NCBI RefSeq assembly: GCF_002024505.1
Contig: NZ_CP019402.1
Coordinates: 1,302,001 to 1,366,000, forward strand
Source of the DNA: Plantibacter flavus
GTDB taxonomy: Bacteria; Actinomycetota; Actinomycetes; Actinomycetales; Microbacteriaceae
DNA: 64,000 nt
Reading direction: 5' to 3'
This document shows positions 1 to 64,000 of this stretch, one piece after another (position 1 is the first letter of the stretch; each line of letters starts with the position of its first letter). The translations under genes were made by a program, and so were the position numbers. Under the pieces are notes generated by a model. It was not told where the DNA came from and did no database searches. It worked only from the letters and a program-made list of their open reading frames with translations.

Positions 1-1
1 C

Positions 2-727
2 CGCAACTCCGTCCTCGAAGCGCTCCGGGCGAAGATCCCAGCCACCACGCTGTACGTCGCGACCCGCATCGAGATGGACGACCGGGTGAAGGAGGCGCTC
101 AGCATCGCCACCCGACGCGGGATCCCGGTGCTCGAGGTCATGCGTCCGGAGCTCGACCGCATGGCCGGCTTCGACGGCGTGCACCAGGGCCTCGCCATCA
201 AGGTGCCGCCCTACGAGTACGCGCACCCCATGGAGTTGCTCGACCAGGTCATCTCCCGTGGCGAGAACCCGTTGTTCATCGCCCTCGACGGCATCACCGA
301 CCCCCGGAACCTGGGTGCGATCATCCGATCGACCGCAGCCTTCGGTGGTCACGGCGTGATCCTGCCGCAGCGCCGGAGCGTGGGCCTCACCGCCTCCGCG
401 TGGAAGACCTCGGCAGGCGCGGCGGCTCGGACGCCGGTCGCGATGGCCGCCAACCTCACCCAGACGCTCAAAGCGTTCAAGGAGCGCGGTGTCTTCGTGA
501 TCGGCCTCGACGGCGACGGCGACGTCTCCCTCCCGGGGCTCGAACTCGCCGATCAGCCGATCCTCGTGGTCGTCGGCAGCGAGGGCAAGGGCCTGTCCCG
601 CCTCGTCACCGAGACCTGCGACGCGGTCGTGTCGATCCCGATCTCGGCCTCGACCGAATCGCTCAACGCCGGGATCGCGGCCAGCGTGACGCTGTACGAG
701 ATCGCGCGTCGCCGGAACGCCGAGTAG
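2..727 (+). CDS. rlmB: 23S rRNA 2'-O-methyltransferase, SpoU/TrmH family (5' end outside window)
   Basis: The frame is open from base 2, so the start lies upstream. The first visible residues ([13 protein letters not shown]) fit the small substrate-binding domain that precedes the SPOUT knot in RlmB. An internal ATG at 74 is not the start. The knot motifs are all present: NLGAIIRST, the SAM-loop [11 protein letters not shown], and [15 protein letters not shown] near the C-terminus. Family members transfer a methyl group from SAM to a ribose 2'-OH in 23S rRNA in the cytoplasm. RlmB is the closest match by layout, but another TrmH-family rRNA methylase cannot be excluded. The gene ends just before a perfect hairpin shared with the convergent DUF4032 gene. 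Confidence 0.85.
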
Positions 728-757
728 GTCACCGGCGCTCGCACCGCACGAACGAGG

Positions 758-795
758 ACAGGCCCTCGGAACGGATCTCCGTTCCGAGGGCCTGT
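758..795. terminator. Bidirectional intrinsic terminator
   Basis: A perfect inverted repeat of at least 16 bp (760-775 with 778-793) has a 2-nt centre. It lies between the convergent rlmB and DUF4032 genes and can serve both. Confidence 0.8.
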
Positions 796-823
796 CTGTC
801 ATCAGCCGAGGTGTCGGACCCGA

Positions 824-2104
824 TCAGACGAGGTCTCGCCAGTCGACCGGTCCGGTCATGGCGGCGGGGATGCTGATCGCCTCGGTCGGCGGCACGATCA
901 TGGTCGCCTCGTCGCGGCGGTGTCGCAGGACGGTGTTCACGTAGGAACCGACGGCTTCCGCGAGGGGGATGTCGCGACCCTCGTTCTGCGCGAGGAACCA
1001 ACGGTGCTCCAGAAGTTGGTGGAAGATCTCGGCGGGCTCGAGCTTGCCGCGGAGTTCGCGGGGGATCGCCTTCACCACCGGCTCGAACACGCGGATGAGC
1101 CACTCGTGCGCCGCCATCTCCTCGTCGAACCCGTCCTTCCCGAACGAGGCCGAATACGCGTCGAGGTCGTTGAGCAGGCGCCTCGCCTGGTTCTCGCCCG
1201 CGTCGAGACCGGTGAGCCGCAGAAGACGGCGCTGGTGATGCCCGGCGTCCACGACCTTCGGCTGGATCCGCACGGTCGAGCCCTCGTCGGTCGTCTTGAT
1301 CGCGAGTTCCTCGATGTCGAAGCCGAGTTCGTTCAGGCGGTGGACGCGCTCGGTGATGCGCCAGCGCTCGGACGCGTCGAAGGACTCGGAGCCCGTGAGC
1401 TCCTTCCAGAGCGAACGGTAGGCGGCGACGATGCCGTTGCTCACGGTGACCGGGTCGAGCTCGGCGTCGGCGCGTCCGCCGGCCTCGAGGTCGAGGAGCT
1501 CGCCGGCGATGTTCACGCGGGCGATCTCGAGGTCGTTCTCACGCTGCCCGTTCGACAGGCCGCCCTCGTAGAGCTTGCCCGTCTCGGCGTCGACGAGATA
1601 GGCGGCGAAAGCGCCCGCGTCGCGCCGGAAGAGCGTGTTCGACAGCGACACGTCGCCCCAGAAGAAGCCGACGATGTGCAGGCGGACGAGGAGGACGGCG
1701 AGCGCGTCGACGAGACGGGTCGCGGTGTCGGGCCGGAGGGTGCCCTGGAAGAGCGCGCGGTAGGGGAGTGAGAACTTCAGGTGCCGCGTCACGAGCACGC
1801 TCGGCAGCTCTCGGCCCTTGCGGTCGCTCCGGTTCGTGATGACCGCGAGCGGGTCGACGCAGGGGATGTCGAGGCGCTGCAGGGTGCGCAGCATGTCGTA
1901 CTCGCCCTTCGCCATCTCCGCGGTCGTCTCCTTGACGGCGATGACGTAGCCGGACAGGTTCGCGAACCGGACGAGGTGGCGCGAGATGCCCTTCGGGAGC
2001 GAGGCGATCGCCTCATTCGGCCAGTTCTCGAGGGGGAGCTCCCAGGGGAGGTCGAGCAGCGCCGGGTCGACGGTGGCAGCGGTGATGTTCAATGCGCCGG
2101 ACAT
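824..2104 (-). CDS. DUF4032 domain protein, kinase-like fold
   Basis: The protein has 426 residues. The N-terminal half resembles atypical LPS-kinase/InaA-like proteins: VIAVKETT could be the ATP-lysine strand, a helix with LVRLHIVGFFWGD could be the catalytic-loop region, and YLVDAETG a DxE metal-site strand. The C-terminal half matches what I recall of DUF4032. The gene sits immediately downstream of ugpC, a pairing I recognise from many actinobacteria. A terminator hairpin separates the two genes, so co-transcription would need read-through. No substrate is known and catalytic activity is an inference. Confidence 0.75.
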   Translation of the reverse strand: MSGALNITAATVDPALLDLPWELPLENWPNEAIASLPKGISRHLVRFANLSGYVIAVKETTAEMAKGEYDMLRTLQRLDIPCVDPLAVITNRSDRKGRELPSVLVTRHLKFSLPYRALFQGTLRPDTATRLVDALAVLLVRLHIVGFFWGDVSLSNTLFRRDAGAFAAYLVDAETGKLYEGGLSNGQRENDLEIARVNIAGELLDLEAGGRADAELDPVTVSNGIVAAYRSLWKELTGSESFDASERWRITERVHRLNELGFDIEELAIKTTDEGSTVRIQPKVVDAGHHQRRLLRLTGLDAGENQARRLLNDLDAYSASFGKDGFDEEMAAHEWLIRVFEPVVKAIPRELRGKLEPAEIFHQLLEHRWFLAQNEGRDIPLAEAVGSYVNTVLRHRRDEATMIVPPTEAISIPAAMTGPVDWRDLV

Positions 2105-2155
2105 GGTGCGGAGCGCTCCTCGGGGATCGTCGTGCAGAGACTGGACAAGCGAAAA

Positions 2156-2200
2156 CGACGATGGCCGAGCGATCGGAGACCGACCGCTCGACCATCGTCG
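2156..2200 (-). terminator. Intrinsic terminator after ugpC
   Basis: On the minus strand an arm starting CGACGATGG pairs with one ending CCATCGTCG, with one internal mismatch, and is followed by GTTTTC. It lies directly beyond the ugpC stop codon. Confidence 0.7.
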
Positions 2201-2208
2201 GCGGGAAA

Positions 2209-3318
<1,110 letters not shown>

Positions 3319-3574
3319 GGTTGTTCTCCTTCACCGGCAGGTACGTGCCGGACGATCCGTTGTGAATGGACGCGAACCCGTCATCGATGGCCGGTTCGCC
3401 GTCCCAGTATGCCACGACCTCCTGTGAATGGAAGGTGCTGCGGCCAGCGGATCTCCCGGCGGACGCACAGCCGGCTCCCGGCCTGGTTTGGGCCTCTCCC
3501 AGGCGGCAGGTCTACGATTACTCTGTTTGGCGCTGCCTCGTCTCCGCAGCGCGAGCCCCCCGAAACGAGGATCA

Positions 3575-4546
3575 ATGTCTGGCGCTGGATCGCAGAACCG
3601 ACCGACCAAGAACGAACGACGCGACGCGGCACGCGAGAAGGCGCGGGTGCTGCGCGAGCAGCAGAAGCGCCGCGACCGCCGCAACCGGGTGCTGCTCCAG
3701 GGTGGCATCGTGCTCGGTGCGCTCGCGATCGTGGCGGTGGTGGCGGTCATCATCGTGACGTCGATCAAGCCCGCCGGACCGGTCCCGACCGCGGCCAAGA
3801 ACGACGGCTTCACCGTCTCCGCCGGCTTGCAGCTGGTCGGAGCCCCGGCCAGTGCGTCGACGCCCACGCCGAGCACGACCGACGATGCGGCCGCACCCGC
3901 GGAGCCTGCCCCGGCCGAGACGCCGGCAGCCACCGAGACCCCCGCCGCCGACGGTGTCGAGATCGCCGTCTACCAGGACTTCCTCTGCCCCTATTGCGGT
4001 CAGTTCGAGACCACGAACGCCGAGCAGGTCAAGGGTTGGCTCGAGGCCGGTGCCGCGACCTACACGGTGCACCCCCTCGCAACGCTGAGCAACCTCTCGC
4101 TCGGAACGCAGTACTCGCTGCGCGCCTCGAACGCGGCGGCCTGCGTCGCGGAGTACTCGCCGAACGACTTCTTCTCCTTCAACACCGCACTGTTCGAGAA
4201 CCAGCCCAAGGAGAACACCGAGGGCCTGACCGACGCCGAGCTGAAGTCGATCGCCAAGGGCGTCATCTCCGGCGGCGAGAAGAAGATCAACGCCTGCATC
4301 GACGACGGCACCTACAAGTCCTGGGTGAAGGACTCGACCGACCGTGCGCGCAGCGGCCCGCTGCCCGGGACGGACGTCAAGAAGGTGGAGGGCACGCCGA
4401 CCATCCTGGTGAACGGCAAGCAGTACACGGGCTCACTCACCGACGCCGAGCAGTTCGCTGCGTTCGTCCTCGCCGTCTCGAGCGAGAGCTACTCCACCGG
4501 CACGCCGACGCCGGGTGCCAGCGAGTCGCCCGTGACCAACGGCTGA
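3575..4546 (+). CDS. Membrane-anchored DsbA-like thiol-disulfide oxidoreductase
   Basis: I chose the ATG at 3575 because ACGAGG precedes it and residues 1-40 are then a basic, charged cytoplasmic tail; the frame is open further upstream. The product has 323 residues. A single membrane segment (about residues 43-64, GIVLGALAIVAVVAVIIV) is followed by an Ala/Pro/Thr-rich linker. A thioredoxin fold of the DsbA/Thioredoxin_4 type follows, with the redox motif CPYC in YQDFLCPYCGQFE and a cis-Pro region GTPTILVNG. It probably forms or isomerises disulfides in exported proteins. It stands alone between ugpC and tRNA-Thr. Confidence 0.85.
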   Translation: MSGAGSQNRPTKNERRDAAREKARVLREQQKRRDRRNRVLLQGGIVLGALAIVAVVAVIIVTSIKPAGPVPTAAKNDGFTVSAGLQLVGAPASASTPTPSTTDDAAAPAEPAPAETPAATETPAADGVEIAVYQDFLCPYCGQFETTNAEQVKGWLEAGAATYTVHPLATLSNLSLGTQYSLRASNAAACVAEYSPNDFFSFNTALFENQPKENTEGLTDAELKSIAKGVISGGEKKINACIDDGTYKSWVKDSTDRARSGPLPGTDVKKVEGTPTILVNGKQYTGSLTDAEQFAAFVLAVSSESYSTGTPTPGASESPVTNG

Positions 4547-4592
4547 TCCGCCGCCATCGTAGGATGGACGAGACCGGGGCCAGCCCCTGTCG

Positions 4593-4668
4593 GCCGACGT
4601 GGCGCAATTGGTAGCGCAACGCTCTTGTAAAGCGTAGGTTACGGGTTCAAGTCCCGTCGTCGGCTCCA
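4593..4668 (+). tRNA. tRNA-Thr (anticodon UGU), prophage target
   Basis: A full cloverleaf can be drawn. The acceptor arms are 4593-4599 and 4658-4664, the anticodon stem is 4619-4623 with 4631-4635, the loop CTTGTAA places TGT at 4626-4628, and the T-arm is ACGGG-TTCAAGT-CCCGT. CCA is encoded at 4666-4668. The last 39 bases are the attL core, so integration rebuilt an intact gene; the displaced host 3' end is at 41263-41301. Confidence 0.95.
4630..4668 (+). repeat. attL core (39-bp direct repeat)
   Basis: Identical to 41263-41301, from the base just before the 3' anticodon stem through CCA. The bases just outside differ on both sides (A/T to the left, T/G to the right), which fixes the core at 39 bp. 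Confidence 0.95.
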
Positions 4669-4673
4669 TTTGG

Positions 4674-4721
4674 CCCCGTGATTCCGCGGAAGTTGAGCAA
4701 TCAGCTTCGGGAATCGCGGGG
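4674..4721. terminator. Long hairpin between tRNA-Thr and integrase 1
   Basis: A 12-bp outer stem (4674-4685 with 4710-4721, one G-U) and a 7-bp inner stem (4690-4696 with 4701-4707) close on a GCAA tetraloop. It is phage DNA just right of attL. It can end leftward integrase transcripts and replaces the host tRNA terminator moved to 41307. Confidence 0.65.
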
Positions 4722-4725
4722 TCAT

Positions 4726-4746
4726 TCGTTATTTACTCGTGGTTTT
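4726..4746 (+). repeat. Putative integrase arm-type site, P' side
   Basis: Twenty of 21 bases match 41116-41136 (shared core ATTTACTCGTGGTTTT). In the circular phage the two copies flank the attP core in direct orientation, about 60 bp and 126 bp away. This copy overlaps the last codons of integrase 1. Confidence 0.5.
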
Positions 4747-5892
4747 CATCACGAAGGACTGCAGGATTTCAGTGGCATCAGGCCCCTCGTGGCGCTGCTG
4801 TACGTAGTGACTGTTGGCCACTTGTTCCGAGGAGTGACCGAGTTGGTCCTTGGCGGCACCCACGCCGAGCTGATCCCTGAGGACGGTAGCCACGGCTTTG
4901 CGGAACGCGCGAGGCGTGACATCCGCCCACTCGGTCCCCTGAAGGGATCCTCGCCACTGGGTGCGGAAGTTGTTCGGAGACCGGAAGGTGCCCGTCGATG
5001 ACGGGAAGACGAACTCAGAGTGCGAGTTCAGGCGGCGCTCAAGCAGCATCTCCGCAGCGAAGGGCGGCAGCTTGAGCGCCCGGCGAGAGGTATCCGATTT
5101 CGGCCACTCCTGAACCGCGAGTCGACCATCAAGCCCGAGCGCGACCGTTCGTTCGATCGAGACTGTAGGGGGATCGGCGGCGAGGTCCAGATGCCTCCAC
5201 TCAAGCGCGAAGAGCTCACCGGTTCGAGCGCCCGTGGCAGCGAGCATGCGCGCGACGTCGAACAGGTCGGTTGTCCGTCGCGCGCCGCGGCCATCGACGC
5301 CGGCGTCCCACGCCTGGAGATGGGCGAGCACGGCTTGAGCATCGCTGCTGGTGGGTGCTGCCACGCGTTTCCGGGTCATCTCGATGGTCCCCACGTCGCG
5401 GACGGGGTTTGACCTGACTGCACCATGACGGGTCGCAAGCGCGAACATCTGGGACAGAACGACGCGCGTGAGCTTGGCCGTGCTCGGCCCGCTGGACTTT
5501 GCGAGCGCCTTCAGGAACCGGTCGAGTCGCGGCACTGTTGCCTCGTTCAGGCGCACGTCGCCGAGCCCGCGCACGATGTGCTTTGCGACAATCTCGCGGT
5601 ACTTGACGATGGTTCCGGGGGAAAGGTCGCGCTCCGCCGTCTCCGCGAGCCAGAGCTTCGCGAGGAGTGCGACGCGGGATTCGCCCGTAAGGTCATCGCC
5701 GGCCGGAGCTAGTCGATCCTTGAGTGCCTGCACGAGAGCGCGTTCCGCGGCGGCGGGTGTGGAGCCCTGGCGCTGCATCGGACGAGTTACGCCGTCGCTG
5801 TCCCGGTAGTAAGCGACGGCAGTGGGCTTACCTCCCACAGTTGTGCGGCGGATCCGGCCCCACGTTTCGAGCACCAATGGGGGTCGAGCCAT
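4729..5892 (-). CDS. int: Tyrosine integrase 1
   Basis: The protein has 387 residues from the ATG at 5892, which overlaps the repressor stop (TGATG); a GTG one codon upstream is also in frame. An N-terminal arm-binding region and a core-binding SAM-like domain (about residues 72-160) precede the catalytic domain. Catalytic residues are R223 (TGARTGE), K265, R331 (in TPRAFRK, the actinobacterial variant of HxxR with Pro at the His position), H353 (LGHSS) and Y363 (SHYV). It is co-transcribed with the repressor and its 3' end lies 60 bp from attL, the classic place for the gene that made this integration. A second integrase lies at the other end. Confidence 0.92.
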   Translation of the reverse strand: MARPPLVLETWGRIRRTTVGGKPTAVAYYRDSDGVTRPMQRQGSTPAAAERALVQALKDRLAPAGDDLTGESRVALLAKLWLAETAERDLSPGTIVKYREIVAKHIVRGLGDVRLNEATVPRLDRFLKALAKSSGPSTAKLTRVVLSQMFALATRHGAVRSNPVRDVGTIEMTRKRVAAPTSSDAQAVLAHLQAWDAGVDGRGARRTTDLFDVARMLAATGARTGELFALEWRHLDLAADPPTVSIERTVALGLDGRLAVQEWPKSDTSRRALKLPPFAAEMLLERRLNSHSEFVFPSSTGTFRSPNNFRTQWRGSLQGTEWADVTPRAFRKAVATVLRDQLGVGAAKDQLGHSSEQVANSHYVQQRHEGPDATEILQSFVMKTTSK

Positions 5893-6848
5893 CACTCGCC
5901 CCGGTACTCTTCGACGTCGCTGCCGTCGTCGCCCGCGTCTGGGTCGCCCTCCATATAGATCAGGCGGTACGTCTTGCCGTCTTCGCCAGTCTCGAGTTTT
6001 GAGCGATGGTTCGAACCGACTGGAGCCCCTGACTCATCGATAATCGGACCCACAACTGTGTGTGCGACTCGCCTGGGGTCTTCGCTGGCAGGTCGACGGC
6101 TGGATGACCGGTCGAGCGTGGGGTCGTCTTCCATCGCAAGGACCACGCGGCGGCGTATTTCCTCGATCCGTGCCTCGACGTTCGGGGGGACTCTCAGACC
6201 GTTCCAATCCCACATGCCGCCTGGCACGCGCTGCAAGAGGTCCCGATAGTCGTCGATGAGGTCTTGCACGTACGCGCGGTAGAAGTCGTCGCTTAGCATC
6301 TCCGCAGTGACGCCAAAGCTGTGAAGCGGGCCGTCGGAGTGCCGAACGGACCCCCGAGCATCTTCCGCCGCCTTGGCAGCAAATGCGCCTCTGTCTGATC
6401 TGGCATCCTCGATCGCTTGTACCTGCTTGAGTGAGCCTTCGGCTCTGAGCAGAGACGTCATCAATGCGCGCGCGTCGTTGGGGATCTGAAGCCCGTGCCA
6501 TGCGTTCTCGGGCGCGTAAATCGAAGTCGCGAACAGGTACTCGACGTTCGTCAGGCCGGCGTATCCGTCAGCAAGACCTTCCAGGGCGACCGGCTCGAAG
6601 GGGCTGGACATATCGACGAGAAGGGCGATGGGGGAGACGTCAAGCCCGCTCGCAACGAGGGCAAGTTCGGTGGCAGTGAGGTCTCGTTTCCGACCGCTCT
6701 CGACGTTGGCGATCACACCACGCGTGATGTCCGAGCTGGGGATCGCTTCCGCCAGCTGCTCTGCCGTCATGCCGCGCCACCGTCGAACCGCGGCAAGGCG
6801 CCGGCCAACGAGACTAACCGACTTCTTTGGAGCCTCATCTTGTGTCAT
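5892..6848 (-). CDS. XRE-family prophage repressor
   Basis: The protein has 318 residues. The N-terminal helix-turn-helix spans about residues 12-72 (RLAAVRRWRGMTAEQLAEAI ... GVIANVESGRK). The acidic C-terminal region has no recognisable protease or oligomerisation motif, so it does not look LexA/CI-like. It probably maintains lysogeny by binding the ACTGCAC repeats in the divergent control region upstream. The ATG is preceded by TAGAGT with a 6-nt gap and no Shine-Dalgarno sequence, which fits a leaderless transcript. An ACTGCAC copy overlaps that -10 element, suggesting autoregulation. It overlaps integrase 1 by one base. Confidence 0.8.
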   Translation of the reverse strand: MTQDEAPKKSVSLVGRRLAAVRRWRGMTAEQLAEAIPSSDITRGVIANVESGRKRDLTATELALVASGLDVSPIALLVDMSSPFEPVALEGLADGYAGLTNVEYLFATSIYAPENAWHGLQIPNDARALMTSLLRAEGSLKQVQAIEDARSDRGAFAAKAAEDARGSVRHSDGPLHSFGVTAEMLSDDFYRAYVQDLIDDYRDLLQRVPGGMWDWNGLRVPPNVEARIEEIRRRVVLAMEDDPTLDRSSSRRPASEDPRRVAHTVVGPIIDESGAPVGSNHRSKLETGEDGKTYRLIYMEGDPDAGDDGSDVEEYRGE

Positions 6849-7023
6849 AACTGCACTCTACATCGATACGGTGCGTCGGTGTTGCACTTTCTCGTGACCG
6901 GACGTATGGTGACTGCACAAGCGCAGTAACCGCACTAACGCCCAGTTGAATGTGCAGTTTTGACACAATGACGTTGCTTGCCTGAGCGTCCACATTCAAT
7001 CGGGCCAGACCGAACGGAACCCC
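6849..7023. promoter_or_regulatory. Divergent lysogeny/lytic control region with repeated operators
   Basis: This 175-bp region separates the leftward repressor from the rightward early genes. ACTGCAC occurs at 6850-6856 and 6912-6918, and inverted (GTGCAGT) at 6952-6958. Near-copies lie at 6881-6887 and 6921-6927. These are good candidates for repressor operators. The leftward -10 (TAGAGT, 6860-6855) and the rightward promoter both lie among them. Confidence 0.65.
6882..6910 (+). promoter_or_regulatory. Rightward early promoter
   Basis: TTGCAC (6882-6887), a 17-bp spacer and TATGGT (6905-6910) form a good sigma-70-type promoter. It overlaps or abuts two operator-like repeats and faces the early genes. 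Confidence 0.6.
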
Positions 7024-7218
7024 ATGGCACACCCGAGCCCCATGTTGACCCTGCCGGAAGCAGCCGCCTACCTGAGGGTGAGCGAACGCACTCTCTACGA
7101 CTGGCGGTGGAAGAGGAAGGGACCACCCGGAATCAAGGTCGGATCGCTCGTTCGATACCTGGTCGCCGACCTCGATGAGTGGCTAGGCGTCGGAGCCGCG
7201 AGCTCCGACCAGCAATGA
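7024..7218 (+). CDS. Excisionase-like/MerR-type HTH protein
   Basis: The protein has 64 residues. The sequence LTLPEAAAYLRVSERTLYDW, followed by a GPPGIKVGSLVRY wing, is the typical winged-helix 'DNA-binding domain, excisionase family' pattern. It could be Xis (directionality factor for one of the integrases) or an early Cro-like regulator. It is the first rightward gene after the repressor. A second in-frame ATG at 7042 would still leave the whole HTH. No clear ribosome site precedes the first ATG. Confidence 0.75.
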   Translation: MAHPSPMLTLPEAAAYLRVSERTLYDWRWKRKGPPGIKVGSLVRYLVADLDEWLGVGAASSDQQ

Positions 7219-7298
7219 CCCGCAAAGAAAAAGCCTCGGAAGCTGCGCCAACAGCCCCGAGGCAGAAACCGCAACCCTCGCAAGAAAGAAGCAGATCT

Positions 7299-7922
7299 AT
7301 GACAACCACTATGCCACAAGCAGAGTCCGCGAACCAGAGACCGGTCGAGGACACTTCACTGCACGGGATGATCGACCTCACAGCCCAGCTGCAGGGCCAG
7401 ATCCAGAACGTGTACGACGAGATGGACGGTCCGAGCGATCGTGTCATTGGACACGAGCTGCCTGCACCGGACCCCGAGTTCGACATGATCCACGTGAGTG
7501 ATGACGTCCCGTTCAGCGGATGCGTTGGCCCCTGGATCGTCGAATGCGACACCGGGGCTCGTCACCTTGATGCCGGCGAGGCCGTCGCCTACGCCGCTGC
7601 CCTGTCCGCAGCCGCCCGCCAGGCTCGCATCCTCAACGCTGACGGCTGCGTCGTGTCCGTCCCCGACGAGGGCCGGTTCAAGCAGGGCACGGGGGAGGGG
7701 AAGCCATTCGCTGTGGCTCGCATGATCGAGGCCGGCCAGCCCGATCGGTTCGTCCACGCACGCGACGTCACCAGTGATCACCCGCTCGAGTCCCGTCAGA
7801 CCGGGTACGCGTGGTGCAACGACGGCTTCGGCTTCATCTACTGCGGCACCTTCGAGTGGTTCGGCGAGGAGATCGTCGACGGCGCTCGCCGTGTGCTCCT
7901 CAAGGAGGCGCCCCGTGGGTAG
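7299..7922 (+). CDS. Early phage protein of unknown function
   Basis: The protein has 207 residues from the ATG at 7299, which follows AAGAAAGAAG. An in-frame ATG at 7215 overlaps the previous stop (ATGA) and would add 28 basic, low-complexity residues. In that stretch a short inverted repeat (GCCTCGG...CCGAGGC, about 7231-7262) could be an attenuator or leader hairpin. The protein is acidic and soluble, with no motif I recognise; the region DAGEAVAYAAALSAAARQA is helical. It is the first of three tightly coupled unknown early genes before the replication genes. Confidence 0.65.
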   Translation: MTTTMPQAESANQRPVEDTSLHGMIDLTAQLQGQIQNVYDEMDGPSDRVIGHELPAPDPEFDMIHVSDDVPFSGCVGPWIVECDTGARHLDAGEAVAYAAALSAAARQARILNADGCVVSVPDEGRFKQGTGEGKPFAVARMIEAGQPDRFVHARDVTSDHPLESRQTGYAWCNDGFGFIYCGTFEWFGEEIVDGARRVLLKEAPRG

Positions 7923-8565
7923 GCAGTGGAAGGCGGGTAGCAAGGCGCCGCTCGAGGGCAAGCCGTTCGCGCAGTGGAAGCTGCGGGAGGTCGACCCGCC
8001 TGAGCGAGTGAAGAGCAAGCACATCGTGCCGCTCACCGATCGTGACGAAGGTGACGTCTGGGAGTACATCGCCGTGATCGTGTTCGTGCCGATCCAATCG
8101 GAGGTCTGGGTGCACTTCGCGCCCGGAGCCACCGACGCCGACCGGCGCACCGCATGGGCACACGCGATCGAGCTGCGTGACTCAGTCGAGTCGCTCGACT
8201 CATACTCCCCGGTCGAGCTTCCAGGACAGGGGACGGTCTACGAGTCGACCATCGGCTACCGCGTGCACGGCACGCGCTGCACCGTCTTCGGCTGCCAGAC
8301 GTTCGACAGCTGGCACGTAGGTGAGAACCACAACGCAGACCACGTCGCGGAGGACATCCGCGCTGAGGGCTACCGGGTGCGTCTGGTGCTCCGCTACGGC
8401 GACTGGGTCCCCGAGATCACTCTCGCGGCACACCGCCTCGACACCGCCATCGAGGCGTCAGCTCTCGCCACTGACATCGAGTGGCTCATGCAGGCCCGGC
8501 GCAAGCTCAGCGCGGCCGGCATCTCTCGTTCAAACATCGACTCGTCCGAAGGGACAGCAGCATGA
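7915..8565 (+). CDS. Early phage protein of unknown function
   Basis: The protein has 216 residues starting at GTG 7915. GGAGG (7904-7908) lies inside the preceding gene and the two overlap by 8 bases, so translation is probably coupled. The middle part alternates short strands (IAVIVFVPIQSEVWVHFAP). The C-terminal part contains YRVHGTRCTVFGCQTFDSWH, with His and Cys residues that could bind metal but match no family I know. Function is unknown; the position suggests a role in early takeover or replication. Confidence 0.65.
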   Translation: MGRQWKAGSKAPLEGKPFAQWKLREVDPPERVKSKHIVPLTDRDEGDVWEYIAVIVFVPIQSEVWVHFAPGATDADRRTAWAHAIELRDSVESLDSYSPVELPGQGTVYESTIGYRVHGTRCTVFGCQTFDSWHVGENHNADHVAEDIRAEGYRVRLVLRYGDWVPEITLAAHRLDTAIEASALATDIEWLMQARRKLSAAGISRSNIDSSEGTAA

Positions 8566-9332
8566 CCGCACCAGTCCAGTCGACCCCGCTCGACACGTTG
8601 AAGCAGACAGCCAAGCTCGTCGAGGACCTGCTCGACATCATCATCGACGACTTCGGCGGGAAGTACGGAGTCGACGATAACGACGAGGCGTACACGATCG
8701 CCGATTCGATCTCGATGGTGCTCACGAAGGCGCTCGCCGAACACATCCCCGGCATCAGCTGGAACCAGGACGTCGCGATGCGCTCGTACGACAACGACGC
8801 AGCACGGCAGGCCGTGCAGACGTTCGACGACGGGACGCCTATCTGGCGCCTCATGGATCACGGGGAGTCCAGCAGCTACTACTACCCGCGCCGCGATGGC
8901 GCCCCTGAGGAGCACGCCCAGCGCATGCTCGAGCTCATCAACGGCGGGAAGGGACGCCACTTGCACGCGGTGACCTCACTGCCCGGAGACGCGCCCGGAC
9001 CCGACCCCAGTTCCGAGCCGTCGGGGAACTGGACCGGGGCGGAAACGATCGACAACATCGACACCGCCGTGCAGCGGCTCAACGCCGCAGCGGAGCCCAC
9101 GAACGCCAGCCAGCACGTCGAGGTCATGGCCGGCCTCGCAGAGTGGGAGTTCGACGCTGAGGCGCTCGCCGCAGTCGGTGTCGCGGACGAGCGTGTCGCC
9201 CGGGATCTCGTCAACCTGCTCCACGCTGCGACGCACGCCGTCCGCGGCGACGTCAACCCGAGCATCATCGTGCAGTCCGTCGGCATCATCGGCGGACGCA
9301 TCGCTCACCGCATCGCGGGGGTGGAGCGTTGA
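8562..9332 (+). CDS. Early phage protein of unknown function
   Basis: The protein has 256 residues. Its ATG at 8562 overlaps the previous stop (ATGA). It is acidic, with two largely helical parts (about residues 1-110 and 140-256) joined by a Pro/Gly/Ser-rich linker. No motif was recognised. It overlaps the replication gene downstream by 4 bases. Confidence 0.65.
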   Translation: MTAPVQSTPLDTLKQTAKLVEDLLDIIIDDFGGKYGVDDNDEAYTIADSISMVLTKALAEHIPGISWNQDVAMRSYDNDAARQAVQTFDDGTPIWRLMDHGESSSYYYPRRDGAPEEHAQRMLELINGGKGRHLHAVTSLPGDAPGPDPSSEPSGNWTGAETIDNIDTAVQRLNAAAEPTNASQHVEVMAGLAEWEFDAEALAAVGVADERVARDLVNLLHAATHAVRGDVNPSIIVQSVGIIGGRIAHRIAGVER

Positions 9333-10057
9333 GCTACAAGGCCACCGGGTGGGCGTACGACCTACCCATCTCCGGCCCGCGCAAGGGCGTCCTCGTCGTC
9401 CTCGCTGACATGGCGGATGAAGCCTTCTCCTGCTACCCGGGGCAGCAGAAGATCGTCCACATGTCCGGATTCTCCGAGAAGACCGTCCGTCGGGCTCTCG
9501 CGTCGCTCGAGGAGGACGGGCTGATCTCGCGGGAGCAGCGTCACGGCCGGAACGGGTACCGGACGAGCGATCGCTACATCCTCCACGTGGGCCTCGGCCT
9601 ACCGGTCACAGAGCCTGCTGGTCAGAGTGACCACCGGTCAGAGAGTCCGAGCCTACCGGTCACTCTGTCCCTGCCTACCGGTCAGAGTGACCGGGCAGAG
9701 GAATCACCAGTAGAACCACTAGAAGAACCACCAGTGGTCAACGGCCAGGCCGGCCCCCTCATCGAACTGTCCAACTTGGACACCTGGACCGAGTTCTGGT
9801 CGATCTACCCGCGGCACGTGAAGAAAGCGCGCGCTGAGACGGCCTACCGAGCGGCGATCAAGGCTGGTGTGTCAGCGGAGACGATCTTGGAGGGCGCTCG
9901 GAAGTACGCAACGTCGGTCGCGGGCAAAGCACCGGAGTTCATCGCCCACCCGTCCTCGTGGTTGAACGACCGCCGCTGGGATGACGAGTACCCGACCACG
10001 CCCAGCGCCACCGGGTACGACCGCGCGAAGGAGTTCACGCCAGATGACTACTCCTGA
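9329..10057 (+). CDS. Phage replication initiation protein, O-like, with winged HTH
   Basis: The protein has 242 residues. The N-terminal winged helix (about residues 20-85) reads KGVLVVLADMAD...CYPGQQKIVHMSGFSEKTVRRALASLEEDGLI, the usual form in phage O-like proteins. Then comes a low-complexity linker in which LPVT and GQSD repeat because the DNA holds iteron-like repeats. The C-terminal domain (about residues 150-220, TEFWSIYPRHVKKARAETAY) resembles helicase-loader or DnaB-contacting domains. DnaB follows directly. By analogy with lambda O, it probably binds the origin inside its own gene and loads the helicase. Confidence 0.8.
   Translation: MSYKATGWAYDLPISGPRKGVLVVLADMADEAFSCYPGQQKIVHMSGFSEKTVRRALASLEEDGLISREQRHGRNGYRTSDRYILHVGLGLPVTEPAGQSDHRSESPSLPVTLSLPTGQSDRAEESPVEPLEEPPVVNGQAGPLIELSNLDTWTEFWSIYPRHVKKARAETAYRAAIKAGVSAETILEGARKYATSVAGKAPEFIAHPSSWLNDRRWDDEYPTTPSATGYDRAKEFTPDDYS
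9598..9740 (+). other. Candidate phage replication origin (iterons inside the initiator gene)
   Basis: GGTCA occurs five times at 9604, 9620, 9636, 9658 and 9680, spaced 16, 16, 22 and 22 bp. Three copies are preceded by CCTACC. Two extend to palindromes of the form GGTCA-GAG-TGACC (about 9619-9633 and 9678-9694). A less GC-rich stretch (9699-9740) follows. This layout, iterons plus an AT-richer flank within the initiator gene, is that of the lambda-type origin. Confidence 0.6.
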
Positions 10058-11342
10058 ACCCCCAGTCGAAGCGGAACGGTCCGTCGTCGGTCTGGTCCTC
10101 GCGAAGGGCGCCGAGATCCTCGACGAGATCAACCTCTCGTCCGACGACTTCTCGAACATGGACCTGGCGACGATCTTCGAGGCCGCGACCCGGCTCCACG
10201 CCTCGGGAGCACCCGTCACCCGAGCGACCGTCACAGCGAAGGTCAAGCCGGCGCTCGCCGCAGACATCGTCGAGCTGTCGATGGACTACCAGTTCGACCG
10301 GTACGCCCTGCAGCAGCACGCTCAGCTCGTCGCCCGCTACGGGCTGTACACACGCCTGGTCGAGGTCGGGCACACGTTCGCCGAGGGGATGAAGGATCTC
10401 GACGAGCCCGGGGACATGATGGAGTACGCCCGCCGTGTCGTCGACCAGTCCGAGGGACGCCCCTCGACGAGGCTCCGGTACGTCCGCGACATCATCCCCG
10501 ACGCGATCGCTGCGATGCGCGCCGAGACGACGTTCGTCCCGACGCCGTGGCAGGGATTGAACGACATCATCGGCGGACTCCGGCCCGGCAACCTGATCGT
10601 GGTCGCGGCACGACCCGCGGTCGGCAAGTCCGTCGTCGCGAACGCCCTCGCCCTGTCGCTCGCGCAGCTCGGGCACGTCGCATACTCGTCGCTCGAGATG
10701 TCTGAGCAGGAGGTCGTGCAGCGCCTCCTCGCTGACCAGGCCGACGTCAACATCGGTCGAATGAAGGACAACCGTCTCGAAGCCGACGACGTCGCCCGGA
10801 TCCGCGAGACGTCAGCGCACCTGCACATACCGCTCGCGATCAACGACCAGGCGGGCATCGGTCCGTCCGAGCTTCGATCCTGGGTCCGGGCCGTCTCACG
10901 TGAAGGAAAGCTGTCCGGCATCGTCGTCGACTACATGCAGCTCATGTCGACGAAGTCGAAAGCGTCGCGGCAAGAGCAGGTGGCGGACTTCTCCCGGCAG
11001 CTCAAGCTCCTGGGCAAGGAGTACCAGGTGCCCGTCATCGCCCTGTCACAGCTGAACCGTGAGTCCGAGGGGCAGATGGGCCGAGCCCGCCCGAAGATGT
11101 CGCAGCTGCGGGAGTCCGGAGCGATCGAGCAGGACGCCGACGTGATCATCCTCCTGCACCGCGAGGCCGACGAGGACGGGCACCTGTCCGACACCGAGAT
11201 CCTCATGGACGTCACGAAGAACCGCCACGGCCGAACGGGGTTCAAGACGTTCGCATGGAACGGATCCCGCTCCCGCATCACTGACTACCCAACACTCACC
11301 CCAGCACCGTTCCACAACCCCGACGTCCGGAGGACCGCATGA
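10044..11342 (+). CDS. dnaB: Replicative DNA helicase, DnaB family
   Basis: The protein has 432 residues from the ATG at 10044, which has AAGGAG upstream and overlaps the initiator gene by 14 bases. The N-terminal helical domain begins PPVEAERSVVGLVL. The RecA-like domain has Walker A ARPAVGKS (189-196), the Walker B-like strand GIVVDYMQLM, the H3 motif SQLNRES, and the C-terminal DADVIILLHRE and NRHGRTG segments typical of DnaB. It unwinds DNA ahead of the phage fork. It is slightly shorter than the host enzyme, as is usual for phage DnaB. Confidence 0.92.
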   Translation: MTTPEPPVEAERSVVGLVLAKGAEILDEINLSSDDFSNMDLATIFEAATRLHASGAPVTRATVTAKVKPALAADIVELSMDYQFDRYALQQHAQLVARYGLYTRLVEVGHTFAEGMKDLDEPGDMMEYARRVVDQSEGRPSTRLRYVRDIIPDAIAAMRAETTFVPTPWQGLNDIIGGLRPGNLIVVAARPAVGKSVVANALALSLAQLGHVAYSSLEMSEQEVVQRLLADQADVNIGRMKDNRLEADDVARIRETSAHLHIPLAINDQAGIGPSELRSWVRAVSREGKLSGIVVDYMQLMSTKSKASRQEQVADFSRQLKLLGKEYQVPVIALSQLNRESEGQMGRARPKMSQLRESGAIEQDADVIILLHREADEDGHLSDTEILMDVTKNRHGRTGFKTFAWNGSRSRITDYPTLTPAPFHNPDVRRTA

Positions 11343-12208
11343 CCGACACCACCATCGCCCCCGTCCTGCCCTGCATCAACGGCTGCATCCGCAAGGGCAC
11401 CGAGGATACCGACCACCCGGAGCCGCTCGTCGCGAAGCGGGGCATGTTCTGCCTCAGGTGCTTTGGCAAGGCCGAACGAGCCCTCCGGGAAGTTCCTGAG
11501 CTCGTGGAGCATGTCGTCTCCAACTTCCCGGGGACGATCACGAAGGTCTCCGACGACGTCCGAGTGAGCGGATCCTCGGAACGCTCGCTCGGCGCCTTCT
11601 CGGAGCAGGCTTGGGTGGACGCTGATGCGATCTACTCGGCGCTCGCCGTGTACTCGGCCCACTGGGCGAAGGCCATGGCCATCAGCCCGCCAGCGCCGGC
11701 ACGTCGATCGTGGCGGGACGAGCACGGATACGTTCTTGGCCTGCCGGGCAGCATCTCGCCAGCAGATGCTCGTCAGACAGCAGGCGTCATGTCGGACTGG
11801 CTTCTCATCCACCTGCCGCAGATCTTCACCTTCGACCAGGCGTCCGTGAACGAGTTCATTGAAGCCCTGGCGCCGATCGGTTCGATCGCTGCTCGGTGGC
11901 CGATGGTTGAGCGTCCGCGAACGTCTCCGATGCCGCACGTGCAGGTTTCGATCTGCAACGGTCAGATCAAGGTGTGGCCGGCCGGCTTGCCGGGAACGGA
12001 GGTCTACGCGGTGTGCGAGAAGTGCGGCTACCAGTTCGAACTCGACGAGTACGAAGAAGCCGTTCACGCATACCTAGTAGAGCAGCAGGAAGCGAAGCGA
12101 GCGCACCAAGCCGCTACAGCTCGAGCGACCCGTGAGCAGAACAGTGCCGCGAACGTGCAGAAGCATCTTCTCGAGAAGTACGGACAGATTGTGGGGCACG
12201 CATCATGA
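11339..12208 (+). CDS. Zinc-finger phage protein of unknown function
   Basis: The protein has 289 residues and overlaps dnaB by 4 bases. An N-terminal Cys cluster (CINGC ... CLRC, about residues 13-41) and a C-terminal CEKC with nearby His could bind zinc. The C-terminal 45 residues are a charged helix (VEQQEAKRAHQAATARATREQ in two blocks). I have seen similar proteins downstream of dnaB in actinophages but know no function for them. A role in replication or late regulation is possible. Confidence 0.65.
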   Translation: MTDTTIAPVLPCINGCIRKGTEDTDHPEPLVAKRGMFCLRCFGKAERALREVPELVEHVVSNFPGTITKVSDDVRVSGSSERSLGAFSEQAWVDADAIYSALAVYSAHWAKAMAISPPAPARRSWRDEHGYVLGLPGSISPADARQTAGVMSDWLLIHLPQIFTFDQASVNEFIEALAPIGSIAARWPMVERPRTSPMPHVQVSICNGQIKVWPAGLPGTEVYAVCEKCGYQFELDEYEEAVHAYLVEQQEAKRAHQAATARATREQNSAANVQKHLLEKYGQIVGHAS

Positions 12209-12417
12209 TGTGCAGTGCGCTGACCACCAACAACGGCGCGCGCGATCGCAGCGTCGTCAACACTGGGGGAGGGAAGGGCAACCACGAATGCTTGCGACCC
12301 GTCGTTCCTGACATCCCGATCAGCCTGTGCGCGTTGCACCTGCTGCTCGCGGCTCAGAGCGTCGACGAACTTGGAGGCCCGAACGCAGTGATGGCCATCG
12401 CTCGACGGGAAGCATGA
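12205..12417 (+). CDS. Small phage protein of unknown function
   Basis: The protein has 70 residues; its ATG at 12205 overlaps the previous stop. The C-terminal half, LCALHLLLAAQSVDELGG, is a helix with one Cys-x-x-His. It is the last gene of the rightward early operon and ends just before a hairpin terminator. Confidence 0.5.
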   Translation: MMCSALTTNNGARDRSVVNTGGGKGNHECLRPVVPDIPISLCALHLLLAAQSVDELGGPNAVMAIARREA

Positions 12418-12422
12418 GAGTT

Positions 12423-12460
12423 CAGAGGGGCAGTGGTCCTGACAGGTGATTGCCCCTCTG
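12423..12460. terminator. Terminator between early operon and leftward membrane gene
   Basis: CAGAGGGGCA (12423-12432) pairs with TGCCCCTCTG (12451-12460) over an 18-nt loop, followed by TATTCT. It lies between convergent genes. Confidence 0.7.
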
Positions 12461-12470
12461 TATTCTCCGG

Positions 12471-13124
12471 TCAGGAAGTGCGCTTCTGGAACTCTTCGTC
12501 GTCTTTCGCAAAAGAGTCAAGCAAGTCATTCGTTGCAATCAGGCCTTCTAGAACTTCCGGCTTGGGATCATCCCCGACAATGTAGGCACCGACGCTGTCC
12601 ATGATTTCGGACAGGGTGTTCCGCTGGGCAACCTTGCCGGGCACGTCTAGCTCGCCATGCGAGACGGCTAACCACGTGTGGTTGATTGCTCGAACGCCCT
12701 GGACAACGACGTCCCGGACGTGGGCGTCGGGTAGCTTGCGAGCCTGCACGGTGATGGCATTCGCAAGGTCAGAATCGTATTTGTACGAGCCCCAACCATT
12801 GGGGTCGGCGGCGAAGGCAGCTTGCATCTTTCCTAGTCTGTCGAGCAGGTCTTGAGCGTCCCGGACACCATGTCGCCGGAGTGAAACCTCCCGTTCCTCC
12901 TCCAGCTGCTGGGCGTGCCGAGCGGCTTCGAACTCCCGTTCTTCCCTTCGGATGCGAGCCGCTTCCTGCACGTCACGTTCGTGTTGCTCCAGGAGGTCCT
13001 GTTTCGCTTCCGCCCTGATCCCGTCCTCACGCTTCTCCTTGTGGAGAGCAAGGAGAAGCGTCGAAGCGGCTGTCACGACAGACGCGACCACGACGCTACT
13101 GATGAGGGTGAGCCAAGGATCCAT
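12471..13124 (-). CDS. Membrane-anchored coiled-coil protein (moron)
   Basis: The protein has 217 residues from the ATG at 13124. A GTG at 13157 is in frame, but TACCGT sits 6 nt before the ATG, the spacing of a leaderless start. It has one N-terminal membrane segment (LISSVVVASVVTAASTLLLAL) and then a long charged coiled coil (about residues 25-85). The C-terminal domain is soluble. It is the only minus-strand gene between repressor and spike, with its own promoter-like element and terminator, so it may be expressed in the lysogen. A role in superinfection exclusion is an inference from this layout only. Confidence 0.65.
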   Translation of the reverse strand: MDPWLTLISSVVVASVVTAASTLLLALHKEKREDGIRAEAKQDLLEQHERDVQEAARIRREEREFEAARHAQQLEEEREVSLRRHGVRDAQDLLDRLGKMQAAFAADPNGWGSYKYDSDLANAITVQARKLPDAHVRDVVVQGVRAINHTWLAVSHGELDVPGKVAQRNTLSEIMDSVGAYIVGDDPKPEVLEGLIATNDLLDSFAKDDEEFQKRTS

Positions 13125-13187
13125 GTTCCAACGGTAGGGGAAGTAGCAATCAATCACGGCGGAGGACTTCGTCGAAGTGCCACGAAC

Positions 13188-13265
13188 TTGACAACATGCC
13201 CGGCCCCCGGTGCGCTACACTAGACGTGCTTGGTCCTTCCCGCCCGCTGGCGTGAGGGGCCTTTT
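13188..13265 (+). ncRNA. Possible short transcript with terminator hairpin
   Basis: TACACT (13216-13221) could be a -10 element; a perfect TTGACA at 13188 is too far upstream (22 bp) for standard spacing. A nested hairpin follows at 13232-13261 (GGTCC with GGGCC around CGCC-CGCT-GGCG) and then TTTT. The span could be a small RNA or simply a leftover terminator. No reading frame of note is inside. Confidence 0.3.
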
Positions 13266-13332
13266 GCGTCGCTGGACCAGACAGCTGGGAGGGCTCGCAG
13301 ACCTATAGTCGTGTGTTCGCCTCAGACCCGGC

Positions 13333-13344
13333 TAGGCTCAGCCC
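13333..13344 (+). promoter_or_regulatory. Leaderless -10 element for the DUF4365 cassette
   Basis: TAGGCT (13333-13338) ends 6 nt before the ATG at 13345 and there is no Shine-Dalgarno sequence. A TATAGT lies further up at 13304-13309. Confidence 0.45.
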
Positions 13345-13887
13345 ATGCCGTCGCCGACCGAGCCGGAAGCACTGCTTCCGTTTCAGCAACTCGATCTGAA
13401 CGCCCGAAAGGGGCGCTTCGGAATTGTGTACATGAGAGCAATCGCTGGCCAAGCGGGTTGCGGATTCAATGAGACGCCCTCCGGTGAGGACACGCTCGCG
13501 ATTGACTACAGCTTGGAGTTCCCAGAGGGACCGGTTCGCGTCCAGGTCAAGACCACAGCCGCGCAGGCGATCGACGGCGATGGCGAGTTTCTGACCTTCA
13601 GCGCTGAGGACAAGTGGATCGAGAAGTGGTCCAGATGCATGGTCCCCGTCTACTTCGTGATCGTCGTTGTTCCTAGTGTCAGCGACTCGTGGTTGACTCA
13701 TGACCTGGCAGGCACTCAGATGGTTCGAACCGCCGCCTACTGGGCGCGCCTCATGCCTGACTCCTTCGAAGGCACCAAGACGATCAAAGTCCCGCGCATC
13801 CAGCGAGTAACGCTGGAGACGATTCCAACCTGGCACGCTGACCTGCTAGCGATGTACGACCCGACGCCTGAGGAGGACGCAGCGTGA
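13345..13887 (+). CDS. DUF4365 protein, nuclease-like fold
   Basis: The protein has 180 residues. It fits DUF4365 by two visible blocks: an acidic residue, strand and VRVQVKTT (about residues 52-69), which looks like a PD-(D/E)xK core, and a hydrophobic strand VPVYFVIVVVPS followed by AAYWARL. A restriction-endonuclease-like fold is therefore likely; activity is inferred. It starts the two-gene cassette 13345-15011, which has its own putative leaderless promoter and lies between replication and packaging genes, a usual site for accessory genes. The stop overlaps the GTG of the partner gene. Confidence 0.7.
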   Translation: MPSPTEPEALLPFQQLDLNARKGRFGIVYMRAIAGQAGCGFNETPSGEDTLAIDYSLEFPEGPVRVQVKTTAAQAIDGDGEFLTFSAEDKWIEKWSRCMVPVYFVIVVVPSVSDSWLTHDLAGTQMVRTAAYWARLMPDSFEGTKTIKVPRIQRVTLETIPTWHADLLAMYDPTPEEDAA

Positions 13888-15011
13888 GCGACGCGACCGT
13901 TACTCGGCGGGACCTTGCTAGCTTCCTCGCCCGCAACGGCTGGAAGCCCGACCGTGGCGGGCAAGCTGGCGAAATGTGGCGCATCGTTTTGCCACAGGGT
14001 CAACATGCCATCGCCGTGCCGTATCTGTTGGACCAGGAGTCGCCTGAGTTCCGCGGCATTGCAGCGCGGTTGGGACAGATCGTCCAGAGGCCAGCTCGCG
14101 ACATCACGGACGAGATCGAACGCGAGTTCCAGGACGTGCAGAACTTCAGAATCGGAGATCCGTTCGTCACAGACGACTCAGTCTTGCTTGACAGCGCTTC
14201 GACGGTTCTGGTCTCGGCGAAACGAATGGTTCGGGCTGCAGCCACTACGGCTCGCAAGTCTCGCCCGCACATCGGCGCCAACTACAGCGCGCCCGGCGAC
14301 GAGCTGGCGGCGTTGGTCCGGTTGTCCCATACGAGACGCGGTTCATTCGTCCTGCCCATCGTCATGCCGGTTGAGCCCCCAGAACCTGTTGAGTCGCAGT
14401 TGCTCACGGAACGCACTGAGATTGAACCCAGCGAGCGTCGGGTCACCCGAACACTCGCAAGCGCGGTGGCGGCCGTCAATGCGATCGCGGTCCAGCCGGG
14501 CCACGAGCCCACGACTGATGACATCGTTCAGCTGGTGCAAAGTGGCGTGAGCAGCGAGCTAATCGGTTCTATCCGCGCCATTGCGGTCCAGCCCGGGCTC
14601 CAATCGTTCGATATCGGCTTTCAATGGGCTCCGGGGTTGCGACCGCCCGGGGGCATCCCCGAGCGGGTTGTCATTCCAGATGAAGCAGCGCCGATTCTCG
14701 CGCGCTTCGAACAAAAGATGAAAGCCGCTCGCCCGGAGGCCACCGAGTCCGTCTCGGGGCAGATTATTGAGATTCGTCACGTGCCCGGAGAGCCGCTTGG
14801 GGAAGTTGCCATTCGAACCATCCGCAACAACCGCAGTGCTGACATTCGCATTACGACCACGGAGGCCGTCGTGCTATCTGCGCACGACTGGGCTAAGGAC
14901 TCGCGCGCTGTTATCGCTCGGGGAAAAATAGTTAGCGCCCCCGGCCGGCCGCTATCGATGCCTCAGCCGGAGCGGGTGCAACCCATCGACGTTCTTTTCA
15001 CGCGCGAGTAG
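13884..15011 (+). CDS. Partner protein of DUF4365 gene, unknown function
   Basis: The protein has 375 residues and starts at GTG 13884 (GTGA overlap), with GAGGAGG upstream inside the preceding gene. The first 45 residues (LARNGWKPDRGG...MWRIVLPQGQHAIAVP) faintly recall the small dsRNA-binding fold of HicA toxins, but the match is too weak to name. The middle is Pro-rich, and the phrase AIAVQPG occurs twice (about residues 196 and 232). The C-terminal part is beta-rich. Translational coupling says the two proteins are needed together. Candidates are a defence or superinfection-immunity pair, or a DNA-modification accessory; none is proven. Confidence 0.6.
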   Translation: MSDATVTRRDLASFLARNGWKPDRGGQAGEMWRIVLPQGQHAIAVPYLLDQESPEFRGIAARLGQIVQRPARDITDEIEREFQDVQNFRIGDPFVTDDSVLLDSASTVLVSAKRMVRAAATTARKSRPHIGANYSAPGDELAALVRLSHTRRGSFVLPIVMPVEPPEPVESQLLTERTEIEPSERRVTRTLASAVAAVNAIAVQPGHEPTTDDIVQLVQSGVSSELIGSIRAIAVQPGLQSFDIGFQWAPGLRPPGGIPERVVIPDEAAPILARFEQKMKAARPEATESVSGQIIEIRHVPGEPLGEVAIRTIRNNRSADIRITTTEAVVLSAHDWAKDSRAVIARGKIVSAPGRPLSMPQPERVQPIDVLFTRE

Positions 15012-15445
15012 CCGCTCACGCGCGTCAACAGGCTCGCGTTCCAGTCTCAGCGTCACCACCATGCGAGAAGCGACCAGTAGCACCCCCGGCACGCCGAAGA
15101 CACAGTCTCGGCAAGCCCGGACGAGGGTACAGGTCAGCCAGTGACAGCCAACACGCTCGAAGACAGGAACGCGACACACGACCCGCAATGCAAGCTTGTC
15201 GGCTCAAGCAGCGGGGTAGACAGTGAACCGACTAGAGCAGTTTCATACAGTGGCCTGCCGGGTGAGATCCCAAATAAAGCTGCCGTCCCGCCTCTGGGTG
15301 GCGCAACGATCGTAGGCGGCTGTCAAGTCGCACCTTCTCCGATCAGGCGCCACCTCAGAGTGCTACTTCGGTGGGCATACACGCACAGGCCGTAGAGCCA
15401 CACACACGCGTCGTCACTGCCCACCACAGAACCCGGGAGGCTGAC
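15012..15445. other. 434-bp stretch with no convincing gene
   Basis: Frames of 60-80 codons exist but lack a ribosome site and family features. Base composition is more even than in the flanking coding sequence. It may hold the promoter for the small-gene run that follows; TTGTCG (15196) and TAGACA (15217) are only 15 bp apart, so I do not call them. Confidence 0.4.
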
Positions 15446-15559
15446 GTGCTCTGGACGAAGCGACGTGCGCCGGTGACGAGGCGCGAGTGGGCACTCAGGA
15501 TTGCGCGCAAGATCGCCAGACGCAACGCGGGGCTAATGCGCCGGCTGGCCGCACGATGA
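15446..15559 (+). CDS. Tiny basic phage protein
   Basis: The protein has 37 residues starting at GTG 15446, with GGGAGG six bases upstream. It is very basic (many Arg, ending RRNAGLMRRLAAR) and could bind nucleic acid. Its stop overlaps the ATG of the next small gene, which supports real translation. Function is unknown. Confidence 0.4.
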   Translation: MLWTKRRAPVTRREWALRIARKIARRNAGLMRRLAAR

Positions 15560-15744
15560 CTGACACCTGGTCAACGGTCACCCACCCCAAAGACACCCAC
15601 CACATCCCCAACCACGACCTCATCGACCACCAACCCGACGAACACTGCATCTGCGGACCAACACACCGCAGTGACATGAGCAGCGGGGTGCTCAGGTGGA
15701 ACGTATGGCACCACAGCCTCGACGGACGGGAACGTGATGAGTGA
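15556..15744 (+). CDS. Small Cys/His phage protein, copy 1
   Basis: The protein has 62 residues with ATG 15556 overlapping the previous stop. Its pattern NHDLIDHQPDEHCICGP ... WHHSLDGRE is repeated in the next gene. The CxCGP motif with flanking His suggests metal binding. Such proteins are common in actinophage genomes but, to my knowledge, have no assigned role. Confidence 0.6.
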   Translation: MTDTWSTVTHPKDTHHIPNHDLIDHQPDEHCICGPTHRSDMSSGVLRWNVWHHSLDGRERDE

Positions 15745-15916
15745 AACCTGGTCCATTCAGAACGGCCACGGCCTACCCGATGGCGACACGATCGGCCACG
15801 AACTCGGACCCGAATGCATCTGCGGACCCAGTAAGCAGACCGTCAGCGCATGGGGCATCGACGTCGCCACGTACTGGCAACACGCCAGCCTCGACGGGAG
15901 AGAAGCGCATGAGTGA
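15737..15916 (+). CDS. Small Cys/His phage protein, copy 2
   Basis: The protein has 59 residues from the ATG at 15737 (a GTG one codon earlier is possible). It is a diverged paralogue of the preceding gene: GDTIGHELGPECICGP ... YWQHASLDGRE aligns along its whole length. The overlap of 8 bases suggests tandem duplication with retained coupling. Confidence 0.6.
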   Translation: MSETWSIQNGHGLPDGDTIGHELGPECICGPSKQTVSAWGIDVATYWQHASLDGREAHE

Positions 15917-16112
15917 GCTCGCACAAGGTGGCATCCTCCCAGGCAAGCCCGGAGACCGCATCTGGGGAGAGCCGGAAGGACTCGAGACGTTCGTCCCGTT
16001 CACCGATGAGCAGCTGGCACGCATTAGGCGCAACGCACAGCTCGTCACCTTCGACAGCATGGGTAGCCCGATCTACCGCCACCAACTCCCACCCGAGGGA
16101 ACCCAGCGATGA
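15909..16112 (+). CDS. Small phage protein of unknown function
   Basis: The protein has 67 residues from the ATG at 15909, with GGGAG upstream, and overlaps the previous gene by 8 bases. The first half is Gly/Pro-rich (GGILPGKPGDRIWGEPEG), followed by a short helix FTDEQLARIRRNAQLV. No family was recognised. Confidence 0.5.
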   Translation: MSELAQGGILPGKPGDRIWGEPEGLETFVPFTDEQLARIRRNAQLVTFDSMGSPIYRHQLPPEGTQR

Positions 16113-16255
16113 ATGCTGAACAAGAAGACCACGCACGGACAGCACTCACCACGGCAGGGATCATCGGGGACAAGCAAGACACGGCAGTCAGCAACCTGGC
16201 CGGGATGACCGAAGGATGGGCGCCGGCCAAGGAAAGCCACCCCCTCCACACATAG
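16109..16255 (+). CDS. Very small phage protein
   Basis: The protein has 48 residues with ATG 16109 overlapping the previous stop (ATGA). It is mildly acidic and helical (ARTALTTAGIIGDKQDTAVSN). It is called mainly because it continues an unbroken chain of overlapping small genes. Confidence 0.4.
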   Translation: MNAEQEDHARTALTTAGIIGDKQDTAVSNLAGMTEGWAPAKESHPLHT

Positions 16256-16274
16256 ACACCCCGGGGGTAGCCGC

Positions 16275-16574
16275 ATGCCATGGGACAACAGCCGCCCCAC
16301 CCACGTGCCACCACGCATCCGTGACGCCTGCCTCAACCGCGACGCACACCAATGCACCGCGTTGATGAGGGATGGCACACGCTGCACCGAGACAACCAAG
16401 CTCGAAGCAGCACACATCAACCAATGGCAACCCGCCGAACGCATCACCGTCGACGACGTACGCACACTCTGCCACTGGCACCACAACAGAGAGACACAAG
16501 CCCAAGCAGCAGCAGCACGACGCAAACGCGGCAGCTCACGACACCCCAAAGAGCAACATCCCGGCCTGACCTGA
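16275..16574 (+). CDS. HNH endonuclease, packaging-associated
   Basis: The protein has 99 residues. The motif chain is C27...C37, LEAAHINQW and LCHWHHNRET, which gives the H-N-H metal finger, followed by a basic Ala/Arg tail. HNH proteins directly upstream of terminase genes assist terminase cleavage at cos or pac sites in several HK97-like phages, and the position fits that role. There is no homing-site evidence. Confidence 0.85.
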   Translation: MPWDNSRPTHVPPRIRDACLNRDAHQCTALMRDGTRCTETTKLEAAHINQWQPAERITVDDVRTLCHWHHNRETQAQAAAARRKRGSSRHPKEQHPGLT

Positions 16575-16712
16575 CCCCAAACGGCAGGCGACCACCCCGA
16601 CCACCCCCTCCCCCCGGGTCACAGGAGCGCGGGGAGTTGCTGTAATTCCCCCTGGCTACGGGTCTGGGGGTTTTGGGGCGCTGGTGGCTGAGATTCGCTT
16701 TCACGGCTTCTG

Positions 16713-16757
16713 ACCGAAACGGTTTGGGGTCTTCACCCGAAACGGGAGATGCAGTCA
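16713..16757 (+). promoter_or_regulatory. Start-associated element, copy 1 (before small terminase)
   Basis: The palindrome ACCGAAACGGT (16713-16723) and, 23 bp on, CCCGAAACGGG (16736-16746) end 10 nt before the ATG. The second palindrome carries the Shine-Dalgarno-like GGGAGA. The same arrangement occurs at 21115-21160. Confidence 0.6.
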
Positions 16758-17236
16758 TGGCAGGTAGAGGTCCAGCGCCGAAGGATCCTTCGAAGCGTGC
16801 TCGCACGAACAAGGATGTGGTCCCGCTTCGGGTGGTTGAGGTTCAGCCGGTGGAGCAGCCGGAGTTGCCGTCGTTCTCGATCATGGTCACGGTCGATGAG
16901 CAGTTGGTGACGCAAGAGTTTGAGTGGCCGGCGATGACGCAGGACTGGTGGGCGATGTTGGCTCATCACCCGTTGGCTGCTGAGTTCATCGAGACGGACT
17001 GGTCGTATCTGATGGAGACCGCTCGTCTGCACGCTGAGTTCTGGATGGGCAAGCTGTCTCTCGCTGCGGAGCTTCGTCTTCGTGAGGCGAAGTACGGGTT
17101 CACTCCTGAGGATCGCGCGCGTCTGCGGATCCAGTTTGCTCAGGCGACGGAGGCTGAGGTGTCGGTGGCTTCGAAGGTTCGGAGTTCGCGTGACAGGTTC
17201 GCCGGGATGCAGGTTCGTGACGAGCTGGAAGCGTAA
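16757..17236 (+). CDS. terS: Terminase small subunit
   Basis: The protein has 159 residues from the ATG at 16757. The N-terminus MAGRGPAPKDPSKRARTNKD is the hallmark of one actinophage small-terminase family. The acidic helical middle (WPAMTQDWWAMLAHHPLAAEF) and the C-terminal helix likely form the oligomer. It recognises phage DNA and hands it to the large subunit. The stop TAA overlaps the next ATG. Confidence 0.8.
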   Translation: MAGRGPAPKDPSKRARTNKDVVPLRVVEVQPVEQPELPSFSIMVTVDEQLVTQEFEWPAMTQDWWAMLAHHPLAAEFIETDWSYLMETARLHAEFWMGKLSLAAELRLREAKYGFTPEDRARLRIQFAQATEAEVSVASKVRSSRDRFAGMQVRDELEA

Positions 17237-18930
17237 TGCCGTGGCGTCCGTTGGACGGGGAAATTTTCCCGTCGTTGGGCTGGCATGTCGCCGACCAGAT
17301 GTCCGAGTACCTCGCGGCGCCCGCGAAGATGGACTATTCACCGTTCGAGGTGACCAGGGAGCAGCTCGAGTTCCTGGTGCGTCTGTACGAGCTCGATCCT
17401 TCGACTGGTCGCCGCGTGAAGCACCGTGCGGTGATTCAGCGGCCTCGAGGTTGGGGCAAGTCCCCGTTCCTCGCTGCGATTGGTATCGCTGAGGGCCTGT
17501 TCGAGGTCGTCTTCGATGGTTGGGATGCTTCCGGACAACCGGTCGCGAAGCCGTGGCGGGAGATCCTCACCCCGACCGTTGTGGTGACTGCGGTTTCTGA
17601 TGATCAGGTCGGGAACACGTGGAAGCCGTTGCTCGAGATGCTCCGTGAGGGGCCGGCCGCGGATGAGTTCGACATTGAGGTGTTGGACACGTTCGTGAAC
17701 CTGCCGAAGGGCAAGATCGAGCGTCGGACGTCGTCGGCGCGCTCTGCGAAGGGAATCCCGGGTCAGGTCGCGGCGATCATGGACCAGACAGAAGAATGGG
17801 TACCCGGCAACGGTGGCGTTTCGCTCGCTCAGACGTTGCGGAACAACGCGACGAAGGTCGGCGGGCTGACAATTGAGTCCCCGAACGCTTTCACTCCGGG
17901 TGAACGTTCTGTGGCTGAGGCTTCGGCGAAGTTCTGGGACCAGATCCGGTCTGGGAAGTACAAGAACCTCGAGCGGGTTCGTTCTCTGGTCTATGACCAC
18001 CGTGAGGCGCCGGCTGAGACTGACACGTCGTCGTACGAGTCGCTGGTGGCTGGTCTTCGGGTGTCGTACGGGGACAGTTCGGATCACGCTGACGGTTGCG
18101 TGCTCCACGATCCGCCATGTGAGCCTGGGTGGGCTCCGATCGAGCGCACCGCACTGGACTTCTTCGACACGTCGAACGATCCGCAGAAGATGCGGGCCGA
18201 CTTCCTGAACCAGATCACTCATGCATCCGATTCGTACGTGTCTCAGCCTGAGCTGCGAGCGATCATCGCGGACGGGCGGGATGATGATCACCCGCTGAAG
18301 ACCATCAGTAAGACGGAGCCGATCACGCTCGGGTTCGATGGTTCGGAGGGGCGCAAGGATTCGCACATCGCGGACTCGACGGTCCTCATCGGTTACTCGG
18401 TCACACAGAAGCACCTGTTCAAGGTGGGCGTATGGGAGCAGCCGGACGGGCCTGCCGGCGAGGGTTGGCGTCCCCCGCAGCTTGAGATCGAGCAGGCGGT
18501 CAAGGACGCGTTCCGGCAGTACAACGTCGTTGGTTTCTTCGCTGACCCGTCTGCTGGTTGGGCTGGTCAGGTGAAGACGTGGGAGGCGGACTACAACCGT
18601 CGCCTGAAGGTGAAGCTCACCGCGAACGAACCGATCCGGTGGCGTCAGAAGGATGTCTCGCGCACGTGTGAGGCGTTCGAGCAGATGCACTCGGCGATCG
18701 TCTCCGGTGACATCACGTTCGACGGTTCCAAGGAGCTCACCGCTCACTTCCTCAACGCACGTCGTGACGCTCGTCGCGCCGGGTACGTGTTGAAGAAGCC
18801 GGACGACGATCAGGACTACGCGAAGATCGACGCCACTTGGGGCGCCATGTTCGCGTTCGCAGCTGGACTCGAGGCGCTCGGCAAGGGCGTCACCAACAAC
18901 CGCAAGGGCCCTGCCCGACGCATCTACTGA
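17236..18930 (+). CDS. terL: Terminase large subunit
   Basis: The protein has 564 residues. The ATPase motor has a Walker A variant QRPRGWGKS (68-76), a Walker B region ending MDQTEEW (about 182-188) and the coupling segment SARSAKGIPG. The RNase H-like nuclease has LGFDGSEGRKDSH (first Asp), FFADPSAGW and the late acidic GYVLKKPDDDQDYAKID. It cuts and pumps DNA into the procapsid. The length and motifs are normal for siphoviruses. Confidence 0.92.
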   Translation: MPWRPLDGEIFPSLGWHVADQMSEYLAAPAKMDYSPFEVTREQLEFLVRLYELDPSTGRRVKHRAVIQRPRGWGKSPFLAAIGIAEGLFEVVFDGWDASGQPVAKPWREILTPTVVVTAVSDDQVGNTWKPLLEMLREGPAADEFDIEVLDTFVNLPKGKIERRTSSARSAKGIPGQVAAIMDQTEEWVPGNGGVSLAQTLRNNATKVGGLTIESPNAFTPGERSVAEASAKFWDQIRSGKYKNLERVRSLVYDHREAPAETDTSSYESLVAGLRVSYGDSSDHADGCVLHDPPCEPGWAPIERTALDFFDTSNDPQKMRADFLNQITHASDSYVSQPELRAIIADGRDDDHPLKTISKTEPITLGFDGSEGRKDSHIADSTVLIGYSVTQKHLFKVGVWEQPDGPAGEGWRPPQLEIEQAVKDAFRQYNVVGFFADPSAGWAGQVKTWEADYNRRLKVKLTANEPIRWRQKDVSRTCEAFEQMHSAIVSGDITFDGSKELTAHFLNARRDARRAGYVLKKPDDDQDYAKIDATWGAMFAFAAGLEALGKGVTNNRKGPARRIY

Positions 18931-18946
18931 CCTGGGAGGGGAACGG

Positions 18947-20284
18947 ATGGCTACCACCCCCGACGAATGGCTGAAGCGTCTCACGTTGAAGCTTGATGCC
19001 CGTCAGCCGCGGATCGCGTTGATGAGGAAGTACTCGACCGGTGACGCACCGATGCCCGAGATGGGCAAGAACACGCGTGCGTCGTGGGTGGCGTTCCAGA
19101 AGCGCGCCCGCACCGACATGGGCGGTCTGCTGTGTTCGTCTTTGAGCGGTCGCATGGTGCCGAACGGTGTCCGTGTCGGCGAGACGGCGAACAACCCGGC
19201 AGCTGACGCCCTGCGGCGTGTGTGGCGCGACAACCGGCTCCCGGTGGTGTTCGCGGATGCGATCTGGAACGCCCTGTCGACGTCGTACGGCTACCTGGTG
19301 ACCGGTGTTCGCACTGGTGACCCGGTGATCACGTCGGAGCAGCCGGAGCAGATGATCATCGCGCCCGACCCGGTTCAGCCGTGGCGGGCACAGGCGGCGT
19401 TGAAGGCGTGGCGTGACGACGAGGTTGGTCGGGACTACGCCTTGCTGTGGTTGCCGGGCACTCGTCAGCTGTACGTGCGGTCTTCGAAGACGTCGAACGG
19501 TTCCATTCGTGAGTCTGCGACAGGACCCGACTGGGAGCCCTTGGGGGAGCTCGAGGAGTACGCCGGCCCGATCCCTGTGTTCGAGCTCGCGAACAAGGGT
19601 GGCATGTCCGAGTTCGAACCACACATCGACGTCATCGACCGCATCAACCTCGGCAAGCTGCAGCGTCTCGTGGTCACTGCGATGCAGGCGTACAAGCAGC
19701 GTGCGATGAAGGGTGGCCTGCCCGACAAGGATGAAGAGGGCAACGACATCGACTGGGCGAAGCTCTTCGAGCCTGCCCCTGGTGCTCTGTGGGATCTTCC
19801 CGAGGGCATCGATGTGTGGGAGTCACAGTCCACCGACATCCGCCCCCTGCTGGACGGTGAGAAGACCGACCTTCGGGACTTCGCGGCTGTCACGCAGTCG
19901 CCGATTGACGTGTTCATCCCTGACGGGCAGAACCAGTCGGCTACGGGTGCGGCGAACGTCCACAAGGGCGAGATCATGAAGGCCAAGGACCGCATCGCAC
20001 GGATGACAGCCCCCATGGAGGGCGCTCTCCTCTCGGCGTTGCGGATCCTCGGTCTCGATGACGGTTCCACGGTGCAGGTGCTGTGGGAGCCGCCGGAGCA
20101 TGTGTCGCTGTCGGAGAAGTCCGCAGCTGCAGCGCAGGCGAAGACCGCCGGCAAGTCGCAGCGGTGGATCGATCAGCACATTTGGGGCATGTCCCCGGAC
20201 GAGATCGCTGAGGAAGAGACCGCGAGGGCTGCTGAGCAGCTGTCAGCGGCTGTTCTGATCGGTGCTGGCAGTGGCAACGCCTGA
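18947..20284 (+). CDS. Portal protein
   Basis: The protein has 445 residues with GGGAGGGGAACGG before the ATG. The fold is of the SPP1 gp6/HK97 class: an N-terminal clip/stem region (DMGGLLCSSLSGRMVPNGVRV), a central wing, and the late helix region ending GQNQSATGAANVHKGE (channel helix) and AQAKTAGKSQRWIDQHIWGM. The dodecameric ring forms the DNA entry vertex. It precedes the MuF gene in the usual order. Confidence 0.85.
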   Translation: MATTPDEWLKRLTLKLDARQPRIALMRKYSTGDAPMPEMGKNTRASWVAFQKRARTDMGGLLCSSLSGRMVPNGVRVGETANNPAADALRRVWRDNRLPVVFADAIWNALSTSYGYLVTGVRTGDPVITSEQPEQMIIAPDPVQPWRAQAALKAWRDDEVGRDYALLWLPGTRQLYVRSSKTSNGSIRESATGPDWEPLGELEEYAGPIPVFELANKGGMSEFEPHIDVIDRINLGKLQRLVVTAMQAYKQRAMKGGLPDKDEEGNDIDWAKLFEPAPGALWDLPEGIDVWESQSTDIRPLLDGEKTDLRDFAAVTQSPIDVFIPDGQNQSATGAANVHKGEIMKAKDRIARMTAPMEGALLSALRILGLDDGSTVQVLWEPPEHVSLSEKSAAAAQAKTAGKSQRWIDQHIWGMSPDEIAEEETARAAEQLSAAVLIGAGSGNA

Positions 20285-21089
20285 GCAGGTCATCGTCGGC
20301 TACAACGACGCCGTTCACGCCGTCCGGCAGCGAGTGGAGACATTCGCCCGGATGGCGTGGCTCGGCGCCGGTTCGTGGCGTGACGCTGACATTGATCGTC
20401 TGGTGCGGTTGATCGTCCCACGTGTGCAGGCCGGGCAGGTGCTCACCGCGCAGCTCACGTCCGCGTATCTGGCGTCTCTCGAGACCGTCAGGACGGGCGA
20501 ACGGGTCGCGCCTGCACCGGTGTCGCGTGACGTTGTTACGACGGCGCGTGGTGTGCCTGCTGAGGACGTGTACCGCCGGCCAGCGGTGTCGATGTACACG
20601 GCACTGTCGAACGGCGCACAGGTCAAGGACGCGATTGAGCAGGGAGTCAACCGGCTCGTGTCGCTCGTGGGCACCGACCATCAGCTCGCGAAGACGTCGC
20701 AGGCCCGGTCGTCGCTCACGGGTCGCGGGTTCACGTACATGCGTCGCACGTTGACGGGTCGCGAGAACTGCGCCTTGTGTGCGATTGCTTCCACCCAGCG
20801 GTACCGGGTGCAGAACCTGATGCCGATCCATCCTGGCTGTGACTGCGGTGTCGACACGGTCGAGGCCGGTTCGGATCCGGGGCAGGTGCTCGAGCCGGAA
20901 CGGTTGGAGACCATCCACGCGGCGATCGAGAACGAGTTCGGCGGCACTGACCGCGGCGCACGTTACCTCGACGGCGGCAATAGCCGATCCGACCTGCTCG
21001 ATCTTGTGACGGTCCACGAGCACGGTGAATACGGGCCGACGCTGACGTGGCGTGAGCAGCACTTCACCGGGCCTGGCGCCCTCAACTGA
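20262..21089 (+). CDS. MuF-like capsid maturation/minor head protein
   Basis: The protein has 275 residues from GTG 20262, overlapping the portal gene; GTG 20271 is an equally good start. The N-terminal two-thirds is helical. The C-terminal region with RENCALCAIAS ... MPIHPGCDCGVD is typical of MuF-domain proteins of actinophages. It is probably a few-copy internal head protein that binds the portal. No fused toxin or protease domain is visible. Confidence 0.75.
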   Translation: MLAVATPEQVIVGYNDAVHAVRQRVETFARMAWLGAGSWRDADIDRLVRLIVPRVQAGQVLTAQLTSAYLASLETVRTGERVAPAPVSRDVVTTARGVPAEDVYRRPAVSMYTALSNGAQVKDAIEQGVNRLVSLVGTDHQLAKTSQARSSLTGRGFTYMRRTLTGRENCALCAIASTQRYRVQNLMPIHPGCDCGVDTVEAGSDPGQVLEPERLETIHAAIENEFGGTDRGARYLDGGNSRSDLLDLVTVHEHGEYGPTLTWREQHFTGPGALN

Positions 21090-21091
21090 TT

Positions 21092-21107
21092 TCCCGCAAC
21101 CGCGGGA
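21092..21107 (+). terminator. Short hairpin after MuF gene
   Basis: TCCCGC-AACC-GCGGGA, a 6-bp stem with a 4-nt loop, lies just beyond the MuF stop. It has no T-run, so it may be an mRNA-processing or partial-termination element. Confidence 0.35.
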
Positions 21108-21114
21108 TTGAGTC

Positions 21115-21160
21115 ACCGAAACGGTGGCTATCCACACACCCGAAACGGGGAATGCACTGA
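21115..21160 (+). promoter_or_regulatory. Start-associated element, copy 2 (before scaffold)
   Basis: ACCGAAACGGT (21115-21125) and CCCGAAACGGG (21139-21149), centres 24 bp apart, end 10 nt before ATG 21160. The 10-nt gaps (GAATGCACTG here, AGATGCAGTC in copy 1) are also alike. A degenerate GCCGAAACGTT sits at about 21701, before the coat gene. Confidence 0.6.
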
Positions 21161-21672
21161 TGCCGAAAACCGAAGAAGAGATCGCCGCTGAAGCAGCCGC
21201 AACGGATGCGAACGCAGCGAAGACGATCGAGGAACAGCTCGCCGCCGCTCAGGCGGAAGCCGAGAAGTGGAAGTCGCTCTCACGCAAGAACGAAGAGCGC
21301 GCCACGGCCAACGCCGACAAGGCGCGGCAGCTGGACGAGCTCGAAGCCGCGAACCAGACCGAGCAGGAGAAACTCCTCGCTCGCGCTGAGGCCGCGGAAG
21401 CGAAGCTCGCCGAGATCGACGCGAAGACCACCGCCGCGACGCTCCGTGAGGAGATCGCGAAGGAGAAGGGGTTCGAGGATCGGAAGATCCCCGCGACCGC
21501 GCTCCGTGGTGCCAGCCGTGAGGAGCTCGAGGCACACGCCGACGAGATCCTCGCTCTTCTCCCCGCGCCCGCCGAAGCACCTGGTGCTGAAGGCCAGGGC
21601 GCAACAGGAACCCGCATCGGTGATGGTGACATGTCCGCTGACGACATCGTCGCCGCCGCTACCGCCCGGTAG
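21160..21672 (+). CDS. Capsid scaffolding protein
   Basis: The protein has 170 residues from ATG 21160. It is Ala/Glu/Lys-rich with a continuous coiled coil (about residues 8-110), then a Pro/Gly linker and a short C-terminal MSADDIVAAATAR, which may be the coat-binding tail. Composition and position between MuF and coat genes define it. It should be lost or cleaved during capsid maturation. Confidence 0.85.
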   Translation: MPKTEEEIAAEAAATDANAAKTIEEQLAAAQAEAEKWKSLSRKNEERATANADKARQLDELEAANQTEQEKLLARAEAAEAKLAEIDAKTTAATLREEIAKEKGFEDRKIPATALRGASREELEAHADEILALLPAPAEAPGAEGQGATGTRIGDGDMSADDIVAAATAR

Positions 21673-21726
21673 CACCCCGGTTCATCACGTCCGTGATGGC
21701 CGAAACGTTCTGAAAGGGAAGCCATC

Positions 21727-22968
21727 ATGGCAAACATCTTCGTCAAGGGGCAGAAGATCGCGGCAACCGCGCTCGCTCTGCTCCGCAAGGAACTGAAGGC
21801 GCCGTCGCTCTTCACGTACAAGTTCGGTGAGGCCGACTTCAAGGGTGCCGAGGGCGACGTCGTCAACATCAAGCGCCCCGCGGTGCTCGTCGCCCGCGAG
21901 AAGCAGTGGCGTGGCGACGACTCGATCGTCGTCGACCGCATCGCGAACAGCAAGATCCAGGTCAAGCTCGACCGTCACCCCTACTCGGCTGTGCACCTGC
22001 AGCCGGAGGAGGAGACGCTCGACGAGGTCGACTACGTGCGGGACGTGCAGGCACCCCAGGTGCGCGCGATCCTCGAGTGGTTCGAGAACCTCATCGTCGG
22101 CACCCTCCGCGCGGCAGCGTTCGTCTTCGGCGTGACGTTCAACCCGGCATCGGGAAGCTCCGTCGAGTCCGACCCCCGCAAGGTCGCGATCCGTGCGCGC
22201 AAGCTCGCGCAGAAGGCACACTGGCCCCTCACCGGTCGGTACTGGCTCGTCGGCGCGAACGTGTCCGAGGCCGTCGCCTCCTACGACAAGCTCCTCGACG
22301 TCGACACTGCCGGCATCCCCGAGGCGCTCCGTGAGGGCGTCGTGGGCAAGCTCGGTGGGTTCATCATCATCGAGCTCGACGCGCTCGGTGAGGACGAGTC
22401 CTACTTCGTCCACGAGACGGCTGTCGCCATCGCGAACGTCGCCCCTGTCGTCCCCCAGGGCGCATCGAAGGGTGGTGGCGTCGCGGCCGGCAACGGTCTC
22501 GCAGTCACTCAGGTCTGGGACTACGACGGCCTCACCATGAAGGACCGTTCCGTGGTGCACTCCTTCGCGGGAGCCACGGCGGTCACCGACCCGGAGCAGC
22601 TGGATGACGGTTCGCTCCTCCGCGACGAGAACGACGCGGTCGTGATGAAGTTCCAGCGTGCCATCAAGGTCACGTTCGGTGCTGGCGGGGCTGAGAAGCC
22701 GTCCTACACGCTCACCATCACCGGCGCGCCGACCGGCGGCACGTTCACGGTCACGATCGACGGTCAGACCACCGACGCGATCGCGTACAACGCGTCGAAC
22801 GCCGACATCGCCAAGGAGATCAACGAGCTCACCGGCGTGTCCGGCGCCAAGGTCTCCGGCGGCGCGTTCCCCGGCAGCGCGAAGACGGTCACGCTCAATG
22901 AGCGCGCTGTCGTCACAGCCACCGGCGCGTTCACCGGCGGCACCAGCCCGGCCATCGCGGTCGCGTAA
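21727..22968 (+). CDS. Major capsid protein, P22-coat-like, with C-terminal surface domain
   Basis: The protein has 413 residues. Residues 1-320 read as a P22 gp5-like HK97-fold coat protein: MANIFVKGQKIAATALALLRKEL at the N-terminus, an E-loop region with VNIKRPAVLVAREKQW, then DVQAPQVRAILEWFE and the axial-domain region. Residues 324-413 are an extra beta-rich domain (TGAPTGGTFTV...AYNASNAD...TGGTSP) that also ends the tail-tube protein (25305). It is likely displayed on the capsid surface. GGGAAG precedes the ATG. Confidence 0.85.
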   Translation: MANIFVKGQKIAATALALLRKELKAPSLFTYKFGEADFKGAEGDVVNIKRPAVLVAREKQWRGDDSIVVDRIANSKIQVKLDRHPYSAVHLQPEEETLDEVDYVRDVQAPQVRAILEWFENLIVGTLRAAAFVFGVTFNPASGSSVESDPRKVAIRARKLAQKAHWPLTGRYWLVGANVSEAVASYDKLLDVDTAGIPEALREGVVGKLGGFIIIELDALGEDESYFVHETAVAIANVAPVVPQGASKGGGVAAGNGLAVTQVWDYDGLTMKDRSVVHSFAGATAVTDPEQLDDGSLLRDENDAVVMKFQRAIKVTFGAGGAEKPSYTLTITGAPTGGTFTVTIDGQTTDAIAYNASNADIAKEINELTGVSGAKVSGGAFPGSAKTVTLNERAVVTATGAFTGGTSPAIAVA

Positions 22969-22987
22969 CCACCCAGGAGGTGAGATC

Positions 22988-23563
22988 ATGTCCAACCCAA
23001 CTCTGGCGTCCCAAGAGGACGTCGTCGCGGCGCTCGGGCGTGCTCTCACCTCCGAGGAGGTCACGCGGGTCGACGCGATGCTGACGAAAGCATCTGAACT
23101 GTTCCGGCTCCGTTCGGGGCAACGGTTCACCCCGGGGACATCGACTGTCCGGCTGAAGGTCAACGCCGGCACCGTGCGACTCCCGCAGTCGCCAGTCACC
23201 AGCGTTGAATCGGTGGTCGACGACTGCGGTGCGGTGATCCCGTTCACCCGGTTCGACCAGGTGCTGACGCTGCACCGGCTGTCCTACGAGTTCGTGCGCG
23301 TCTCGTACTCGCACGGCTCTGACGAGGTACCCGACCTCGTGAAGGTCACGGTGGCGGAGATCGCCGCTCGTGTCCTCCGCATCGACCCTCGAGCTGCTGC
23401 AGGTGTCACGCAGCGGTCGAAGACCACCGGGCCATTCACTGAGGCTGAGACGTTCTCCACCTACTCGGTGGGTGGGCAGTTGCTGTTGTCGCCGGATGAT
23501 GTGGCGATCGCGAACAGCTTCAGGGCGCCGCGTACGTCCGGCACGATCGTGATGCGCGCATGA
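22988..23563 (+). CDS. Head-tail adaptor protein
   Basis: The protein has 191 residues from ATG 22988, with GGAGGTGAG upstream. N-terminal helices (SQEDVVAALGRALTSEEVTR, AMLTKASELFRLRSGQ) and a following beta part match gp6/gp15-like connector proteins that dock under the portal. It overlaps the next gene by 4 bases. Confidence 0.75.
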   Translation: MSNPTLASQEDVVAALGRALTSEEVTRVDAMLTKASELFRLRSGQRFTPGTSTVRLKVNAGTVRLPQSPVTSVESVVDDCGAVIPFTRFDQVLTLHRLSYEFVRVSYSHGSDEVPDLVKVTVAEIAARVLRIDPRAAAGVTQRSKTTGPFTEAETFSTYSVGGQLLLSPDDVAIANSFRAPRTSGTIVMRA

Positions 23564-23880
23564 TCGTGCAACGCGAAACGTTCGCGGGCACCGGTGAAGA
23601 CTTGCACGGCAACGAGGGCGAGTCCTGGGGGAACCCGGCCGACGTCGAGATCATGGCGTTCGATCCTGGTTCCACTTCGGAGCCGCGCGAGGCCGGCCAT
23701 GACCGAGTCATCGTCGAACCCACCCTGTACCTGTATCCCGGGACGATCTTCGGCGCACGCGACCGAGTGACCGTGAACGGGCGGCAGTACGAGGTCGAGG
23801 GCGAAACCCGTATCTGGGAACACCCCGAGGGTGCTGAGCACTACGGCAACGTCGTCACAATCCGACGAGTGGAGGGCTGA
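23560..23880 (+). CDS. Head closure (stopper) protein
   Basis: The protein has 106 residues of mostly beta structure, with the pattern GARDRVTVNGRQYEVEGETRI that is common in gp16-like stopper proteins of siphoviruses. Its position between adaptor and neck genes agrees. It seals the filled head and provides the tail interface. Confidence 0.7.
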   Translation: MIVQRETFAGTGEDLHGNEGESWGNPADVEIMAFDPGSTSEPREAGHDRVIVEPTLYLYPGTIFGARDRVTVNGRQYEVEGETRIWEHPEGAEHYGNVVTIRRVEG

Positions 23881-23881
23881 C

Positions 23882-24121
23882 ATGGCCAAGGTTCAAGTGC
23901 GACTCAAGATGCGCGGCATCCAGAAGGTTCTCCGCGACTACCAGCCCGAGCTCGCCAAGCTCGGAAAGGAAATCGCGGACGCCGCCGGCCCCGGGTTTGA
24001 GATGGTCGAGCGCCCTCAGGACTTCACCGCCCGTGTGTACGTCCAGACCGCGAACCGAGACGGCGCCAAGCGGCAGGCTGAGAGCGCAGTGCTCGAGCGC
24101 GCTATGGGGTCAGTGCGATGA
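23882..24121 (+). CDS. Small neck/tail-completion protein, gp10-like
   Basis: The protein has 79 residues from ATG 23882. A basic N-terminus, an amphipathic helix (IQKVLRDYQPELAKLGKEIADAA) and a short beta end (ARVYVQTANR) resemble a shortened HK97 gp10. The family is usually nearer 120 residues, so the assignment rests on position between stopper and tail terminator. Confidence 0.55.
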   Translation: MAKVQVRLKMRGIQKVLRDYQPELAKLGKEIADAAGPGFEMVERPQDFTARVYVQTANRDGAKRQAESAVLERAMGSVR

Positions 24122-24486
24122 GGTTCGAGGACGCGGAAGCGATGGCGGTCGCGTTCCTGAAACCTGTTGCAGCTCCGGAACGGGTCGGGACGAAGGTCCC
24201 AAACCCTCGACCCAAGCGTTCCGTGCGCGCCTATCGAACCGGTGGGTCCGCCATCAACAGGGTGCTCGAGCGCGCTCAGATCACCGTCGAGGTCGAGGCG
24301 GAAAACTCCACAACCGCCTTCGACCTCGCGTCCCGGTGTCGTGAAGAGTTCCTCAACAGGTACACGCGCATGCCGCTCGTTCGAACCGTTGAAGAGACCG
24401 GCGGCTTGTACTACGCGCCCGATCCCGCCACGGGTGCTGATCGCTACCGCTTCACAATGTCGCTGACCATTCGCGCCACCCGCTGA
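24118..24486 (+). CDS. Tail terminator protein
   Basis: The protein has 122 residues. Its alternation of strand and helix (RAQITVEVEAENSTTAFDLASRCREEFL ... RYRFTMSLTIRATR) is that of gpU/gp17-like tail terminators, which cap the tube end and join it to the neck. It overlaps the previous gene by 4 bases and is the last gene before the inserted endonuclease. Confidence 0.7.
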   Translation: MRFEDAEAMAVAFLKPVAAPERVGTKVPNPRPKRSVRAYRTGGSAINRVLERAQITVEVEAENSTTAFDLASRCREEFLNRYTRMPLVRTVEETGGLYYAPDPATGADRYRFTMSLTIRATR

Positions 24487-24518
24487 CCACTGTCAGAGGT
24501 AGGCGCTAGCATGAGAGC

Positions 24519-24554
24519 GGCCCCAAACCGGATGCGTCAACATCCGCCGGGGCC
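24519..24554 (+). promoter_or_regulatory. Structured leader upstream of endonuclease gene
   Basis: The nested hairpin has GGCCCC (24519-24524) with GGGGCC (24549-24554) around CGGATG and CATCCG. It lies in the 101-bp gap before the endonuclease; TAGCAT at 24506 could be a -10 element. Confidence 0.4.
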
Positions 24555-24587
24555 TAACCAAGATCACCTAGTTACGTAGGAGAATCC

Positions 24588-25241
24588 GTGGCTAAGACAG
24601 AGCCTACCCGCACTTGCTGCATCGAAGGATGCATTTCGACGTCACCGCGGATCGTGCGGGCCATGTGCCCCATGCACTACCAGAGGTTCCTCAAAGACGG
24701 AACCGCCGGTGAGGCTTCAGCTCGCATAATTCCGGCTCTCATCCAAGATGGCATGAAGCTCTGTCGCGGATGTGGGCAGCGGAAGCCGCTCGACCTTTTT
24801 CGCCGACAAGCCGCTAACCGCACTGGGGCTAGCCACTACTGCAAGTCCTGCGGATCGCAGCGGTCACGAGAGGCACGAGAAAGCGACCCGCTGTTCGCTG
24901 AGAGAAGGCGTGCATACAGGTCGGCAAATGCGGACAAACTGCGAGATGCGGCACGCAACCGCTACCGCGCAGATCCTCTTCGCGCCAAAGTATCGACCTG
25001 GCGGAATCAGGGCATCGAAATGACTGCCGAACAGTACCGCGCCATGCACGCAGATCAACAGGGCGCGTGCGCGATCTGCCGTAAGACTGAAGCGCAGAAC
25101 GGCAAGGCTCTCGCCGTAGACCATGACCATGAGACTGGTCGTGTACGAGGCCTACTTTGCGACCAATGCAACATTGCGCTCGGTCGCTTCCAAGACAGCC
25201 CGGAAAACCTGAGGCGGGCGCTCGATTACCTCGGGGCCTAA
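24588..25241 (+). CDS. Endonuclease VII-like HNH endonuclease (inserted)
   Basis: The protein has 217 residues starting at GTG 24588 after TAGGAG. There are three Cys clusters: CCIEGC...CPMHY, CRGCGQRKP...CKSCG, and the T4 endonuclease VII-type core CAICRK...LAVDHDHETGRVRGLLCDQCN. The last is a His-Me finger nuclease that resolves or nicks branched DNA. The gene breaks the normal order (tail terminator then tail tube), has its own leader hairpin and terminator, and its codon use looks less GC-biased than its neighbours. This is the picture of a free-standing mobile endonuclease or moron. Confidence 0.85.
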   Translation: MAKTEPTRTCCIEGCISTSPRIVRAMCPMHYQRFLKDGTAGEASARIIPALIQDGMKLCRGCGQRKPLDLFRRQAANRTGASHYCKSCGSQRSREARESDPLFAERRRAYRSANADKLRDAARNRYRADPLRAKVSTWRNQGIEMTAEQYRAMHADQQGACAICRKTEAQNGKALAVDHDHETGRVRGLLCDQCNIALGRFQDSPENLRRALDYLGA

Positions 25242-25254
25242 CCCAAAAAACCAT

Positions 25255-25285
25255 GAAACCCCTGCCGGACTCCGGTGGGGGTTTC
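25255..25285 (+). terminator. Terminator after endonuclease gene
   Basis: GAAACCCC (25255-25262) pairs with GGGGTTTC (25278-25285), with an inner CCGG/CCGG pairing. It would isolate the endonuclease transcript from the tail operon, though late transcription must pass it. Confidence 0.6.
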
Positions 25286-25304
25286 GTCATGAAAGGAGGC
25301 CCCC

Positions 25305-26135
25305 GTGGCCGTCAACTCATCCCTCGCTCGGATCTTCGGTTCCGATGCCGACGCGATCTACCTGGCCCCGATCGGCACGCCGCTGCCGACGGGTATCGAC
25401 TCTGTGCTCGACCCGGCGTTCGAGGACGTCGGCTGGTTGCACTCCGATGGCATCACGGAGGCGTTCACTGGTTCGAAGACTGAGATCCGTGGCCACCAGG
25501 GGGCTCGTGTGGTGCGTACGCGCATCGAAACGCCTGGTACCACCATCGGGTTCCACGCGCTCGAGTCGAAGGCTCAGACGAAGGGTCTGCGGTACGACGA
25601 GAAGGAAGTCTCCGTAGCGAACGGTGTTCGTCGCACTCGTCGTGGTGCCGGCCAGAAGGTCTCCGCCCGCTCCGTCGTCGTGGACGTGTTCGACGCTGAT
25701 GACATCACGGTGAAGGAACGTCACGTCATCGAACGGTTTGAGATCGTTCCTGATGGTGACCGGGTGTTCACGAACTCGGACATCGCGGGGTTCCCGTTCC
25801 TCGGGGAAATCATCGGCGACTACATCACGTTCGAGTCGTCCGGTCTCGCAACGGACACAGTCTGGAACGTGAGCGTCACGGGAACCCCGACTGGTGGCAC
25901 GTACGCACTGTCGGTGAACGACTTCTCTACGGCGCCTCTCGCCTACAACGCTGCCGCTTCGGCGGTCGCTGCGGCTCTGAACGCTCTCGCGGGTGTCACG
26001 GGGCTGTCGGGGATTACCGCAACGGGTACGTCGCCGACTGTGATCACGTTCCCGTCTGCGGTGACTCTCGCAGCGAATGGTTCCGCACTCACCGGCGGTA
26101 CTGACCCGGATGCTGTGGCTTCGACGACGCCGTAA
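25305..26135 (+). CDS. Major tail (tube) protein with C-terminal surface domain
   Basis: The protein has 276 residues starting at GTG 25305, with AAGGAGG ideally placed. Residues 1-180 have the usual tube-protein features (AIYLAPIGTPLP, TGSKTEIRGHQGARVVRT, ETPGTTIGFHALE). Residues 184-276 form the same beta-rich domain as the coat C-terminus (VTGTPTGGTYAL...AYNAAAS...TGGTDP). It stacks as rings along the tape measure; the added domain should decorate the tail surface. Confidence 0.85.
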   Translation: MAVNSSLARIFGSDADAIYLAPIGTPLPTGIDSVLDPAFEDVGWLHSDGITEAFTGSKTEIRGHQGARVVRTRIETPGTTIGFHALESKAQTKGLRYDEKEVSVANGVRRTRRGAGQKVSARSVVVDVFDADDITVKERHVIERFEIVPDGDRVFTNSDIAGFPFLGEIIGDYITFESSGLATDTVWNVSVTGTPTGGTYALSVNDFSTAPLAYNAAASAVAAALNALAGVTGLSGITATGTSPTVITFPSAVTLAANGSALTGGTDPDAVASTTP

Positions 26136-26226
26136 CGATGTGGCCGGGTGGGGAATCCCTTGGTGATGGCTCGCCCCACCCGGTCACTCTCTTGAGCCGT
26201 CACCACACTACGAAGGAGCCGTCACC

Positions 26227-26454
26227 ATGGCACGAATCCAGATCCTCGAACTCCCATCTCAGGTCTTAGGCGAGCTCGTCCGCACGCCTTTCGTCCTCGT
26301 GATCGACCAGGTCGACACGGAGAGCATCAGCAACCATGCAGGCGACAACGTCCGAACGCTCACTGAGCTCACGCAGGACGAAGCGAATGCGATGGCGAAG
26401 AGCGTCGGCGCGGAAGCCGCGATCCTCGCTGCCTGCACCCTCGATATCGCCTGA
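26227..26454 (+). CDS. Small tail-operon protein of unknown function
   Basis: The protein has 75 residues with a strong GAAGGAG before the ATG. A hydrophobic strand pair (RTPFVLVIDQVD) is followed by helices (LTQDEANAMAKSVGAEAAIL). It sits between tail tube and chaperone genes. The initiation region nearly duplicates that of the next gene (see findings). No family recognised. Confidence 0.6.
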   Translation: MARIQILELPSQVLGELVRTPFVLVIDQVDTESISNHAGDNVRTLTELTQDEANAMAKSVGAEAAILAACTLDIA

Positions 26455-26491
26455 CCAGGCATTCCCAACTCATCACGAAGGAGTCATCACC

Positions 26492-26839
26492 ATGACTGAA
26501 GTCCAGAAGTCCAAGCCGAAGAAGCCGAAGGCGCCGCAGGATCACAAGCCGAAGAAGCCTGCCGTCAAGATCGTCGAGGGTGGGCGTGAGGTCGCAATCC
26601 GCGGCGTGAAGCTCACGATCCTCGACGAGTCACTGAACGACTACGAGCTGCTCGAGGACGCCGCATCCGGTGAGATCTCGCGCATCGCGCAGGTCTTGAA
26701 CCGCCTGCTGGGTGAGGAGCAGACGAAGCTCATCAAGGAAGCGCTTCGTGACCCGAAGACCGGCCGTGTGCCGGCGCAGGGTGAGGGTTCCATCGCCGAG
26801 TTCCTGTCCGAGATGTTCGAGGCCATCAACCCAAACTGA
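26492..26839 (+). CDS. Tail assembly chaperone, G-like
   Basis: The protein has 115 residues from ATG 26492. A Lys/Pro-rich N-terminus is followed by an acidic helical domain (ESLNDYELLEDAASGEISRI). Position before the tape measure and the -1 slippery heptamer CCCAAAC just before its stop identify it as the short form of the lambda G/GT pair. It helps fold and assemble the tape-measure/tube complex and is not in the virion. Confidence 0.85.
   Translation: MTEVQKSKPKKPKAPQDHKPKKPAVKIVEGGREVAIRGVKLTILDESLNDYELLEDAASGEISRIAQVLNRLLGEEQTKLIKEALRDPKTGRVPAQGEGSIAEFLSEMFEAINPN
26830..26836 (+). promoter_or_regulatory. Programmed -1 frameshift site CCCAAAC
   Basis: The zero frame reads AAC CCA AAC TGA, so the heptamer is C CCA AAC, a perfect X-XXY-YYZ slip site two sense codons before the stop. 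After slipping, translation continues CTG ATG into the next frame, which is open for 125 codons. The fusion would be 241 residues. Confidence 0.8.
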
Positions 26840-27216
26840 TGTCGCTCGCGGGGATCCTGATCCACTACAAGGGTCCCCTGCGAGCGTCGCTCATGGCTGA
26901 GTACGGTGTGCGTCTCGGCCAGCAGGGCATCAACATCATCGAGCTCGCCGATTACGCCGCGAACCTCACCCCAGGGTGTGCGTTGTGGCGTGCGATCGGT
27001 GGGCCGAATGCGTGGTCCCCGGAAATGCATCTGCTGAACCACATCGAGTGGCGTTTGCAGATCCTCGACTGGCGGAAGACGAAGGCTGGGCGTGAGGGCC
27101 GCAACCAGCCGAAGCTGTCGAAACCTCCCGCGTACGCGCATGAGGCGTCTCCGGACAACGCCCACACCGAACGTCAAGCCGCCGCGTACCAGCGCCGTCA
27201 GGCACGAACCCAGTAG
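26839..27216 (+). CDS. Tail assembly chaperone, T-part
   Basis: The frame has 125 codons from an ATG that overlaps the G-like stop (TGATG). It could start alone, but it is best read as the downstream half of a frameshift product. The sequence LTPGCALWRAIGGPNAWSPEMHLLNHIEWRLQIL resembles siphovirus T-parts (DUF5361-like). It ends with a charged, Gln/Arg-rich tail. Confidence 0.75.
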   Translation: MSLAGILIHYKGPLRASLMAEYGVRLGQQGINIIELADYAANLTPGCALWRAIGGPNAWSPEMHLLNHIEWRLQILDWRKTKAGREGRNQPKLSKPPAYAHEASPDNAHTERQAAAYQRRQARTQ

Positions 27217-27255
27217 CCCCTCTGGGGGTGTTTCGCATCCCCGGAGGTGGTCTGC

Positions 27256-29331
27256 TTGGCAACCGAAATCGCGGACGCGTACATCGCCCTGTACACGCGT
27301 ATGCCTGGTGTCAGTCGTGACATCGGTCGGTCGCTTGGTGCGTCTGACGTGCAGGGTGCCGTCAACGAGGCCGGACAGCGGTCAGGTAACTCGTTCACCG
27401 CGGGTCTCGGGAAAATCGTCAAGGGCGGCGCGATCGCTCTCGGCGTCGCTGCTGCCGCAGGACTCGGAGTAGCCCTCGCGAAGGGATTCAGCCGCCTCGA
27501 GGCCATCGACACCGCTGAGAAGAAGCTCACCGGTCTCGGGCAGACGACCGAGAACATCACCCAGATCATGGACAACGCGAAAGCGTCCGTGAAGGGAACC
27601 GCGTTCGGTCTCGGTGACGCTGCGACGGCTGCTGCGTCTCTGGTGGCGGCGAACATTAAGCCTGGTGAGCAGCTGCAGGGTGTCCTGAAGTCTGTTGCGA
27701 ACAGTGCTTCCGCTGCTGGTGTGGGTATCGGCGACATGGGTTCCATCTACGCGAAGGTTGCGTCGCTGGGGAAGGCTCAGAACGACGTCCTGCAGCAGGT
27801 CGCCGACCGGGGTATCCCGATCTACCAGGCGCTCGCGCAGAACCTTGGTGTGACGACTGAGGAAGTCTTCAACATGGCTTCGGCCGGCAAGATCGGTTTC
27901 GCTGAGTTCGAAGCGGCCATGACTTCCGCGTCGGGCACGGTCGCGGAGGAGATGGGTAAGACCATCCCCGGCGCCACATCGAACTTCCTCGCCTCCCTTG
28001 GGCGTATCGGTGCTGGCCTGCTGGGCGGCATCTACCCGTACATCGCGCCCCTCATCTCGGCTGTCACGTCAGCGCTTGGCCCGATCGAGGATCTCGCTGC
28101 TGGAGTTGGCGACAAGATCGGTTCCGTCGTCGGGCCGGCGCTACAGGGCATCACCGACATGCTCAACGGCGGGTTCGACATTGGCGGGTTCGCGGAACTG
28201 CTGTCGCTGGTTTCTCCGCTCGGGCTGGCTCTGAAGCTCCTCGCACCGGTCCTGCCTGTCCTACTCGGCGCGTTCTCGCAGATCGGAGACGTGCTTGCCG
28301 GCGCGTTCAGCTCAGCGGTTACGACCCTGCTGCCGCAGATCGTCCTGCTGGCGAACATCTTCGCTGGCGTCCTTGCAGCGGTGCTCCCGCAGATCCTGCC
28401 GCTGATTGTCACCCTTGCTGGGGTGTTTGGTCAGCTGCTCGCCGCTGTCCTGCCGCTGGTGGGTCAGCTGATCACGGCTCTTCTGCCGGCGTTCAACCTG
28501 ATCGGGCCGCTGATCGGCATGCTGGTTCCCATCTTCTCCACCCTGATCTCAGCCCTGATGCCGATCGTGGAAATGATCTTCCCGCTTCTCTCCACCCTGG
28601 TAGCGGCACTCGCACCAGTATTCATGCAGCTGGTCGGGGCAATAACGCCTCTGCTGACCCCGATCCTGGCGCTTCTCACCCCGCTGCTCGACCTGATCGG
28701 GGTGATCCTGCCGCCGCTGATCGAGCTGCTGTCATTCCTCATCAACGCTGGCGTTATGGGTCTGCAGATCGCCCTTGGTTTCCTGATTCCGATGATCACC
28801 TCCGTGGTCAGCGCGATCTCCGGAATCCTGGTTCCGGTCATCCAGATGATCTCCGACACTCTCGGCGGTCTAATCACGTTCATCACTGGTGTCTTCACCG
28901 GCAACTGGGAGCAGGCGTGGGACGGGATCGTGCAGATCTTCGCTGGCATCTGGAACGGCATGACCGGCATCGTCAAGGGCGTCGTGAACGGCGTCATCGA
29001 CCTCATCAACGGCGTGATCGCTGGAATCAACAACGTCGCACAGGGCATCAAGGATGCGTCTGGCGGGACCATCGACCTCACGGTTGGGGAACTGCCGAAG
29101 CTCGCGAAGGGTGGCATCATCGCCGCCCGTCCTGGTGGCATGCCGGCGGTCATCGGTGAGGGTCGCTACGACGAAGCGGTCATTCCGCTCAGCCCGCAAG
29201 TGCTCGGTCAGATTGGCGGCGGGACCGGTTCGGTCACGCAGAACAACGTGTTCGAGCAGCGCACTGAGGATCCACAGATCCTGTTCCGGCAGGCCGGCAG
29301 GTTGCTCGAAGACGCAATGCAGGGGGCCTGA
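27256..29331 (+). CDS. Tape measure protein
   Basis: The protein has 691 residues. I choose TTG 27256 because GGAGGT (27243-27248) is 7 nt upstream; an in-frame GTG at 27247 overlaps the ribosome site. The N-terminal half carries the TP901-like repeat domain (SVKGTAFGLGDAATAAASLVA ... QVADRGIPIYQALAQNLG). The centre is a very hydrophobic run of helices (about residues 320-530) that should insert in the host membrane. A C-terminal domain reads IAARPGGMPAVIGEGRYDEAVIPL. The length predicts a tail of roughly 100 nm by the usual 1.5 A per residue rule. Confidence 0.9.
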   Translation: MATEIADAYIALYTRMPGVSRDIGRSLGASDVQGAVNEAGQRSGNSFTAGLGKIVKGGAIALGVAAAAGLGVALAKGFSRLEAIDTAEKKLTGLGQTTENITQIMDNAKASVKGTAFGLGDAATAAASLVAANIKPGEQLQGVLKSVANSASAAGVGIGDMGSIYAKVASLGKAQNDVLQQVADRGIPIYQALAQNLGVTTEEVFNMASAGKIGFAEFEAAMTSASGTVAEEMGKTIPGATSNFLASLGRIGAGLLGGIYPYIAPLISAVTSALGPIEDLAAGVGDKIGSVVGPALQGITDMLNGGFDIGGFAELLSLVSPLGLALKLLAPVLPVLLGAFSQIGDVLAGAFSSAVTTLLPQIVLLANIFAGVLAAVLPQILPLIVTLAGVFGQLLAAVLPLVGQLITALLPAFNLIGPLIGMLVPIFSTLISALMPIVEMIFPLLSTLVAALAPVFMQLVGAITPLLTPILALLTPLLDLIGVILPPLIELLSFLINAGVMGLQIALGFLIPMITSVVSAISGILVPVIQMISDTLGGLITFITGVFTGNWEQAWDGIVQIFAGIWNGMTGIVKGVVNGVIDLINGVIAGINNVAQGIKDASGGTIDLTVGELPKLAKGGIIAARPGGMPAVIGEGRYDEAVIPLSPQVLGQIGGGTGSVTQNNVFEQRTEDPQILFRQAGRLLEDAMQGA

Positions 29332-30188
29332 TGGACGACTACGTTGCGTACGGGATCGACCTCGGCGGTATCTGGTTCGACGGCACCACTGACGTCCCCA
29401 CAGGTTGGGGGTTCAGTGGGCTGAATGACTGGCGCCGGCTACCGGACAGCAAGAACCCGTCTGACTCGAACCCGCTCGGCGATGGAGACTTCACGCCGGG
29501 CGAGATTCTGCGGAGTTCGTTGGCGGTGTCGTTCGACGCGTTCTTCCTAGGGGAGGATGCAGCGGACGCTCTTGCCGCTCAGGCGCGTATCACGGCGTGG
29601 GGTGCTTTCCGCACCCCACAGCCGATGACGGTGCACGCTCAGGACGGCTCGTGGACGCGCATGGTGTCTATTCGTGCTGCGACGCCGAAGGACAACTACG
29701 GCGGAAACGACGTCGAGTTCGCCATCGATGTCCTCGCGCATGATCCGATCCGGTACGGCCCTGAGTTCACGATCACGACGGGCATGCCTGACAACTCGGG
29801 CGGGTATTCGTACCCGTACTCGTACCCGTACAGCTACGCGATGTCGTCCAACTCTGGGCGGTTGGTGATCCCGAACACGGGGTCCGCTGATGGTTACCCG
29901 TTGCTCGAGGTGACGGGTGGCATGTCGTTGGGTGTGGAGCTCGTCGTGAACGGTCGCGGCCGGTTGCGGGTGGAGCGTCCGATCGGTGACACGCAGTCGT
30001 TGGTATTCGACACGGCTGAGCAGCGTGTGTTCCTCGACGGCATCTCACCGATCCCGTCTCGTCTGGTGACAGCCCGGGACTGGTTCTCGGTCCCTCCCGA
30101 AGGTTCAACCACTGTCACGGTGCGTCCGTTGGGGACGGTCACTGGTGATCCAAAGTTCAATGCCCGCATGCGTGCGGCTTCCTGGTAG
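29331..30188 (+). CDS. Distal tail (Dit-like) protein
   Basis: The protein has 285 residues; its ATG overlaps the tape-measure stop (TGATG). The N-terminal beta domain has GWGFSGLNDWRRLPDSKNP, and the C-terminal part has LVIPNTGSADGYPLLEVTG, which is typical of Dit proteins at the tail tip. Between them is an odd tandem run SYPYSYPYSY at about residues 161-170, encoded by a short DNA repeat. Confidence 0.75.
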   Translation: MDDYVAYGIDLGGIWFDGTTDVPTGWGFSGLNDWRRLPDSKNPSDSNPLGDGDFTPGEILRSSLAVSFDAFFLGEDAADALAAQARITAWGAFRTPQPMTVHAQDGSWTRMVSIRAATPKDNYGGNDVEFAIDVLAHDPIRYGPEFTITTGMPDNSGGYSYPYSYPYSYAMSSNSGRLVIPNTGSADGYPLLEVTGGMSLGVELVVNGRGRLRVERPIGDTQSLVFDTAEQRVFLDGISPIPSRLVTARDWFSVPPEGSTTVTVRPLGTVTGDPKFNARMRAASW

Positions 30189-30196
30189 GAGTACCG

Positions 30197-31195
30197 ATGC
30201 TGACCGATCTTTGGCCCACTACGGGCGTGCAGTTCACCTCTGACGAGCACGCAGCGATCCTTGCTGGCCTGGTGGTGAAGAACGCTTCCGGGGTTCCACG
30301 CGCAGGTGTGCTGCCCCGCCACACGAACGCGCTGGTGACTGCCCGCCCGGACATGCGAGTGAACGTCCTACCGATGGAGCTCGTGCACGTGAAGGAGGGT
30401 GCGCGCTTCGCGGCGCTCACTGAAACGATCGACGTGGCGATCCCGAACCCGCCGTCTGCGAACACGCAGTACAACATCGTCGCGTACGTGGGAACGGATC
30501 AGAAGCTCACGGGGACAGTGTCCACTTCGGACTTCGTTGTCGTACCCGGCACGCCGTCGGCGACCCCCTCTGATCCGGCTCTGCCTGATGCTGCTATCCC
30601 GATCGCTCGTGTGGCGGTTCCTTCGACGGCTACTGCGACGAACTCGGCGGGCGTTGTCATCACCCCGTTGCACCCGTTCACCGCGGCGGCTGGGTCGACG
30701 GTCTTATTCCGCACGAAGGCTGACCTGGATGCGTGGGCTGGTGCGGCGCAGGCGCAGAAGGCGTATGTCACCGCGACGAACCTCGATTACGTGCGGGTCG
30801 GCGGGTCCTGGGAAGTCGCATACGGGCCGTCTGGTGTCGACGCCGCTGGTTGGACGTGGATCACCATGGCGAATGGGAAGCGTCGCTGGTACCGCTATTT
30901 CGTGGAGTGGTCGGCGCCGCAGTCGTTCGGGCCGGCGGGTGGTTCGTTCTGGACGCAGAACCGTCAGAGCGGCATCAACCCTCCAACGGGGGTGGCATGG
31001 GACGCGGTCATTGTTCGGGCTTCGTGCTGGGGCAAGAACACTGCGTTCAACGGGTTGCAGCAGGTTCTGCTGTGCAATTTGTCGATTGCGACGGGTTCAA
31101 CGTCGGCATCGCTCAGCATCTTCAACCCGACAGCGATAACGGTGGCGAACACGAGCATGGAGCTTCGTGCGGCGATCGAACTGATCGAGATTTGA
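30197..31195 (+). CDS. Minor tail/fibre protein
   Basis: The protein has 332 residues. The N-terminal module (about residues 1-100, ILAGLVVKNASGVPRAGVLP) resembles the baseplate-upper or fibre-attachment modules of actinophage tail proteins. After a Pro/Ala-rich linker there is a C-terminal beta domain with many Trp and Tyr (GWTWITMANGKRRWYRYFVEW). It probably contributes to receptor contact. The next gene is the endolysin. Confidence 0.65.
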   Translation: MLTDLWPTTGVQFTSDEHAAILAGLVVKNASGVPRAGVLPRHTNALVTARPDMRVNVLPMELVHVKEGARFAALTETIDVAIPNPPSANTQYNIVAYVGTDQKLTGTVSTSDFVVVPGTPSATPSDPALPDAAIPIARVAVPSTATATNSAGVVITPLHPFTAAAGSTVLFRTKADLDAWAGAAQAQKAYVTATNLDYVRVGGSWEVAYGPSGVDAAGWTWITMANGKRRWYRYFVEWSAPQSFGPAGGSFWTQNRQSGINPPTGVAWDAVIVRASCWGKNTAFNGLQQVLLCNLSIATGSTSASLSIFNPTAITVANTSMELRAAIELIEI

Positions 31196-31202
31196 GGCGA
31201 CC

Positions 31203-32168
31203 ATGACCATATCACCGCTCACGAATCAGGCGTACGTCACGTCGCAGAAGTCCAGCCGCAACGGGGCGACGATTGACCACTTCCTTGTGCATCACGCCGT
31301 ATCGACCAACTGGCGTGCCGTTCTCGATCTGATGATGGGCGCGAAGGAAGTATCGGCGAACTACATCATCGGCAACGGCGGCGAAATCATCTCGGTCGTC
31401 CCTGAGGAGTACCGGGCATGGACGTCGTCGAGCTCGGCATGGGATGGGCGTTCGATCACAGTCGAGGTGTGCAACGAATCCCTCGATCCGGCGACCGGGT
31501 ATGCGATCTCTGCGAAGGCTGAGGAGTCGTTGGCGAACCTCATCGCTGACGTCGGCGCACGGTACGGGTTCACCCCCACACGTGACGGCAGAGCATCCAC
31601 GGTGCTCGGTCACCGGGACCTCGCGGACTGGTTCGGCGACTCGTACGCCACCCAGTGCCCCGGCAACTACCTGTACGACCGTCTCCCGATCATCGCCGCA
31701 GGTGGCGAAGCCAAAGCGAAAACCCAACCGATCCAGGAGGATCCCATGTTCAACCTCACCTTCCGCGACGACGGTGCAGGCATGTGCACCAGCATCTTCG
31801 GCACCTCAGGCGTCGGCACCCAGCAGCTCTATGAGCTCCTGTTCCGTGTCCGCAACGCCCCCCAGCTCGCCACCCCGTTCCGTGGGGACTGGACGCCTGG
31901 CGCATACGCGGGGAAGCCAGACACCCTGAACGCAACCGAGTACGCCATCGTCGACTCGTTCCTCGCACTCCACCGGAAGGCGGGACTTGCGGGCATCCAG
32001 CTCGACGACGCCAAGCTGCGCGCTGCCCTGTCTGACGCACTCAAGGGTGCGGTGGTGAACGTGGACACGCAGGTGGACGCGGCGGAGCTTGCGAAGGCGT
32101 TCGAGCAGATCATCCCTCGGGTATCTGCGGCGATCGTGAAGCAGGCCGGCGAGAAGCTGGCGTCCTGA
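31203..32168 (+). CDS. Endolysin, N-acetylmuramoyl-L-alanine amidase
   Basis: The protein has 321 residues. The Amidase_2 domain (about residues 20-160) has zinc ligands H30/H31 (FLVHH), H137 (LGHRDL) and C152 (TQCPG). It cuts the amide bond between muramic acid and the stem peptide. Residues 182-321 form a C-terminal region that begins with an internal Met preceded by a strong AGGAGG, so a separate 140-residue product is likely. That region ends in amphipathic helices and may bind the wall or form oligomers. Holin-like genes follow. Confidence 0.9.
   Translation: MTISPLTNQAYVTSQKSSRNGATIDHFLVHHAVSTNWRAVLDLMMGAKEVSANYIIGNGGEIISVVPEEYRAWTSSSSAWDGRSITVEVCNESLDPATGYAISAKAEESLANLIADVGARYGFTPTRDGRASTVLGHRDLADWFGDSYATQCPGNYLYDRLPIIAAGGEAKAKTQPIQEDPMFNLTFRDDGAGMCTSIFGTSGVGTQQLYELLFRVRNAPQLATPFRGDWTPGAYAGKPDTLNATEYAIVDSFLALHRKAGLAGIQLDDAKLRAALSDALKGAVVNVDTQVDAAELAKAFEQIIPRVSAAIVKQAGEKLAS
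31735..31748 (+). promoter_or_regulatory. Internal ribosome site and start within the endolysin gene
   Basis: AGGAGG (31735-31740) stands 5 nt before the in-frame ATG at 31746. The 15 bases GGATCCCATGTTCAA (31739-31753) are repeated exactly at the start of the holin-like gene (32188-32202). Confidence 0.6.
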
Positions 32169-32194
32169 CCCTTTCGTCCCGGGAGGGGGATCCC

Positions 32195-32647
32195 ATGTTC
32201 AAACGATTGTTCGCCGCGTCCATCTGGGCGTCGGGCAACATCCGGCCCGAGGATTGGCGGTTCCGTGGGATCTTCCGGGTTGTCCTCCCGGTCGGCAACC
32301 TCATCTTCCTGTACTTCGGGGTCGTCGGGTTCGCCCGCGGTGTCGGGTCGGTGACTGATGTGACGAACGCCACGTACGCGGCGTTCTGGTCTGGCGCGAT
32401 CGCGTTGACGGGGCTGGCGTGCCTGGTGGGCGTGGCGTTCCCGAAGCTGGGGAAGCTCGAGCTGGGCGCGAAACTGGTCCTCATCGGGCTGGTCGCGTCG
32501 TACGTGGCAGTCCTGACAGCACGGAGCTTCGAGATTCCGGGATCGCAAGCCACCGCGGGTCTCATGTCGGCGCTGATCGTGCTTCCCATCTGGCGGGTCC
32601 TAGACCTCGGGTTCCAGTTGCGGAAGCAGAAGCGGGTCATCGAGTGA
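32195..32647 (+). CDS. Membrane protein, holin-like
   Basis: The protein has 150 residues with about four membrane segments (VLPVGNLIFLYFGVVGF, FWSGAIALTGLACLVGVAF, LVLIGLVASYVAVL, LMSALIVLPIWRVL) and charged ends. It lies directly after the endolysin, as holins do, with GGGAGGGGG before the ATG. A tail-associated membrane protein is the alternative. Its stop overlaps the next GTG. Confidence 0.65.
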   Translation: MFKRLFAASIWASGNIRPEDWRFRGIFRVVLPVGNLIFLYFGVVGFARGVGSVTDVTNATYAAFWSGAIALTGLACLVGVAFPKLGKLELGAKLVLIGLVASYVAVLTARSFEIPGSQATAGLMSALIVLPIWRVLDLGFQLRKQKRVIE

Positions 32648-33015
32648 CCGGCGCGGAGTGGATCTCAGCCGCCGGTCTCCTCGTCACGCTCCTCCTCGGG
32701 TTGGGCGTGTACCTCAACAACAAGCGTTCCAACCGGACAGCGGAGACACGCAACCAGGTGGATGCAGGGTCGCAACTGTTCGACAACAACATTGAGCTCG
32801 CCGAGTACGTGGACAAGCGCATCGCGATCGCGTTGCAGCCAGTCCAAGAGGAGCTCAACGCATTCAAGGAGTGGAAGAAGTCCACGAACGCGATCATCCG
32901 CCGGTTCTTCCGGCAGCTCATCACCTGGGATCGGAACGGCCGTCAGGGTCAGATGCCGATGCCGTCCGCTGAGGACATGACGCAGCTCGAGATCGAGGAT
33001 CTGCACTCTGACTGA
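32644..33015 (+). CDS. Single-pass membrane protein with coiled coil (lysis accessory)
   Basis: The protein has 123 residues, starting at GTG 32644 (GTGA overlap). An N-terminal membrane segment (AAGLLVTLLLGLGVYL) precedes a charged helical region (NNIELAEYVDKRIAIALQ, FKEWKKSTNAIIRRFFRQL). It is similar in layout to antiholin or accessory holin proteins; function is not established. Confidence 0.55.
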   Translation: MTGAEWISAAGLLVTLLLGLGVYLNNKRSNRTAETRNQVDAGSQLFDNNIELAEYVDKRIAIALQPVQEELNAFKEWKKSTNAIIRRFFRQLITWDRNGRQGQMPMPSAEDMTQLEIEDLHSD

Positions 33016-33017
33016 GC

Positions 33018-33050
33018 GGACTTCGGAGTGCTGTTGACACCCCGAAGTCC
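33018..33050 (+). terminator. Hairpin between lysis genes
   Basis: GGACTTCGG (33018-33026) pairs with CCGAAGTCC (33042-33050) over a 15-nt loop that contains TTGACA. There is no T-run; it may be a partial terminator or processing site. Confidence 0.45.
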
Positions 33051-33119
33051 TGACCCCCTGCAGGAGGGTGAGCGCGAGCTTACCCACTTAAACGACACAC
33101 CGATATAGGAGACAACCCC

Positions 33120-33422
33120 ATGTCCAAGCACGCAGCAGTTCCCGAGATCTGGTTCAAGTCCCAGCGGGTCATCCGCACGGTCCTCGTGAACCTGATCGTC
33201 ATCCTCCCCGTCGTGAACATCTCACTGCCGCTGGTGGTCGACGCGTTCACCGGCAATGGCGTCCCGGCTGAGGTCACCATCCTCGTCAACGCGATCGTCG
33301 CAGGCATCCTCGTCGTCACTGGTGTGGTCACTCGCATCATCGCGATCCCAGCGGTGAACGACTTCCTCACGAAGCTTGGGGCCGGTTCGGTCCCGAAGTT
33401 CGCGGTCAGCGACGAGATCTGA
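33120..33422 (+). CDS. Putative holin, two membrane segments
   Basis: The protein has 100 residues with two hydrophobic helices (VLVNLIVILPVVNISLPLVV and VTILVNAIVAGILVVTGVV) and short charged ends. GATATAGGAGACAACCCC precedes the ATG. By size and topology it is the best class II holin candidate of the three membrane genes here. Confidence 0.65.
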   Translation: MSKHAAVPEIWFKSQRVIRTVLVNLIVILPVVNISLPLVVDAFTGNGVPAEVTILVNAIVAGILVVTGVVTRIIAIPAVNDFLTKLGAGSVPKFAVSDEI

Positions 33423-33435
33423 GAGTTGGTGACCC

Positions 33436-34560
33436 GTGAAGTGTTTGCTGTTCGATCTGCTCACGGGTGAAGACCTCGATCAGCTGTCCGTCGTTGATGC
33501 GACGTGGACGCAGACGATCGGTTCCCCGGACAGTTTGAAGTTCGACGTCCCCGTGTACACCGAGTCCATGCGCCGTCTCGGGTTGGCGAACCTCGTTACC
33601 CCGAAGAAGACAGTCATCGCTGTCCAGGAAGACGGTTGGGCTGACTTCGTAGCTGCCGGCCGTGTTGGCATCCCGGAGTGGGATGAGGACTCGAAGATCC
33701 TGTCGATCCCTGGCAACGGTGTCGAGTCGGTGCTTGGGGAACGTCTCGTCCTCCCGTTCAACGTCGGCAACATCATCGGCTCGGACGGCAAACCTGTCTC
33801 CACGTACGACACCAACCTGTCCGGTTGGGAGTACGGCACCATCATCAAGAAGTTGGTGCAGCGGGCCATGGCGATGCCCGGGTTCGGTTTGCCGTGGGTG
33901 TTCGAGGCGGACCGGGTCGGGTCGCGGGAGAAGAACACTGAAGCGGCCGACATGAAGAACCTGCTCGAGCTGATCGATGACATCACGAAGCTCGAGGGTG
34001 GTGTCGAGGTCGACTATGTGTCCCGTTGGCGCACTGACGTGGTGGGGAAGATGCAGACCCTGTTGCGGACAGCGACCGACGCTGACCGGCTCATCACGTC
34101 ACAGTCGGAGTTCGACTTCTCGATCCGCGGGAAGAGACCGACGGCTCGGAAGCTGAAGTACAAGCCACTGCCGACGTACATGACGTCACGGGCTTGGTTC
34201 ACGGGCGGGAAGACGGACGACCGTATGTTGGTGTCCCGTGCTGATGACTCGTACCTCACCGACCGCGGCTTCCCGTTCTCGGAGGTTCTGGACTCGTCGC
34301 ATTCGTCAGTGAAGGAACAGTCCACCTTGGATTCCTATGCCCGCGCACGGGTCGCTCAGGGTCGCACGATAGGGAAGTTCTACTCGTTCGATGTCCGCAA
34401 GTCCGCCGCGGTGGGCATGCGTAAGGGCGACTGGTTGTCGCTCGACATTCGCGGGTCGGTGTTTCTGGAGAACGGTCAGAAGCGGCTGCGGGTGGTGTCG
34501 ATGTCGGGTGGCACGTCTGATCCGGAGTGGTTGCAGGTTGTGACGGCGGAGGAGTTCTAA
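33436..34560 (+). CDS. Minor tail protein, Gp37-like (tail tip)
   Basis: The protein has 374 residues from GTG 33436. The N-terminus MKCLLFDLLTGEDLDQLSV and the central TRTATDADRLI-like region with KYKPLP are what I associate with siphovirus 'ReqiPepy6 Gp37-like' tail-tip proteins. It probably forms the tip or hub downstream of Dit. It lies after the lysis genes, so the tail-tip module is split. Its stop overlaps the next ATG. Confidence 0.65.
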   Translation: MKCLLFDLLTGEDLDQLSVVDATWTQTIGSPDSLKFDVPVYTESMRRLGLANLVTPKKTVIAVQEDGWADFVAAGRVGIPEWDEDSKILSIPGNGVESVLGERLVLPFNVGNIIGSDGKPVSTYDTNLSGWEYGTIIKKLVQRAMAMPGFGLPWVFEADRVGSREKNTEAADMKNLLELIDDITKLEGGVEVDYVSRWRTDVVGKMQTLLRTATDADRLITSQSEFDFSIRGKRPTARKLKYKPLPTYMTSRAWFTGGKTDDRMLVSRADDSYLTDRGFPFSEVLDSSHSSVKEQSTLDSYARARVAQGRTIGKFYSFDVRKSAAVGMRKGDWLSLDIRGSVFLENGQKRLRVVSMSGGTSDPEWLQVVTAEEF

Positions 34561-35168
34561 TGGATGGTCCTCGGTATGTTCCGCCGGAGCAGTATCAGGC
34601 TGGTCTGATCAAGGATCAGCAGCGGCAGTTGCGTGACGCACAACGGTCTACGGGCACAGAGCGTGCGCTGACTGTCCAGGAGTTGCAGGCTGCTGTTGAG
34701 GAAGTCCAGCGGGTCGCTGCGGCGCAGGCTGAGCAACTGTTGGCTCTCAACGCCGCGGTTAACCTCCTGAACTCCACGCGCCCTGTGTCGGCTTCTGGCG
34801 GGACCACGTATCAGCCGGTGTCCGCGAACTCGTGGGCGACCACAGACCAACCGTCTGTGTCGTTCTCCACGCCGACCGGTCGGGCACGCATCGACGTGCA
34901 GGCGTTGGTCCTGTCCGCCGGTGATTCCGCGATCGCAACGTTCGGTATTTACACCGACCTCGGCGCACCCGTTGTCACGCGTGAGAGCCGACGGGATGCG
35001 TGGAAGGGCTTCACGAACGGTGTCCTCGGCGGTGTTGGTGGTGCCGGGTTGGACGTCATCGACGGTCTGCCTGTGAACACGCCCCTCATTGCCCGGTTCG
35101 AGTGTTACGCGTACAACGCGAACGCCATGTTCCGTTCTCCGTCCATTTCAGCAGCCGGTACAGCTTAG
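34560..35168 (+). CDS. Tail-tip protein with N-terminal coiled coil
   Basis: The protein has 202 residues from ATG 34560 (TAATG overlap). Residues 10-70 form a Gln/Ala-rich coiled coil (LTVQELQAAVEEVQRVAAAQAEQLLALN). The C-terminal part is beta-rich and ends in a Ser/Ala tail, suiting a trimeric fibre neck. No family recognised. Confidence 0.6.
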   Translation: MDGPRYVPPEQYQAGLIKDQQRQLRDAQRSTGTERALTVQELQAAVEEVQRVAAAQAEQLLALNAAVNLLNSTRPVSASGGTTYQPVSANSWATTDQPSVSFSTPTGRARIDVQALVLSAGDSAIATFGIYTDLGAPVVTRESRRDAWKGFTNGVLGGVGGAGLDVIDGLPVNTPLIARFECYAYNANAMFRSPSISAAGTA

Positions 35169-35179
35169 GGAGGCCCACT

Positions 35180-35602
35180 GTGGCAACGATCATCACCGGG
35201 CCTGTCCCGGATTCAGCCGGCCAACCAGCAGACGGACGCCTCGAGTTCCGACAGGAGGTGCCGTTCGCGTCGGCTGCGGGGTCGGCAACTCAGGCTCTGG
35301 CGATTGCGACAGTGCGCGGTGGCGAGATTGTCGCCCTCGATGGCGGACCGTTCACCATGCCGCCGTCACCACCTGGCACTGCGGTCGTCATCATCGAGGC
35401 CCTGCGAGGTCGAGCTTCGGTGCGGCGAGTGGCGATCCCCGACCAAGCATCCGTCCTCTACATGGACCTGCTCCCACCCGTTCTCGGGTACGGGGAGATT
35501 TGGTACGTCGAGCTCGAAACAGATCCTGTGCCTGAGGGCGCGAAACCCGGCGACTGGTTGTACGTCGGCTCCACGAACATGCTCTACCTGATTGGGGAAT
35601 GA
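35180..35602 (+). CDS. Small tail-module structural protein
   Basis: The protein has 140 residues starting at GTG 35180, with AGGGAGG 7 nt upstream. It is mostly beta (GGEIVALDGGPFTMPPSPPGTAVVIIEAL), resembling a fibre-adaptor domain. It sits between the coiled-coil tip protein and the spike, and may be the peg or adaptor of the spike; this is inferred from order. Confidence 0.55.
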   Translation: MATIITGPVPDSAGQPADGRLEFRQEVPFASAAGSATQALAIATVRGGEIVALDGGPFTMPPSPPGTAVVIIEALRGRASVRRVAIPDQASVLYMDLLPPVLGYGEIWYVELETDPVPEGAKPGDWLYVGSTNMLYLIGE

Positions 35603-35605
35603 CAC

Positions 35606-37045
35606 ATGGTTACGAAGATCCCGATCTCGAACCTCAAGGGCGACACCGGCCCCATCGCACCCGAGACGGTTATCGACTTCCGCCGGGAGACCGACGACGT
35701 CGTGCTGGAGCGCTACAACGGCGAGGAGAAGAACCTCGGCAGCTTCAAGGGAGACAAGGGCGACCGCGGAGACGACGGCGCCAACGTCATCCCCACCGCG
35801 AACGCCGTGAAGAACGAGGTGACGAACGCAACCCCCACGCGGCAGTTCCTCGACCAGCGGTACCTGCTCCTCGCGCCGGCCCCGTCCGGCGGCGACGACA
35901 CCGCCGTGCTGCAGGATCTCGTCACCAAGGCGACCGCGACCGGCGTGCCCCTCTACCTGCAGCGGGGCACCTACCTGACGACCGGCCTTGTCGGTCCGTC
36001 CGGGTTCAACCAGCCCATCATCCGCGGCTTCGGCCGCAACCTCACCACCCTGCAGGTCACCGGCGGCGGCACCGCTATCCTCCTCCGGGGTGGATCCGGG
36101 CAGCTGTCAGGCGGCGTCATCGAGGACATGTCGATCGAGGGTGCAGGCGGTATCGGCATCGAGCTCCGGGGCTGCGGCGGCGTGAACATCTACCGCGTGT
36201 GGATGAAGAACCTCGCGATCGGCTGGTTGCTGAACAACAACGGGACGGGCAACTTCTCGGAGTTCAACGTCATGCATGACTCCGAGTTCGCCACGTCGGT
36301 AACGCTGCCGATGGAGCTCCGCCGGGGAACGGGCAACGACTCGTTCCACGGTGTCGGGTTCCGCGACGTGATCCTCAACCAGGGCACCTCTGCGCCCGGC
36401 CCGATGATCAAGGTCGGTGCTGGCTGCCGGCTGTACCACTCGCCGATGGACGTCACGCTGTTCCTCCGCACCGAGGGTGTGCCGTTCCTGCTGAACGAGT
36501 CGACGCAGCACGTGAACACGATCGGGTCGATCCGCACGGAGACGACCTCGACCAAGGTGCACCAGTTGTTCGGATACTCGTCGTCCGGACGCTGGCGTCA
36601 CGCCGGTTCTCTCAGCAGCATCTCCGAAGGTGTGCAGCTCGGTACGGGGATGACGCTCGTCGACCGCTACCAGCTGAACTCAGACGGAAGCGTCACGCTG
36701 CAGGAGACACCGGACGAGGTCAAGTACCAGCTGACCACCGGGGCGAACCTCACGCGCGCCTACGCAACAGGCGGCGGCACCTGGCTTGCCGTCGTGGACA
36801 TGCGCGGCCCGAACTTCGAGCGGACAGTGGTCTGCCTCGTGACGCGATACGCGGCCGAGTCAACCATCGGTGTCGTCAGCATCGGCACGACGCGGAACTT
36901 CGACGGCGCGAGTATCGGGACCGTGACGGTGGGCGCTTCAGGTCAGTCGCTGGCGATCGCGGGGGCGAACTTCCCCGCGTCTGGCTTCACTGCGCGTGTG
37001 ACGTCGACTCCGTTGCAGGGACGCTTGCAGTTCCCGCTTGTCTAG
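35606..37045 (+). CDS. Tail spike, beta-helix-like, with short collagen-like repeat
   Basis: The protein has 479 residues. The N-terminal adaptor is followed by FKGDKGDRGDDGAN (about residues 48-61), a short Gly-x-y collagen-like segment that could trimerise the stalk. Residues 90-330 alternate short strands with Gly/Asn turns (GVIEDMSIEGAGGIGIELRGCGGVNIYRV), as in right-handed beta-helix pectate-lyase-like spikes. The C-terminal 130 residues form a separate beta domain. It most likely binds or trims a surface glycan. It is the last late gene. Confidence 0.75.
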   Translation: MVTKIPISNLKGDTGPIAPETVIDFRRETDDVVLERYNGEEKNLGSFKGDKGDRGDDGANVIPTANAVKNEVTNATPTRQFLDQRYLLLAPAPSGGDDTAVLQDLVTKATATGVPLYLQRGTYLTTGLVGPSGFNQPIIRGFGRNLTTLQVTGGGTAILLRGGSGQLSGGVIEDMSIEGAGGIGIELRGCGGVNIYRVWMKNLAIGWLLNNNGTGNFSEFNVMHDSEFATSVTLPMELRRGTGNDSFHGVGFRDVILNQGTSAPGPMIKVGAGCRLYHSPMDVTLFLRTEGVPFLLNESTQHVNTIGSIRTETTSTKVHQLFGYSSSGRWRHAGSLSSISEGVQLGTGMTLVDRYQLNSDGSVTLQETPDEVKYQLTTGANLTRAYATGGGTWLAVVDMRGPNFERTVVCLVTRYAAESTIGVVSIGTTRNFDGASIGTVTVGASGQSLAIAGANFPASGFTARVTSTPLQGRLQFPLV

Positions 37046-37296
37046 TCGGTGGGTGGGTGGTCGCCGCGGCGCTTCGCCTCGTCGCGGTTGTACACGCCTG
37101 TGAGCCAACCCGCGCCACACACGAGGGCCACGTAGAAGGCCCCGACTGTGACGGGGCCGAAGTCTCGCATCCCGAACCAGCCGACTTCCATCATGCCGGT
37201 CATGAAGCAGACGAACGCCGCAGCCAGGAAGCCCCAACCGCAGATCTTCTCGGTCAGGTCGTCGACTCTCCGCTGCCCTGGTGACCGACTGTCCAT
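37042..37296 (-). CDS. Small membrane protein antisense to the late-operon tail
   Basis: The protein has 84 residues from the ATG at 37296 (GTG 37305 also in frame). It has two membrane segments (GFLAAAFVCFMTGMMEVGWF, VGAFYVALVCGAGWLTGVY) with charged ends. It overlaps the spike stop by 4 bases on the opposite strand and lies upstream of the late terminator, so late transcripts run antisense through it. It may be a lysogen-expressed exclusion protein or a stray holin-like gene; unproven. Confidence 0.5.
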   Translation of the reverse strand: MDSRSPGQRRVDDLTEKICGWGFLAAAFVCFMTGMMEVGWFGMRDFGPVTVGAFYVALVCGAGWLTGVYNRDEAKRRGDHPPTD

Positions 37297-37313
37297 GCGC
37301 AACACCCTACTGG

Positions 37314-37353
37314 CCCCCTGGCTCGCTCTACAGAGCGAGCCAGGGGGTTTTCT
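37314..37353 (+). terminator. Strong intrinsic terminator of the late operon
   Basis: A 15-bp perfect stem (37314-37328 with 37333-37347) with loop TACA is followed by TTTTCTTG. It is the best terminator in the prophage. Confidence 0.9.
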
Positions 37354-37422
37354 TGTGTTTCGTTCTAGTGCGTCTCGCTAACGACATGGTGTTTGAGACA
37401 GTGAAGCTGCTTGACTGAGCGA

Positions 37423-37755
37423 ATGTCCAACGAAGACCATCCGCCAGCGCCAGCGCCAGCGCCAGCGCCAGCGCCAATCAATGACGGCCGCCCCTCGAAC
37501 TGGGCGCTCGCCGTTCTCGGAGCTTTTGCTGTCGTGGCCATAGTCGCACTTCTCGCAGGGTTGAGACCTGAGAGCCCTGGCTTCATAGAGGGGCGCCTAT
37601 GGGATGGTGGCACTGCCATCCTTGCCGCTTGTGGGGTCGCGCTGTCTGGATGGCTGCCGAAGGGGTCGAGACGCACAGTCGTCAGTTGGGTCGGCATCGT
37701 GTTAGGTCTGGTCGGGCTGGCCTTGTCGGTCGGCAACTTCGTTGCAATCCGCTGA
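37423..37755 (+). CDS. Small membrane protein with Pro-Ala repeat
   Basis: The protein has 110 residues from ATG 37423. The N-terminus carries a (Pro-Ala)5-6 run encoded by a 6-bp tandem repeat. Three membrane segments follow (WALAVLGAFAVVAIVALLAG, GTAILAACGVALSGWL, TVVSWVGIVLGLVGLALSV). It is the first gene beyond the late terminator. Function unknown; a lysogeny-related membrane role is possible. Confidence 0.5.
   Translation: MSNEDHPPAPAPAPAPAPINDGRPSNWALAVLGAFAVVAIVALLAGLRPESPGFIEGRLWDGGTAILAACGVALSGWLPKGSRRTVVSWVGIVLGLVGLALSVGNFVAIR
37443..37472 (+). repeat. Five tandem GCCAGC units
   Basis: The five perfect 6-bp units encode Ala-Ser/Pro-Ala steps in the small membrane protein. Copy-number change would lengthen or shorten the tract in frame. 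Confidence 0.8.
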
Positions 37756-37851
37756 TCAAGGACGACATTCTCGATGACCTGCTGGATGTCCTCAGCGACA
37801 TCGCCGCCACTAGGTTCCGCGGGCAGCGGCGCATACCGGGTCCTCTCGCCC

Positions 37852-38142
37852 CTACATGCGTCGCCGCTGCACTCCGTCCCCGTCGATCCCATTCGGCGGA
37901 CCGTCCCTCCCGTCGCGCTTGGACGGGAGATCCCACCGCACCATCAGATCCGCGCCTTCCAACGTCGGCGTGGTCCCCATGAGCACGAGGGCGCCGGGGT
38001 CGGGGTCCCAGCGGAGGACGAAGAACACGTCGTTGCCGCGGCCGTCGCGCCGGCGTTGGATGATGGCCTTCGGGTGCACCGGGTCATTGCGCATGCACAA
38101 CCAAGTGTCGAGGTCGAAGCGGATAGGTCGAGTACGGGCCAC
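37852..38142 (-). CDS. Small protein of unknown function
   Basis: The protein has 96 residues from GTG 38142; TACGAT ends 7 nt upstream, the spacing of a leaderless start (GTG 38148 is also in frame). The mixed beta/charged sequence LDTWLCMRND...AIIQRRRDGRGNDVFFVLRWD suggests a compact fold. It is divergent from the three-gene cassette with a short shared upstream region. No family recognised. Confidence 0.5.
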   Translation of the reverse strand: MARTRPIRFDLDTWLCMRNDPVHPKAIIQRRRDGRGNDVFFVLRWDPDPGALVLMGTTPTLEGADLMVRWDLPSKRDGRDGPPNGIDGDGVQRRRM

Positions 38143-38220
38143 GAGCACGATCGTAGGTTGGGCCGCAGACGCTGTCTCAACCCGAGGGTTACGGAGCCCT
38201 GACGGGTGTGTGAGTCATGC

Positions 38221-38233
38221 CATAATCATCGTC
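38221..38233 (+). promoter_or_regulatory. Leaderless -10 element for the three-gene cassette
   Basis: CATAAT (38221-38226) ends 7 nt before ATG 38234 and no ribosome site is present, which suggests a leaderless mRNA. Confidence 0.5.
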
Positions 38234-38617
38234 ATGACTGAAGAGGCTGGCATCACCTTCGGAACACAGTGGCTCTGGGATCCGACGGCTCCTGTGCAAC
38301 TGGTCAATCAGCTAGTGATTCAGCCGGACGTGCCAATGCACGACGGAGCTGCAGGCGATCAGATCTACTTGACCTTTGGGCACCTGAATCCACCTCTAGT
38401 CCTCGGGGACGTGGCGGACCCCCAGGTTCAAGCGCAGCACGCCGGTGCGTTGCTCCCGATTACTCCCGTCGCGCGTCTCGCTGTTACGCGCGAGCGGCTT
38501 CAGGAGTTTTCAGAGGTTCTGAGCAACTGGCTGCAGACTGCGGGTGCAGCTGAACCGAAGGACCAAACTGAGTCGGAGGGGAGGGGCGAGCCGGGGGTGG
38601 CTCACCCTGCCCAATGA
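38234..38617 (+). CDS. Cassette protein A, unknown function
   Basis: The protein has 127 residues, starting leaderless at ATG 38234. A beta-rich core (LVNQLVIQPDVP, DQIYLTFGHLNPPLVLGD) is followed by PVARLAVTRERLQEFSEVLSNWL, a strand-helix end. The pattern ends in a disordered Glu/Gly tail. I recognise the 'yl-GHl-PP' style from unannotated actinobacterial three-gene clusters but know no function. Its stop overlaps the ATG of protein B. Confidence 0.6.
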   Translation: MTEEAGITFGTQWLWDPTAPVQLVNQLVIQPDVPMHDGAAGDQIYLTFGHLNPPLVLGDVADPQVQAQHAGALLPITPVARLAVTRERLQEFSEVLSNWLQTAGAAEPKDQTESEGRGEPGVAHPAQ

Positions 38618-39216
38618 ATAGCCCTCTTACTTTCAAGAAAGTGGCGCTAACTGTAGGTACTTCTGCTGCGCTGGTTCTGTCGGCAGGAGCGGCAGGTGCC
38701 TCGACTTCAAGACACGTCACTTACGAGGTGGTCATCCTCGACAGCGGTGCACCCGTGCCCGCCAAGAAAACCGAGCGCCGTGTTCGGGGGTACAGCTTCA
38801 CTGCCAGGTCGGGGGCGTCTAGCGCTTCCCCAGCCGTCTCGTCTAGTGTGCACAGTAGCGTCGTGCCCGACGCAGATCAGCTTCCCGAGGCCGTTATGAC
38901 CACCGTTTCTGAACTCCGGGCCCTTGAGGATGGATTCCTCGGGCCGGGAAGCGTCGCGCCGAAAACGGAAGTTCTCGGCAAGTTGCTCATGGTCGGTGCT
39001 GATCTTGCGGGCCGGCAGGTCGTTCCCTCGTGGGGTGGCGGCGTGATGATCGAGTGGGCCCGTCATGGTTGTGAATTCACTGCTGAGATTGAGTCAAACG
39101 GTCAGCTGTTTCTTTGCGTTGACAACACGGAGACCGACGAGCTTGCGGAAGTCGAGCGTCCGTTCGCCGTTGCTGAGTTGAAGCAGTTCCTGCAACACGG
39201 CAGCTGGAATGACTGA
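38614..39216 (+). CDS. Cassette protein B, possibly exported
   Basis: The protein has 200 residues, ATGA-coupled to protein A. Residues 1-30 look like a signal peptide (KKVALTVGTSAALVLSAGAAGAS), unusual in a cassette otherwise predicted cytoplasmic. The C-terminal half has the pattern VVPSWGGGVMIEWARHGCEFTAEIE...GQLFLCVDN, a small beta domain that I have seen in many two- or three-gene clusters of unknown role. It overlaps protein C by 8 bases. Confidence 0.6.
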   Translation: MNSPLTFKKVALTVGTSAALVLSAGAAGASTSRHVTYEVVILDSGAPVPAKKTERRVRGYSFTARSGASSASPAVSSSVHSSVVPDADQLPEAVMTTVSELRALEDGFLGPGSVAPKTEVLGKLLMVGADLAGRQVVPSWGGGVMIEWARHGCEFTAEIESNGQLFLCVDNTETDELAEVERPFAVAELKQFLQHGSWND

Positions 39217-39664
39217 GGCTGAATCTAACTCTGGCCCGCCGTCGCCAGACGCAGAAGATGAAATAGATGTCATCCCGTCGGTCGTCGAGATCGAGGACAT
39301 GGACGAAGTTCTTCTCCGGCAGGTTCATCCGACCCACTTCCAGCTGGGCGTTTTGTCGAAGGGTGCGTTCATCCCCGGGCCAGGTCACGATAACCTCCTC
39401 TCAACGCTGCGCGAACGCGTCGGGGCTCAGGCGGCCTACGAGCGCTGGATCGCTCAAGAATACGAATCCGCGGGGACCTGGGGTGTGGGTGTTGGCGAGG
39501 CGGCGGCTGCCTCGTTACCAGCGCTTGACGATGCGCTGGCTTCGAACGTTGCCGATCATGCATCTATCAGCTTCCAGGCCTGCGCAACGAAAGGCGAGAC
39601 CGCCAAAAGGGCACGGAAGCTGCGCGACTACGCGCTAGAGCGTGATTGTCTCTACGCTCCCTAA
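39209..39664 (+). CDS. Cassette protein C, unknown function
   Basis: The protein has 151 residues with an acidic N-terminus. Its core LLRQVHPTHFQLGVLSKGAFIPGPG ... WGVGVGEAA ... DHASISFQACATKGETAKRARKLRDYA resembles unannotated proteins that pair with 'GGV-EW' proteins such as B. Conserved His residues (RQVHP, DHASI) might be catalytic or structural. It ends 6 bases from the convergent integrase 2. Confidence 0.6.
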   Translation: MTEAESNSGPPSPDAEDEIDVIPSVVEIEDMDEVLLRQVHPTHFQLGVLSKGAFIPGPGHDNLLSTLRERVGAQAAYERWIAQEYESAGTWGVGVGEAAAASLPALDDALASNVADHASISFQACATKGETAKRARKLRDYALERDCLYAP

Positions 39665-39670
39665 TTCGAC

Positions 39671-40945
39671 CTAGGCAGTCGGTTCATGAAGGTACCGCAT
39701 CGAGCATGAAGTGCATCGCCATGCCCTCCCCGCTTCGATGACTGACCCGCCACAGGACCCGCACCGAGGGGCTGCATCGATAGACACTTCTCGCAGCTGT
39801 TCGGAGTACCGTTCCATCGCGTCAGTCAGGCGAGGTCGGTTGCCGAGTGACTTGTACGCACGACTCATCGAGCGTGCAGAGTGCCCGATGATCTCGACGA
39901 TGACGTCCTCGGGGACGCCGGCTTCGTACATGAGGTCGACCGCCGTGTGGCGAAGGTCGTGGAGACGGACGTTCTTCGTGATGCCGTAGCCGGCCCGCGA
40001 CTCTCGCCATCTTTTCGAGTCTCGATCAGGATCAATCGGGCGGCCGTCGTCGGAGAAGACGAGACCAAACTTGTTCGGTGGCGAGGAGTCCCGGTGAGCC
40101 TCGATGATCGACCGCAGTGGCTCGACCAGGGGGATGATGCGCCACCCGGCCTTCGACTTCGGTCTGGTGAGGAACAGGCCGCCGCGAAGCTGGCGATACT
40201 CGAAGTCCGCCGGCGCAATCAGCTTCGGGGGAGTGGTCGTACGGTCGAGGGGGAAGCGCTGCAACTGCCATGACAGGTCGAGCACATCGGTCACTCGGTC
40301 CCACTCAAGCCCGATGACCTCGCCGCGACGTGCGCCGGTGAGGATCGACGTCGCCCAGCGAGCGCCCCATGTCTCGTCGTGCCTCAGCCGCTGCAACACC
40401 GCACGAGCCTCGTCGGCGGTCAATGCCTCGAGCTCAACGTGCGGCTTCCGAGGTGGACGAATCATCTTCGCCGGGTTGAACGTGATGAATCGTTCCCGAA
40501 CGGCATCTTCGAACGCGGCTGACATGACCCGGTATGCGTAGAGGCTGTAGCTGCGCGCGAATCCGAGCTCGTCAACCATGCGATCCCCGACGCGTCTCAC
40601 CTGAGCCGCCGTCACACTGTCGAGTTTCGTGCGCCCGATTACCGGCACGATGTGCTTGTCGATGATGTTCGCGTACCCAAGGCGAGTGGTCGGTCGAACG
40701 TTTGGGACCACGGTCGTCGTCATCCAGTACCGGAACCAGTCCTCCACGGTGGGGTCGGCAAGCGCAACCTCGCCGCGAGCCTGCATTGCGACCCTGAATT
40801 CAGTCATCTTCCGTTCGGCCGTGGCCCGGTCCTTCGACCGAATCAGCTTGCGTCGGCGCTTGCCGTTGAGAGGCGGTAGCTCCATCGAGACACACCAGTA
40901 CCCCCGCGAATCCTGAAAGACAGACCCTTCACCCTTTGCCCGCAT
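39671..40945 (-). CDS. Tyrosine integrase 2 with C-terminal zinc ribbon
   Basis: The protein has 424 residues with AGGAGAG before the ATG. The N-terminal arm-binding domain (GSVFQDSRGYWCVSMEL) and core-binding domain (about 62-160) precede a fully canonical catalytic domain: R206 (TGARRGE), K265, H329-R332-H333 (HDLRHT), H355 (IGHS) and Y364. Beyond the usual end lies a zinc ribbon with C395, C398, C411 and C414. A promoter TTGGGA-18-TAGAGT faces it from the attP side. It looks intact. Whether it or integrase 1 acts on tRNA-Thr cannot be told from sequence. Confidence 0.9.
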   Translation of the reverse strand: MRAKGEGSVFQDSRGYWCVSMELPPLNGKRRRKLIRSKDRATAERKMTEFRVAMQARGEVALADPTVEDWFRYWMTTTVVPNVRPTTRLGYANIIDKHIVPVIGRTKLDSVTAAQVRRVGDRMVDELGFARSYSLYAYRVMSAAFEDAVRERFITFNPAKMIRPPRKPHVELEALTADEARAVLQRLRHDETWGARWATSILTGARRGEVIGLEWDRVTDVLDLSWQLQRFPLDRTTTPPKLIAPADFEYRQLRGGLFLTRPKSKAGWRIIPLVEPLRSIIEAHRDSSPPNKFGLVFSDDGRPIDPDRDSKRWRESRAGYGITKNVRLHDLRHTAVDLMYEAGVPEDVIVEIIGHSARSMSRAYKSLGNRPRLTDAMERYSEQLREVSIDAAPRCGSCGGSVIEAGRAWRCTSCSMRYLHEPTA

Positions 40946-41262
40946 CCGCTCTCCTGACCCTCGGGTTGACAGGACTCTACGCGGGCGACGGGCGTCCTCC
41001 CAAGTGCGCCATCTGGGCCGGAACGGACGGGCTGTCCAGATGTGAACTGCCGGTGTTCAGATCTAGGCGGAGCGCAGTGACTGACTCAACAGGGGGGTCT
41101 AATGCGGCCGATCGCTCGTGATTTACTCGTGGTTTTTGGCGCAGAACGGCACGGAAATCGGCGTAGACTGTCGTACATCGGAGCCCGATTGTGTCAGTGA
41201 AATTGGCTGGTCAGGCATATAAAGAACGAACTTTAACGTGCCGGACGTAAAGCCCGCCTGCT
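40946..41262. other. attP left-arm region (no gene)
   Basis: This 317-bp stretch is non-coding. It holds the integrase 2 promoter (minus strand, TAGAGT at 40979-40974, TTGGGA at 41003-40998), the 21-bp arm-type repeat at 41116-41136 and an AT-rich tract next to the core (about 41190-41240). These are the usual parts of a phage attachment arm. Confidence 0.65.
41116..41136 (+). repeat. Putative integrase arm-type site, P side
   Basis: Direct repeat of 4726-4746, 20 of 21 bases identical. Confidence 0.5.
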
Positions 41263-41301
41263 AAGCGTAGGTTACGGGTTCAAGTCCCGTCGTCGGCTCC
41301 A
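41263..41301 (+). repeat. attR core (displaced tRNA-Thr 3' end)
   Basis: Thirty-nine bases identical to 4630-4668, lacking any 5' half of a tRNA. Marks the right end of the prophage. Confidence 0.95.
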
Positions 41302-41306
41302 GCCGA

Positions 41307-41340
41307 GAACCGCCCGCTCAGCCTGCTGAGTGGGCGGTTC
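41307..41340 (+). terminator. Original terminator of tRNA-Thr
   Basis: A 15-bp stem (41307-41321 with 41326-41340, one G-U pair) lies just beyond the displaced tRNA 3' end. It is separated from its gene by the prophage. Confidence 0.8.
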
Positions 41341-41361
41341 CTCATTGGAAGGAACCCTCCC

Positions 41362-42318
41362 GTGACCCGTTTCCCAGCACCGCTCGCGCTCCTCATCGCC
41401 GTCGTCAGTGGCGCCTTCATCGCGGTGCAGGCCCGGTTGAACGGCGAGCTCGGTGCGCGTCTCGGTGACGGGTTCACCGCCGCCGCGATCTCCTTCGGGG
41501 GCGGCTTGATCATCCTCACGGTCGGACTCGCCGTCTCCCGTACCGGCCGTCGCGGGCTCGCCACGGTGATCGGTGCCGTCCGACGCCGGGAGATGCCCTG
41601 GTGGACGGTGCTCGGCGGCTGCGCCGGCGCCTTCCTCGTGCTGTCGCAGGGGCTCACCGCCGCCGCGCTCGGCGTCGCCCTGTTCACGGTCGCGGTCGTC
41701 GCCGGCCAGACCGCGAGCGGGCTGGTGCTCGACCGGATCGGGTTCGGCCCGGGAGGCGTCGTCGGGTTGAGCGTCCAGCGCGTCCTCGGGGCGGTCGTCG
41801 CCCTCGTCGCGGTCGGCGTCGCCGTCTCGGGCGAGCTCGGGGGGAGCATCCCGCTCGGACTCCTCATCCTGCCGCTGCTCGCCGGGATCGGGATCGGCTG
41901 GCAGCAGGCGGTCAACGGTCGAGTCAAGATGCGGGCGCAGAGCACGCTCGCCGCGACGTTCATCAACTTCATCGTCGGGACGGTCGTGCTGGTCGTCGCC
42001 GCAGTGCTGCACGCGATCATCGTCGCGCCGCCCGGTCCGCTCCCGGGGGAGTGGTGGCTCTACCTCGGCGGCCCGATCGGATGCGTGTTCATCGCCGTGG
42101 CCGCGTTCCTCGTCCAGCACACGGGCGTGCTCATCCTCGGGCTCGGCACGGTGGCGGGTCAGACCCTGAGCGCGCTCGCTTTGGACGTGCTCCTGCCCAC
42201 CGACGATGACGGCGTGCATGTCGCGACCGTCATCGGGACGCTCCTCGCGTTCGCCGCCGTGGCGATCGCATCGGCGCGGTTCAGGCGTCGTCCCGCGGCA
42301 TCGTCGTCCGCCGACTGA
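41362..42318 (+). CDS. DMT-family transporter, DUF606 (YdcZ) type
   Basis: The protein has 318 residues starting at GTG 41362. It has ten membrane segments in two homologous halves: LLIAVVSGAFIAVQARLNGELG and LLAGIGIGWQQAVNGRVKMRAQ share the 'Q..-NG' motif of this family. Substrate unknown; the family exports or imports small metabolites. Before integration it followed tRNA-Thr directly. Confidence 0.8.
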   Translation: MTRFPAPLALLIAVVSGAFIAVQARLNGELGARLGDGFTAAAISFGGGLIILTVGLAVSRTGRRGLATVIGAVRRREMPWWTVLGGCAGAFLVLSQGLTAAALGVALFTVAVVAGQTASGLVLDRIGFGPGGVVGLSVQRVLGAVVALVAVGVAVSGELGGSIPLGLLILPLLAGIGIGWQQAVNGRVKMRAQSTLAATFINFIVGTVVLVVAAVLHAIIVAPPGPLPGEWWLYLGGPIGCVFIAVAAFLVQHTGVLILGLGTVAGQTLSALALDVLLPTDDDGVHVATVIGTLLAFAAVAIASARFRRRPAASSSAD

Positions 42319-42359
42319 GTCGAGCCGTCATCGGTCGGATGTCGTGAGCGACTCCGTCC

Positions 42360-42908
42360 TCAGGGCATGGAGCTGAGGTGCGCCTTCGCGTCGAACGTCT
42401 TGCGACGCCCCGTGCGAGCGTTACCCGGCTTCCCTCCGACGTACAGCCAGCCGAGGAGCTCCTCGCCCTTCTTCAGGCCATGTGCCTTCCGGACCGCTTT
42501 GGCGCGAGTCGCGCCGCCGGTGCGCCAGAACACGCCCCAACCGGCGTCGTCGAGCAGGAGGCTGACCATGTGGGCCACTCCTGCCGCGACCGCCTCCTGC
42601 TCCCAGGCGGGCACCTTCGACTTCTTCACACTCACGACGACCGCGAGCAGCAGGGGCGCGCGGAGCGGCTTCGTCGAGGGCTTCGAGTCGCCTTCCGCCT
42701 TCGCGAGCGCCCGACCGAGCTTCACCCGGTCGTCGCCCCGGAGGGTGATGACCCGCCACGGACGCAGGGCGCTGTGGTCTGCCACTCGACCGGCCGCCCC
42801 GAGGACCTCGAGGAGTTCCGCGTCACTCGGAGCGATGTCGGTGACCTTCGACCACGAACGGCGCCCGGCGACGGCGGCCAGGACCGGGCGCTCGATCGGT
42901 TCGGTCAC
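42360..42908 (-). CDS. Nitroreductase-family protein
   Basis: The protein has 182 residues. GRRSWSKVTD (the FMN-phosphate Arg/Ser pattern), ADHSALRPWRVI and the late DDAGWGVFWRTG and LLGWLYVG segments match small NAD(P)H-dependent flavin nitroreductases. It overlaps msrB by 4 bases, so both are one operon with a probable redox-stress theme. Substrate unknown. Confidence 0.8.
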   Translation of the reverse strand: MTEPIERPVLAAVAGRRSWSKVTDIAPSDAELLEVLGAAGRVADHSALRPWRVITLRGDDRVKLGRALAKAEGDSKPSTKPLRAPLLLAVVVSVKKSKVPAWEQEAVAAGVAHMVSLLLDDAGWGVFWRTGGATRAKAVRKAHGLKKGEELLGWLYVGGKPGNARTGRRKTFDAKAHLSSMP

Positions 42909-43324
42909 TCCGTCGGCTCGGCGGTGTCGGCCGCGGCGAAGTTGAGCGCGATCGAGTTCATGCAGTAGCGGTCACCGGTGGGCGTCCCGAAGCCGTCGTC
43001 GAACACATGACCGAGGTGCGAGCCGCAGTTGGCGCAGCGGACCTCGGTGCGCACCATCCCGAGGGAACGGTCTTCGATGAGTTGCACCGCCTCGGGGTTC
43101 ACGGACTCGTAGAAGCTCGGCCATCCGCAGCCGGAATCGAACTTGGTACCGCTCTTGAAGAGCTCCGCGTTGCAGGCGGCACAGGTGTAGAGGCCCGCGC
43201 GTGACTCGTCGAGGAGCTCACCGGTCCAGGCCCGTTCGGTCGCCGCTCCGCGGAGGACCTGATACTGCTCGGGCGTGAGTTCCTCGCGCCACTGCTCATC
43301 GGTCTTCGACACGTCGTACGTCAT
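42905..43324 (-). CDS. msrB: Peptide-methionine (R)-S-oxide reductase
   Basis: The protein has 139 residues. Two CxxC pairs (CAAC, CANC) bind zinc, GCGWPSFY and GHVFDDG line the active site, and the catalytic Cys is in RYCMNSIAL. It reduces the R-epimer of methionine sulfoxide in proteins. Length is standard. Confidence 0.95.
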   Translation of the reverse strand: MTYDVSKTDEQWREELTPEQYQVLRGAATERAWTGELLDESRAGLYTCAACNAELFKSGTKFDSGCGWPSFYESVNPEAVQLIEDRSLGMVRTEVRCANCGSHLGHVFDDGFGTPTGDRYCMNSIALNFAAADTAEPTE

Positions 43325-43547
43325 GCTGCTCCATTCGTCTCGGTCATCCTACGTGCGGGGCCGCCTCGTGCATGCAGCTCCCGACGTATTCCATAACACT
43401 GCACCGAGCCTGATCCTTCCCGGTGAACGTCGGCCCTCGCCGGGGTGGATGCGGCCCGGCGGCCATCGGCTGAATAGACTTGGAGGACGGCGGACCGGAG
43501 CACGACTCCACGGTCGCCGCATCGGCACCGATCGGCAGGAGACGAGC

Positions 43548-43850
43548 ATGCAGTCAGCGTCGCGTACGCCTGCCGATGACGAGGCGTCGACGCCGACGGG
43601 CGGCCTCGAGCCGCGCGAGCTCGAGATCCTCGAGTTCGAGTCCCATTGGGTGCAGCACGTCGGGGCCAAGGAGGCCGCCATCCGCGACCGCTTCGCCCTG
43701 TCCCCGGCCCGGTACTATCAACTGCTCGGCGCGCTCATCGACTCGCCGTCCGCCCTCGCCCACGACCCCATGCTGATCAAGCGGCTGCAGCGCACCCGCG
43801 ACGCCCGACTCTCGGCGCGAGGAGCCTCGGCTCCCCGCACCGACGGCTGA
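43548..43850 (+). CDS. DUF3263 protein
   Basis: The protein has 100 residues from ATG 43548 with AGGAGACGAG upstream. The core LEILEFESHWVQHVGAKEAAIRDRFALSPARYYQLLGAL is the DUF3263 signature, a helix-turn-helix-like fold common next to LytR_C genes in actinobacteria. Likely DNA-binding; the target is unknown. Confidence 0.85.
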   Translation: MQSASRTPADDEASTPTGGLEPRELEILEFESHWVQHVGAKEAAIRDRFALSPARYYQLLGALIDSPSALAHDPMLIKRLQRTRDARLSARGASAPRTDG

Positions 43851-43871
43851 GCAGCTCCCGGAGACCACACC

Positions 43872-44444
43872 ATGGCTGAATCCTTCCCGCCCGACCGCTT
43901 CGACGAGGTCCCCGACCTCAAGCGCGTCGGCGCACACCGTGCCCCTGCTCCCAAGGGACGCGGCTGGATCGCCTTCCTCGTCGCCGTCGTCGCAACGCTC
44001 GTCCTTGTTGGGATCGGCACCTTCGCCCTGTTCGGACTGAACGACCGCATCGACTTCTTCGGCGGCTCGCAGAGCCCGAGCGCCACGCCCACGCCGACCC
44101 CCACCCCGACCGAGGCGGCCCCCGTCGTCGACCCCGCGGCCAGCATCCTCGTCCTGAACGGCACACCCACTGCCGGCCTCGCCGCATCGGCGGCGGCGGC
44201 GATCTCGGCCGCCGGCTTCACGCAGCAGATCCCGACGAGCGACGCCAGCACCGAGGACGTCACGGCGAGCGGCGTCTACTACCAGGATCCGTCGCAGGAG
44301 GGCGTCGCTCGCGCCATCGCGAACGCACTCGGCGGTATCCCGATCCAGATCACGGACACGTACGCGATCCCCGTCGAGGAAGGCGAGGCACCGGTCCTCC
44401 GCATCGTCGTCGTGGTCGGCGCGGACTACCAGCCGGCCGCCTGA
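43872..44444 (+). CDS. Membrane-anchored LytR_C domain protein
   Basis: The protein has 190 residues. A short cytoplasmic part, one membrane helix (GWIAFLVAVVATLVLVGIGTFALF) and a Thr/Pro linker (ATPTPTPTPTEAAP) precede the extracellular LytR_C domain (SILVLNGTPTAGLAASAAAAI ... GVYY). Such proteins act with wall-polymer ligases at the envelope. It follows DUF3263 by 21 bp, so they are co-transcribed. Confidence 0.85.
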   Translation: MAESFPPDRFDEVPDLKRVGAHRAPAPKGRGWIAFLVAVVATLVLVGIGTFALFGLNDRIDFFGGSQSPSATPTPTPTPTEAAPVVDPAASILVLNGTPTAGLAASAAAAISAAGFTQQIPTSDASTEDVTASGVYYQDPSQEGVARAIANALGGIPIQITDTYAIPVEEGEAPVLRIVVVVGADYQPAA

Positions 44445-44729
44445 GCGCGGCTGGAGCAGGTCGATCGGTCAGGTCGCCGGCTCGCCGTGTTTCCGGAGTG
44501 TTTCCTCCATGTTGAGTTGTCGTATCACTCCGCCCCGTTTGCCGATTTCGGGGTGAATCCGCGCGGTGCCCCGGATTAGTATCTGGAATTGGCCGCTCAT
44601 CCCGTCCCGTCTCGACTCGCCCCCGGGTCCGCTTCGGCGCAGGGTGGCCGCCGGGATCCCGATCCCGGATGGCAGGTCCGGGTCCGGCAACAGTCGGGCG
44701 CCGAGAGCACGCAGCAATGGGAGTATGAA

Positions 44730-44933
44730 ATGGCGAACGGAACCGTCAAGTGGTTCAACGCTGAGAAGGGCTTCGGCTTCATCACGGTCGACGGCGGCGG
44801 ACAGGATGTCTTCGTCCACTACTCGGCGATCGACATGAGCGGCTACAAGTCCTTGGAAGAGGGCCAGGCGGTCGTCTTCGAGGTCGGCACGGGAGCAAAG
44901 GGGCCCCAGGCCGAAGGTGTGCGCCTGGCGTAG
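44730..44933 (+). CDS. cspA: Cold-shock protein
   Basis: The protein has 67 residues: [15 protein letters not shown] (RNP1) and DVFVHYSAI (RNP2) define a single OB-fold RNA chaperone. The 285-bp gap upstream holds no gene and probably provides the long 5' leader typical of cold-shock mRNAs; a TAGTAT element at about 44577 might be its -10. A terminator follows. Confidence 0.93.
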
Positions 44934-44958
44934 CCGCTGATCAGGCACGCGATTCCTG

Positions 44959-44988
44959 CGACGCCGTCCACTCCGGTGGGCGGCGTCG
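44959..44988 (+). terminator. Terminator after cspA
   Basis: CGACGCCGTCCAC pairs with GTGGGCGGCGTCG around a 4-nt loop and is followed by TTCGTCGTT. Confidence 0.75.
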
Positions 44989-45040
44989 TTCGTCGTTCCG
45001 GGGCGGTTCCCGGGAGTTCGCTCAGGGCTCCGGTGCTCAC

Positions 45041-46757
<1,717 letters not shown>

Positions 46758-46775
46758 GTCCGACAGCAACACCTG

Positions 46776-46807
46776 CGCAGGGCGTCTCCTTCGGGAGGCG
46801 CCCTGCG
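46776..46807 (+). terminator. Terminator after groEL
   Basis: A 14-bp stem CGCAGGGCG...CGCCCTGCG (with one G-U) closes on a TTCG tetraloop, followed by TCGTTTCG. Confidence 0.9.
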
Positions 46808-46935
46808 TCGTTTCGTCATCCCGCATCGGGGAGGACCCTCGACCTGTGCGCTCGTCGCGCATGGATCGAACAGTCGTTGTAGAGACGTGATCGGAATGGC
46901 ATATCTCCCGAGGTGACGGTTCCTATGATCGAGCT

Positions 46936-48114
46936 ATGAGACGTATCGGGGGAGCGGCGATCGCCGCCGTAGTGATTCTGGGGCTGAGCGCGTGTACGCC
47001 GGCCGAACCGACCCCGACGGAGACGTCCACACCGGTGTCCTCTGCGACACCGAGCACCGCCCCCGGACCCACGACCCCGGTCAGTTCGTACGGGCTCGGG
47101 TGCAAGGACCTCGTGCCAGCCGACATCGTCAGCTCGGCGCTCGCTCCCTCCGTCGTGCTCGAGCCTCCCTTCACGGATGACGTCATCGCCACACCGATCA
47201 ATACGGCGCCCGTGGCACTCGGAGGACTGCAGTGCAGTTGGGGGAACGGGGAGCCCCGTGATCGGCTTCAGGGAGGCTCTCCGCTCGGGACCGAGCGCTG
47301 GGCGGAGGTGCTGGTGCTCCCGCAAGCGTCAGCCCGCTGGCAGCCGTTCTTCGAAGGTTGGACGTCGGGCGAGCCTGGCCCCTGGGAGAACTCCACGCCG
47401 CTCTCCTGCTTCACCGGTGACGGACGCGTGCTCGATGTGTGCAGCATGCAGTTCCTCATCGGCGACAGCTGGGTGGAGGTCAGGATCGATGGGCCAGCCG
47501 ACAACGTCGCCGAGTCCGACGAAGCGGCGCGGACCGCGGTCATGCCGTTCGTCGAATCGATCAGGACCGCATTGGAGCCGACGGCGAGTGCGCCACGTTT
47601 CGACTGGGGCGACACGACGGCCGGGCCAGCTGTCCTGCCGACCGAGTGCGAGGGTTTCGTGCCCGAGGCGACGATGAGTGAACTCCTCGGCCAGCAACTG
47701 GTGTACACGTGGGCGCCGAAGAAGGGCGGTTCGGCCAGTCGAGGGGCCGCCGACGATTTCGGTGTCCCGGACTGCATCTTCGGGCTCCCGGACAGCGACT
47801 CGGCCCGCGGCCTGCTCACCGCTCTGCCCCGTGGGCAGTGGGCCTACGAGCAGTTGGTCGAGACGCGGATGAAGGACGGTGCGGACATCAGCTTCCTGGC
47901 GCTCGACGGCTTGGGATCGCGCGACGCCTTCCTGCAGTGCCGGACGGAGATCTTCTCGTCGTGCAGCGTCCACCTCACGGTCGACGGTCATTGGCTGCGC
48001 ATCGATGTCAGTAACGAGAGCTCGGCCGATCCGGTTTACGGGGTCTCCGAGCTCGGCGCACAAGCGACGGCTTATGCTCAGGCTGCCGCGGCCGGGGTCC
48101 TGAGCGGCCGTTGA
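46936..48114 (+). CDS. Secreted lipoprotein of unknown function
   Basis: The protein has 392 residues. The lipobox LSAC (Cys at residue 20) follows a short signal; then a Thr/Pro/Ser linker to about residue 50. Two repeats of a Cys-containing domain follow (GLGCKDLVPADIVSSAL... and TECEGFVPEATMSELLG...), each with 'LQCSWGNG' or 'PDCIFGLPD'. The duplication suggests a DUF3558-like ligand-binding lipoprotein. Substrate unknown. Confidence 0.75.
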   Translation: MRRIGGAAIAAVVILGLSACTPAEPTPTETSTPVSSATPSTAPGPTTPVSSYGLGCKDLVPADIVSSALAPSVVLEPPFTDDVIATPINTAPVALGGLQCSWGNGEPRDRLQGGSPLGTERWAEVLVLPQASARWQPFFEGWTSGEPGPWENSTPLSCFTGDGRVLDVCSMQFLIGDSWVEVRIDGPADNVAESDEAARTAVMPFVESIRTALEPTASAPRFDWGDTTAGPAVLPTECEGFVPEATMSELLGQQLVYTWAPKKGGSASRGAADDFGVPDCIFGLPDSDSARGLLTALPRGQWAYEQLVETRMKDGADISFLALDGLGSRDAFLQCRTEIFSSCSVHLTVDGHWLRIDVSNESSADPVYGVSELGAQATAYAQAAAAGVLSGR

Positions 48115-48184
48115 GCGCCACGGTCGCCGGAGGTCGCGGGAGCCCGCCGACGCAGGTCCGTGAACCGCGTCGGCGGTCAGCCGC

Positions 48185-48475
48185 TCACCCGCTGAACATG
48201 CTGGCGTTCGCCCGCTCGATCTCGGCGTACTGTGTGCCCGCGACGGCGAGTGCCCGGCTGATCTCGCCGAGGTTCTCCTCGACCTGACGCTGGGTGCCCC
48301 TCCAGCGCTCGACGACACCGTGGAACGCAGCGGCTGCTGCGCCGGTCCATTGCCCGTCGAGTGCCGCCAGCTGCGAGTGCAGGCGGGCGACCTCGTTCTG
48401 GATCTGTTCGATCGTGACGCGTGCCGCCGTGGAGGCGCGCTCGACCGCGTCGCTGTCGACCTGGAAAGTGGCCAT
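48185..48475 (-). CDS. WXG100-family secreted protein
   Basis: The protein has 96 residues of two helices with the hairpin motif DGQWTGAAAAAF (WxG variant) at the centre, the standard ESAT-6-like layout and length. It would be exported by a type VII system, yet no EccC or partner gene is in view, so it is an orphan locus here. Confidence 0.85.
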   Translation of the reverse strand: MATFQVDSDAVERASTAARVTIEQIQNEVARLHSQLAALDGQWTGAAAAAFHGVVERWRGTQRQVEENLGEISRALAVAGTQYAEIERANASMFSG

Positions 48476-48628
48476 CGGGAACTCCGTTCGTCCGGGCGAT
48501 GCCTGTCATCGCCACTACCGAGACGGTAGGTGCTCACCACCCGCGGGAACCGGCGAGGGAGACCTCGGACATGCCGTCCGGGGCAAGCCTGCGCCTGTGG
48601 AGGAGGGTCGAGGAGGCCCGGTGGCGGG

Positions 48629-50293
48629 TCAGGCCGGAGGGCCCGCGATGACGATGGGGCTCGTGGCCGCCGACGGGGCGAGCGGCAGGATCACGCGGAA
48701 CGTCGCGCCGCCACCGGGGGTCTCGGTGACGTCGACCGTGCCTCCATGCGCAGCGACGATGGACGCGACGATCGCCAGTCCGAGGCCGCTGCCGCCCGTC
48801 TCGCGGGTCCGTGAACTGTCGGCACGCCAGAAGCGCTGGAAGATCTTCTCGCGGATCTGCGGCGGAATGCCCTCGCCGTGGTCGACGATGGCGATGCTGG
48901 CGGTCCCGGCGCGGGCGTCCGTGCCGACTGCGAGCTCGATCGGGCTGTCGGCGGGTGTGAATCGCAGGGCGTTTCCGATGAGGTTCGTGACGACCTGCCG
49001 GATCTTGTTCTCCTCGCCGAGGACGATCGGCGGCACGGCCAGGGTCAACGGTTCGGCATTGGGCTTCGTGTCGGGCGTGGTGGCGTCGCCGGACGGCTTC
49101 GGCCGACGCCGGAAGCGGTTGAACGTCGCTCCGAAGATCGGGCCGGTCGAGCTCGTCTGGACCGGTGCTTCGGCAGCGGCTGGGGACTCGCCTGGCGTCT
49201 CGGCGGCGTCGTCGTCGGCGGCTCGCACCATGCGTTCGTCGCGGACGACCTGCACCGTGCGCCCGGGGGCCTGGGCGGTGGTGTCGAGAGCGGCGTCGCG
49301 TGCGATCGGGAGCAGGTCGACGGGGGCGACGTTCAGTGGTCGCGTCTCATCGAGGCGGGCGAGCTGGAGGAGGTCCTCGACGAGCGCACCCATGCGGATG
49401 GCCTCCTTCTCGATGCGCTCCATGGCTTGTGCCACGTCCTGCGGCGTCTGGAGGGCACCCATCCGGTAGAGCTCGGCGTAGCCGCGGACGGAGACGAGCG
49501 GGGTGCGCAGCTCGTGGCTCGCATCGCCGACGAAGTTCCGCATCTGCTCGATGGTCTTCCCGCGATCGGAGTACGCGCGGTCGATGCGCGCGAGCATCGT
49601 GTTGAGCGATCGGCTGAGTCGCCCCACCTCGGTGTTCGGCGTCGAGCCCGCGAGTCGCTGGCTGAAGTCGCCGTCGGCGAACGCGGCGGCCGTCCGTTCC
49701 ACCTGGCGGAGCGGTTCGAACGTGCCGGTCACCAACCACCGGGTGAGGAGTGCTCCGACCACGATGATGAGCACGCCGAGGACGAAGAAGATCGTGAGGT
49801 AGGTCGCGATCGTGTTGTCGGTGCCCTGCATCGAGATGGCGACCCATGCCGCTCCCGTGCGGAACCCGTCGAGGGTGACCGGGACGGACACCGCGTGGTA
49901 CACGATCGTGCCGCTCGCGTTGGTGGTCGTGTAGATCTGGGTCCCGCTCGCGGCGACGTCGTTCGCGCTGAGGTGCGCCGGGTGCTCGGGAGCGATGCTG
50001 TCGTCCCAGCCGGAGGAGGCCCGGAGTTCGCCGTTCGTGTCGTACACGGCGACGAACAGCGTCGAGGGGGCGTCGAGCTGGAGCTGACCGTCCTCGGAGA
50101 TCTCACCGACGATCTTGCCCTTGGCGGCAGTGACCAGACTGTCGTTCGCCTGCTGGGTGAGGACCTCCTTGAGGAGCGGGGTCGTCCCCATGCCTGCGAC
50201 GAGCAGACCGAAGGCGAGGACGAGCACCGTCACCCCGGTGATCTTCGTCCGGAGTGAGACGCTGCTCCACCAGGTGGACAGGGAATCGGCCAT
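48629..50293 (-). CDS. Sensor histidine kinase (OmpR-type partner)
   Basis: The protein has 554 residues from ATG 50293; the frame is open further upstream but that part overlaps the regulator gene. It has a membrane helix (ITGVTVLVLAFGLLVAGMG), an extracellular sensor (about 40-155), a second helix (LTIFFVLGVLIIVVGALLT), HAMP, HisKA (DASHELRTPLVSVRGYAEL) and HATPase with N-box NLIGNALRF and GSGLGLAI. An unusual Pro/Ala/Ser-rich insert of about 70 residues separates HisKA from the N-box. It pairs with the response regulator 10 bp upstream. Confidence 0.9.
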   Translation of the reverse strand: MADSLSTWWSSVSLRTKITGVTVLVLAFGLLVAGMGTTPLLKEVLTQQANDSLVTAAKGKIVGEISEDGQLQLDAPSTLFVAVYDTNGELRASSGWDDSIAPEHPAHLSANDVAASGTQIYTTTNASGTIVYHAVSVPVTLDGFRTGAAWVAISMQGTDNTIATYLTIFFVLGVLIIVVGALLTRWLVTGTFEPLRQVERTAAAFADGDFSQRLAGSTPNTEVGRLSRSLNTMLARIDRAYSDRGKTIEQMRNFVGDASHELRTPLVSVRGYAELYRMGALQTPQDVAQAMERIEKEAIRMGALVEDLLQLARLDETRPLNVAPVDLLPIARDAALDTTAQAPGRTVQVVRDERMVRAADDDAAETPGESPAAAEAPVQTSSTGPIFGATFNRFRRRPKPSGDATTPDTKPNAEPLTLAVPPIVLGEENKIRQVVTNLIGNALRFTPADSPIELAVGTDARAGTASIAIVDHGEGIPPQIREKIFQRFWRADSSRTRETGGSGLGLAIVASIVAAHGGTVDVTETPGGGATFRVILPLAPSAATSPIVIAGPPA

Positions 50294-50303
50294 CGGGTGG
50301 GGG

Positions 50304-50993
50304 CTACGCCTTTCCGGCCTTGAGCATGTAGCCGAATCCGCGCTTGGTCTGGATGAGCGGCTCGCTGGAGAACTGGTCGAGCTTCCGGCGCAGGTAGGAG
50401 ATGTAGCTCTCGACGATGCCGGCGTCGCCGTTGAAGTCGTACTCCCAGACGTGGTCGAGGATCTGGGCCTTCGACAGGACGCGGTTCGGGTTGAGCATGA
50501 GGTAGCGGAGGAGCTTGAACTCGGTCGGGCTGAGGTCGATGGGGGTGTCACCGACGAGGACCTCGTGGGTGTCCTGGTCCATCGTCAGTTCGCCGGTGCG
50601 GATCACCGCGTCCTCGTCGGCCTGCATCGTCCGGCGGAGGATGGCCTTGATACGTGCCACGATCTCGTCGAGGCTGAACGGCTTGGTGACGTAGTCGTCG
50701 CCGCCGACCGTCAGGCCCGTGATCTTGTCCTCGGTGTCGTCCTTCGCGGTGAGGAAGAGGATCGGCGCCGTGTAACCGGCGCTGCGGAGGCGCTTGGTGA
50801 CGCCGAAGCCGTTCATGTCCGGCAGCATCACGTCGAGGATGATGAGGTCTGGCTCCTCCTCGAGGACCGCCGAGATGGCGGCTGCGCCGTTGCCCACGGC
50901 ACGGACGGCGAAGCCGGCGAATCGCAGGCTCGTGGTGAGGAGGTCGCGGATGTTCGGTTCGTCGTCGACGATGAGGATGCGGGGTCCGGTCAT
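50304..50993 (-). CDS. OmpR-family response regulator
   Basis: The protein has 229 residues. Receiver: DDE near the N-terminus, phospho-Asp in LIILDVMLPDMNG, and K in VTKPFSLDE. The C-terminal winged helix (LSPTEFKLLRYLMLNPNRVLS ... GFGYML) binds DNA. It resembles TcrA/MprA-type envelope-stress regulators of actinobacteria. It is the first gene of the operon with the kinase. Confidence 0.92.
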   Translation of the reverse strand: MTGPRILIVDDEPNIRDLLTTSLRFAGFAVRAVGNGAAAISAVLEEEPDLIILDVMLPDMNGFGVTKRLRSAGYTAPILFLTAKDDTEDKITGLTVGGDDYVTKPFSLDEIVARIKAILRRTMQADEDAVIRTGELTMDQDTHEVLVGDTPIDLSPTEFKLLRYLMLNPNRVLSKAQILDHVWEYDFNGDAGIVESYISYLRRKLDQFSSEPLIQTKRGFGYMLKAGKA

Positions 50994-51039
50994 GACACCA
51001 TTATCTGCACGTTTCTTGAGACTTTTCTGAGAGCCGGAT

Positions 51040-52683
51040 TCACGCGTTCTGGAGGGCGTGGGCGTCGAGGATCGTGTAGCTGTAGCCCTGCTCGGCGAGG
51101 AAGCGCTGCCGGTTCTGTGCGAACTCCTGATCGACGGTGTCGCGCGACACGAGGGTGTAGAAGCTCGCGGTGAGCCCCGTGGACTTCGGGCGCAGCAGGC
51201 GGCCGAGACGCTGCGCCTCCTCCTGCCGTGAACCGAACGACCCCGACACCTGGATGGCGACGGTCGCTTCGGGCAGGTCGACCGAGAAGTTCGCGACCTT
51301 GGAGACGACGAGCACCTGCTCGGTGCCGTCGCGGAAGGCCTGGTAGAGCCGTTCGCGCTCGTCGACTGGCGTCGCCCCCGTCAACTGCGGGGCTCCCAGC
51401 GTCTCGGCGAGCTCCTCGATCTGATCGAGGTACTGTCCGATGACGAGGATCTGCTCGCCGCGGTGACGTTCGACGAGCTGCCGGACGACGTCGAGCTTCG
51501 CCGGGGCGGTCGCGGCGAGGCGGTACCGCTCGTCGTCGGCCGATGCGGCATAGGTGAGTCGGTCGGCCTGAGGCAGGTCGACGCGTACCTCGAAGCACGC
51601 AGCAGGGGAGATGAAGCCCTGCGCCTCGATCTCCTTCCACGGGGCGTCGAACCGCTTCGGGCCGATGAGCGAGAAGACGTCGCCCTCGCGACCGTCCTCG
51701 CGGATGAGCGTCGCCGTCAGGCCGAGGCGACGCCGCGCCTGCAGCTCGGCGGTGAGCTTGAAGACGGGGGCCGGGAGCAGGTGCACCTCGTCGTACACCA
51801 CGAGGCCCCAGTCCATGGCGTCGAGCAGCGCGAGGTGCGCGTACTCACCCTTCCGCTTGGCCGTGAGGATCTGGTAGGTCGCGATCGTGACCGGTTTGAC
51901 CTCCTTCACCTGCCCCGAGTACTCGCCGATCTCATCGGCGGTGAGGGAGGTGCGCTTCAACAACTCGTCGCGCCACTGCCGCGCCGACACCGTGTTCGTG
52001 ACGAGGATGAGGGTGTTGGTGGACGCCGTCGCCATCGCTCCGGCGCCGACCAGGGTCTTGCCCGCACCGCAGGGGAGCACCACGACACCGGAACCGCCGG
52101 AGAAGAAGTTGTCGACCGCCTGCTGCTGATAGTCGCGGAGGTGCCAGCCGTCCTCGACCAGGTCGATCCGGTGCGGCGTGCCGGCCGTGTATCCGGCGAG
52201 GTCTTCGGCGGGCCAGCCCAGCTTCACGAGTTCCTGTTTGAGCGCGCCGCGTGCCCACGGCTCGACGAGGAAGGTGTCCGGCGTCGGGTGCCCGATGAGC
52301 AGGGGCGCGATCTTCTTGGCGCCGGCCACCTCGGTCAGGATCGGGAGGTCCGTCGAGCGGAGGACGAGCTCACCCTCCTCGGAGCGCTCGATCACGAGCC
52401 GTCCGTAGCGGTTGACGGTCTCGCGCATGTCGATCGTCACGGACGCGGGGATGGAGAACTTCGAGTACCGCTCCAGCGTCTCGATCATCTGGTCGGCATC
52501 GTGCCCGGCGGCGCGCGCGTTCCAGAGTCCGAGACGGGTGATCCGGTAGGTGTGGATGTGCTCCGGCGCACGCTCGAGCTCGGCGAACACCGAGAGATCG
52601 TGGCGGGCGTCCTCGGCGAGCGGGTGGGCGACCTCGAGCAGCACGGTGCGGTCGCTTTGGACGATCAGTGGTCCATCAGACAT
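51040..52683 (-). CDS. XPB-type DNA repair helicase
   Basis: The protein has 547 residues. The N-terminal damage-recognition-like domain is followed by helicase motifs: I LPCGAGKTLVG, II VYDEVHLL (DEVH box), III LGLTATLIRED, and VI QEEAQRLGRLLRP. These are the SF2 XPB/Rad25 hallmarks. Bacterial XPB unwinds 3'-5' and may act in repair. It is encoded 51 bp downstream of a Helicase_C_3 protein, the usual actinobacterial pairing. Confidence 0.9.
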   Translation of the reverse strand: MSDGPLIVQSDRTVLLEVAHPLAEDARHDLSVFAELERAPEHIHTYRITRLGLWNARAAGHDADQMIETLERYSKFSIPASVTIDMRETVNRYGRLVIERSEEGELVLRSTDLPILTEVAGAKKIAPLLIGHPTPDTFLVEPWARGALKQELVKLGWPAEDLAGYTAGTPHRIDLVEDGWHLRDYQQQAVDNFFSGGSGVVVLPCGAGKTLVGAGAMATASTNTLILVTNTVSARQWRDELLKRTSLTADEIGEYSGQVKEVKPVTIATYQILTAKRKGEYAHLALLDAMDWGLVVYDEVHLLPAPVFKLTAELQARRRLGLTATLIREDGREGDVFSLIGPKRFDAPWKEIEAQGFISPAACFEVRVDLPQADRLTYAASADDERYRLAATAPAKLDVVRQLVERHRGEQILVIGQYLDQIEELAETLGAPQLTGATPVDERERLYQAFRDGTEQVLVVSKVANFSVDLPEATVAIQVSGSFGSRQEEAQRLGRLLRPKSTGLTASFYTLVSRDTVDQEFAQNRQRFLAEQGYSYTILDAHALQNA

Positions 52684-52734
52684 AACGGTCGAGTCTACCG
52701 GCGGATCCGGTGCGCAGCCCCCTTGAGTGGGCGC

Positions 52735-54570
52735 TCAGCCGGCGATCCGGACCTCGGTGATCATCGCGAGCGGCAGGGTGCGTTCGACGTCGGCCGACCG
52801 GTCCAGACCGCGCAGACGACCACCGGCGAGACTCACCGGCTCGATCGTGAACGTGGATCGGCGCTCGCCGTGCTGCAGCTGCACGGTGACCGGCGTGTGG
52901 TCGCGGACGGCGATCTCCAGCTGCTTGGACAACCACGCGCTGCTCGTGTCCCCGCGGTCGTCGGCGCGGAGCCGCGACACCAGGTCCGGTTCCGTCGAGG
53001 CGGCCGGAGCGGAGACCGCGGCGCGCATGACCGGCTGCCGGCGGATCCGGAGCGGGGCGCCGTCGTCGTCCTCCGCGACCACCGGGTAGCGCGCGTCGTG
53101 GAGGGCCCAGTAGACCGTCGCCGCCTCGATCCGGCTGGTGAGCCGGTGCTCGTCGCTCGGCCGGAGACCGAGCGCCACAAGGCTCTGGTCGACCGAGATC
53201 GCCGCGATCAGGCCAGCGTCGTCGGAGCGGATGTAGCTGCTGCGTCCAGGATCGGCCGAGGCGTCGGCTGACGCGCGGATCGTCCCGACGCGCACGAGGC
53301 CGAATCGGGATGCGGCCTCGGACACGAGGTACCGCAGGGGTTGGGGGACGCCGGTCAGGGAGATCGACTCGAGGTACGCGAGCAGGTCCTCGGCCGTGTC
53401 CCCGTCGGCGAGGGCCCGGGTGACGCTCGCGGTCGTGATGCGGTACCTCGACGCCTGGGCGCGCCCCTCCGGTTCCGCGAGGGCCCGGAGTCGGACGTCG
53501 AGTTCCGCCGTCGGGGGACCGAGCGCGATGACCGTCAGGTCGTCCTGGAGGACGACCTGCGACACCTCGGCGGGGAGCATGGACGCGAGCGCCGAGGCCG
53601 CGTCGGCCGCGTGGTCGTCGACGAGGAGCCGTCCGAACCCGCTGGTCGCCCCGTCGACGGTGATCCCGAGCAGCTCGGCGACGGCGTCGACCGCTCGCGT
53701 CGGTGCCACGACGGCGTCCTCCGCCAACGGGTACCACCAGCTGAGCTCCTCGACCAGATCGACGGAACCGCGTCGGTACGCGGTCAGGATGTGATCGCGG
53801 ACCGTGGCAGGGATCGCGTCGCGCCAGGCCGTCGCGAGACGGAGCCAGCGTTCCGCCGTGGCCGACGCCAGCCAGGCCTCACCGACCTCGCTCAAGCGGA
53901 TGGCGGAGCCGATCGCATCGGTGAGCCCGGCCGACGACGCCGCGGACAGGGCGAGCTCGATCTCCTCGGGCGTGCTCGCCGCCGCGGCCGCGAGCCGTTT
54001 GAGGTCGGGCATGGACGGGGCACCACGGCCGAGCAGACGGGCGGGCTCGCGGTCGAGTTCGTGGAGGCTCTCGCCGACGATGCCGACGGCGCCGGCCGCA
54101 CGCTCGCTCGCGAGGGCGTCCGTGTCGGGTGATGGTCGGGTCACGGGGGATGTCGGCGCCTCGACCGGAAGCTGGAGTTCGGCACGGCCGGGCTTGCCGC
54201 TCGCCGCCCACTCCTCGAACACCGCGGCCACCGCGTTCACCGGCCTGATCGGACCGGCACCGTCGTCCAGCACCAGGATGTCCTGCTGCAGCCGCTCCAG
54301 GGCGGCATCCACCTCCGACTCGTCGCGTCCGAGCGTGGTCGCGAGCGACTGGCGCTCCGTCCCGTCCAGCGAGGCGGCGAGGACGGCGAGGGTGTCCCGG
54401 TCGAGCAGCGCCATCCGGCGGGCGACGCTCGCCTCGTCCGACAGTGCTTCGGCGAAGTCGAAGAAGTCCGCGATGCGGGCTGAGGAGGCCCTGCGGTCGG
54501 GCGTCAGCCTGCGGAGCGCGTCGTCCGGGAGCTCCCGGAGGCGGCGCGCGATCGCGAAGGCCTCGCCCAT
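52735..54570 (-). CDS. Helicase-associated (Helicase_C_3) protein, XPB partner
   Basis: The protein has 611 residues. The C-terminal half matches the 'helicase conserved C-terminal domain 3' family (SQVVLQDDLTVIALGPP ... YRITTASVTRALADGDTAEDLLAYLE). The last 50 residues (VTVQLQHGERRSTFTIEPVSLAGGRLRGLD) look WYL-like. No Walker motifs are present. It probably works with XPB on DNA. The gene is separated from XPB by 51 bp and likely co-transcribed. Confidence 0.8.
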   Translation of the reverse strand: MGEAFAIARRLRELPDDALRRLTPDRRASSARIADFFDFAEALSDEASVARRMALLDRDTLAVLAASLDGTERQSLATTLGRDESEVDAALERLQQDILVLDDGAGPIRPVNAVAAVFEEWAASGKPGRAELQLPVEAPTSPVTRPSPDTDALASERAAGAVGIVGESLHELDREPARLLGRGAPSMPDLKRLAAAAASTPEEIELALSAASSAGLTDAIGSAIRLSEVGEAWLASATAERWLRLATAWRDAIPATVRDHILTAYRRGSVDLVEELSWWYPLAEDAVVAPTRAVDAVAELLGITVDGATSGFGRLLVDDHAADAASALASMLPAEVSQVVLQDDLTVIALGPPTAELDVRLRALAEPEGRAQASRYRITTASVTRALADGDTAEDLLAYLESISLTGVPQPLRYLVSEAASRFGLVRVGTIRASADASADPGRSSYIRSDDAGLIAAISVDQSLVALGLRPSDEHRLTSRIEAATVYWALHDARYPVVAEDDDGAPLRIRRQPVMRAAVSAPAASTEPDLVSRLRADDRGDTSSAWLSKQLEIAVRDHTPVTVQLQHGERRSTFTIEPVSLAGGRLRGLDRSADVERTLPLAMITEVRIAG

Positions 54571-54575
54571 GGTCG

Positions 54576-54851
54576 TCAGCGCGGCGACTGACCGCGGGAC
54601 TCGCGGGACCGTCGAACGGCACCCACGATGATGAGCGTGATCAGCATCAGGAAGGCGATCGGGAGTCCGACGAGCGGCAGGATCGTCACGACCGGCCAGG
54701 CGCCGACGGCGAAGTCGCCCTGCTCGAGGCCGGTGGCGGTGCCGACCATCACCGCGACGAACGCGGCGATCGACACGGCGACGATCGTCACGACCATGTA
54801 GGCCAGGATCCGTTCGGGCCGCGAGATGCTCGGCGTCTGCTCATCAGTCAC
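54576..54851 (-). CDS. Small two-helix membrane protein
   Basis: The protein has 91 residues with segments ILAYMVVTIVAVSIAAFVAVMV and WPVVTILPLVGLPIAFLMLITLIIV and basic C-terminal tail. It is 5 bp from the Helicase_C_3 start, so in the same operon. No function known. Confidence 0.8.
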   Translation of the reverse strand: MTDEQTPSISRPERILAYMVVTIVAVSIAAFVAVMVGTATGLEQGDFAVGAWPVVTILPLVGLPIAFLMLITLIIVGAVRRSRESRGQSPR

Positions 54852-54986
54852 GCTCCCAGGATAGAGGCACGCGGCTGCTGCACCGAATAGGCTGGGGGCC
54901 GAGGACCGATGGTCCTCTCGATCGCGCGTCCTGCGCGATCACCGCACGGCGCTGCATTTCTGCGCACGACACACAGCGAGGTTCCC

Positions 54987-55370
54987 ATGCCCACCGGCAA
55001 GGTCAAGTTCTACGACGAGGAGAAGGGCTTCGGCTTCATCAGCTCCGATGACGGCCAGGAGGTCTTCCTGCACGCTTCCGCACTGCCCGCGGGCACGGCC
55101 GGCGTGAAGCCGGGGACGCGGCTCGAGTTCGGCATCGCCGACGGCAAGCGCGGCGCCCAGGCGCTGTCCGTGCGCGTCCTCGAGGCTCCGCCCAGCCTCG
55201 TCAAGCTGAAGCGCAAGCCGGCCGACGACATGGCGATCATCGTCGAGGACCTCGTGAAGCTCCTCGACGGCATCGGTGGCGACCTGCGCCGCGGCAAGTA
55301 CCCGAACAGCAGCCACAGCAAGAAGATCGCTGCCGTGCTGCGCAAGGTCGCGGACGAGCTGGATGCCTGA
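54987..55370 (+). CDS. Cold-shock-domain protein with C-terminal extension
   Basis: The protein has 127 residues from ATG 54987. Residues 1-65 are a cold-shock domain (GKVKFYDEEKGFGFISS, EVFLHASAL); residues 70-127 form a basic helical extension (DDMAIIVEDLVKLLDGIGGDL ... NSSHSKKIAAVLRKVAD). Longer CSPs of this kind are typical of Microbacteriaceae. It overlaps the DUF3027 gene by 8 bases. Confidence 0.9.
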   Translation: MPTGKVKFYDEEKGFGFISSDDGQEVFLHASALPAGTAGVKPGTRLEFGIADGKRGAQALSVRVLEAPPSLVKLKRKPADDMAIIVEDLVKLLDGIGGDLRRGKYPNSSHSKKIAAVLRKVADELDA

Positions 55371-56070
55371 CGCGGGCCAGGAGACACCGGCCGAGGATCG
55401 CGACGTCACGGCCGACGCGGACGCCCGACCCCTGTCGGACGAGCACCGCTCGGACGACGGCGCCGACGGCGAGCCGACCCCGGCACCCGTGCCGGACGAG
55501 ACGCTGATCGCGGCCGTCGAGCTCGCGCGTGAAGCGCTGCAGGAGATCACGCCCGCGAGCACGGTGGGTGAGCCGGCCGGGCACGTCGTGGTCGACGATC
55601 ACGTCGTCTCGTTGCTGTTCGCGAACACGATGGCCGGCTACCCGGGATGGTTCTGGACGGTGACGCTCTCGCGGACCGCCGACGACGCCGCGCCCAACGT
55701 GCTCGAGACGGAGCTGATGCCCGGTGACGGCGCGTTGCTGGCTCCGCAGTGGGTGCCGTGGTCGGAGCGCCTCGCGGACTACCGCGCCGCGCAGGAGGCC
55801 GCGGCCGCTGCCGCGGCTGACGACGCGCTCGACGACGCTGATGACACCGACGAGTTCGACGACGACGTCGCGCTGTCCGGGGATCCCCGCGACCGGGACC
55901 GCGACGGCATCGAGCTCGAGTACGACGAGGACGACGTCGATGCGGCGTCGGACGACTCCGACGACGACGACGATGAATCGGACGACGACGACTCCGATGA
56001 GGACGACGAGGACGATTCCGACGAGGAAGACGACTCCGACGAGGACGACGACCGGTTCGAGGACGAGTAG
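55363..56070 (+). CDS. DUF3027 protein with highly acidic tail
   Basis: The protein has 235 residues from ATG 55363. DUF3027 spans about residues 45-145 (GYPGWFWTVTLSRT, LLAPQWVPWSERL). The last 70 residues are nearly all Asp, Glu and Ser. Such tails often bind basic proteins or metal. The coupling to a cold-shock gene is recurrent in this family; the role is unknown. Confidence 0.85.
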   Translation: MPDAGQETPAEDRDVTADADARPLSDEHRSDDGADGEPTPAPVPDETLIAAVELAREALQEITPASTVGEPAGHVVVDDHVVSLLFANTMAGYPGWFWTVTLSRTADDAAPNVLETELMPGDGALLAPQWVPWSERLADYRAAQEAAAAAAADDALDDADDTDEFDDDVALSGDPRDRDRDGIELEYDEDDVDAASDDSDDDDDESDDDDSDEDDEDDSDEEDDSDEDDDRFEDE

Positions 56071-56093
56071 CACTCGCGCACCACGCGACAGAC

Positions 56094-56134
56094 GAACGGG
56101 CGGCCGGACCTCGAGAGGATTCGACCGCCCGTTC
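56094..56134. terminator. Terminator between DUF3027 and serC
   Basis: GAACGGGCGG (56094-56103) pairs with CCGCCCGTTC (56125-56134) between convergent genes. Confidence 0.7.
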
Positions 56135-56156
56135 GGCGTTCAGCGGGGGAGGCGGA

Positions 56157-57278
<1,122 letters not shown>

Positions 57279-57412
57279 CTAGAGGCGGGGGCCTCATGGC
57301 GTCGTGCCACGCAGCCGGATGCGTCCACGCGGGGCGGAGTGGCTTGGCGCGGGAACGTCGCCGCCGCGCACTAGGCTTACCGGGAACGTGCAATCGGGCA
57401 GGGAGGGCGTCG

Positions 57413-58114
57413 ATGACCGATTTGATTGACACCACAGAGATGTATCTCCGCACCATTCTGGAGCTCGAGGAGGAGAACATCATCCCGCTTCGTGCGCGGA
57501 TCTCCGAGCGCCTCGGGCACTCCGGACCGACGGTCTCGCAGACGGTCGGTCGGATGGAGCGCGACGGACTCGTCGTCGTGTCGGGGGACCGGCACCTCGA
57601 GCTCACCGAACCGGGCCGTCGCAAGGCTGTCCACGTCATGCGGAAGCACCGCCTGGCGGAGCGCCTCCTGAGCGACGTCATCGGCCTGGAGTGGGAGTTC
57701 GTCCACGAGGAAGCCTGTCGCTGGGAACACGTCATGAGCGAGCAGGTCGAGCGCAAGCTCCTCGACATGCTCAACCACCCCACCGAGTCGCCGTACGGCA
57801 CCCCGATCCCCGGACTCGACGAGTTCGGCGACAGCCCCGCCGTCGCCTTCTCGCAGGGCGTCATCAACATCGTGGGTCTCGTCGAAGGACGCACCGAGCC
57901 GGTCACGGCGACGGTCCGACGTCTCGGCGAACCGGCGCAGGTCGACCCCGAGCTGCTCCTGCAGCTCAAGCAGGCCGGCGTCATGCCGGGTCGCGCGGGA
58001 ACCTTCGCGGCAGCGGGCGGCTACGTGCTCGTCACCATCGACGGTGTCGAGGGCGGCCTCGAGCTGCCCAACGAGCTCGCGACGCACATCTTCGTGGAGA
58101 CCCCTGCCGCGTGA
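57413..58114 (+). CDS. DtxR/MntR-family metal-dependent regulator
   Basis: The protein has 233 residues from ATG 57413 with GGGAGGG upstream. N-terminal HTH (MYLRTILELEEENIIPLRARISERLGHSGPTVS in two helices), metal ligands including C-x-x-E-H in ACRWEHVM and HRLAERLL, and a C-terminal SH3-like domain make it IdeR/DtxR-like rather than the short MntR type. It likely represses iron-uptake genes when loaded with Fe(II). Confidence 0.93.
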   Translation: MTDLIDTTEMYLRTILELEEENIIPLRARISERLGHSGPTVSQTVGRMERDGLVVVSGDRHLELTEPGRRKAVHVMRKHRLAERLLSDVIGLEWEFVHEEACRWEHVMSEQVERKLLDMLNHPTESPYGTPIPGLDEFGDSPAVAFSQGVINIVGLVEGRTEPVTATVRRLGEPAQVDPELLLQLKQAGVMPGRAGTFAAAGGYVLVTIDGVEGGLELPNELATHIFVETPAA

Positions 58115-58363
58115 GCATGAGACGCGTATGAGGATTCCCTCATGTGCCCGTTTTCCCGTGATCGAAACGTGACTTTCTGAGGGGTAACCCGTAGGCTGTC
58201 ACTCGTCCTGAAGGCCATGATCTGGCTCAAGGAAGACGACCGAGGCACCCCCTAGCCCGTCCCTCGGCCACACGAACCGACATCAATCGTCGGATGGGGC
58301 TGCGCCATGCCGATCGCACGACCGCGATCGTCGTCGCTCATGCGGGGTGCCGGAGGAATCCAC
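58115..58363 (+). promoter_or_regulatory. Long structured leader before CHAP gene
   Basis: A 249-bp untranslated stretch has several hairpins (for example CCGAGG with CCTCGG around 58230-58257) and a run CTGAGGGGTAACCCGTAGGC at about 58177. Actinobacterial wall-hydrolase genes often carry a c-di-AMP (ydaO) riboswitch here, but I could not line up its conserved core, so I only call a structured leader. Confidence 0.35.
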
Positions 58364-59533
58364 TTGACTGCAGCTGGCGAGAGCGGCCCCGACCAGGCCG
58401 AGACGACCCCGAACGTCCCCCTCACCCGGAAGCAGCTCCGACTCCAGGAGCAGGCCGCGAAGCAGGCGGAGGCGACCACCCCGTCCCAGACGGAAGCAGA
58501 CGACGCGCTCGTCACCGAGGTCGCTCCGGACGCACCCGTCGACCACCCCGAGATCGTCCTCGACGATGCCGTGGTCGAGGAGGTCGACGCCGCCGTCACG
58601 ACCGGTGAGGTCCGTGTCGACCAGCGGCCGCTGACGAAGCCCGCCGCACCGGAGCCGACGGCCCCGCAGTCCTTCACCGTGACGTCCGCCACCGACGCCT
58701 CGCTCGCGACCGTCGCTCCGCTCCGCACCGGTGCGGATCGCGTCGCCCGCAGCAAGCCCCCGGTCAAGCCGTCCGCGTCGACGGTCGCCGTACGCAAGCC
58801 GAAGCCGTCCGGAGCCCGACCCGGCTCCGTCCGCGGCGTCGCCACCATGGCCTTCCTCGTGCCGGCACTGGTCGCCACCGTCGCCCTCCCTGCCTATGCG
58901 GCGAGCAGCAGTGCGCAGACCGAGTACGGGACGTCCGCCTCGGAGCAGCTGAAGGCCTCCGGTGCCCAGAGCGTCGTCGCTTCCGACAAGGTGGCCGACG
59001 CACCGATCTCCCGCGACCTCTACAGCGCGACGACGCCGGACGAGCTCGCCGAGCGCCAGCGGCAGCTCGACGCCGCTGCAGCTGCCAGCAACGCCACCTA
59101 CTCGATCACCGTGGGCGCACGTCAGGCCGGTGACGACTACCCCTGGTTCGACCAGGCGACCGACGACGAGGGCGGCGGGCTCTCGCCGCTGCGGTACTAC
59201 TACCGCGAGTGCGTGGACTTCGTCGCCTGGCGACTCAACCGCGACGCGGGTACGCCGAACGGGAACTGGGCCTTCACCTGGGGCAACGGCCTGCCGCCGA
59301 GCAGCGCCTACGGCTGGGCCGACTCGTGGCAGTACAACAAGGGGACCAACGCCATCGCCGGCTCCGTCGCCTGGTTCAACTACAACCACGTCGCTTATGT
59401 GCAGTCGGTCAACGCCGACGGGACGGTCACCCTGGAGGAGTACAACTGGGGATCCGCACGTCACAGCTACAACACGCGCACCATCGCGGCCAGCGCCGTG
59501 GCGCTCTACCTCTACCCGCCGGGCGTCGGCTGA
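58364..59533 (+). CDS. CHAP-domain peptidoglycan hydrolase with internal signal-anchor
   Basis: The protein has 389 residues. TTG 58364 is chosen because GGAGGA is 6 nt upstream; upstream in-frame ATGs lack a site. Residues 1-155 are charged and low-complexity. A hydrophobic helix (about 159-180, AFLVPALVATVALPAYA) then acts as signal or anchor. The CHAP domain has the nucleophile C283 in YRECVDFVAWRL and H342 in FNYNHVAYV. It should cleave peptide cross-bridges outside the cell. Confidence 0.85.
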   Translation: MTAAGESGPDQAETTPNVPLTRKQLRLQEQAAKQAEATTPSQTEADDALVTEVAPDAPVDHPEIVLDDAVVEEVDAAVTTGEVRVDQRPLTKPAAPEPTAPQSFTVTSATDASLATVAPLRTGADRVARSKPPVKPSASTVAVRKPKPSGARPGSVRGVATMAFLVPALVATVALPAYAASSSAQTEYGTSASEQLKASGAQSVVASDKVADAPISRDLYSATTPDELAERQRQLDAAAAASNATYSITVGARQAGDDYPWFDQATDDEGGGLSPLRYYYRECVDFVAWRLNRDAGTPNGNWAFTWGNGLPPSSAYGWADSWQYNKGTNAIAGSVAWFNYNHVAYVQSVNADGTVTLEEYNWGSARHSYNTRTIAASAVALYLYPPGVG

Positions 59534-59552
59534 TCCGACCCGCTCGACCTGG

Positions 59553-59581
59553 ATCGCGTCCCTCCGTCGGAGGGACGCGAT
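59553..59581 (+). terminator. Terminator after CHAP gene
   Basis: A 13-bp perfect stem (59553-59565 with 59569-59581) with a 3-nt loop is followed by TCGTCGTCG. Confidence 0.85.
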
Positions 59582-59689
59582 TCGTCGTCGTACGCGGTGA
59601 CCGTTCGCGACCGAGCGGTGTCCGTCGTCCGAAGCCGAGGTGGCGCGGAGGGGAATTCTCCTGCAACGTGCGGAAATCCGGTCGGTGTG

Positions 59690-59860
59690 GGTTAATCTGG
59701 TGCTCTGCAACTCGGAGAGGTTCAGGAGCTGATGCACGCTATACGTCGCCACGTGGTCGCGAATGGTCGCGGCCTCTACGTGCTGCGGCATTCCAGCCAA
59801 GCGTGCCGTGGCTCCGCCGTGGGTCAAGAGGGTGCTGTCGTCATGACAGTGCCCTTTTTT
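59690..59860 (+). ncRNA. Candidate small RNA ending in a strong terminator
   Basis: In the 427-bp gap between CHAP and HNH genes, a 10-bp hairpin (59830-59839 with 59845-59854) is followed by six T, a clear intrinsic terminator, with no annotated gene feeding it: the CHAP gene already has its own at 59553-59581. GTTAATC near 59691 may hold a -10 element. A 57-codon frame (ATG 59732) runs through the hairpin and is therefore an unlikely product. Confidence 0.45.
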
Positions 59861-59960
59861 GTTCCCCGGAAACGACTCGATCCGCCGCGTCAGGGACGCT
59901 GCAGGTGATGATCGTCGACCGGTCGCGGCAGCCGTCGTGGCCCTTCGGAAGGGAACGTGC

Positions 59961-60458
59961 ATGCGCACACTGGTGTTGAACGCGGGCTACGAGCCGCTCG
60001 CGATCGTCTCGTTCAAGCGGGCCCTCGTGCTCGTGATGCATCACAAGGCGACCGTCGTCGAGATCGACTCCTCGCATCCCGTGGTGGCGACGAGTGGCTC
60101 GTTCGATCGGCCGTCGGTCATCCTGCTCACCAGATACGTCCGGATCCCGAACGCCCGCCGGGTGCCCGTGACACGCCGCGGCGTGCTGCGCCGCGACGGA
60201 CACCGTTGCGCTTACTGCGGGAAGGCGGCGACGACGATCGACCACGTGCAGCCGCGCTCGCGCGGGGGTGTGGACAGTTGGGAGAACCTCGTGGCCTGCT
60301 GCCTGCGCTGCAACAACGTGAAGGGCGACCGCACGCCGATGGAGATGAACTGGAGCCTGCGGGTCTCGCCGGGGACGCCGCACGGCTCGCAGTGGATGGT
60401 GCGGGGCGTCGAGCGCTCGGAGCCCGACTGGGAGCAGTACCTGGCGCCCGCCGCCTGA
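59961..60458 (+). CDS. HNH endonuclease-like protein (chromosomal)
   Basis: The protein has 165 residues from ATG 59961, with GGAAGGGAACG upstream. After an N-terminal beta domain (RTLVLNAGYEPLAIVSFKRAL) comes the HNH finger: CAYCGK, DHVQPRSRGG, WENLVACCLRCNNVKGDRTP. This family is near-universal in actinobacterial chromosomes. Its cellular role is not defined; no phage context here. Confidence 0.88.
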   Translation: MRTLVLNAGYEPLAIVSFKRALVLVMHHKATVVEIDSSHPVVATSGSFDRPSVILLTRYVRIPNARRVPVTRRGVLRRDGHRCAYCGKAATTIDHVQPRSRGGVDSWENLVACCLRCNNVKGDRTPMEMNWSLRVSPGTPHGSQWMVRGVERSEPDWEQYLAPAA

Positions 60459-60483
60459 GCGACCGGCTACACTCGACGGGTCA

Positions 60484-60555
60484 GCCTCTGTAGCTCAATG
60501 GAAGAGCAGTTCCGTCCTAAGGAAAGGGTTGGGGGTTCGAGTCCCTCCAGGGGCA
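60484..60555 (+). tRNA. tRNA-Arg (anticodon CCU)
   Basis: Acceptor GCCTCTG pairs with CAGGGGC (60548-60554), the anticodon loop GTCCTAA gives CCT, and the T-loop is TTCGAGT. CCA is not encoded. Reads the AGG codon. Confidence 0.92.
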
Positions 60556-60633
60556 CTGTCCGGGGTGCGGCCGTCCAGGCGAGCACGGCTTCGCATGTCG
60601 GGTAGGGCTGCGAGCACGCCGTAGGCTCGAAGC

Positions 60634-61476
60634 ATGACGCACGACCTCCACCGCCAACTCGAACGCGACGCCATCACTCTTCGTCAGCTGCGGTCGGCCG
60701 TGGTCGTCGCGGATGCTCGGACGCTCGGCGCCGCGGCGAACCTGCTCGGGGTCGCACAGCCGAGTCTCGCGCAGCAGCTGCGGCGGCTCGAGGCAGCGCT
60801 CGGGGTCGAGCTGTTCAGCGTCCTGGGGGAGGAGTACCGCCCGACGCGCGAGGGGCAGCGCTTCCTGCTCAAGGTCCGTACCTTCATCGACGTGGTCGCC
60901 GACATGGACCCAGCGTCACCGGCGCGGCACATCCGGGTCGGCCGTCCGCCGACGACGTGGGACGCGGTCGTCTCCGAGGCCGGTCGCCGCATCGACGTCC
61001 CGGCGATCGCGGTCACGATCGAGCCGGTCGAGCAGCTGCACCTCGTCACCACCGGTCGTCTCGACGCCACCATCGTGCGCCTGCCGATCGAGCTGCCGGA
61101 CGAGCTCGCCGCCGAGGAGATCGCCGCACTCCCGCTCGGGGTCGTCATGCGAGCGGCGCACCCGCTGTCGGCGAAGGACGTCATCGAGTGGTCCGATCTC
61201 GCCGACCAGGAGCTGCTTCGTCCCGAGCCCGGCAAGGACCCGGCGTACTCGGCCTGGCTGGCCGGCGCGCTCGCGGCGCGCGGCTGGTACCCGCGCTCCC
61301 TGACGATCGACGCGGGGAACGACACGCTGTTCCTCGACGCCCTGCGCTTCGGTGAGCGACTCGTCGCCCTCCGTCCGGTGGCCGCGATGCGGGAGGGCGA
61401 CGGCCTGTGCTGGCGGCCGTTCGCCGACGCGCCTGAGCTCCGCGAGCGGTTCGCTCTGGTCACACGACGCGAGTGA
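60634..61476 (+). CDS. LysR-family transcriptional regulator
   Basis: The protein has 280 residues. The N-terminal HTH (LRQLRSAVVVADARTLGAAANLLGVAQPSLAQQLRRLE in order) is preceded by a 15-residue extension; the effector domain follows (HLVTTGRLDATIVRLPIELP). There is no divergent target gene beside it, only a tRNA, so the regulon is unclear. Confidence 0.9.
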   Translation: MTHDLHRQLERDAITLRQLRSAVVVADARTLGAAANLLGVAQPSLAQQLRRLEAALGVELFSVLGEEYRPTREGQRFLLKVRTFIDVVADMDPASPARHIRVGRPPTTWDAVVSEAGRRIDVPAIAVTIEPVEQLHLVTTGRLDATIVRLPIELPDELAAEEIAALPLGVVMRAAHPLSAKDVIEWSDLADQELLRPEPGKDPAYSAWLAGALAARGWYPRSLTIDAGNDTLFLDALRFGERLVALRPVAAMREGDGLCWRPFADAPELRERFALVTRRE

Positions 61477-61658
61477 GTCCGCTCGGGGCCGGTTGGTGAT
61501 GACACCCTCCACGCGCCCTTTTGCGACCCGACCGGGATCTTCTCGCGATCAAGTCGGTCGACTTGTTCCGGATTTCTGCCGCGTTCGACACCGTGTTCTC
61601 AGCTCGGAGTGGGTACGCTTATCCCTGAATCGGGGGATGACAGAAGCAGGATACGCAC

Positions 61659-62312
61659 ATGCCCGAACGACGACCACAGCAGCAACGAGGTCATGAACGA
61701 CGCCAGACCGTCGTCGAAGGTGCCGCCCGCATGTTCGACCGGGTCGGCTACGGACAGGCGAGCCTGTCGGACATCGCCCGCGAGGCGGGGACGACGCAGG
61801 GTTCGCTGTACTTCTACTTCCCCTCGAAAGAGGAATTGGCGATCGCCGTCATCAACGAGCAGAGCACGCGCTCGATCGCTGCGCTGACCGCGCCGACCAC
61901 CGCGCCCTCGCCGTTCGGTGGGCTGGTTCAGGCCTCCCGCCTCATCACCGAGCAGTTGCTCACCGACCCCATCACCCGCGCCGGCCTGCGGCTGTCCCTC
62001 GAGCAGGGCGTCATCCAGGCTCCGACGACCGCGTTCCACGAGCAGTGGATCGCGAGCGTCGAGGAGCGGGTGCGGGCCTCGATCGAGCTCGGTGAGTTGC
62101 AGTCTCCGCTCGAGCCGGCGGAATTGGCGAGGTCCTTCGTCGCGTTCTTCACGGGGACCCAGCTCATCTCGAACCTGCTGGCCGGCCGGACCGATCTCCT
62201 CAACGCGGTCGACACCATGTGGCGGATCCTCATCGCGGCGGTCATCGTCGCGGACCGCCAGGCCGAGGTGCTCGCCGTCCTCGACGCCGCCTTCGACGCG
62301 CAGGACGCCTGA
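61659..62312 (+). CDS. TetR-family regulator, ScbR/gamma-butyrolactone-receptor-like
   Basis: The protein has 217 residues. The HTH GYGQASLSDIAREAGTTQGSLYFYFPSKEELA (two parts) followed by 'AIAVINEQ' is the form of the autoregulator-receptor group. The ligand domain ends in ADRQAEVLAVLDAAF. There is no butyrolactone synthase (AfsA-like) gene nearby, so the ligand is unknown. Confidence 0.88.
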   Translation: MPERRPQQQRGHERRQTVVEGAARMFDRVGYGQASLSDIAREAGTTQGSLYFYFPSKEELAIAVINEQSTRSIAALTAPTTAPSPFGGLVQASRLITEQLLTDPITRAGLRLSLEQGVIQAPTTAFHEQWIASVEERVRASIELGELQSPLEPAELARSFVAFFTGTQLISNLLAGRTDLLNAVDTMWRILIAAVIVADRQAEVLAVLDAAFDAQDA

Positions 62313-62528
62313 GCGGGCGGGTGCACGTTAGGGGGTAGCCCTGACGCATGCGCCGTGAGGTCACCCTAAACTGAATCGGGTGATTAACTCACTTTGCTGA
62401 TCGTCGTGCGACGACGGATGGATCACGGTGTGCGGGGGCATTCCGCGTTCCATCGGCGAAGAGTTGGTTCACGTGCCGGGCTGGGCGATGTCGTGGGGGG
62501 ATCGCCCAGCCGACGGCGTGTGGACGCC

Positions 62529-63200
62529 TCAGCGGCTGATGTTTGGCGGCGCGTACCGGTGCTCTGGACGCCCCGTGGTCCCGTACCGCAGCTGCGTCGT
62601 CAGGAGACCTCGGGCGGCCAGCGCGGAGAGATACCGTTGCGCCGTCGCGCGTGAGACGCCGACCAGCTCGGCCACCTCGGCGGCCGAGCGCTCGCCGTCC
62701 GCCTCCGACACCGCTTCGAGGACGGCCGTCTCCGTGGCGGACCTCGACCGGGTCGTCGCCCCGGCGTCGCCGGAGTGCAGGATGCGCAGAGCGCGCTCGA
62801 TCGTCTCCTGGTCGGCGTTCACCGCCTCGCCGAGGACGTTCCGGAACCGGGCGTAGGCGGCGAGCCGGTCCTGGAGCACCTGCGGCGCGAACGGCTTCAC
62901 CAGGTACCCGAGGGCCCCGGCGCGAAGCGCTCGGCGCACGGACGCACCGTCCGACGCCGCGGAGACGACGATGGTGTCGATCGGGAGGTCCACGAGGAGC
63001 TCGAGCCCGTTCCGATCCGGCAGATAGCCGTCGAGGAGCACGAGGTCGGGTGGCTCGGTGGCGATGCTCCGCGCGGCCTCGGCGGCCGACCCGACAGGAC
63101 TGAGCGCGCGGAAGCCGTCGACCTCGTCGACGATCCGGCAGTGCAGGCGGGCGACGTGGAAGTCGTCGTCGACGACCAGCACGGTGAGATCGGCCGTCAC
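62529..63200 (-). CDS. CitB/DpiA-type response regulator
   Basis: The protein has 223 residues. Receiver with VVDDDFHVARLH, phospho-Asp in LVLLDGYLPDRNG and K in LVKPFAP. The C-terminal HTH (SAAEVAELVGVSRATAQRYLSAL) is the type used by citrate/C4-dicarboxylate regulators. It overlaps its kinase gene by 4 bases. Confidence 0.92.
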   Translation of the reverse strand: MTADLTVLVVDDDFHVARLHCRIVDEVDGFRALSPVGSAAEAARSIATEPPDLVLLDGYLPDRNGLELLVDLPIDTIVVSAASDGASVRRALRAGALGYLVKPFAPQVLQDRLAAYARFRNVLGEAVNADQETIERALRILHSGDAGATTRSRSATETAVLEAVSEADGERSAAEVAELVGVSRATAQRYLSALAARGLLTTQLRYGTTGRPEHRYAPPNISR

Positions 63201-64000
63201 GATCCCTCTCCCGCCAGGGACTGCGCCGGCTCGACCGTCCCGGGGAGCCGTGCGCAGAAGACCGCTCCGTGTTCGCCGCGGACGCCGGGGGACGCCAACC
63301 AGACGTCGCCTCCTCGACGACGCGCGACGTCGCGCGAGAGCGGCAGACCGAACCCGTGGCCGTGGATGTCGTCCGGGTCGCCAAGGCCGATGGTCGGGGC
63401 GGCGGCTGGCGCGTCGTCCTGGCCGGTCGCCGCGACGCCGTCACCCGAGTCCATCACGGAGCAGTGCAGCTCGGTGCCGTGGTCGAGGACCTCGACCTCC
63501 ACCCAGGCCGGTCGGACCCGGCCCGAGACGGCCGCGTTCACCGCATTGTCGAGCAGGTTGCCGAGGACGGTGGTCACGTCCTCAGGATCGCACAGGGAGC
63601 CGGTGACGAGGGTCTCGGAGCCGATGGTGACGAGTACCCCGCGTTCCGCGGCTTCGACCCCCTTCGCACCGAGGAAGGCCTGGAGGTAGGGCTCGGTGAG
63701 GCGGTCCGCGTGCTGCACCGGGTACTTCAGCGGTCCGTGGTCGAGCACGTTGGCGAGATACTCGCGGGCCTCGGCGTCCTGCCCGGTCTCGAGGAGGCCG
63801 GAGATCGCATGCAACCGGTTCGCGAACTCGTGCCGCTGCGCGCGGAGGGCGGTCGTCATCGTCGCGACCGCGTCGAGCCGCCGGGTGAGCGCCTCGACGT
63901 CGGTGCGGTCGCGGACGACGACCACTCGCCCGAGGTCGACGCCGTCCCGGGACACGGGCCGGACGTCGACGAAGAGGACGCGGGACCCGACGACGAGCTG
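63197..64000 (-). CDS. CitA/DcuS-type sensor histidine kinase (5' end outside window)
   Basis: The frame stays open to base 64000, so the sensor part is missing. Visible are the end of a PAS domain (VLFVDVRPVSRDGVDLG), the SPOB-like phosphoacceptor QRHEFANRLHAISGLL, and HATPase motifs (NLLDNAVNAA, GHGFGLPLSRDVARRRGG). It likely senses a carboxylate outside the cell and phosphorylates the downstream regulator. Confidence 0.92.
   Translation of the reverse strand, partial: QLVVGSRVLFVDVRPVSRDGVDLGRVVVVRDRTDVEALTRRLDAVATMTTALRAQRHEFANRLHAISGLLETGQDAEAREYLANVLDHGPLKYPVQHADRLTEPYLQAFLGAKGVEAAERGVLVTIGSETLVTGSLCDPEDVTTVLGNLLDNAVNAAVSGRVRPAWVEVEVLDHGTELHCSVMDSGDGVAATGQDDAPAAAPTIGLGDPDDIHGHGFGLPLSRDVARRRGGDVWLASPGVRGEHGAVFCARLPGTVEPAQSLAGEGS

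Follow-up and report, generated by a model that had tools for sequence, protein, structure and literature searches.

The PDC-M32 pair of PADLOC-DB, a candidate phage defence system, consists of two overlapping genes, M32A and M32B. The pair is named in a listing of S. meliloti prophages, where the passage naming it states no function, and PDC is not mentioned in the excerpted text of the PADLOC paper (PMC9252829). The SecB-type toxin-antitoxin-chaperone (TAC) systems, such as CmdTAC, HigBAC, and the TAC of M. tuberculosis, are three-gene operons in which a third component and an antitoxin extension are common to unrelated toxin families. The chaperones named in the excerpts of PMC5105189, PMC11980606, and PMC11618068 are SecB-like, and others may be in print. 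According to the excerpted part of one of these studies, the tags of SecB-type systems are dissimilar and transferable, and they function when grafted onto the N-termini of reporters (PMC5105189). CmdTAC, whose toxin is an ADP-ribosyltransferase (ART), and HigBAC are precedents for phage protection by TAC systems (PMC11618068, PMC11980606).

Here, we describe a cassette of three genes, A, B, and C, in Plantibacter flavus. The window, which is the whole stretch of DNA analyzed (64,000 nucleotides), is part of the 4.21-Mb chromosome. The two PDC-M32 genes have the same order as B and C. However, B lacks the approximately 250-residue N-terminal domain of M32A and carries a leader instead, and gene A is an addition. 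The cassette resembles the SecB-type TACs in its three-gene organization and in having a third component and an antitoxin extension that recur with unrelated toxins, and the ART fold predicted for C recalls the toxin of CmdTAC. In contrast to these systems, A is not SecB by sequence and is a putative chaperone, the variable extension is N-terminal instead of C-terminal, and the gene order is reversed. By analogy, we propose that the three genes form a toxin-antitoxin operon, with A serving the leader of B as a TAC chaperone would (probability about 0.55). The cassette may function as a TAC does, but its helper is another protein, its tag is at the other end, and its genes run in another order; we leave it outside the TAC class.

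Prophage setting and anatomy of the cassette

The prophage is delimited by two identical 39-bp repeats that correspond to the 3' end of tRNA-Thr. Repeat comparison placed attL at this tRNA end (4630..4668, + strand) and attR at the right end of the prophage (41263..41301, +). The left part contains an integrase gene and a repressor-like gene (5892-6848), and the middle contains terminase, portal, major tail, tape measure, endolysin, and minor tail genes; nine of the ten larger proteins scanned matched a family. Two different tyrosine integrases are encoded, one at each end and both on the minus strand (4729-5895 and 39671-40945). The right-hand one, recognized by a family match, is convergent with the cassette, which lies just inside it and ends immediately before it. 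Despite the two integrases, the att search found only one pair of 39-bp repeats, and the prophage may be a nested or a fused element. A 21-bp direct repeat (95%) lies close to both att sites (4726-4746 and 41116-41136), possibly representing integrase arm or excision sites.

All three genes are on the plus strand and overlap, exactly as the initial annotation described them. Gene A (127 aa, 38234..38617) shares ATGA with gene B (200 aa, 38614..39216) at 38614-38617, and B shares eight bases with gene C (151 aa, 39209..39664) at 39209-39216. The leaderless-type promoter assigned to them is also present (38199..38226, +). CATAAT at 38221-38226 stops 7 nt short of the ATG that starts A, TG precedes it, CTGACG is 16 nt upstream, and the distance to the start codon is kept in the A-family loci described below. 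Promoter-like sites numbered two in a 2.9-kb scan against a shuffle mean of 0.4. Among the 11 A-family loci with a placed start, 10 have the extended -10 box TGNNANNNT 6-7 nt upstream of this codon (the exception is L043; L037, L040, and L044 were left out), compared with 134 of 28,980 ATG/GTG codons (0.5%) and 6 of 731 starts of long ORFs in the background. The leaderless promoter is thus beyond chance, although the count is a description rather than a blind test because the pattern was spotted in the same loci beforehand. From its sequence, the cassette transcript should begin at or beside the start codon of A. RNA folding of the stretch 5' of A was ordinary (z 0.86), and a search of the cassette DNA in phages gave no match.

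The initial annotation had placed a late terminator upstream of the cassette. An intrinsic-terminator-like stem of 17 pairs is located 3' of the late genes (37312..37349, +), but the number of terminator-like sites, two against a shuffle mean of 1.9, is not above shuffles. Between this stem and the cassette is a 114-aa ORF (37411-37755, +) with an AP-repeat run and a membrane-like C-terminus, for which the family scan gave no match above the cut-off. A divergent 98-aa ORF (37855-38148, −) is located upstream of A. Its homologue is found directly upstream of A in locus L027 (37% identity over 73 residues, E 8e-8), the two share the motif W-CMRNDPV-PKA, and within the flanks examined it is absent from the other A loci.

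Since the cassette is inside a prophage and runs in the direction of the late genes, A, B, and C might be late or structural genes of the phage that do nothing in the lysogen. This is highly improbable. The cassette is located past the terminator-like stem and has its own promoter, its homologues occur on plasmids and at chromosomal loci without demonstrated phage nature, and none of the three proteins matched a structural family in the scans, consistent with the earlier statement that they match no phage structural or lysis family.

The M32B gene and its constant companion domain

PADLOC profiles identify C as PDC-M32B (PDLC04579; E 4.4e-24, C residues 32-150, model positions 4-121 of 123) and match B residues 89-191 (38878..39186, +) to PDC-M32A positions 256-361 of 375 (E 5.7e-7), relationships that the initial annotation had overlooked. 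B matches only the last third of M32A, and the profile of the M32A N-terminal domain has no match in the window. The GGV-x-x-EW motif noted earlier in B is present as GGGVMIEW. In Pfam, NCBIfam, and PHROGs, B has no family match. C matches phrog_31579, whose function is not annotated, and gives only a chance match in Pfam and NCBIfam (Pfam E 0.22). Fourteen other homologues of C are found in the protein database at E<=0.001. The genera with named homologues of A and C are Cryobacterium, Intrasporangium, Streptomyces, Terrabacter, and Nocardioides. Searches with C also found three loci in viral contigs and four plasmid records, and no match in phages. Three of the plasmid records were examined, and all three carry a long M32A next to M32B: the Rhodococcus plasmid pN9T4-2 (L018), Limnohabitans (L019), and Rhizobium (L020). 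On pN9T4-2, the pair has a DEAD/DEAH helicase gene and a DNA methyltransferase gene at a distance of a few kb, and in Limnohabitans, RelE/ParE and VapBC genes are nearby.

The predicted model of C is confident, and the best 12 structural matches listed all have ADP-ribosyltransferase-type folds, although by Foldseek alone the matches are not significant. In sequence searches of solved structures, the C and A profiles had no match, and long M32A gave chance matches only. On the strength of the model, C quite probably has an ART fold. This fold is shared with the Tpt1/KptA enzymes and with toxins that have inhibitors, such as Tse2-Tsi2, DarTG, and TreTu-TriTu; at 5-14% sequence identity, the likeness of C to these proteins is one of predicted fold. 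The catalytic motifs of this fold are of the R-S-E, H-Y-E, or Tpt1 type and serve the use of NAD. Among 33 aligned C homologues, R37, S65, and H117 are invariant. Of the HP and DH positions that had been called conserved, only the histidine of DH is kept throughout, with H117 in all 33, P41 in 31, H40 in 27, and D116 in 19. H40 was considered as an active-site residue while it was invariant in 23 sequences and was dropped after ten more distant ones were added.

The gene directly upstream of M32B carries the C-terminal domain of B in 20 of the 20 loci examined (the window, L003-L006, L008-L020, L029, and L038). Repeats were left out of this set, i.e., L007, which equals L029, and L030-L033, which are L004, L003, L005, and L006 with longer flanks. 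The domain profile was built from 12 of the loci, so that the other eight are an independent test. This is the layout of a type II toxin-antitoxin system: the genes are adjacent, mostly overlapping, and always paired, with the antitoxin before the toxin. The part that precedes the shared domain varies, being a long N-terminal domain in 14 loci and a short or leader-like N-terminus in 6. Gene A accompanies four of the six short forms, whereas it was not seen with any of the 14 long ones (hypergeometric P about 0.003, or 0.010 without L038, which was found by the A search only). What stays constant next to C is thus the C-terminal domain, and the long domain is replaced by A plus the leader.

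Judged from these sequences, A with its leader and the B domain with C are separable modules. The three genes are therefore no fixed system. The objection raised with the first description, that homologues might mostly occur singly, does not hold: C accompanies the B domain in every M32B locus examined, and A accompanies a toxin-antitoxin pair in 13 of 14 loci.

Gene A, the gene-2 leader, and the toxins behind them

At least 14 A loci with DNA were found by protein and genome searches, namely the window, L009, and 12 genomes. The census used three successive profiles over 398 genomes of the family, 396 of the order, 394 of the class, and 396 of the phylum, which amounts to 1,584 look-ups including the overlap between these sets, and the number of loci is a minimum. 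L009 is on a viral contig, and its A equals the Cryobacterium sp. Hh11 protein P0018. Three further A proteins (P0017, P0019, and P0020) are outside the 14-locus count. The family shares the motif W..NQ..Q..YLxFGHxxPP. The A of the window has no match in Pfam, NCBIfam, or PHROGs, and one other member matches DUF6907 (E 0.0044). Searches with the window A in phages, the L043 A in plasmids and phages, and the L036 A in plasmids gave no match; in viral contigs, A was found again only on the L009 contig, and two other A queries found none.

In 13 of the 14 loci, the gene after A (gene 2; B in the window) is antitoxin-like, its N-terminal leader is unshared, and a toxin gene follows it. The toxin is M32B in four loci (the window, L009, L029, and L038), RelE-like in five (L026, L027, L028, L043, and L044; the Pfam E-values are weak for some), PemK/MazF in three (L035, L036, and L037), and PIN in one (L039). 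Known toxin families thus occupy the position of C, which marks C as the toxin and B as the antitoxin by position, independently of the fold prediction. We regard an antitoxin-toxin relationship between B and C as very probable. In the RelE group, the gene-2 protein has a C-terminal tail such as YYWTPEWQ...GEFEEFDSAEELIAWL, which we take to resemble antitoxin tails. Just 5' of A in L044, an open frame (L044:89-274) has a tail of the same type, WFWTPAWQ..., suggesting tandem modules. No toxin gene was found behind A in L040. The body of this A-family gene (L040:1401-1767) is in a different frame from its promoter-like box and GTG start.

As with SecB in the TACs, A is a third component shared by unrelated toxins (four families, 13 of 14 loci). 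However, none of 15 A members matches SecB (PF02556), and hhalign against E. coli SecB gives a score of 2.3. SecB is also absent from the structural matches listed for the A model, which is too poor for fold claims and thus uninformative here. SecB itself was found in 2 of 110 phylum genomes, one of them below the Pfam cut-off. Both genes (L062 and L063) are in toxin-antitoxin-SecB operons, with gene names read from the translations. As a positive control, they indicate that canonical TACs are present in the phylum but rare. The A family aligns with DUF3467 (PF11950) in one consistent register with an hhalign score of 17.2 (P 0.0025), compared with 9.7 for the best of 19 scored column shuffles and 3.5 for the reversed control, although hhalign's own probability is 4.7% and no A member reaches PF11950 by hmmscan. 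No function was found for DUF3467; the paper listed for it concerns chlorhexidine and P. gingivalis.

The leader of B (residues 1-85; 38614..38868, +) is apolar and is the candidate A-binding segment. One public gene call of B (P0016, 117 aa) starts at residue 84, and B could be this shorter protein, with an untranslated leader and an unrelated A next to it. This is very improbable, given that a toxin-antitoxin pair stands behind A in nearly all loci and that the leader is an open frame in the window, L009, and L029. The exact 4-nt overlap of A and gene 2 in 8 of 13 loci favors the full-length start.

A signal-peptide-like N-terminus had been read in B. The feature exists but is inconstant: the best 19-residue Kyte-Doolittle mean is 1.5-2.1 in seven of 13 gene-2 proteins and 0.6-0.9 in the other six, which lack a hydrophobic stretch, in a set where the start codons of some proteins are uncertain. 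Secretion therefore cannot be the common denominator, and a signal peptide was dropped as the main reading. Export of B through Sec, with the cassette altering the envelope or excluding superinfecting phages at the surface, is accordingly improbable. The stretch in the window, L009, and L029 (1.6, 2.1, and 2.1) and the AxA-like sites read by eye after it in B and L009 fit export. However, the L009 protein has no net positive charge ahead of the stretch, the same B domain terminates the long M32A proteins, and RelE, MazF, and PIN toxins act in the cytosol. Instead, the gene-2 leaders, which show no similarity between toxin groups, can be understood by analogy as variable addiction tags read by A.

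Three-component systems in the order regulator, antitoxin, and toxin include omega-epsilon-zeta and PaaR-PaaA-ParE. The order A-B-C matches this arrangement, and A might be the transcriptional regulator of the same toxin-antitoxin operon, binding promoter DNA, possibly through or with the gene-2 leader. This is the main rival because no DNA-binding family was found in the 11 of 13 gene-2 proteins scanned (L043 and L044 were outside the scan), and the conserved promoter box also fits it. Nevertheless, we consider a regulatory A unlikely. No HTH or RHH family matches any of 15 A members, and a pure regulator leaves the retained gene-2 leader unexplained. Shuffled sequences equal the inverted repeats around the promoter in 10 of 11 loci (11-100 of 100 shuffles reach them; L035 alone stands out, at 1 of 100), and palindromic operators, once considered at these promoters, were dropped. 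That A acts on the leader of B in some way is probable, and that it does so as a chaperone is slightly favored.

A proposed mechanism and its meaning

What the sequences show is the anatomy of the genes, how the families are related, the predicted fold of C, the modularity of the loci, and the conserved leaderless promoter; we infer the toxicity and catalysis of C, its neutralization by B, the binding of A to the leader, the trigger, and the phage defence. Free C, as an ART-fold enzyme, would modify or consume something essential. The C-terminal domain of B, which corresponds to the end of PDC-M32A, would bind and silence C. A would bind the apolar leader of B and keep B folded and stable, as a SecB-like TAC chaperone does. 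If A were sequestered or lost, for instance through a protein of a superinfecting phage, B would fail, C would be released, and growth of the infected cell would stop. Losing the prophage would lead to the same outcome.

Protection against other phages has somewhat less than an even chance of being the purpose, and it is suggested by the location in a prophage, the own promoter, the listing as a candidate by PADLOC, and the precedents of CmdTAC and HigBAC. Maintenance of the prophage by addiction is equally compatible. The lysogenic-conversion role first suggested is thus supported as toxin-antitoxin and is possible as phage exclusion, and an envelope change is unsupported.

More tentatively, A may represent a second class of actinobacterial toxin-antitoxin modules that are addicted to a chaperone, one independent of SecB. 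A small helper and an N-terminal leader would have been joined to at least four unrelated toxin families (ART-fold M32B, RelE, MazF, and PIN), and A would be a phage-titrated sensor through which the prophage protects its host by abortive infection. If this is true, modules combining a sensor with an addiction tag arose more than once. With a second, unrelated helper family, the A motif would become a search key for further toxins, including those of unnamed families. PDC-M32B, so far no more than a candidate, would become an ART-fold toxin that can be tested, and the toxin-antitoxin reading of the cassette would give the prophage a concrete reason to carry it.
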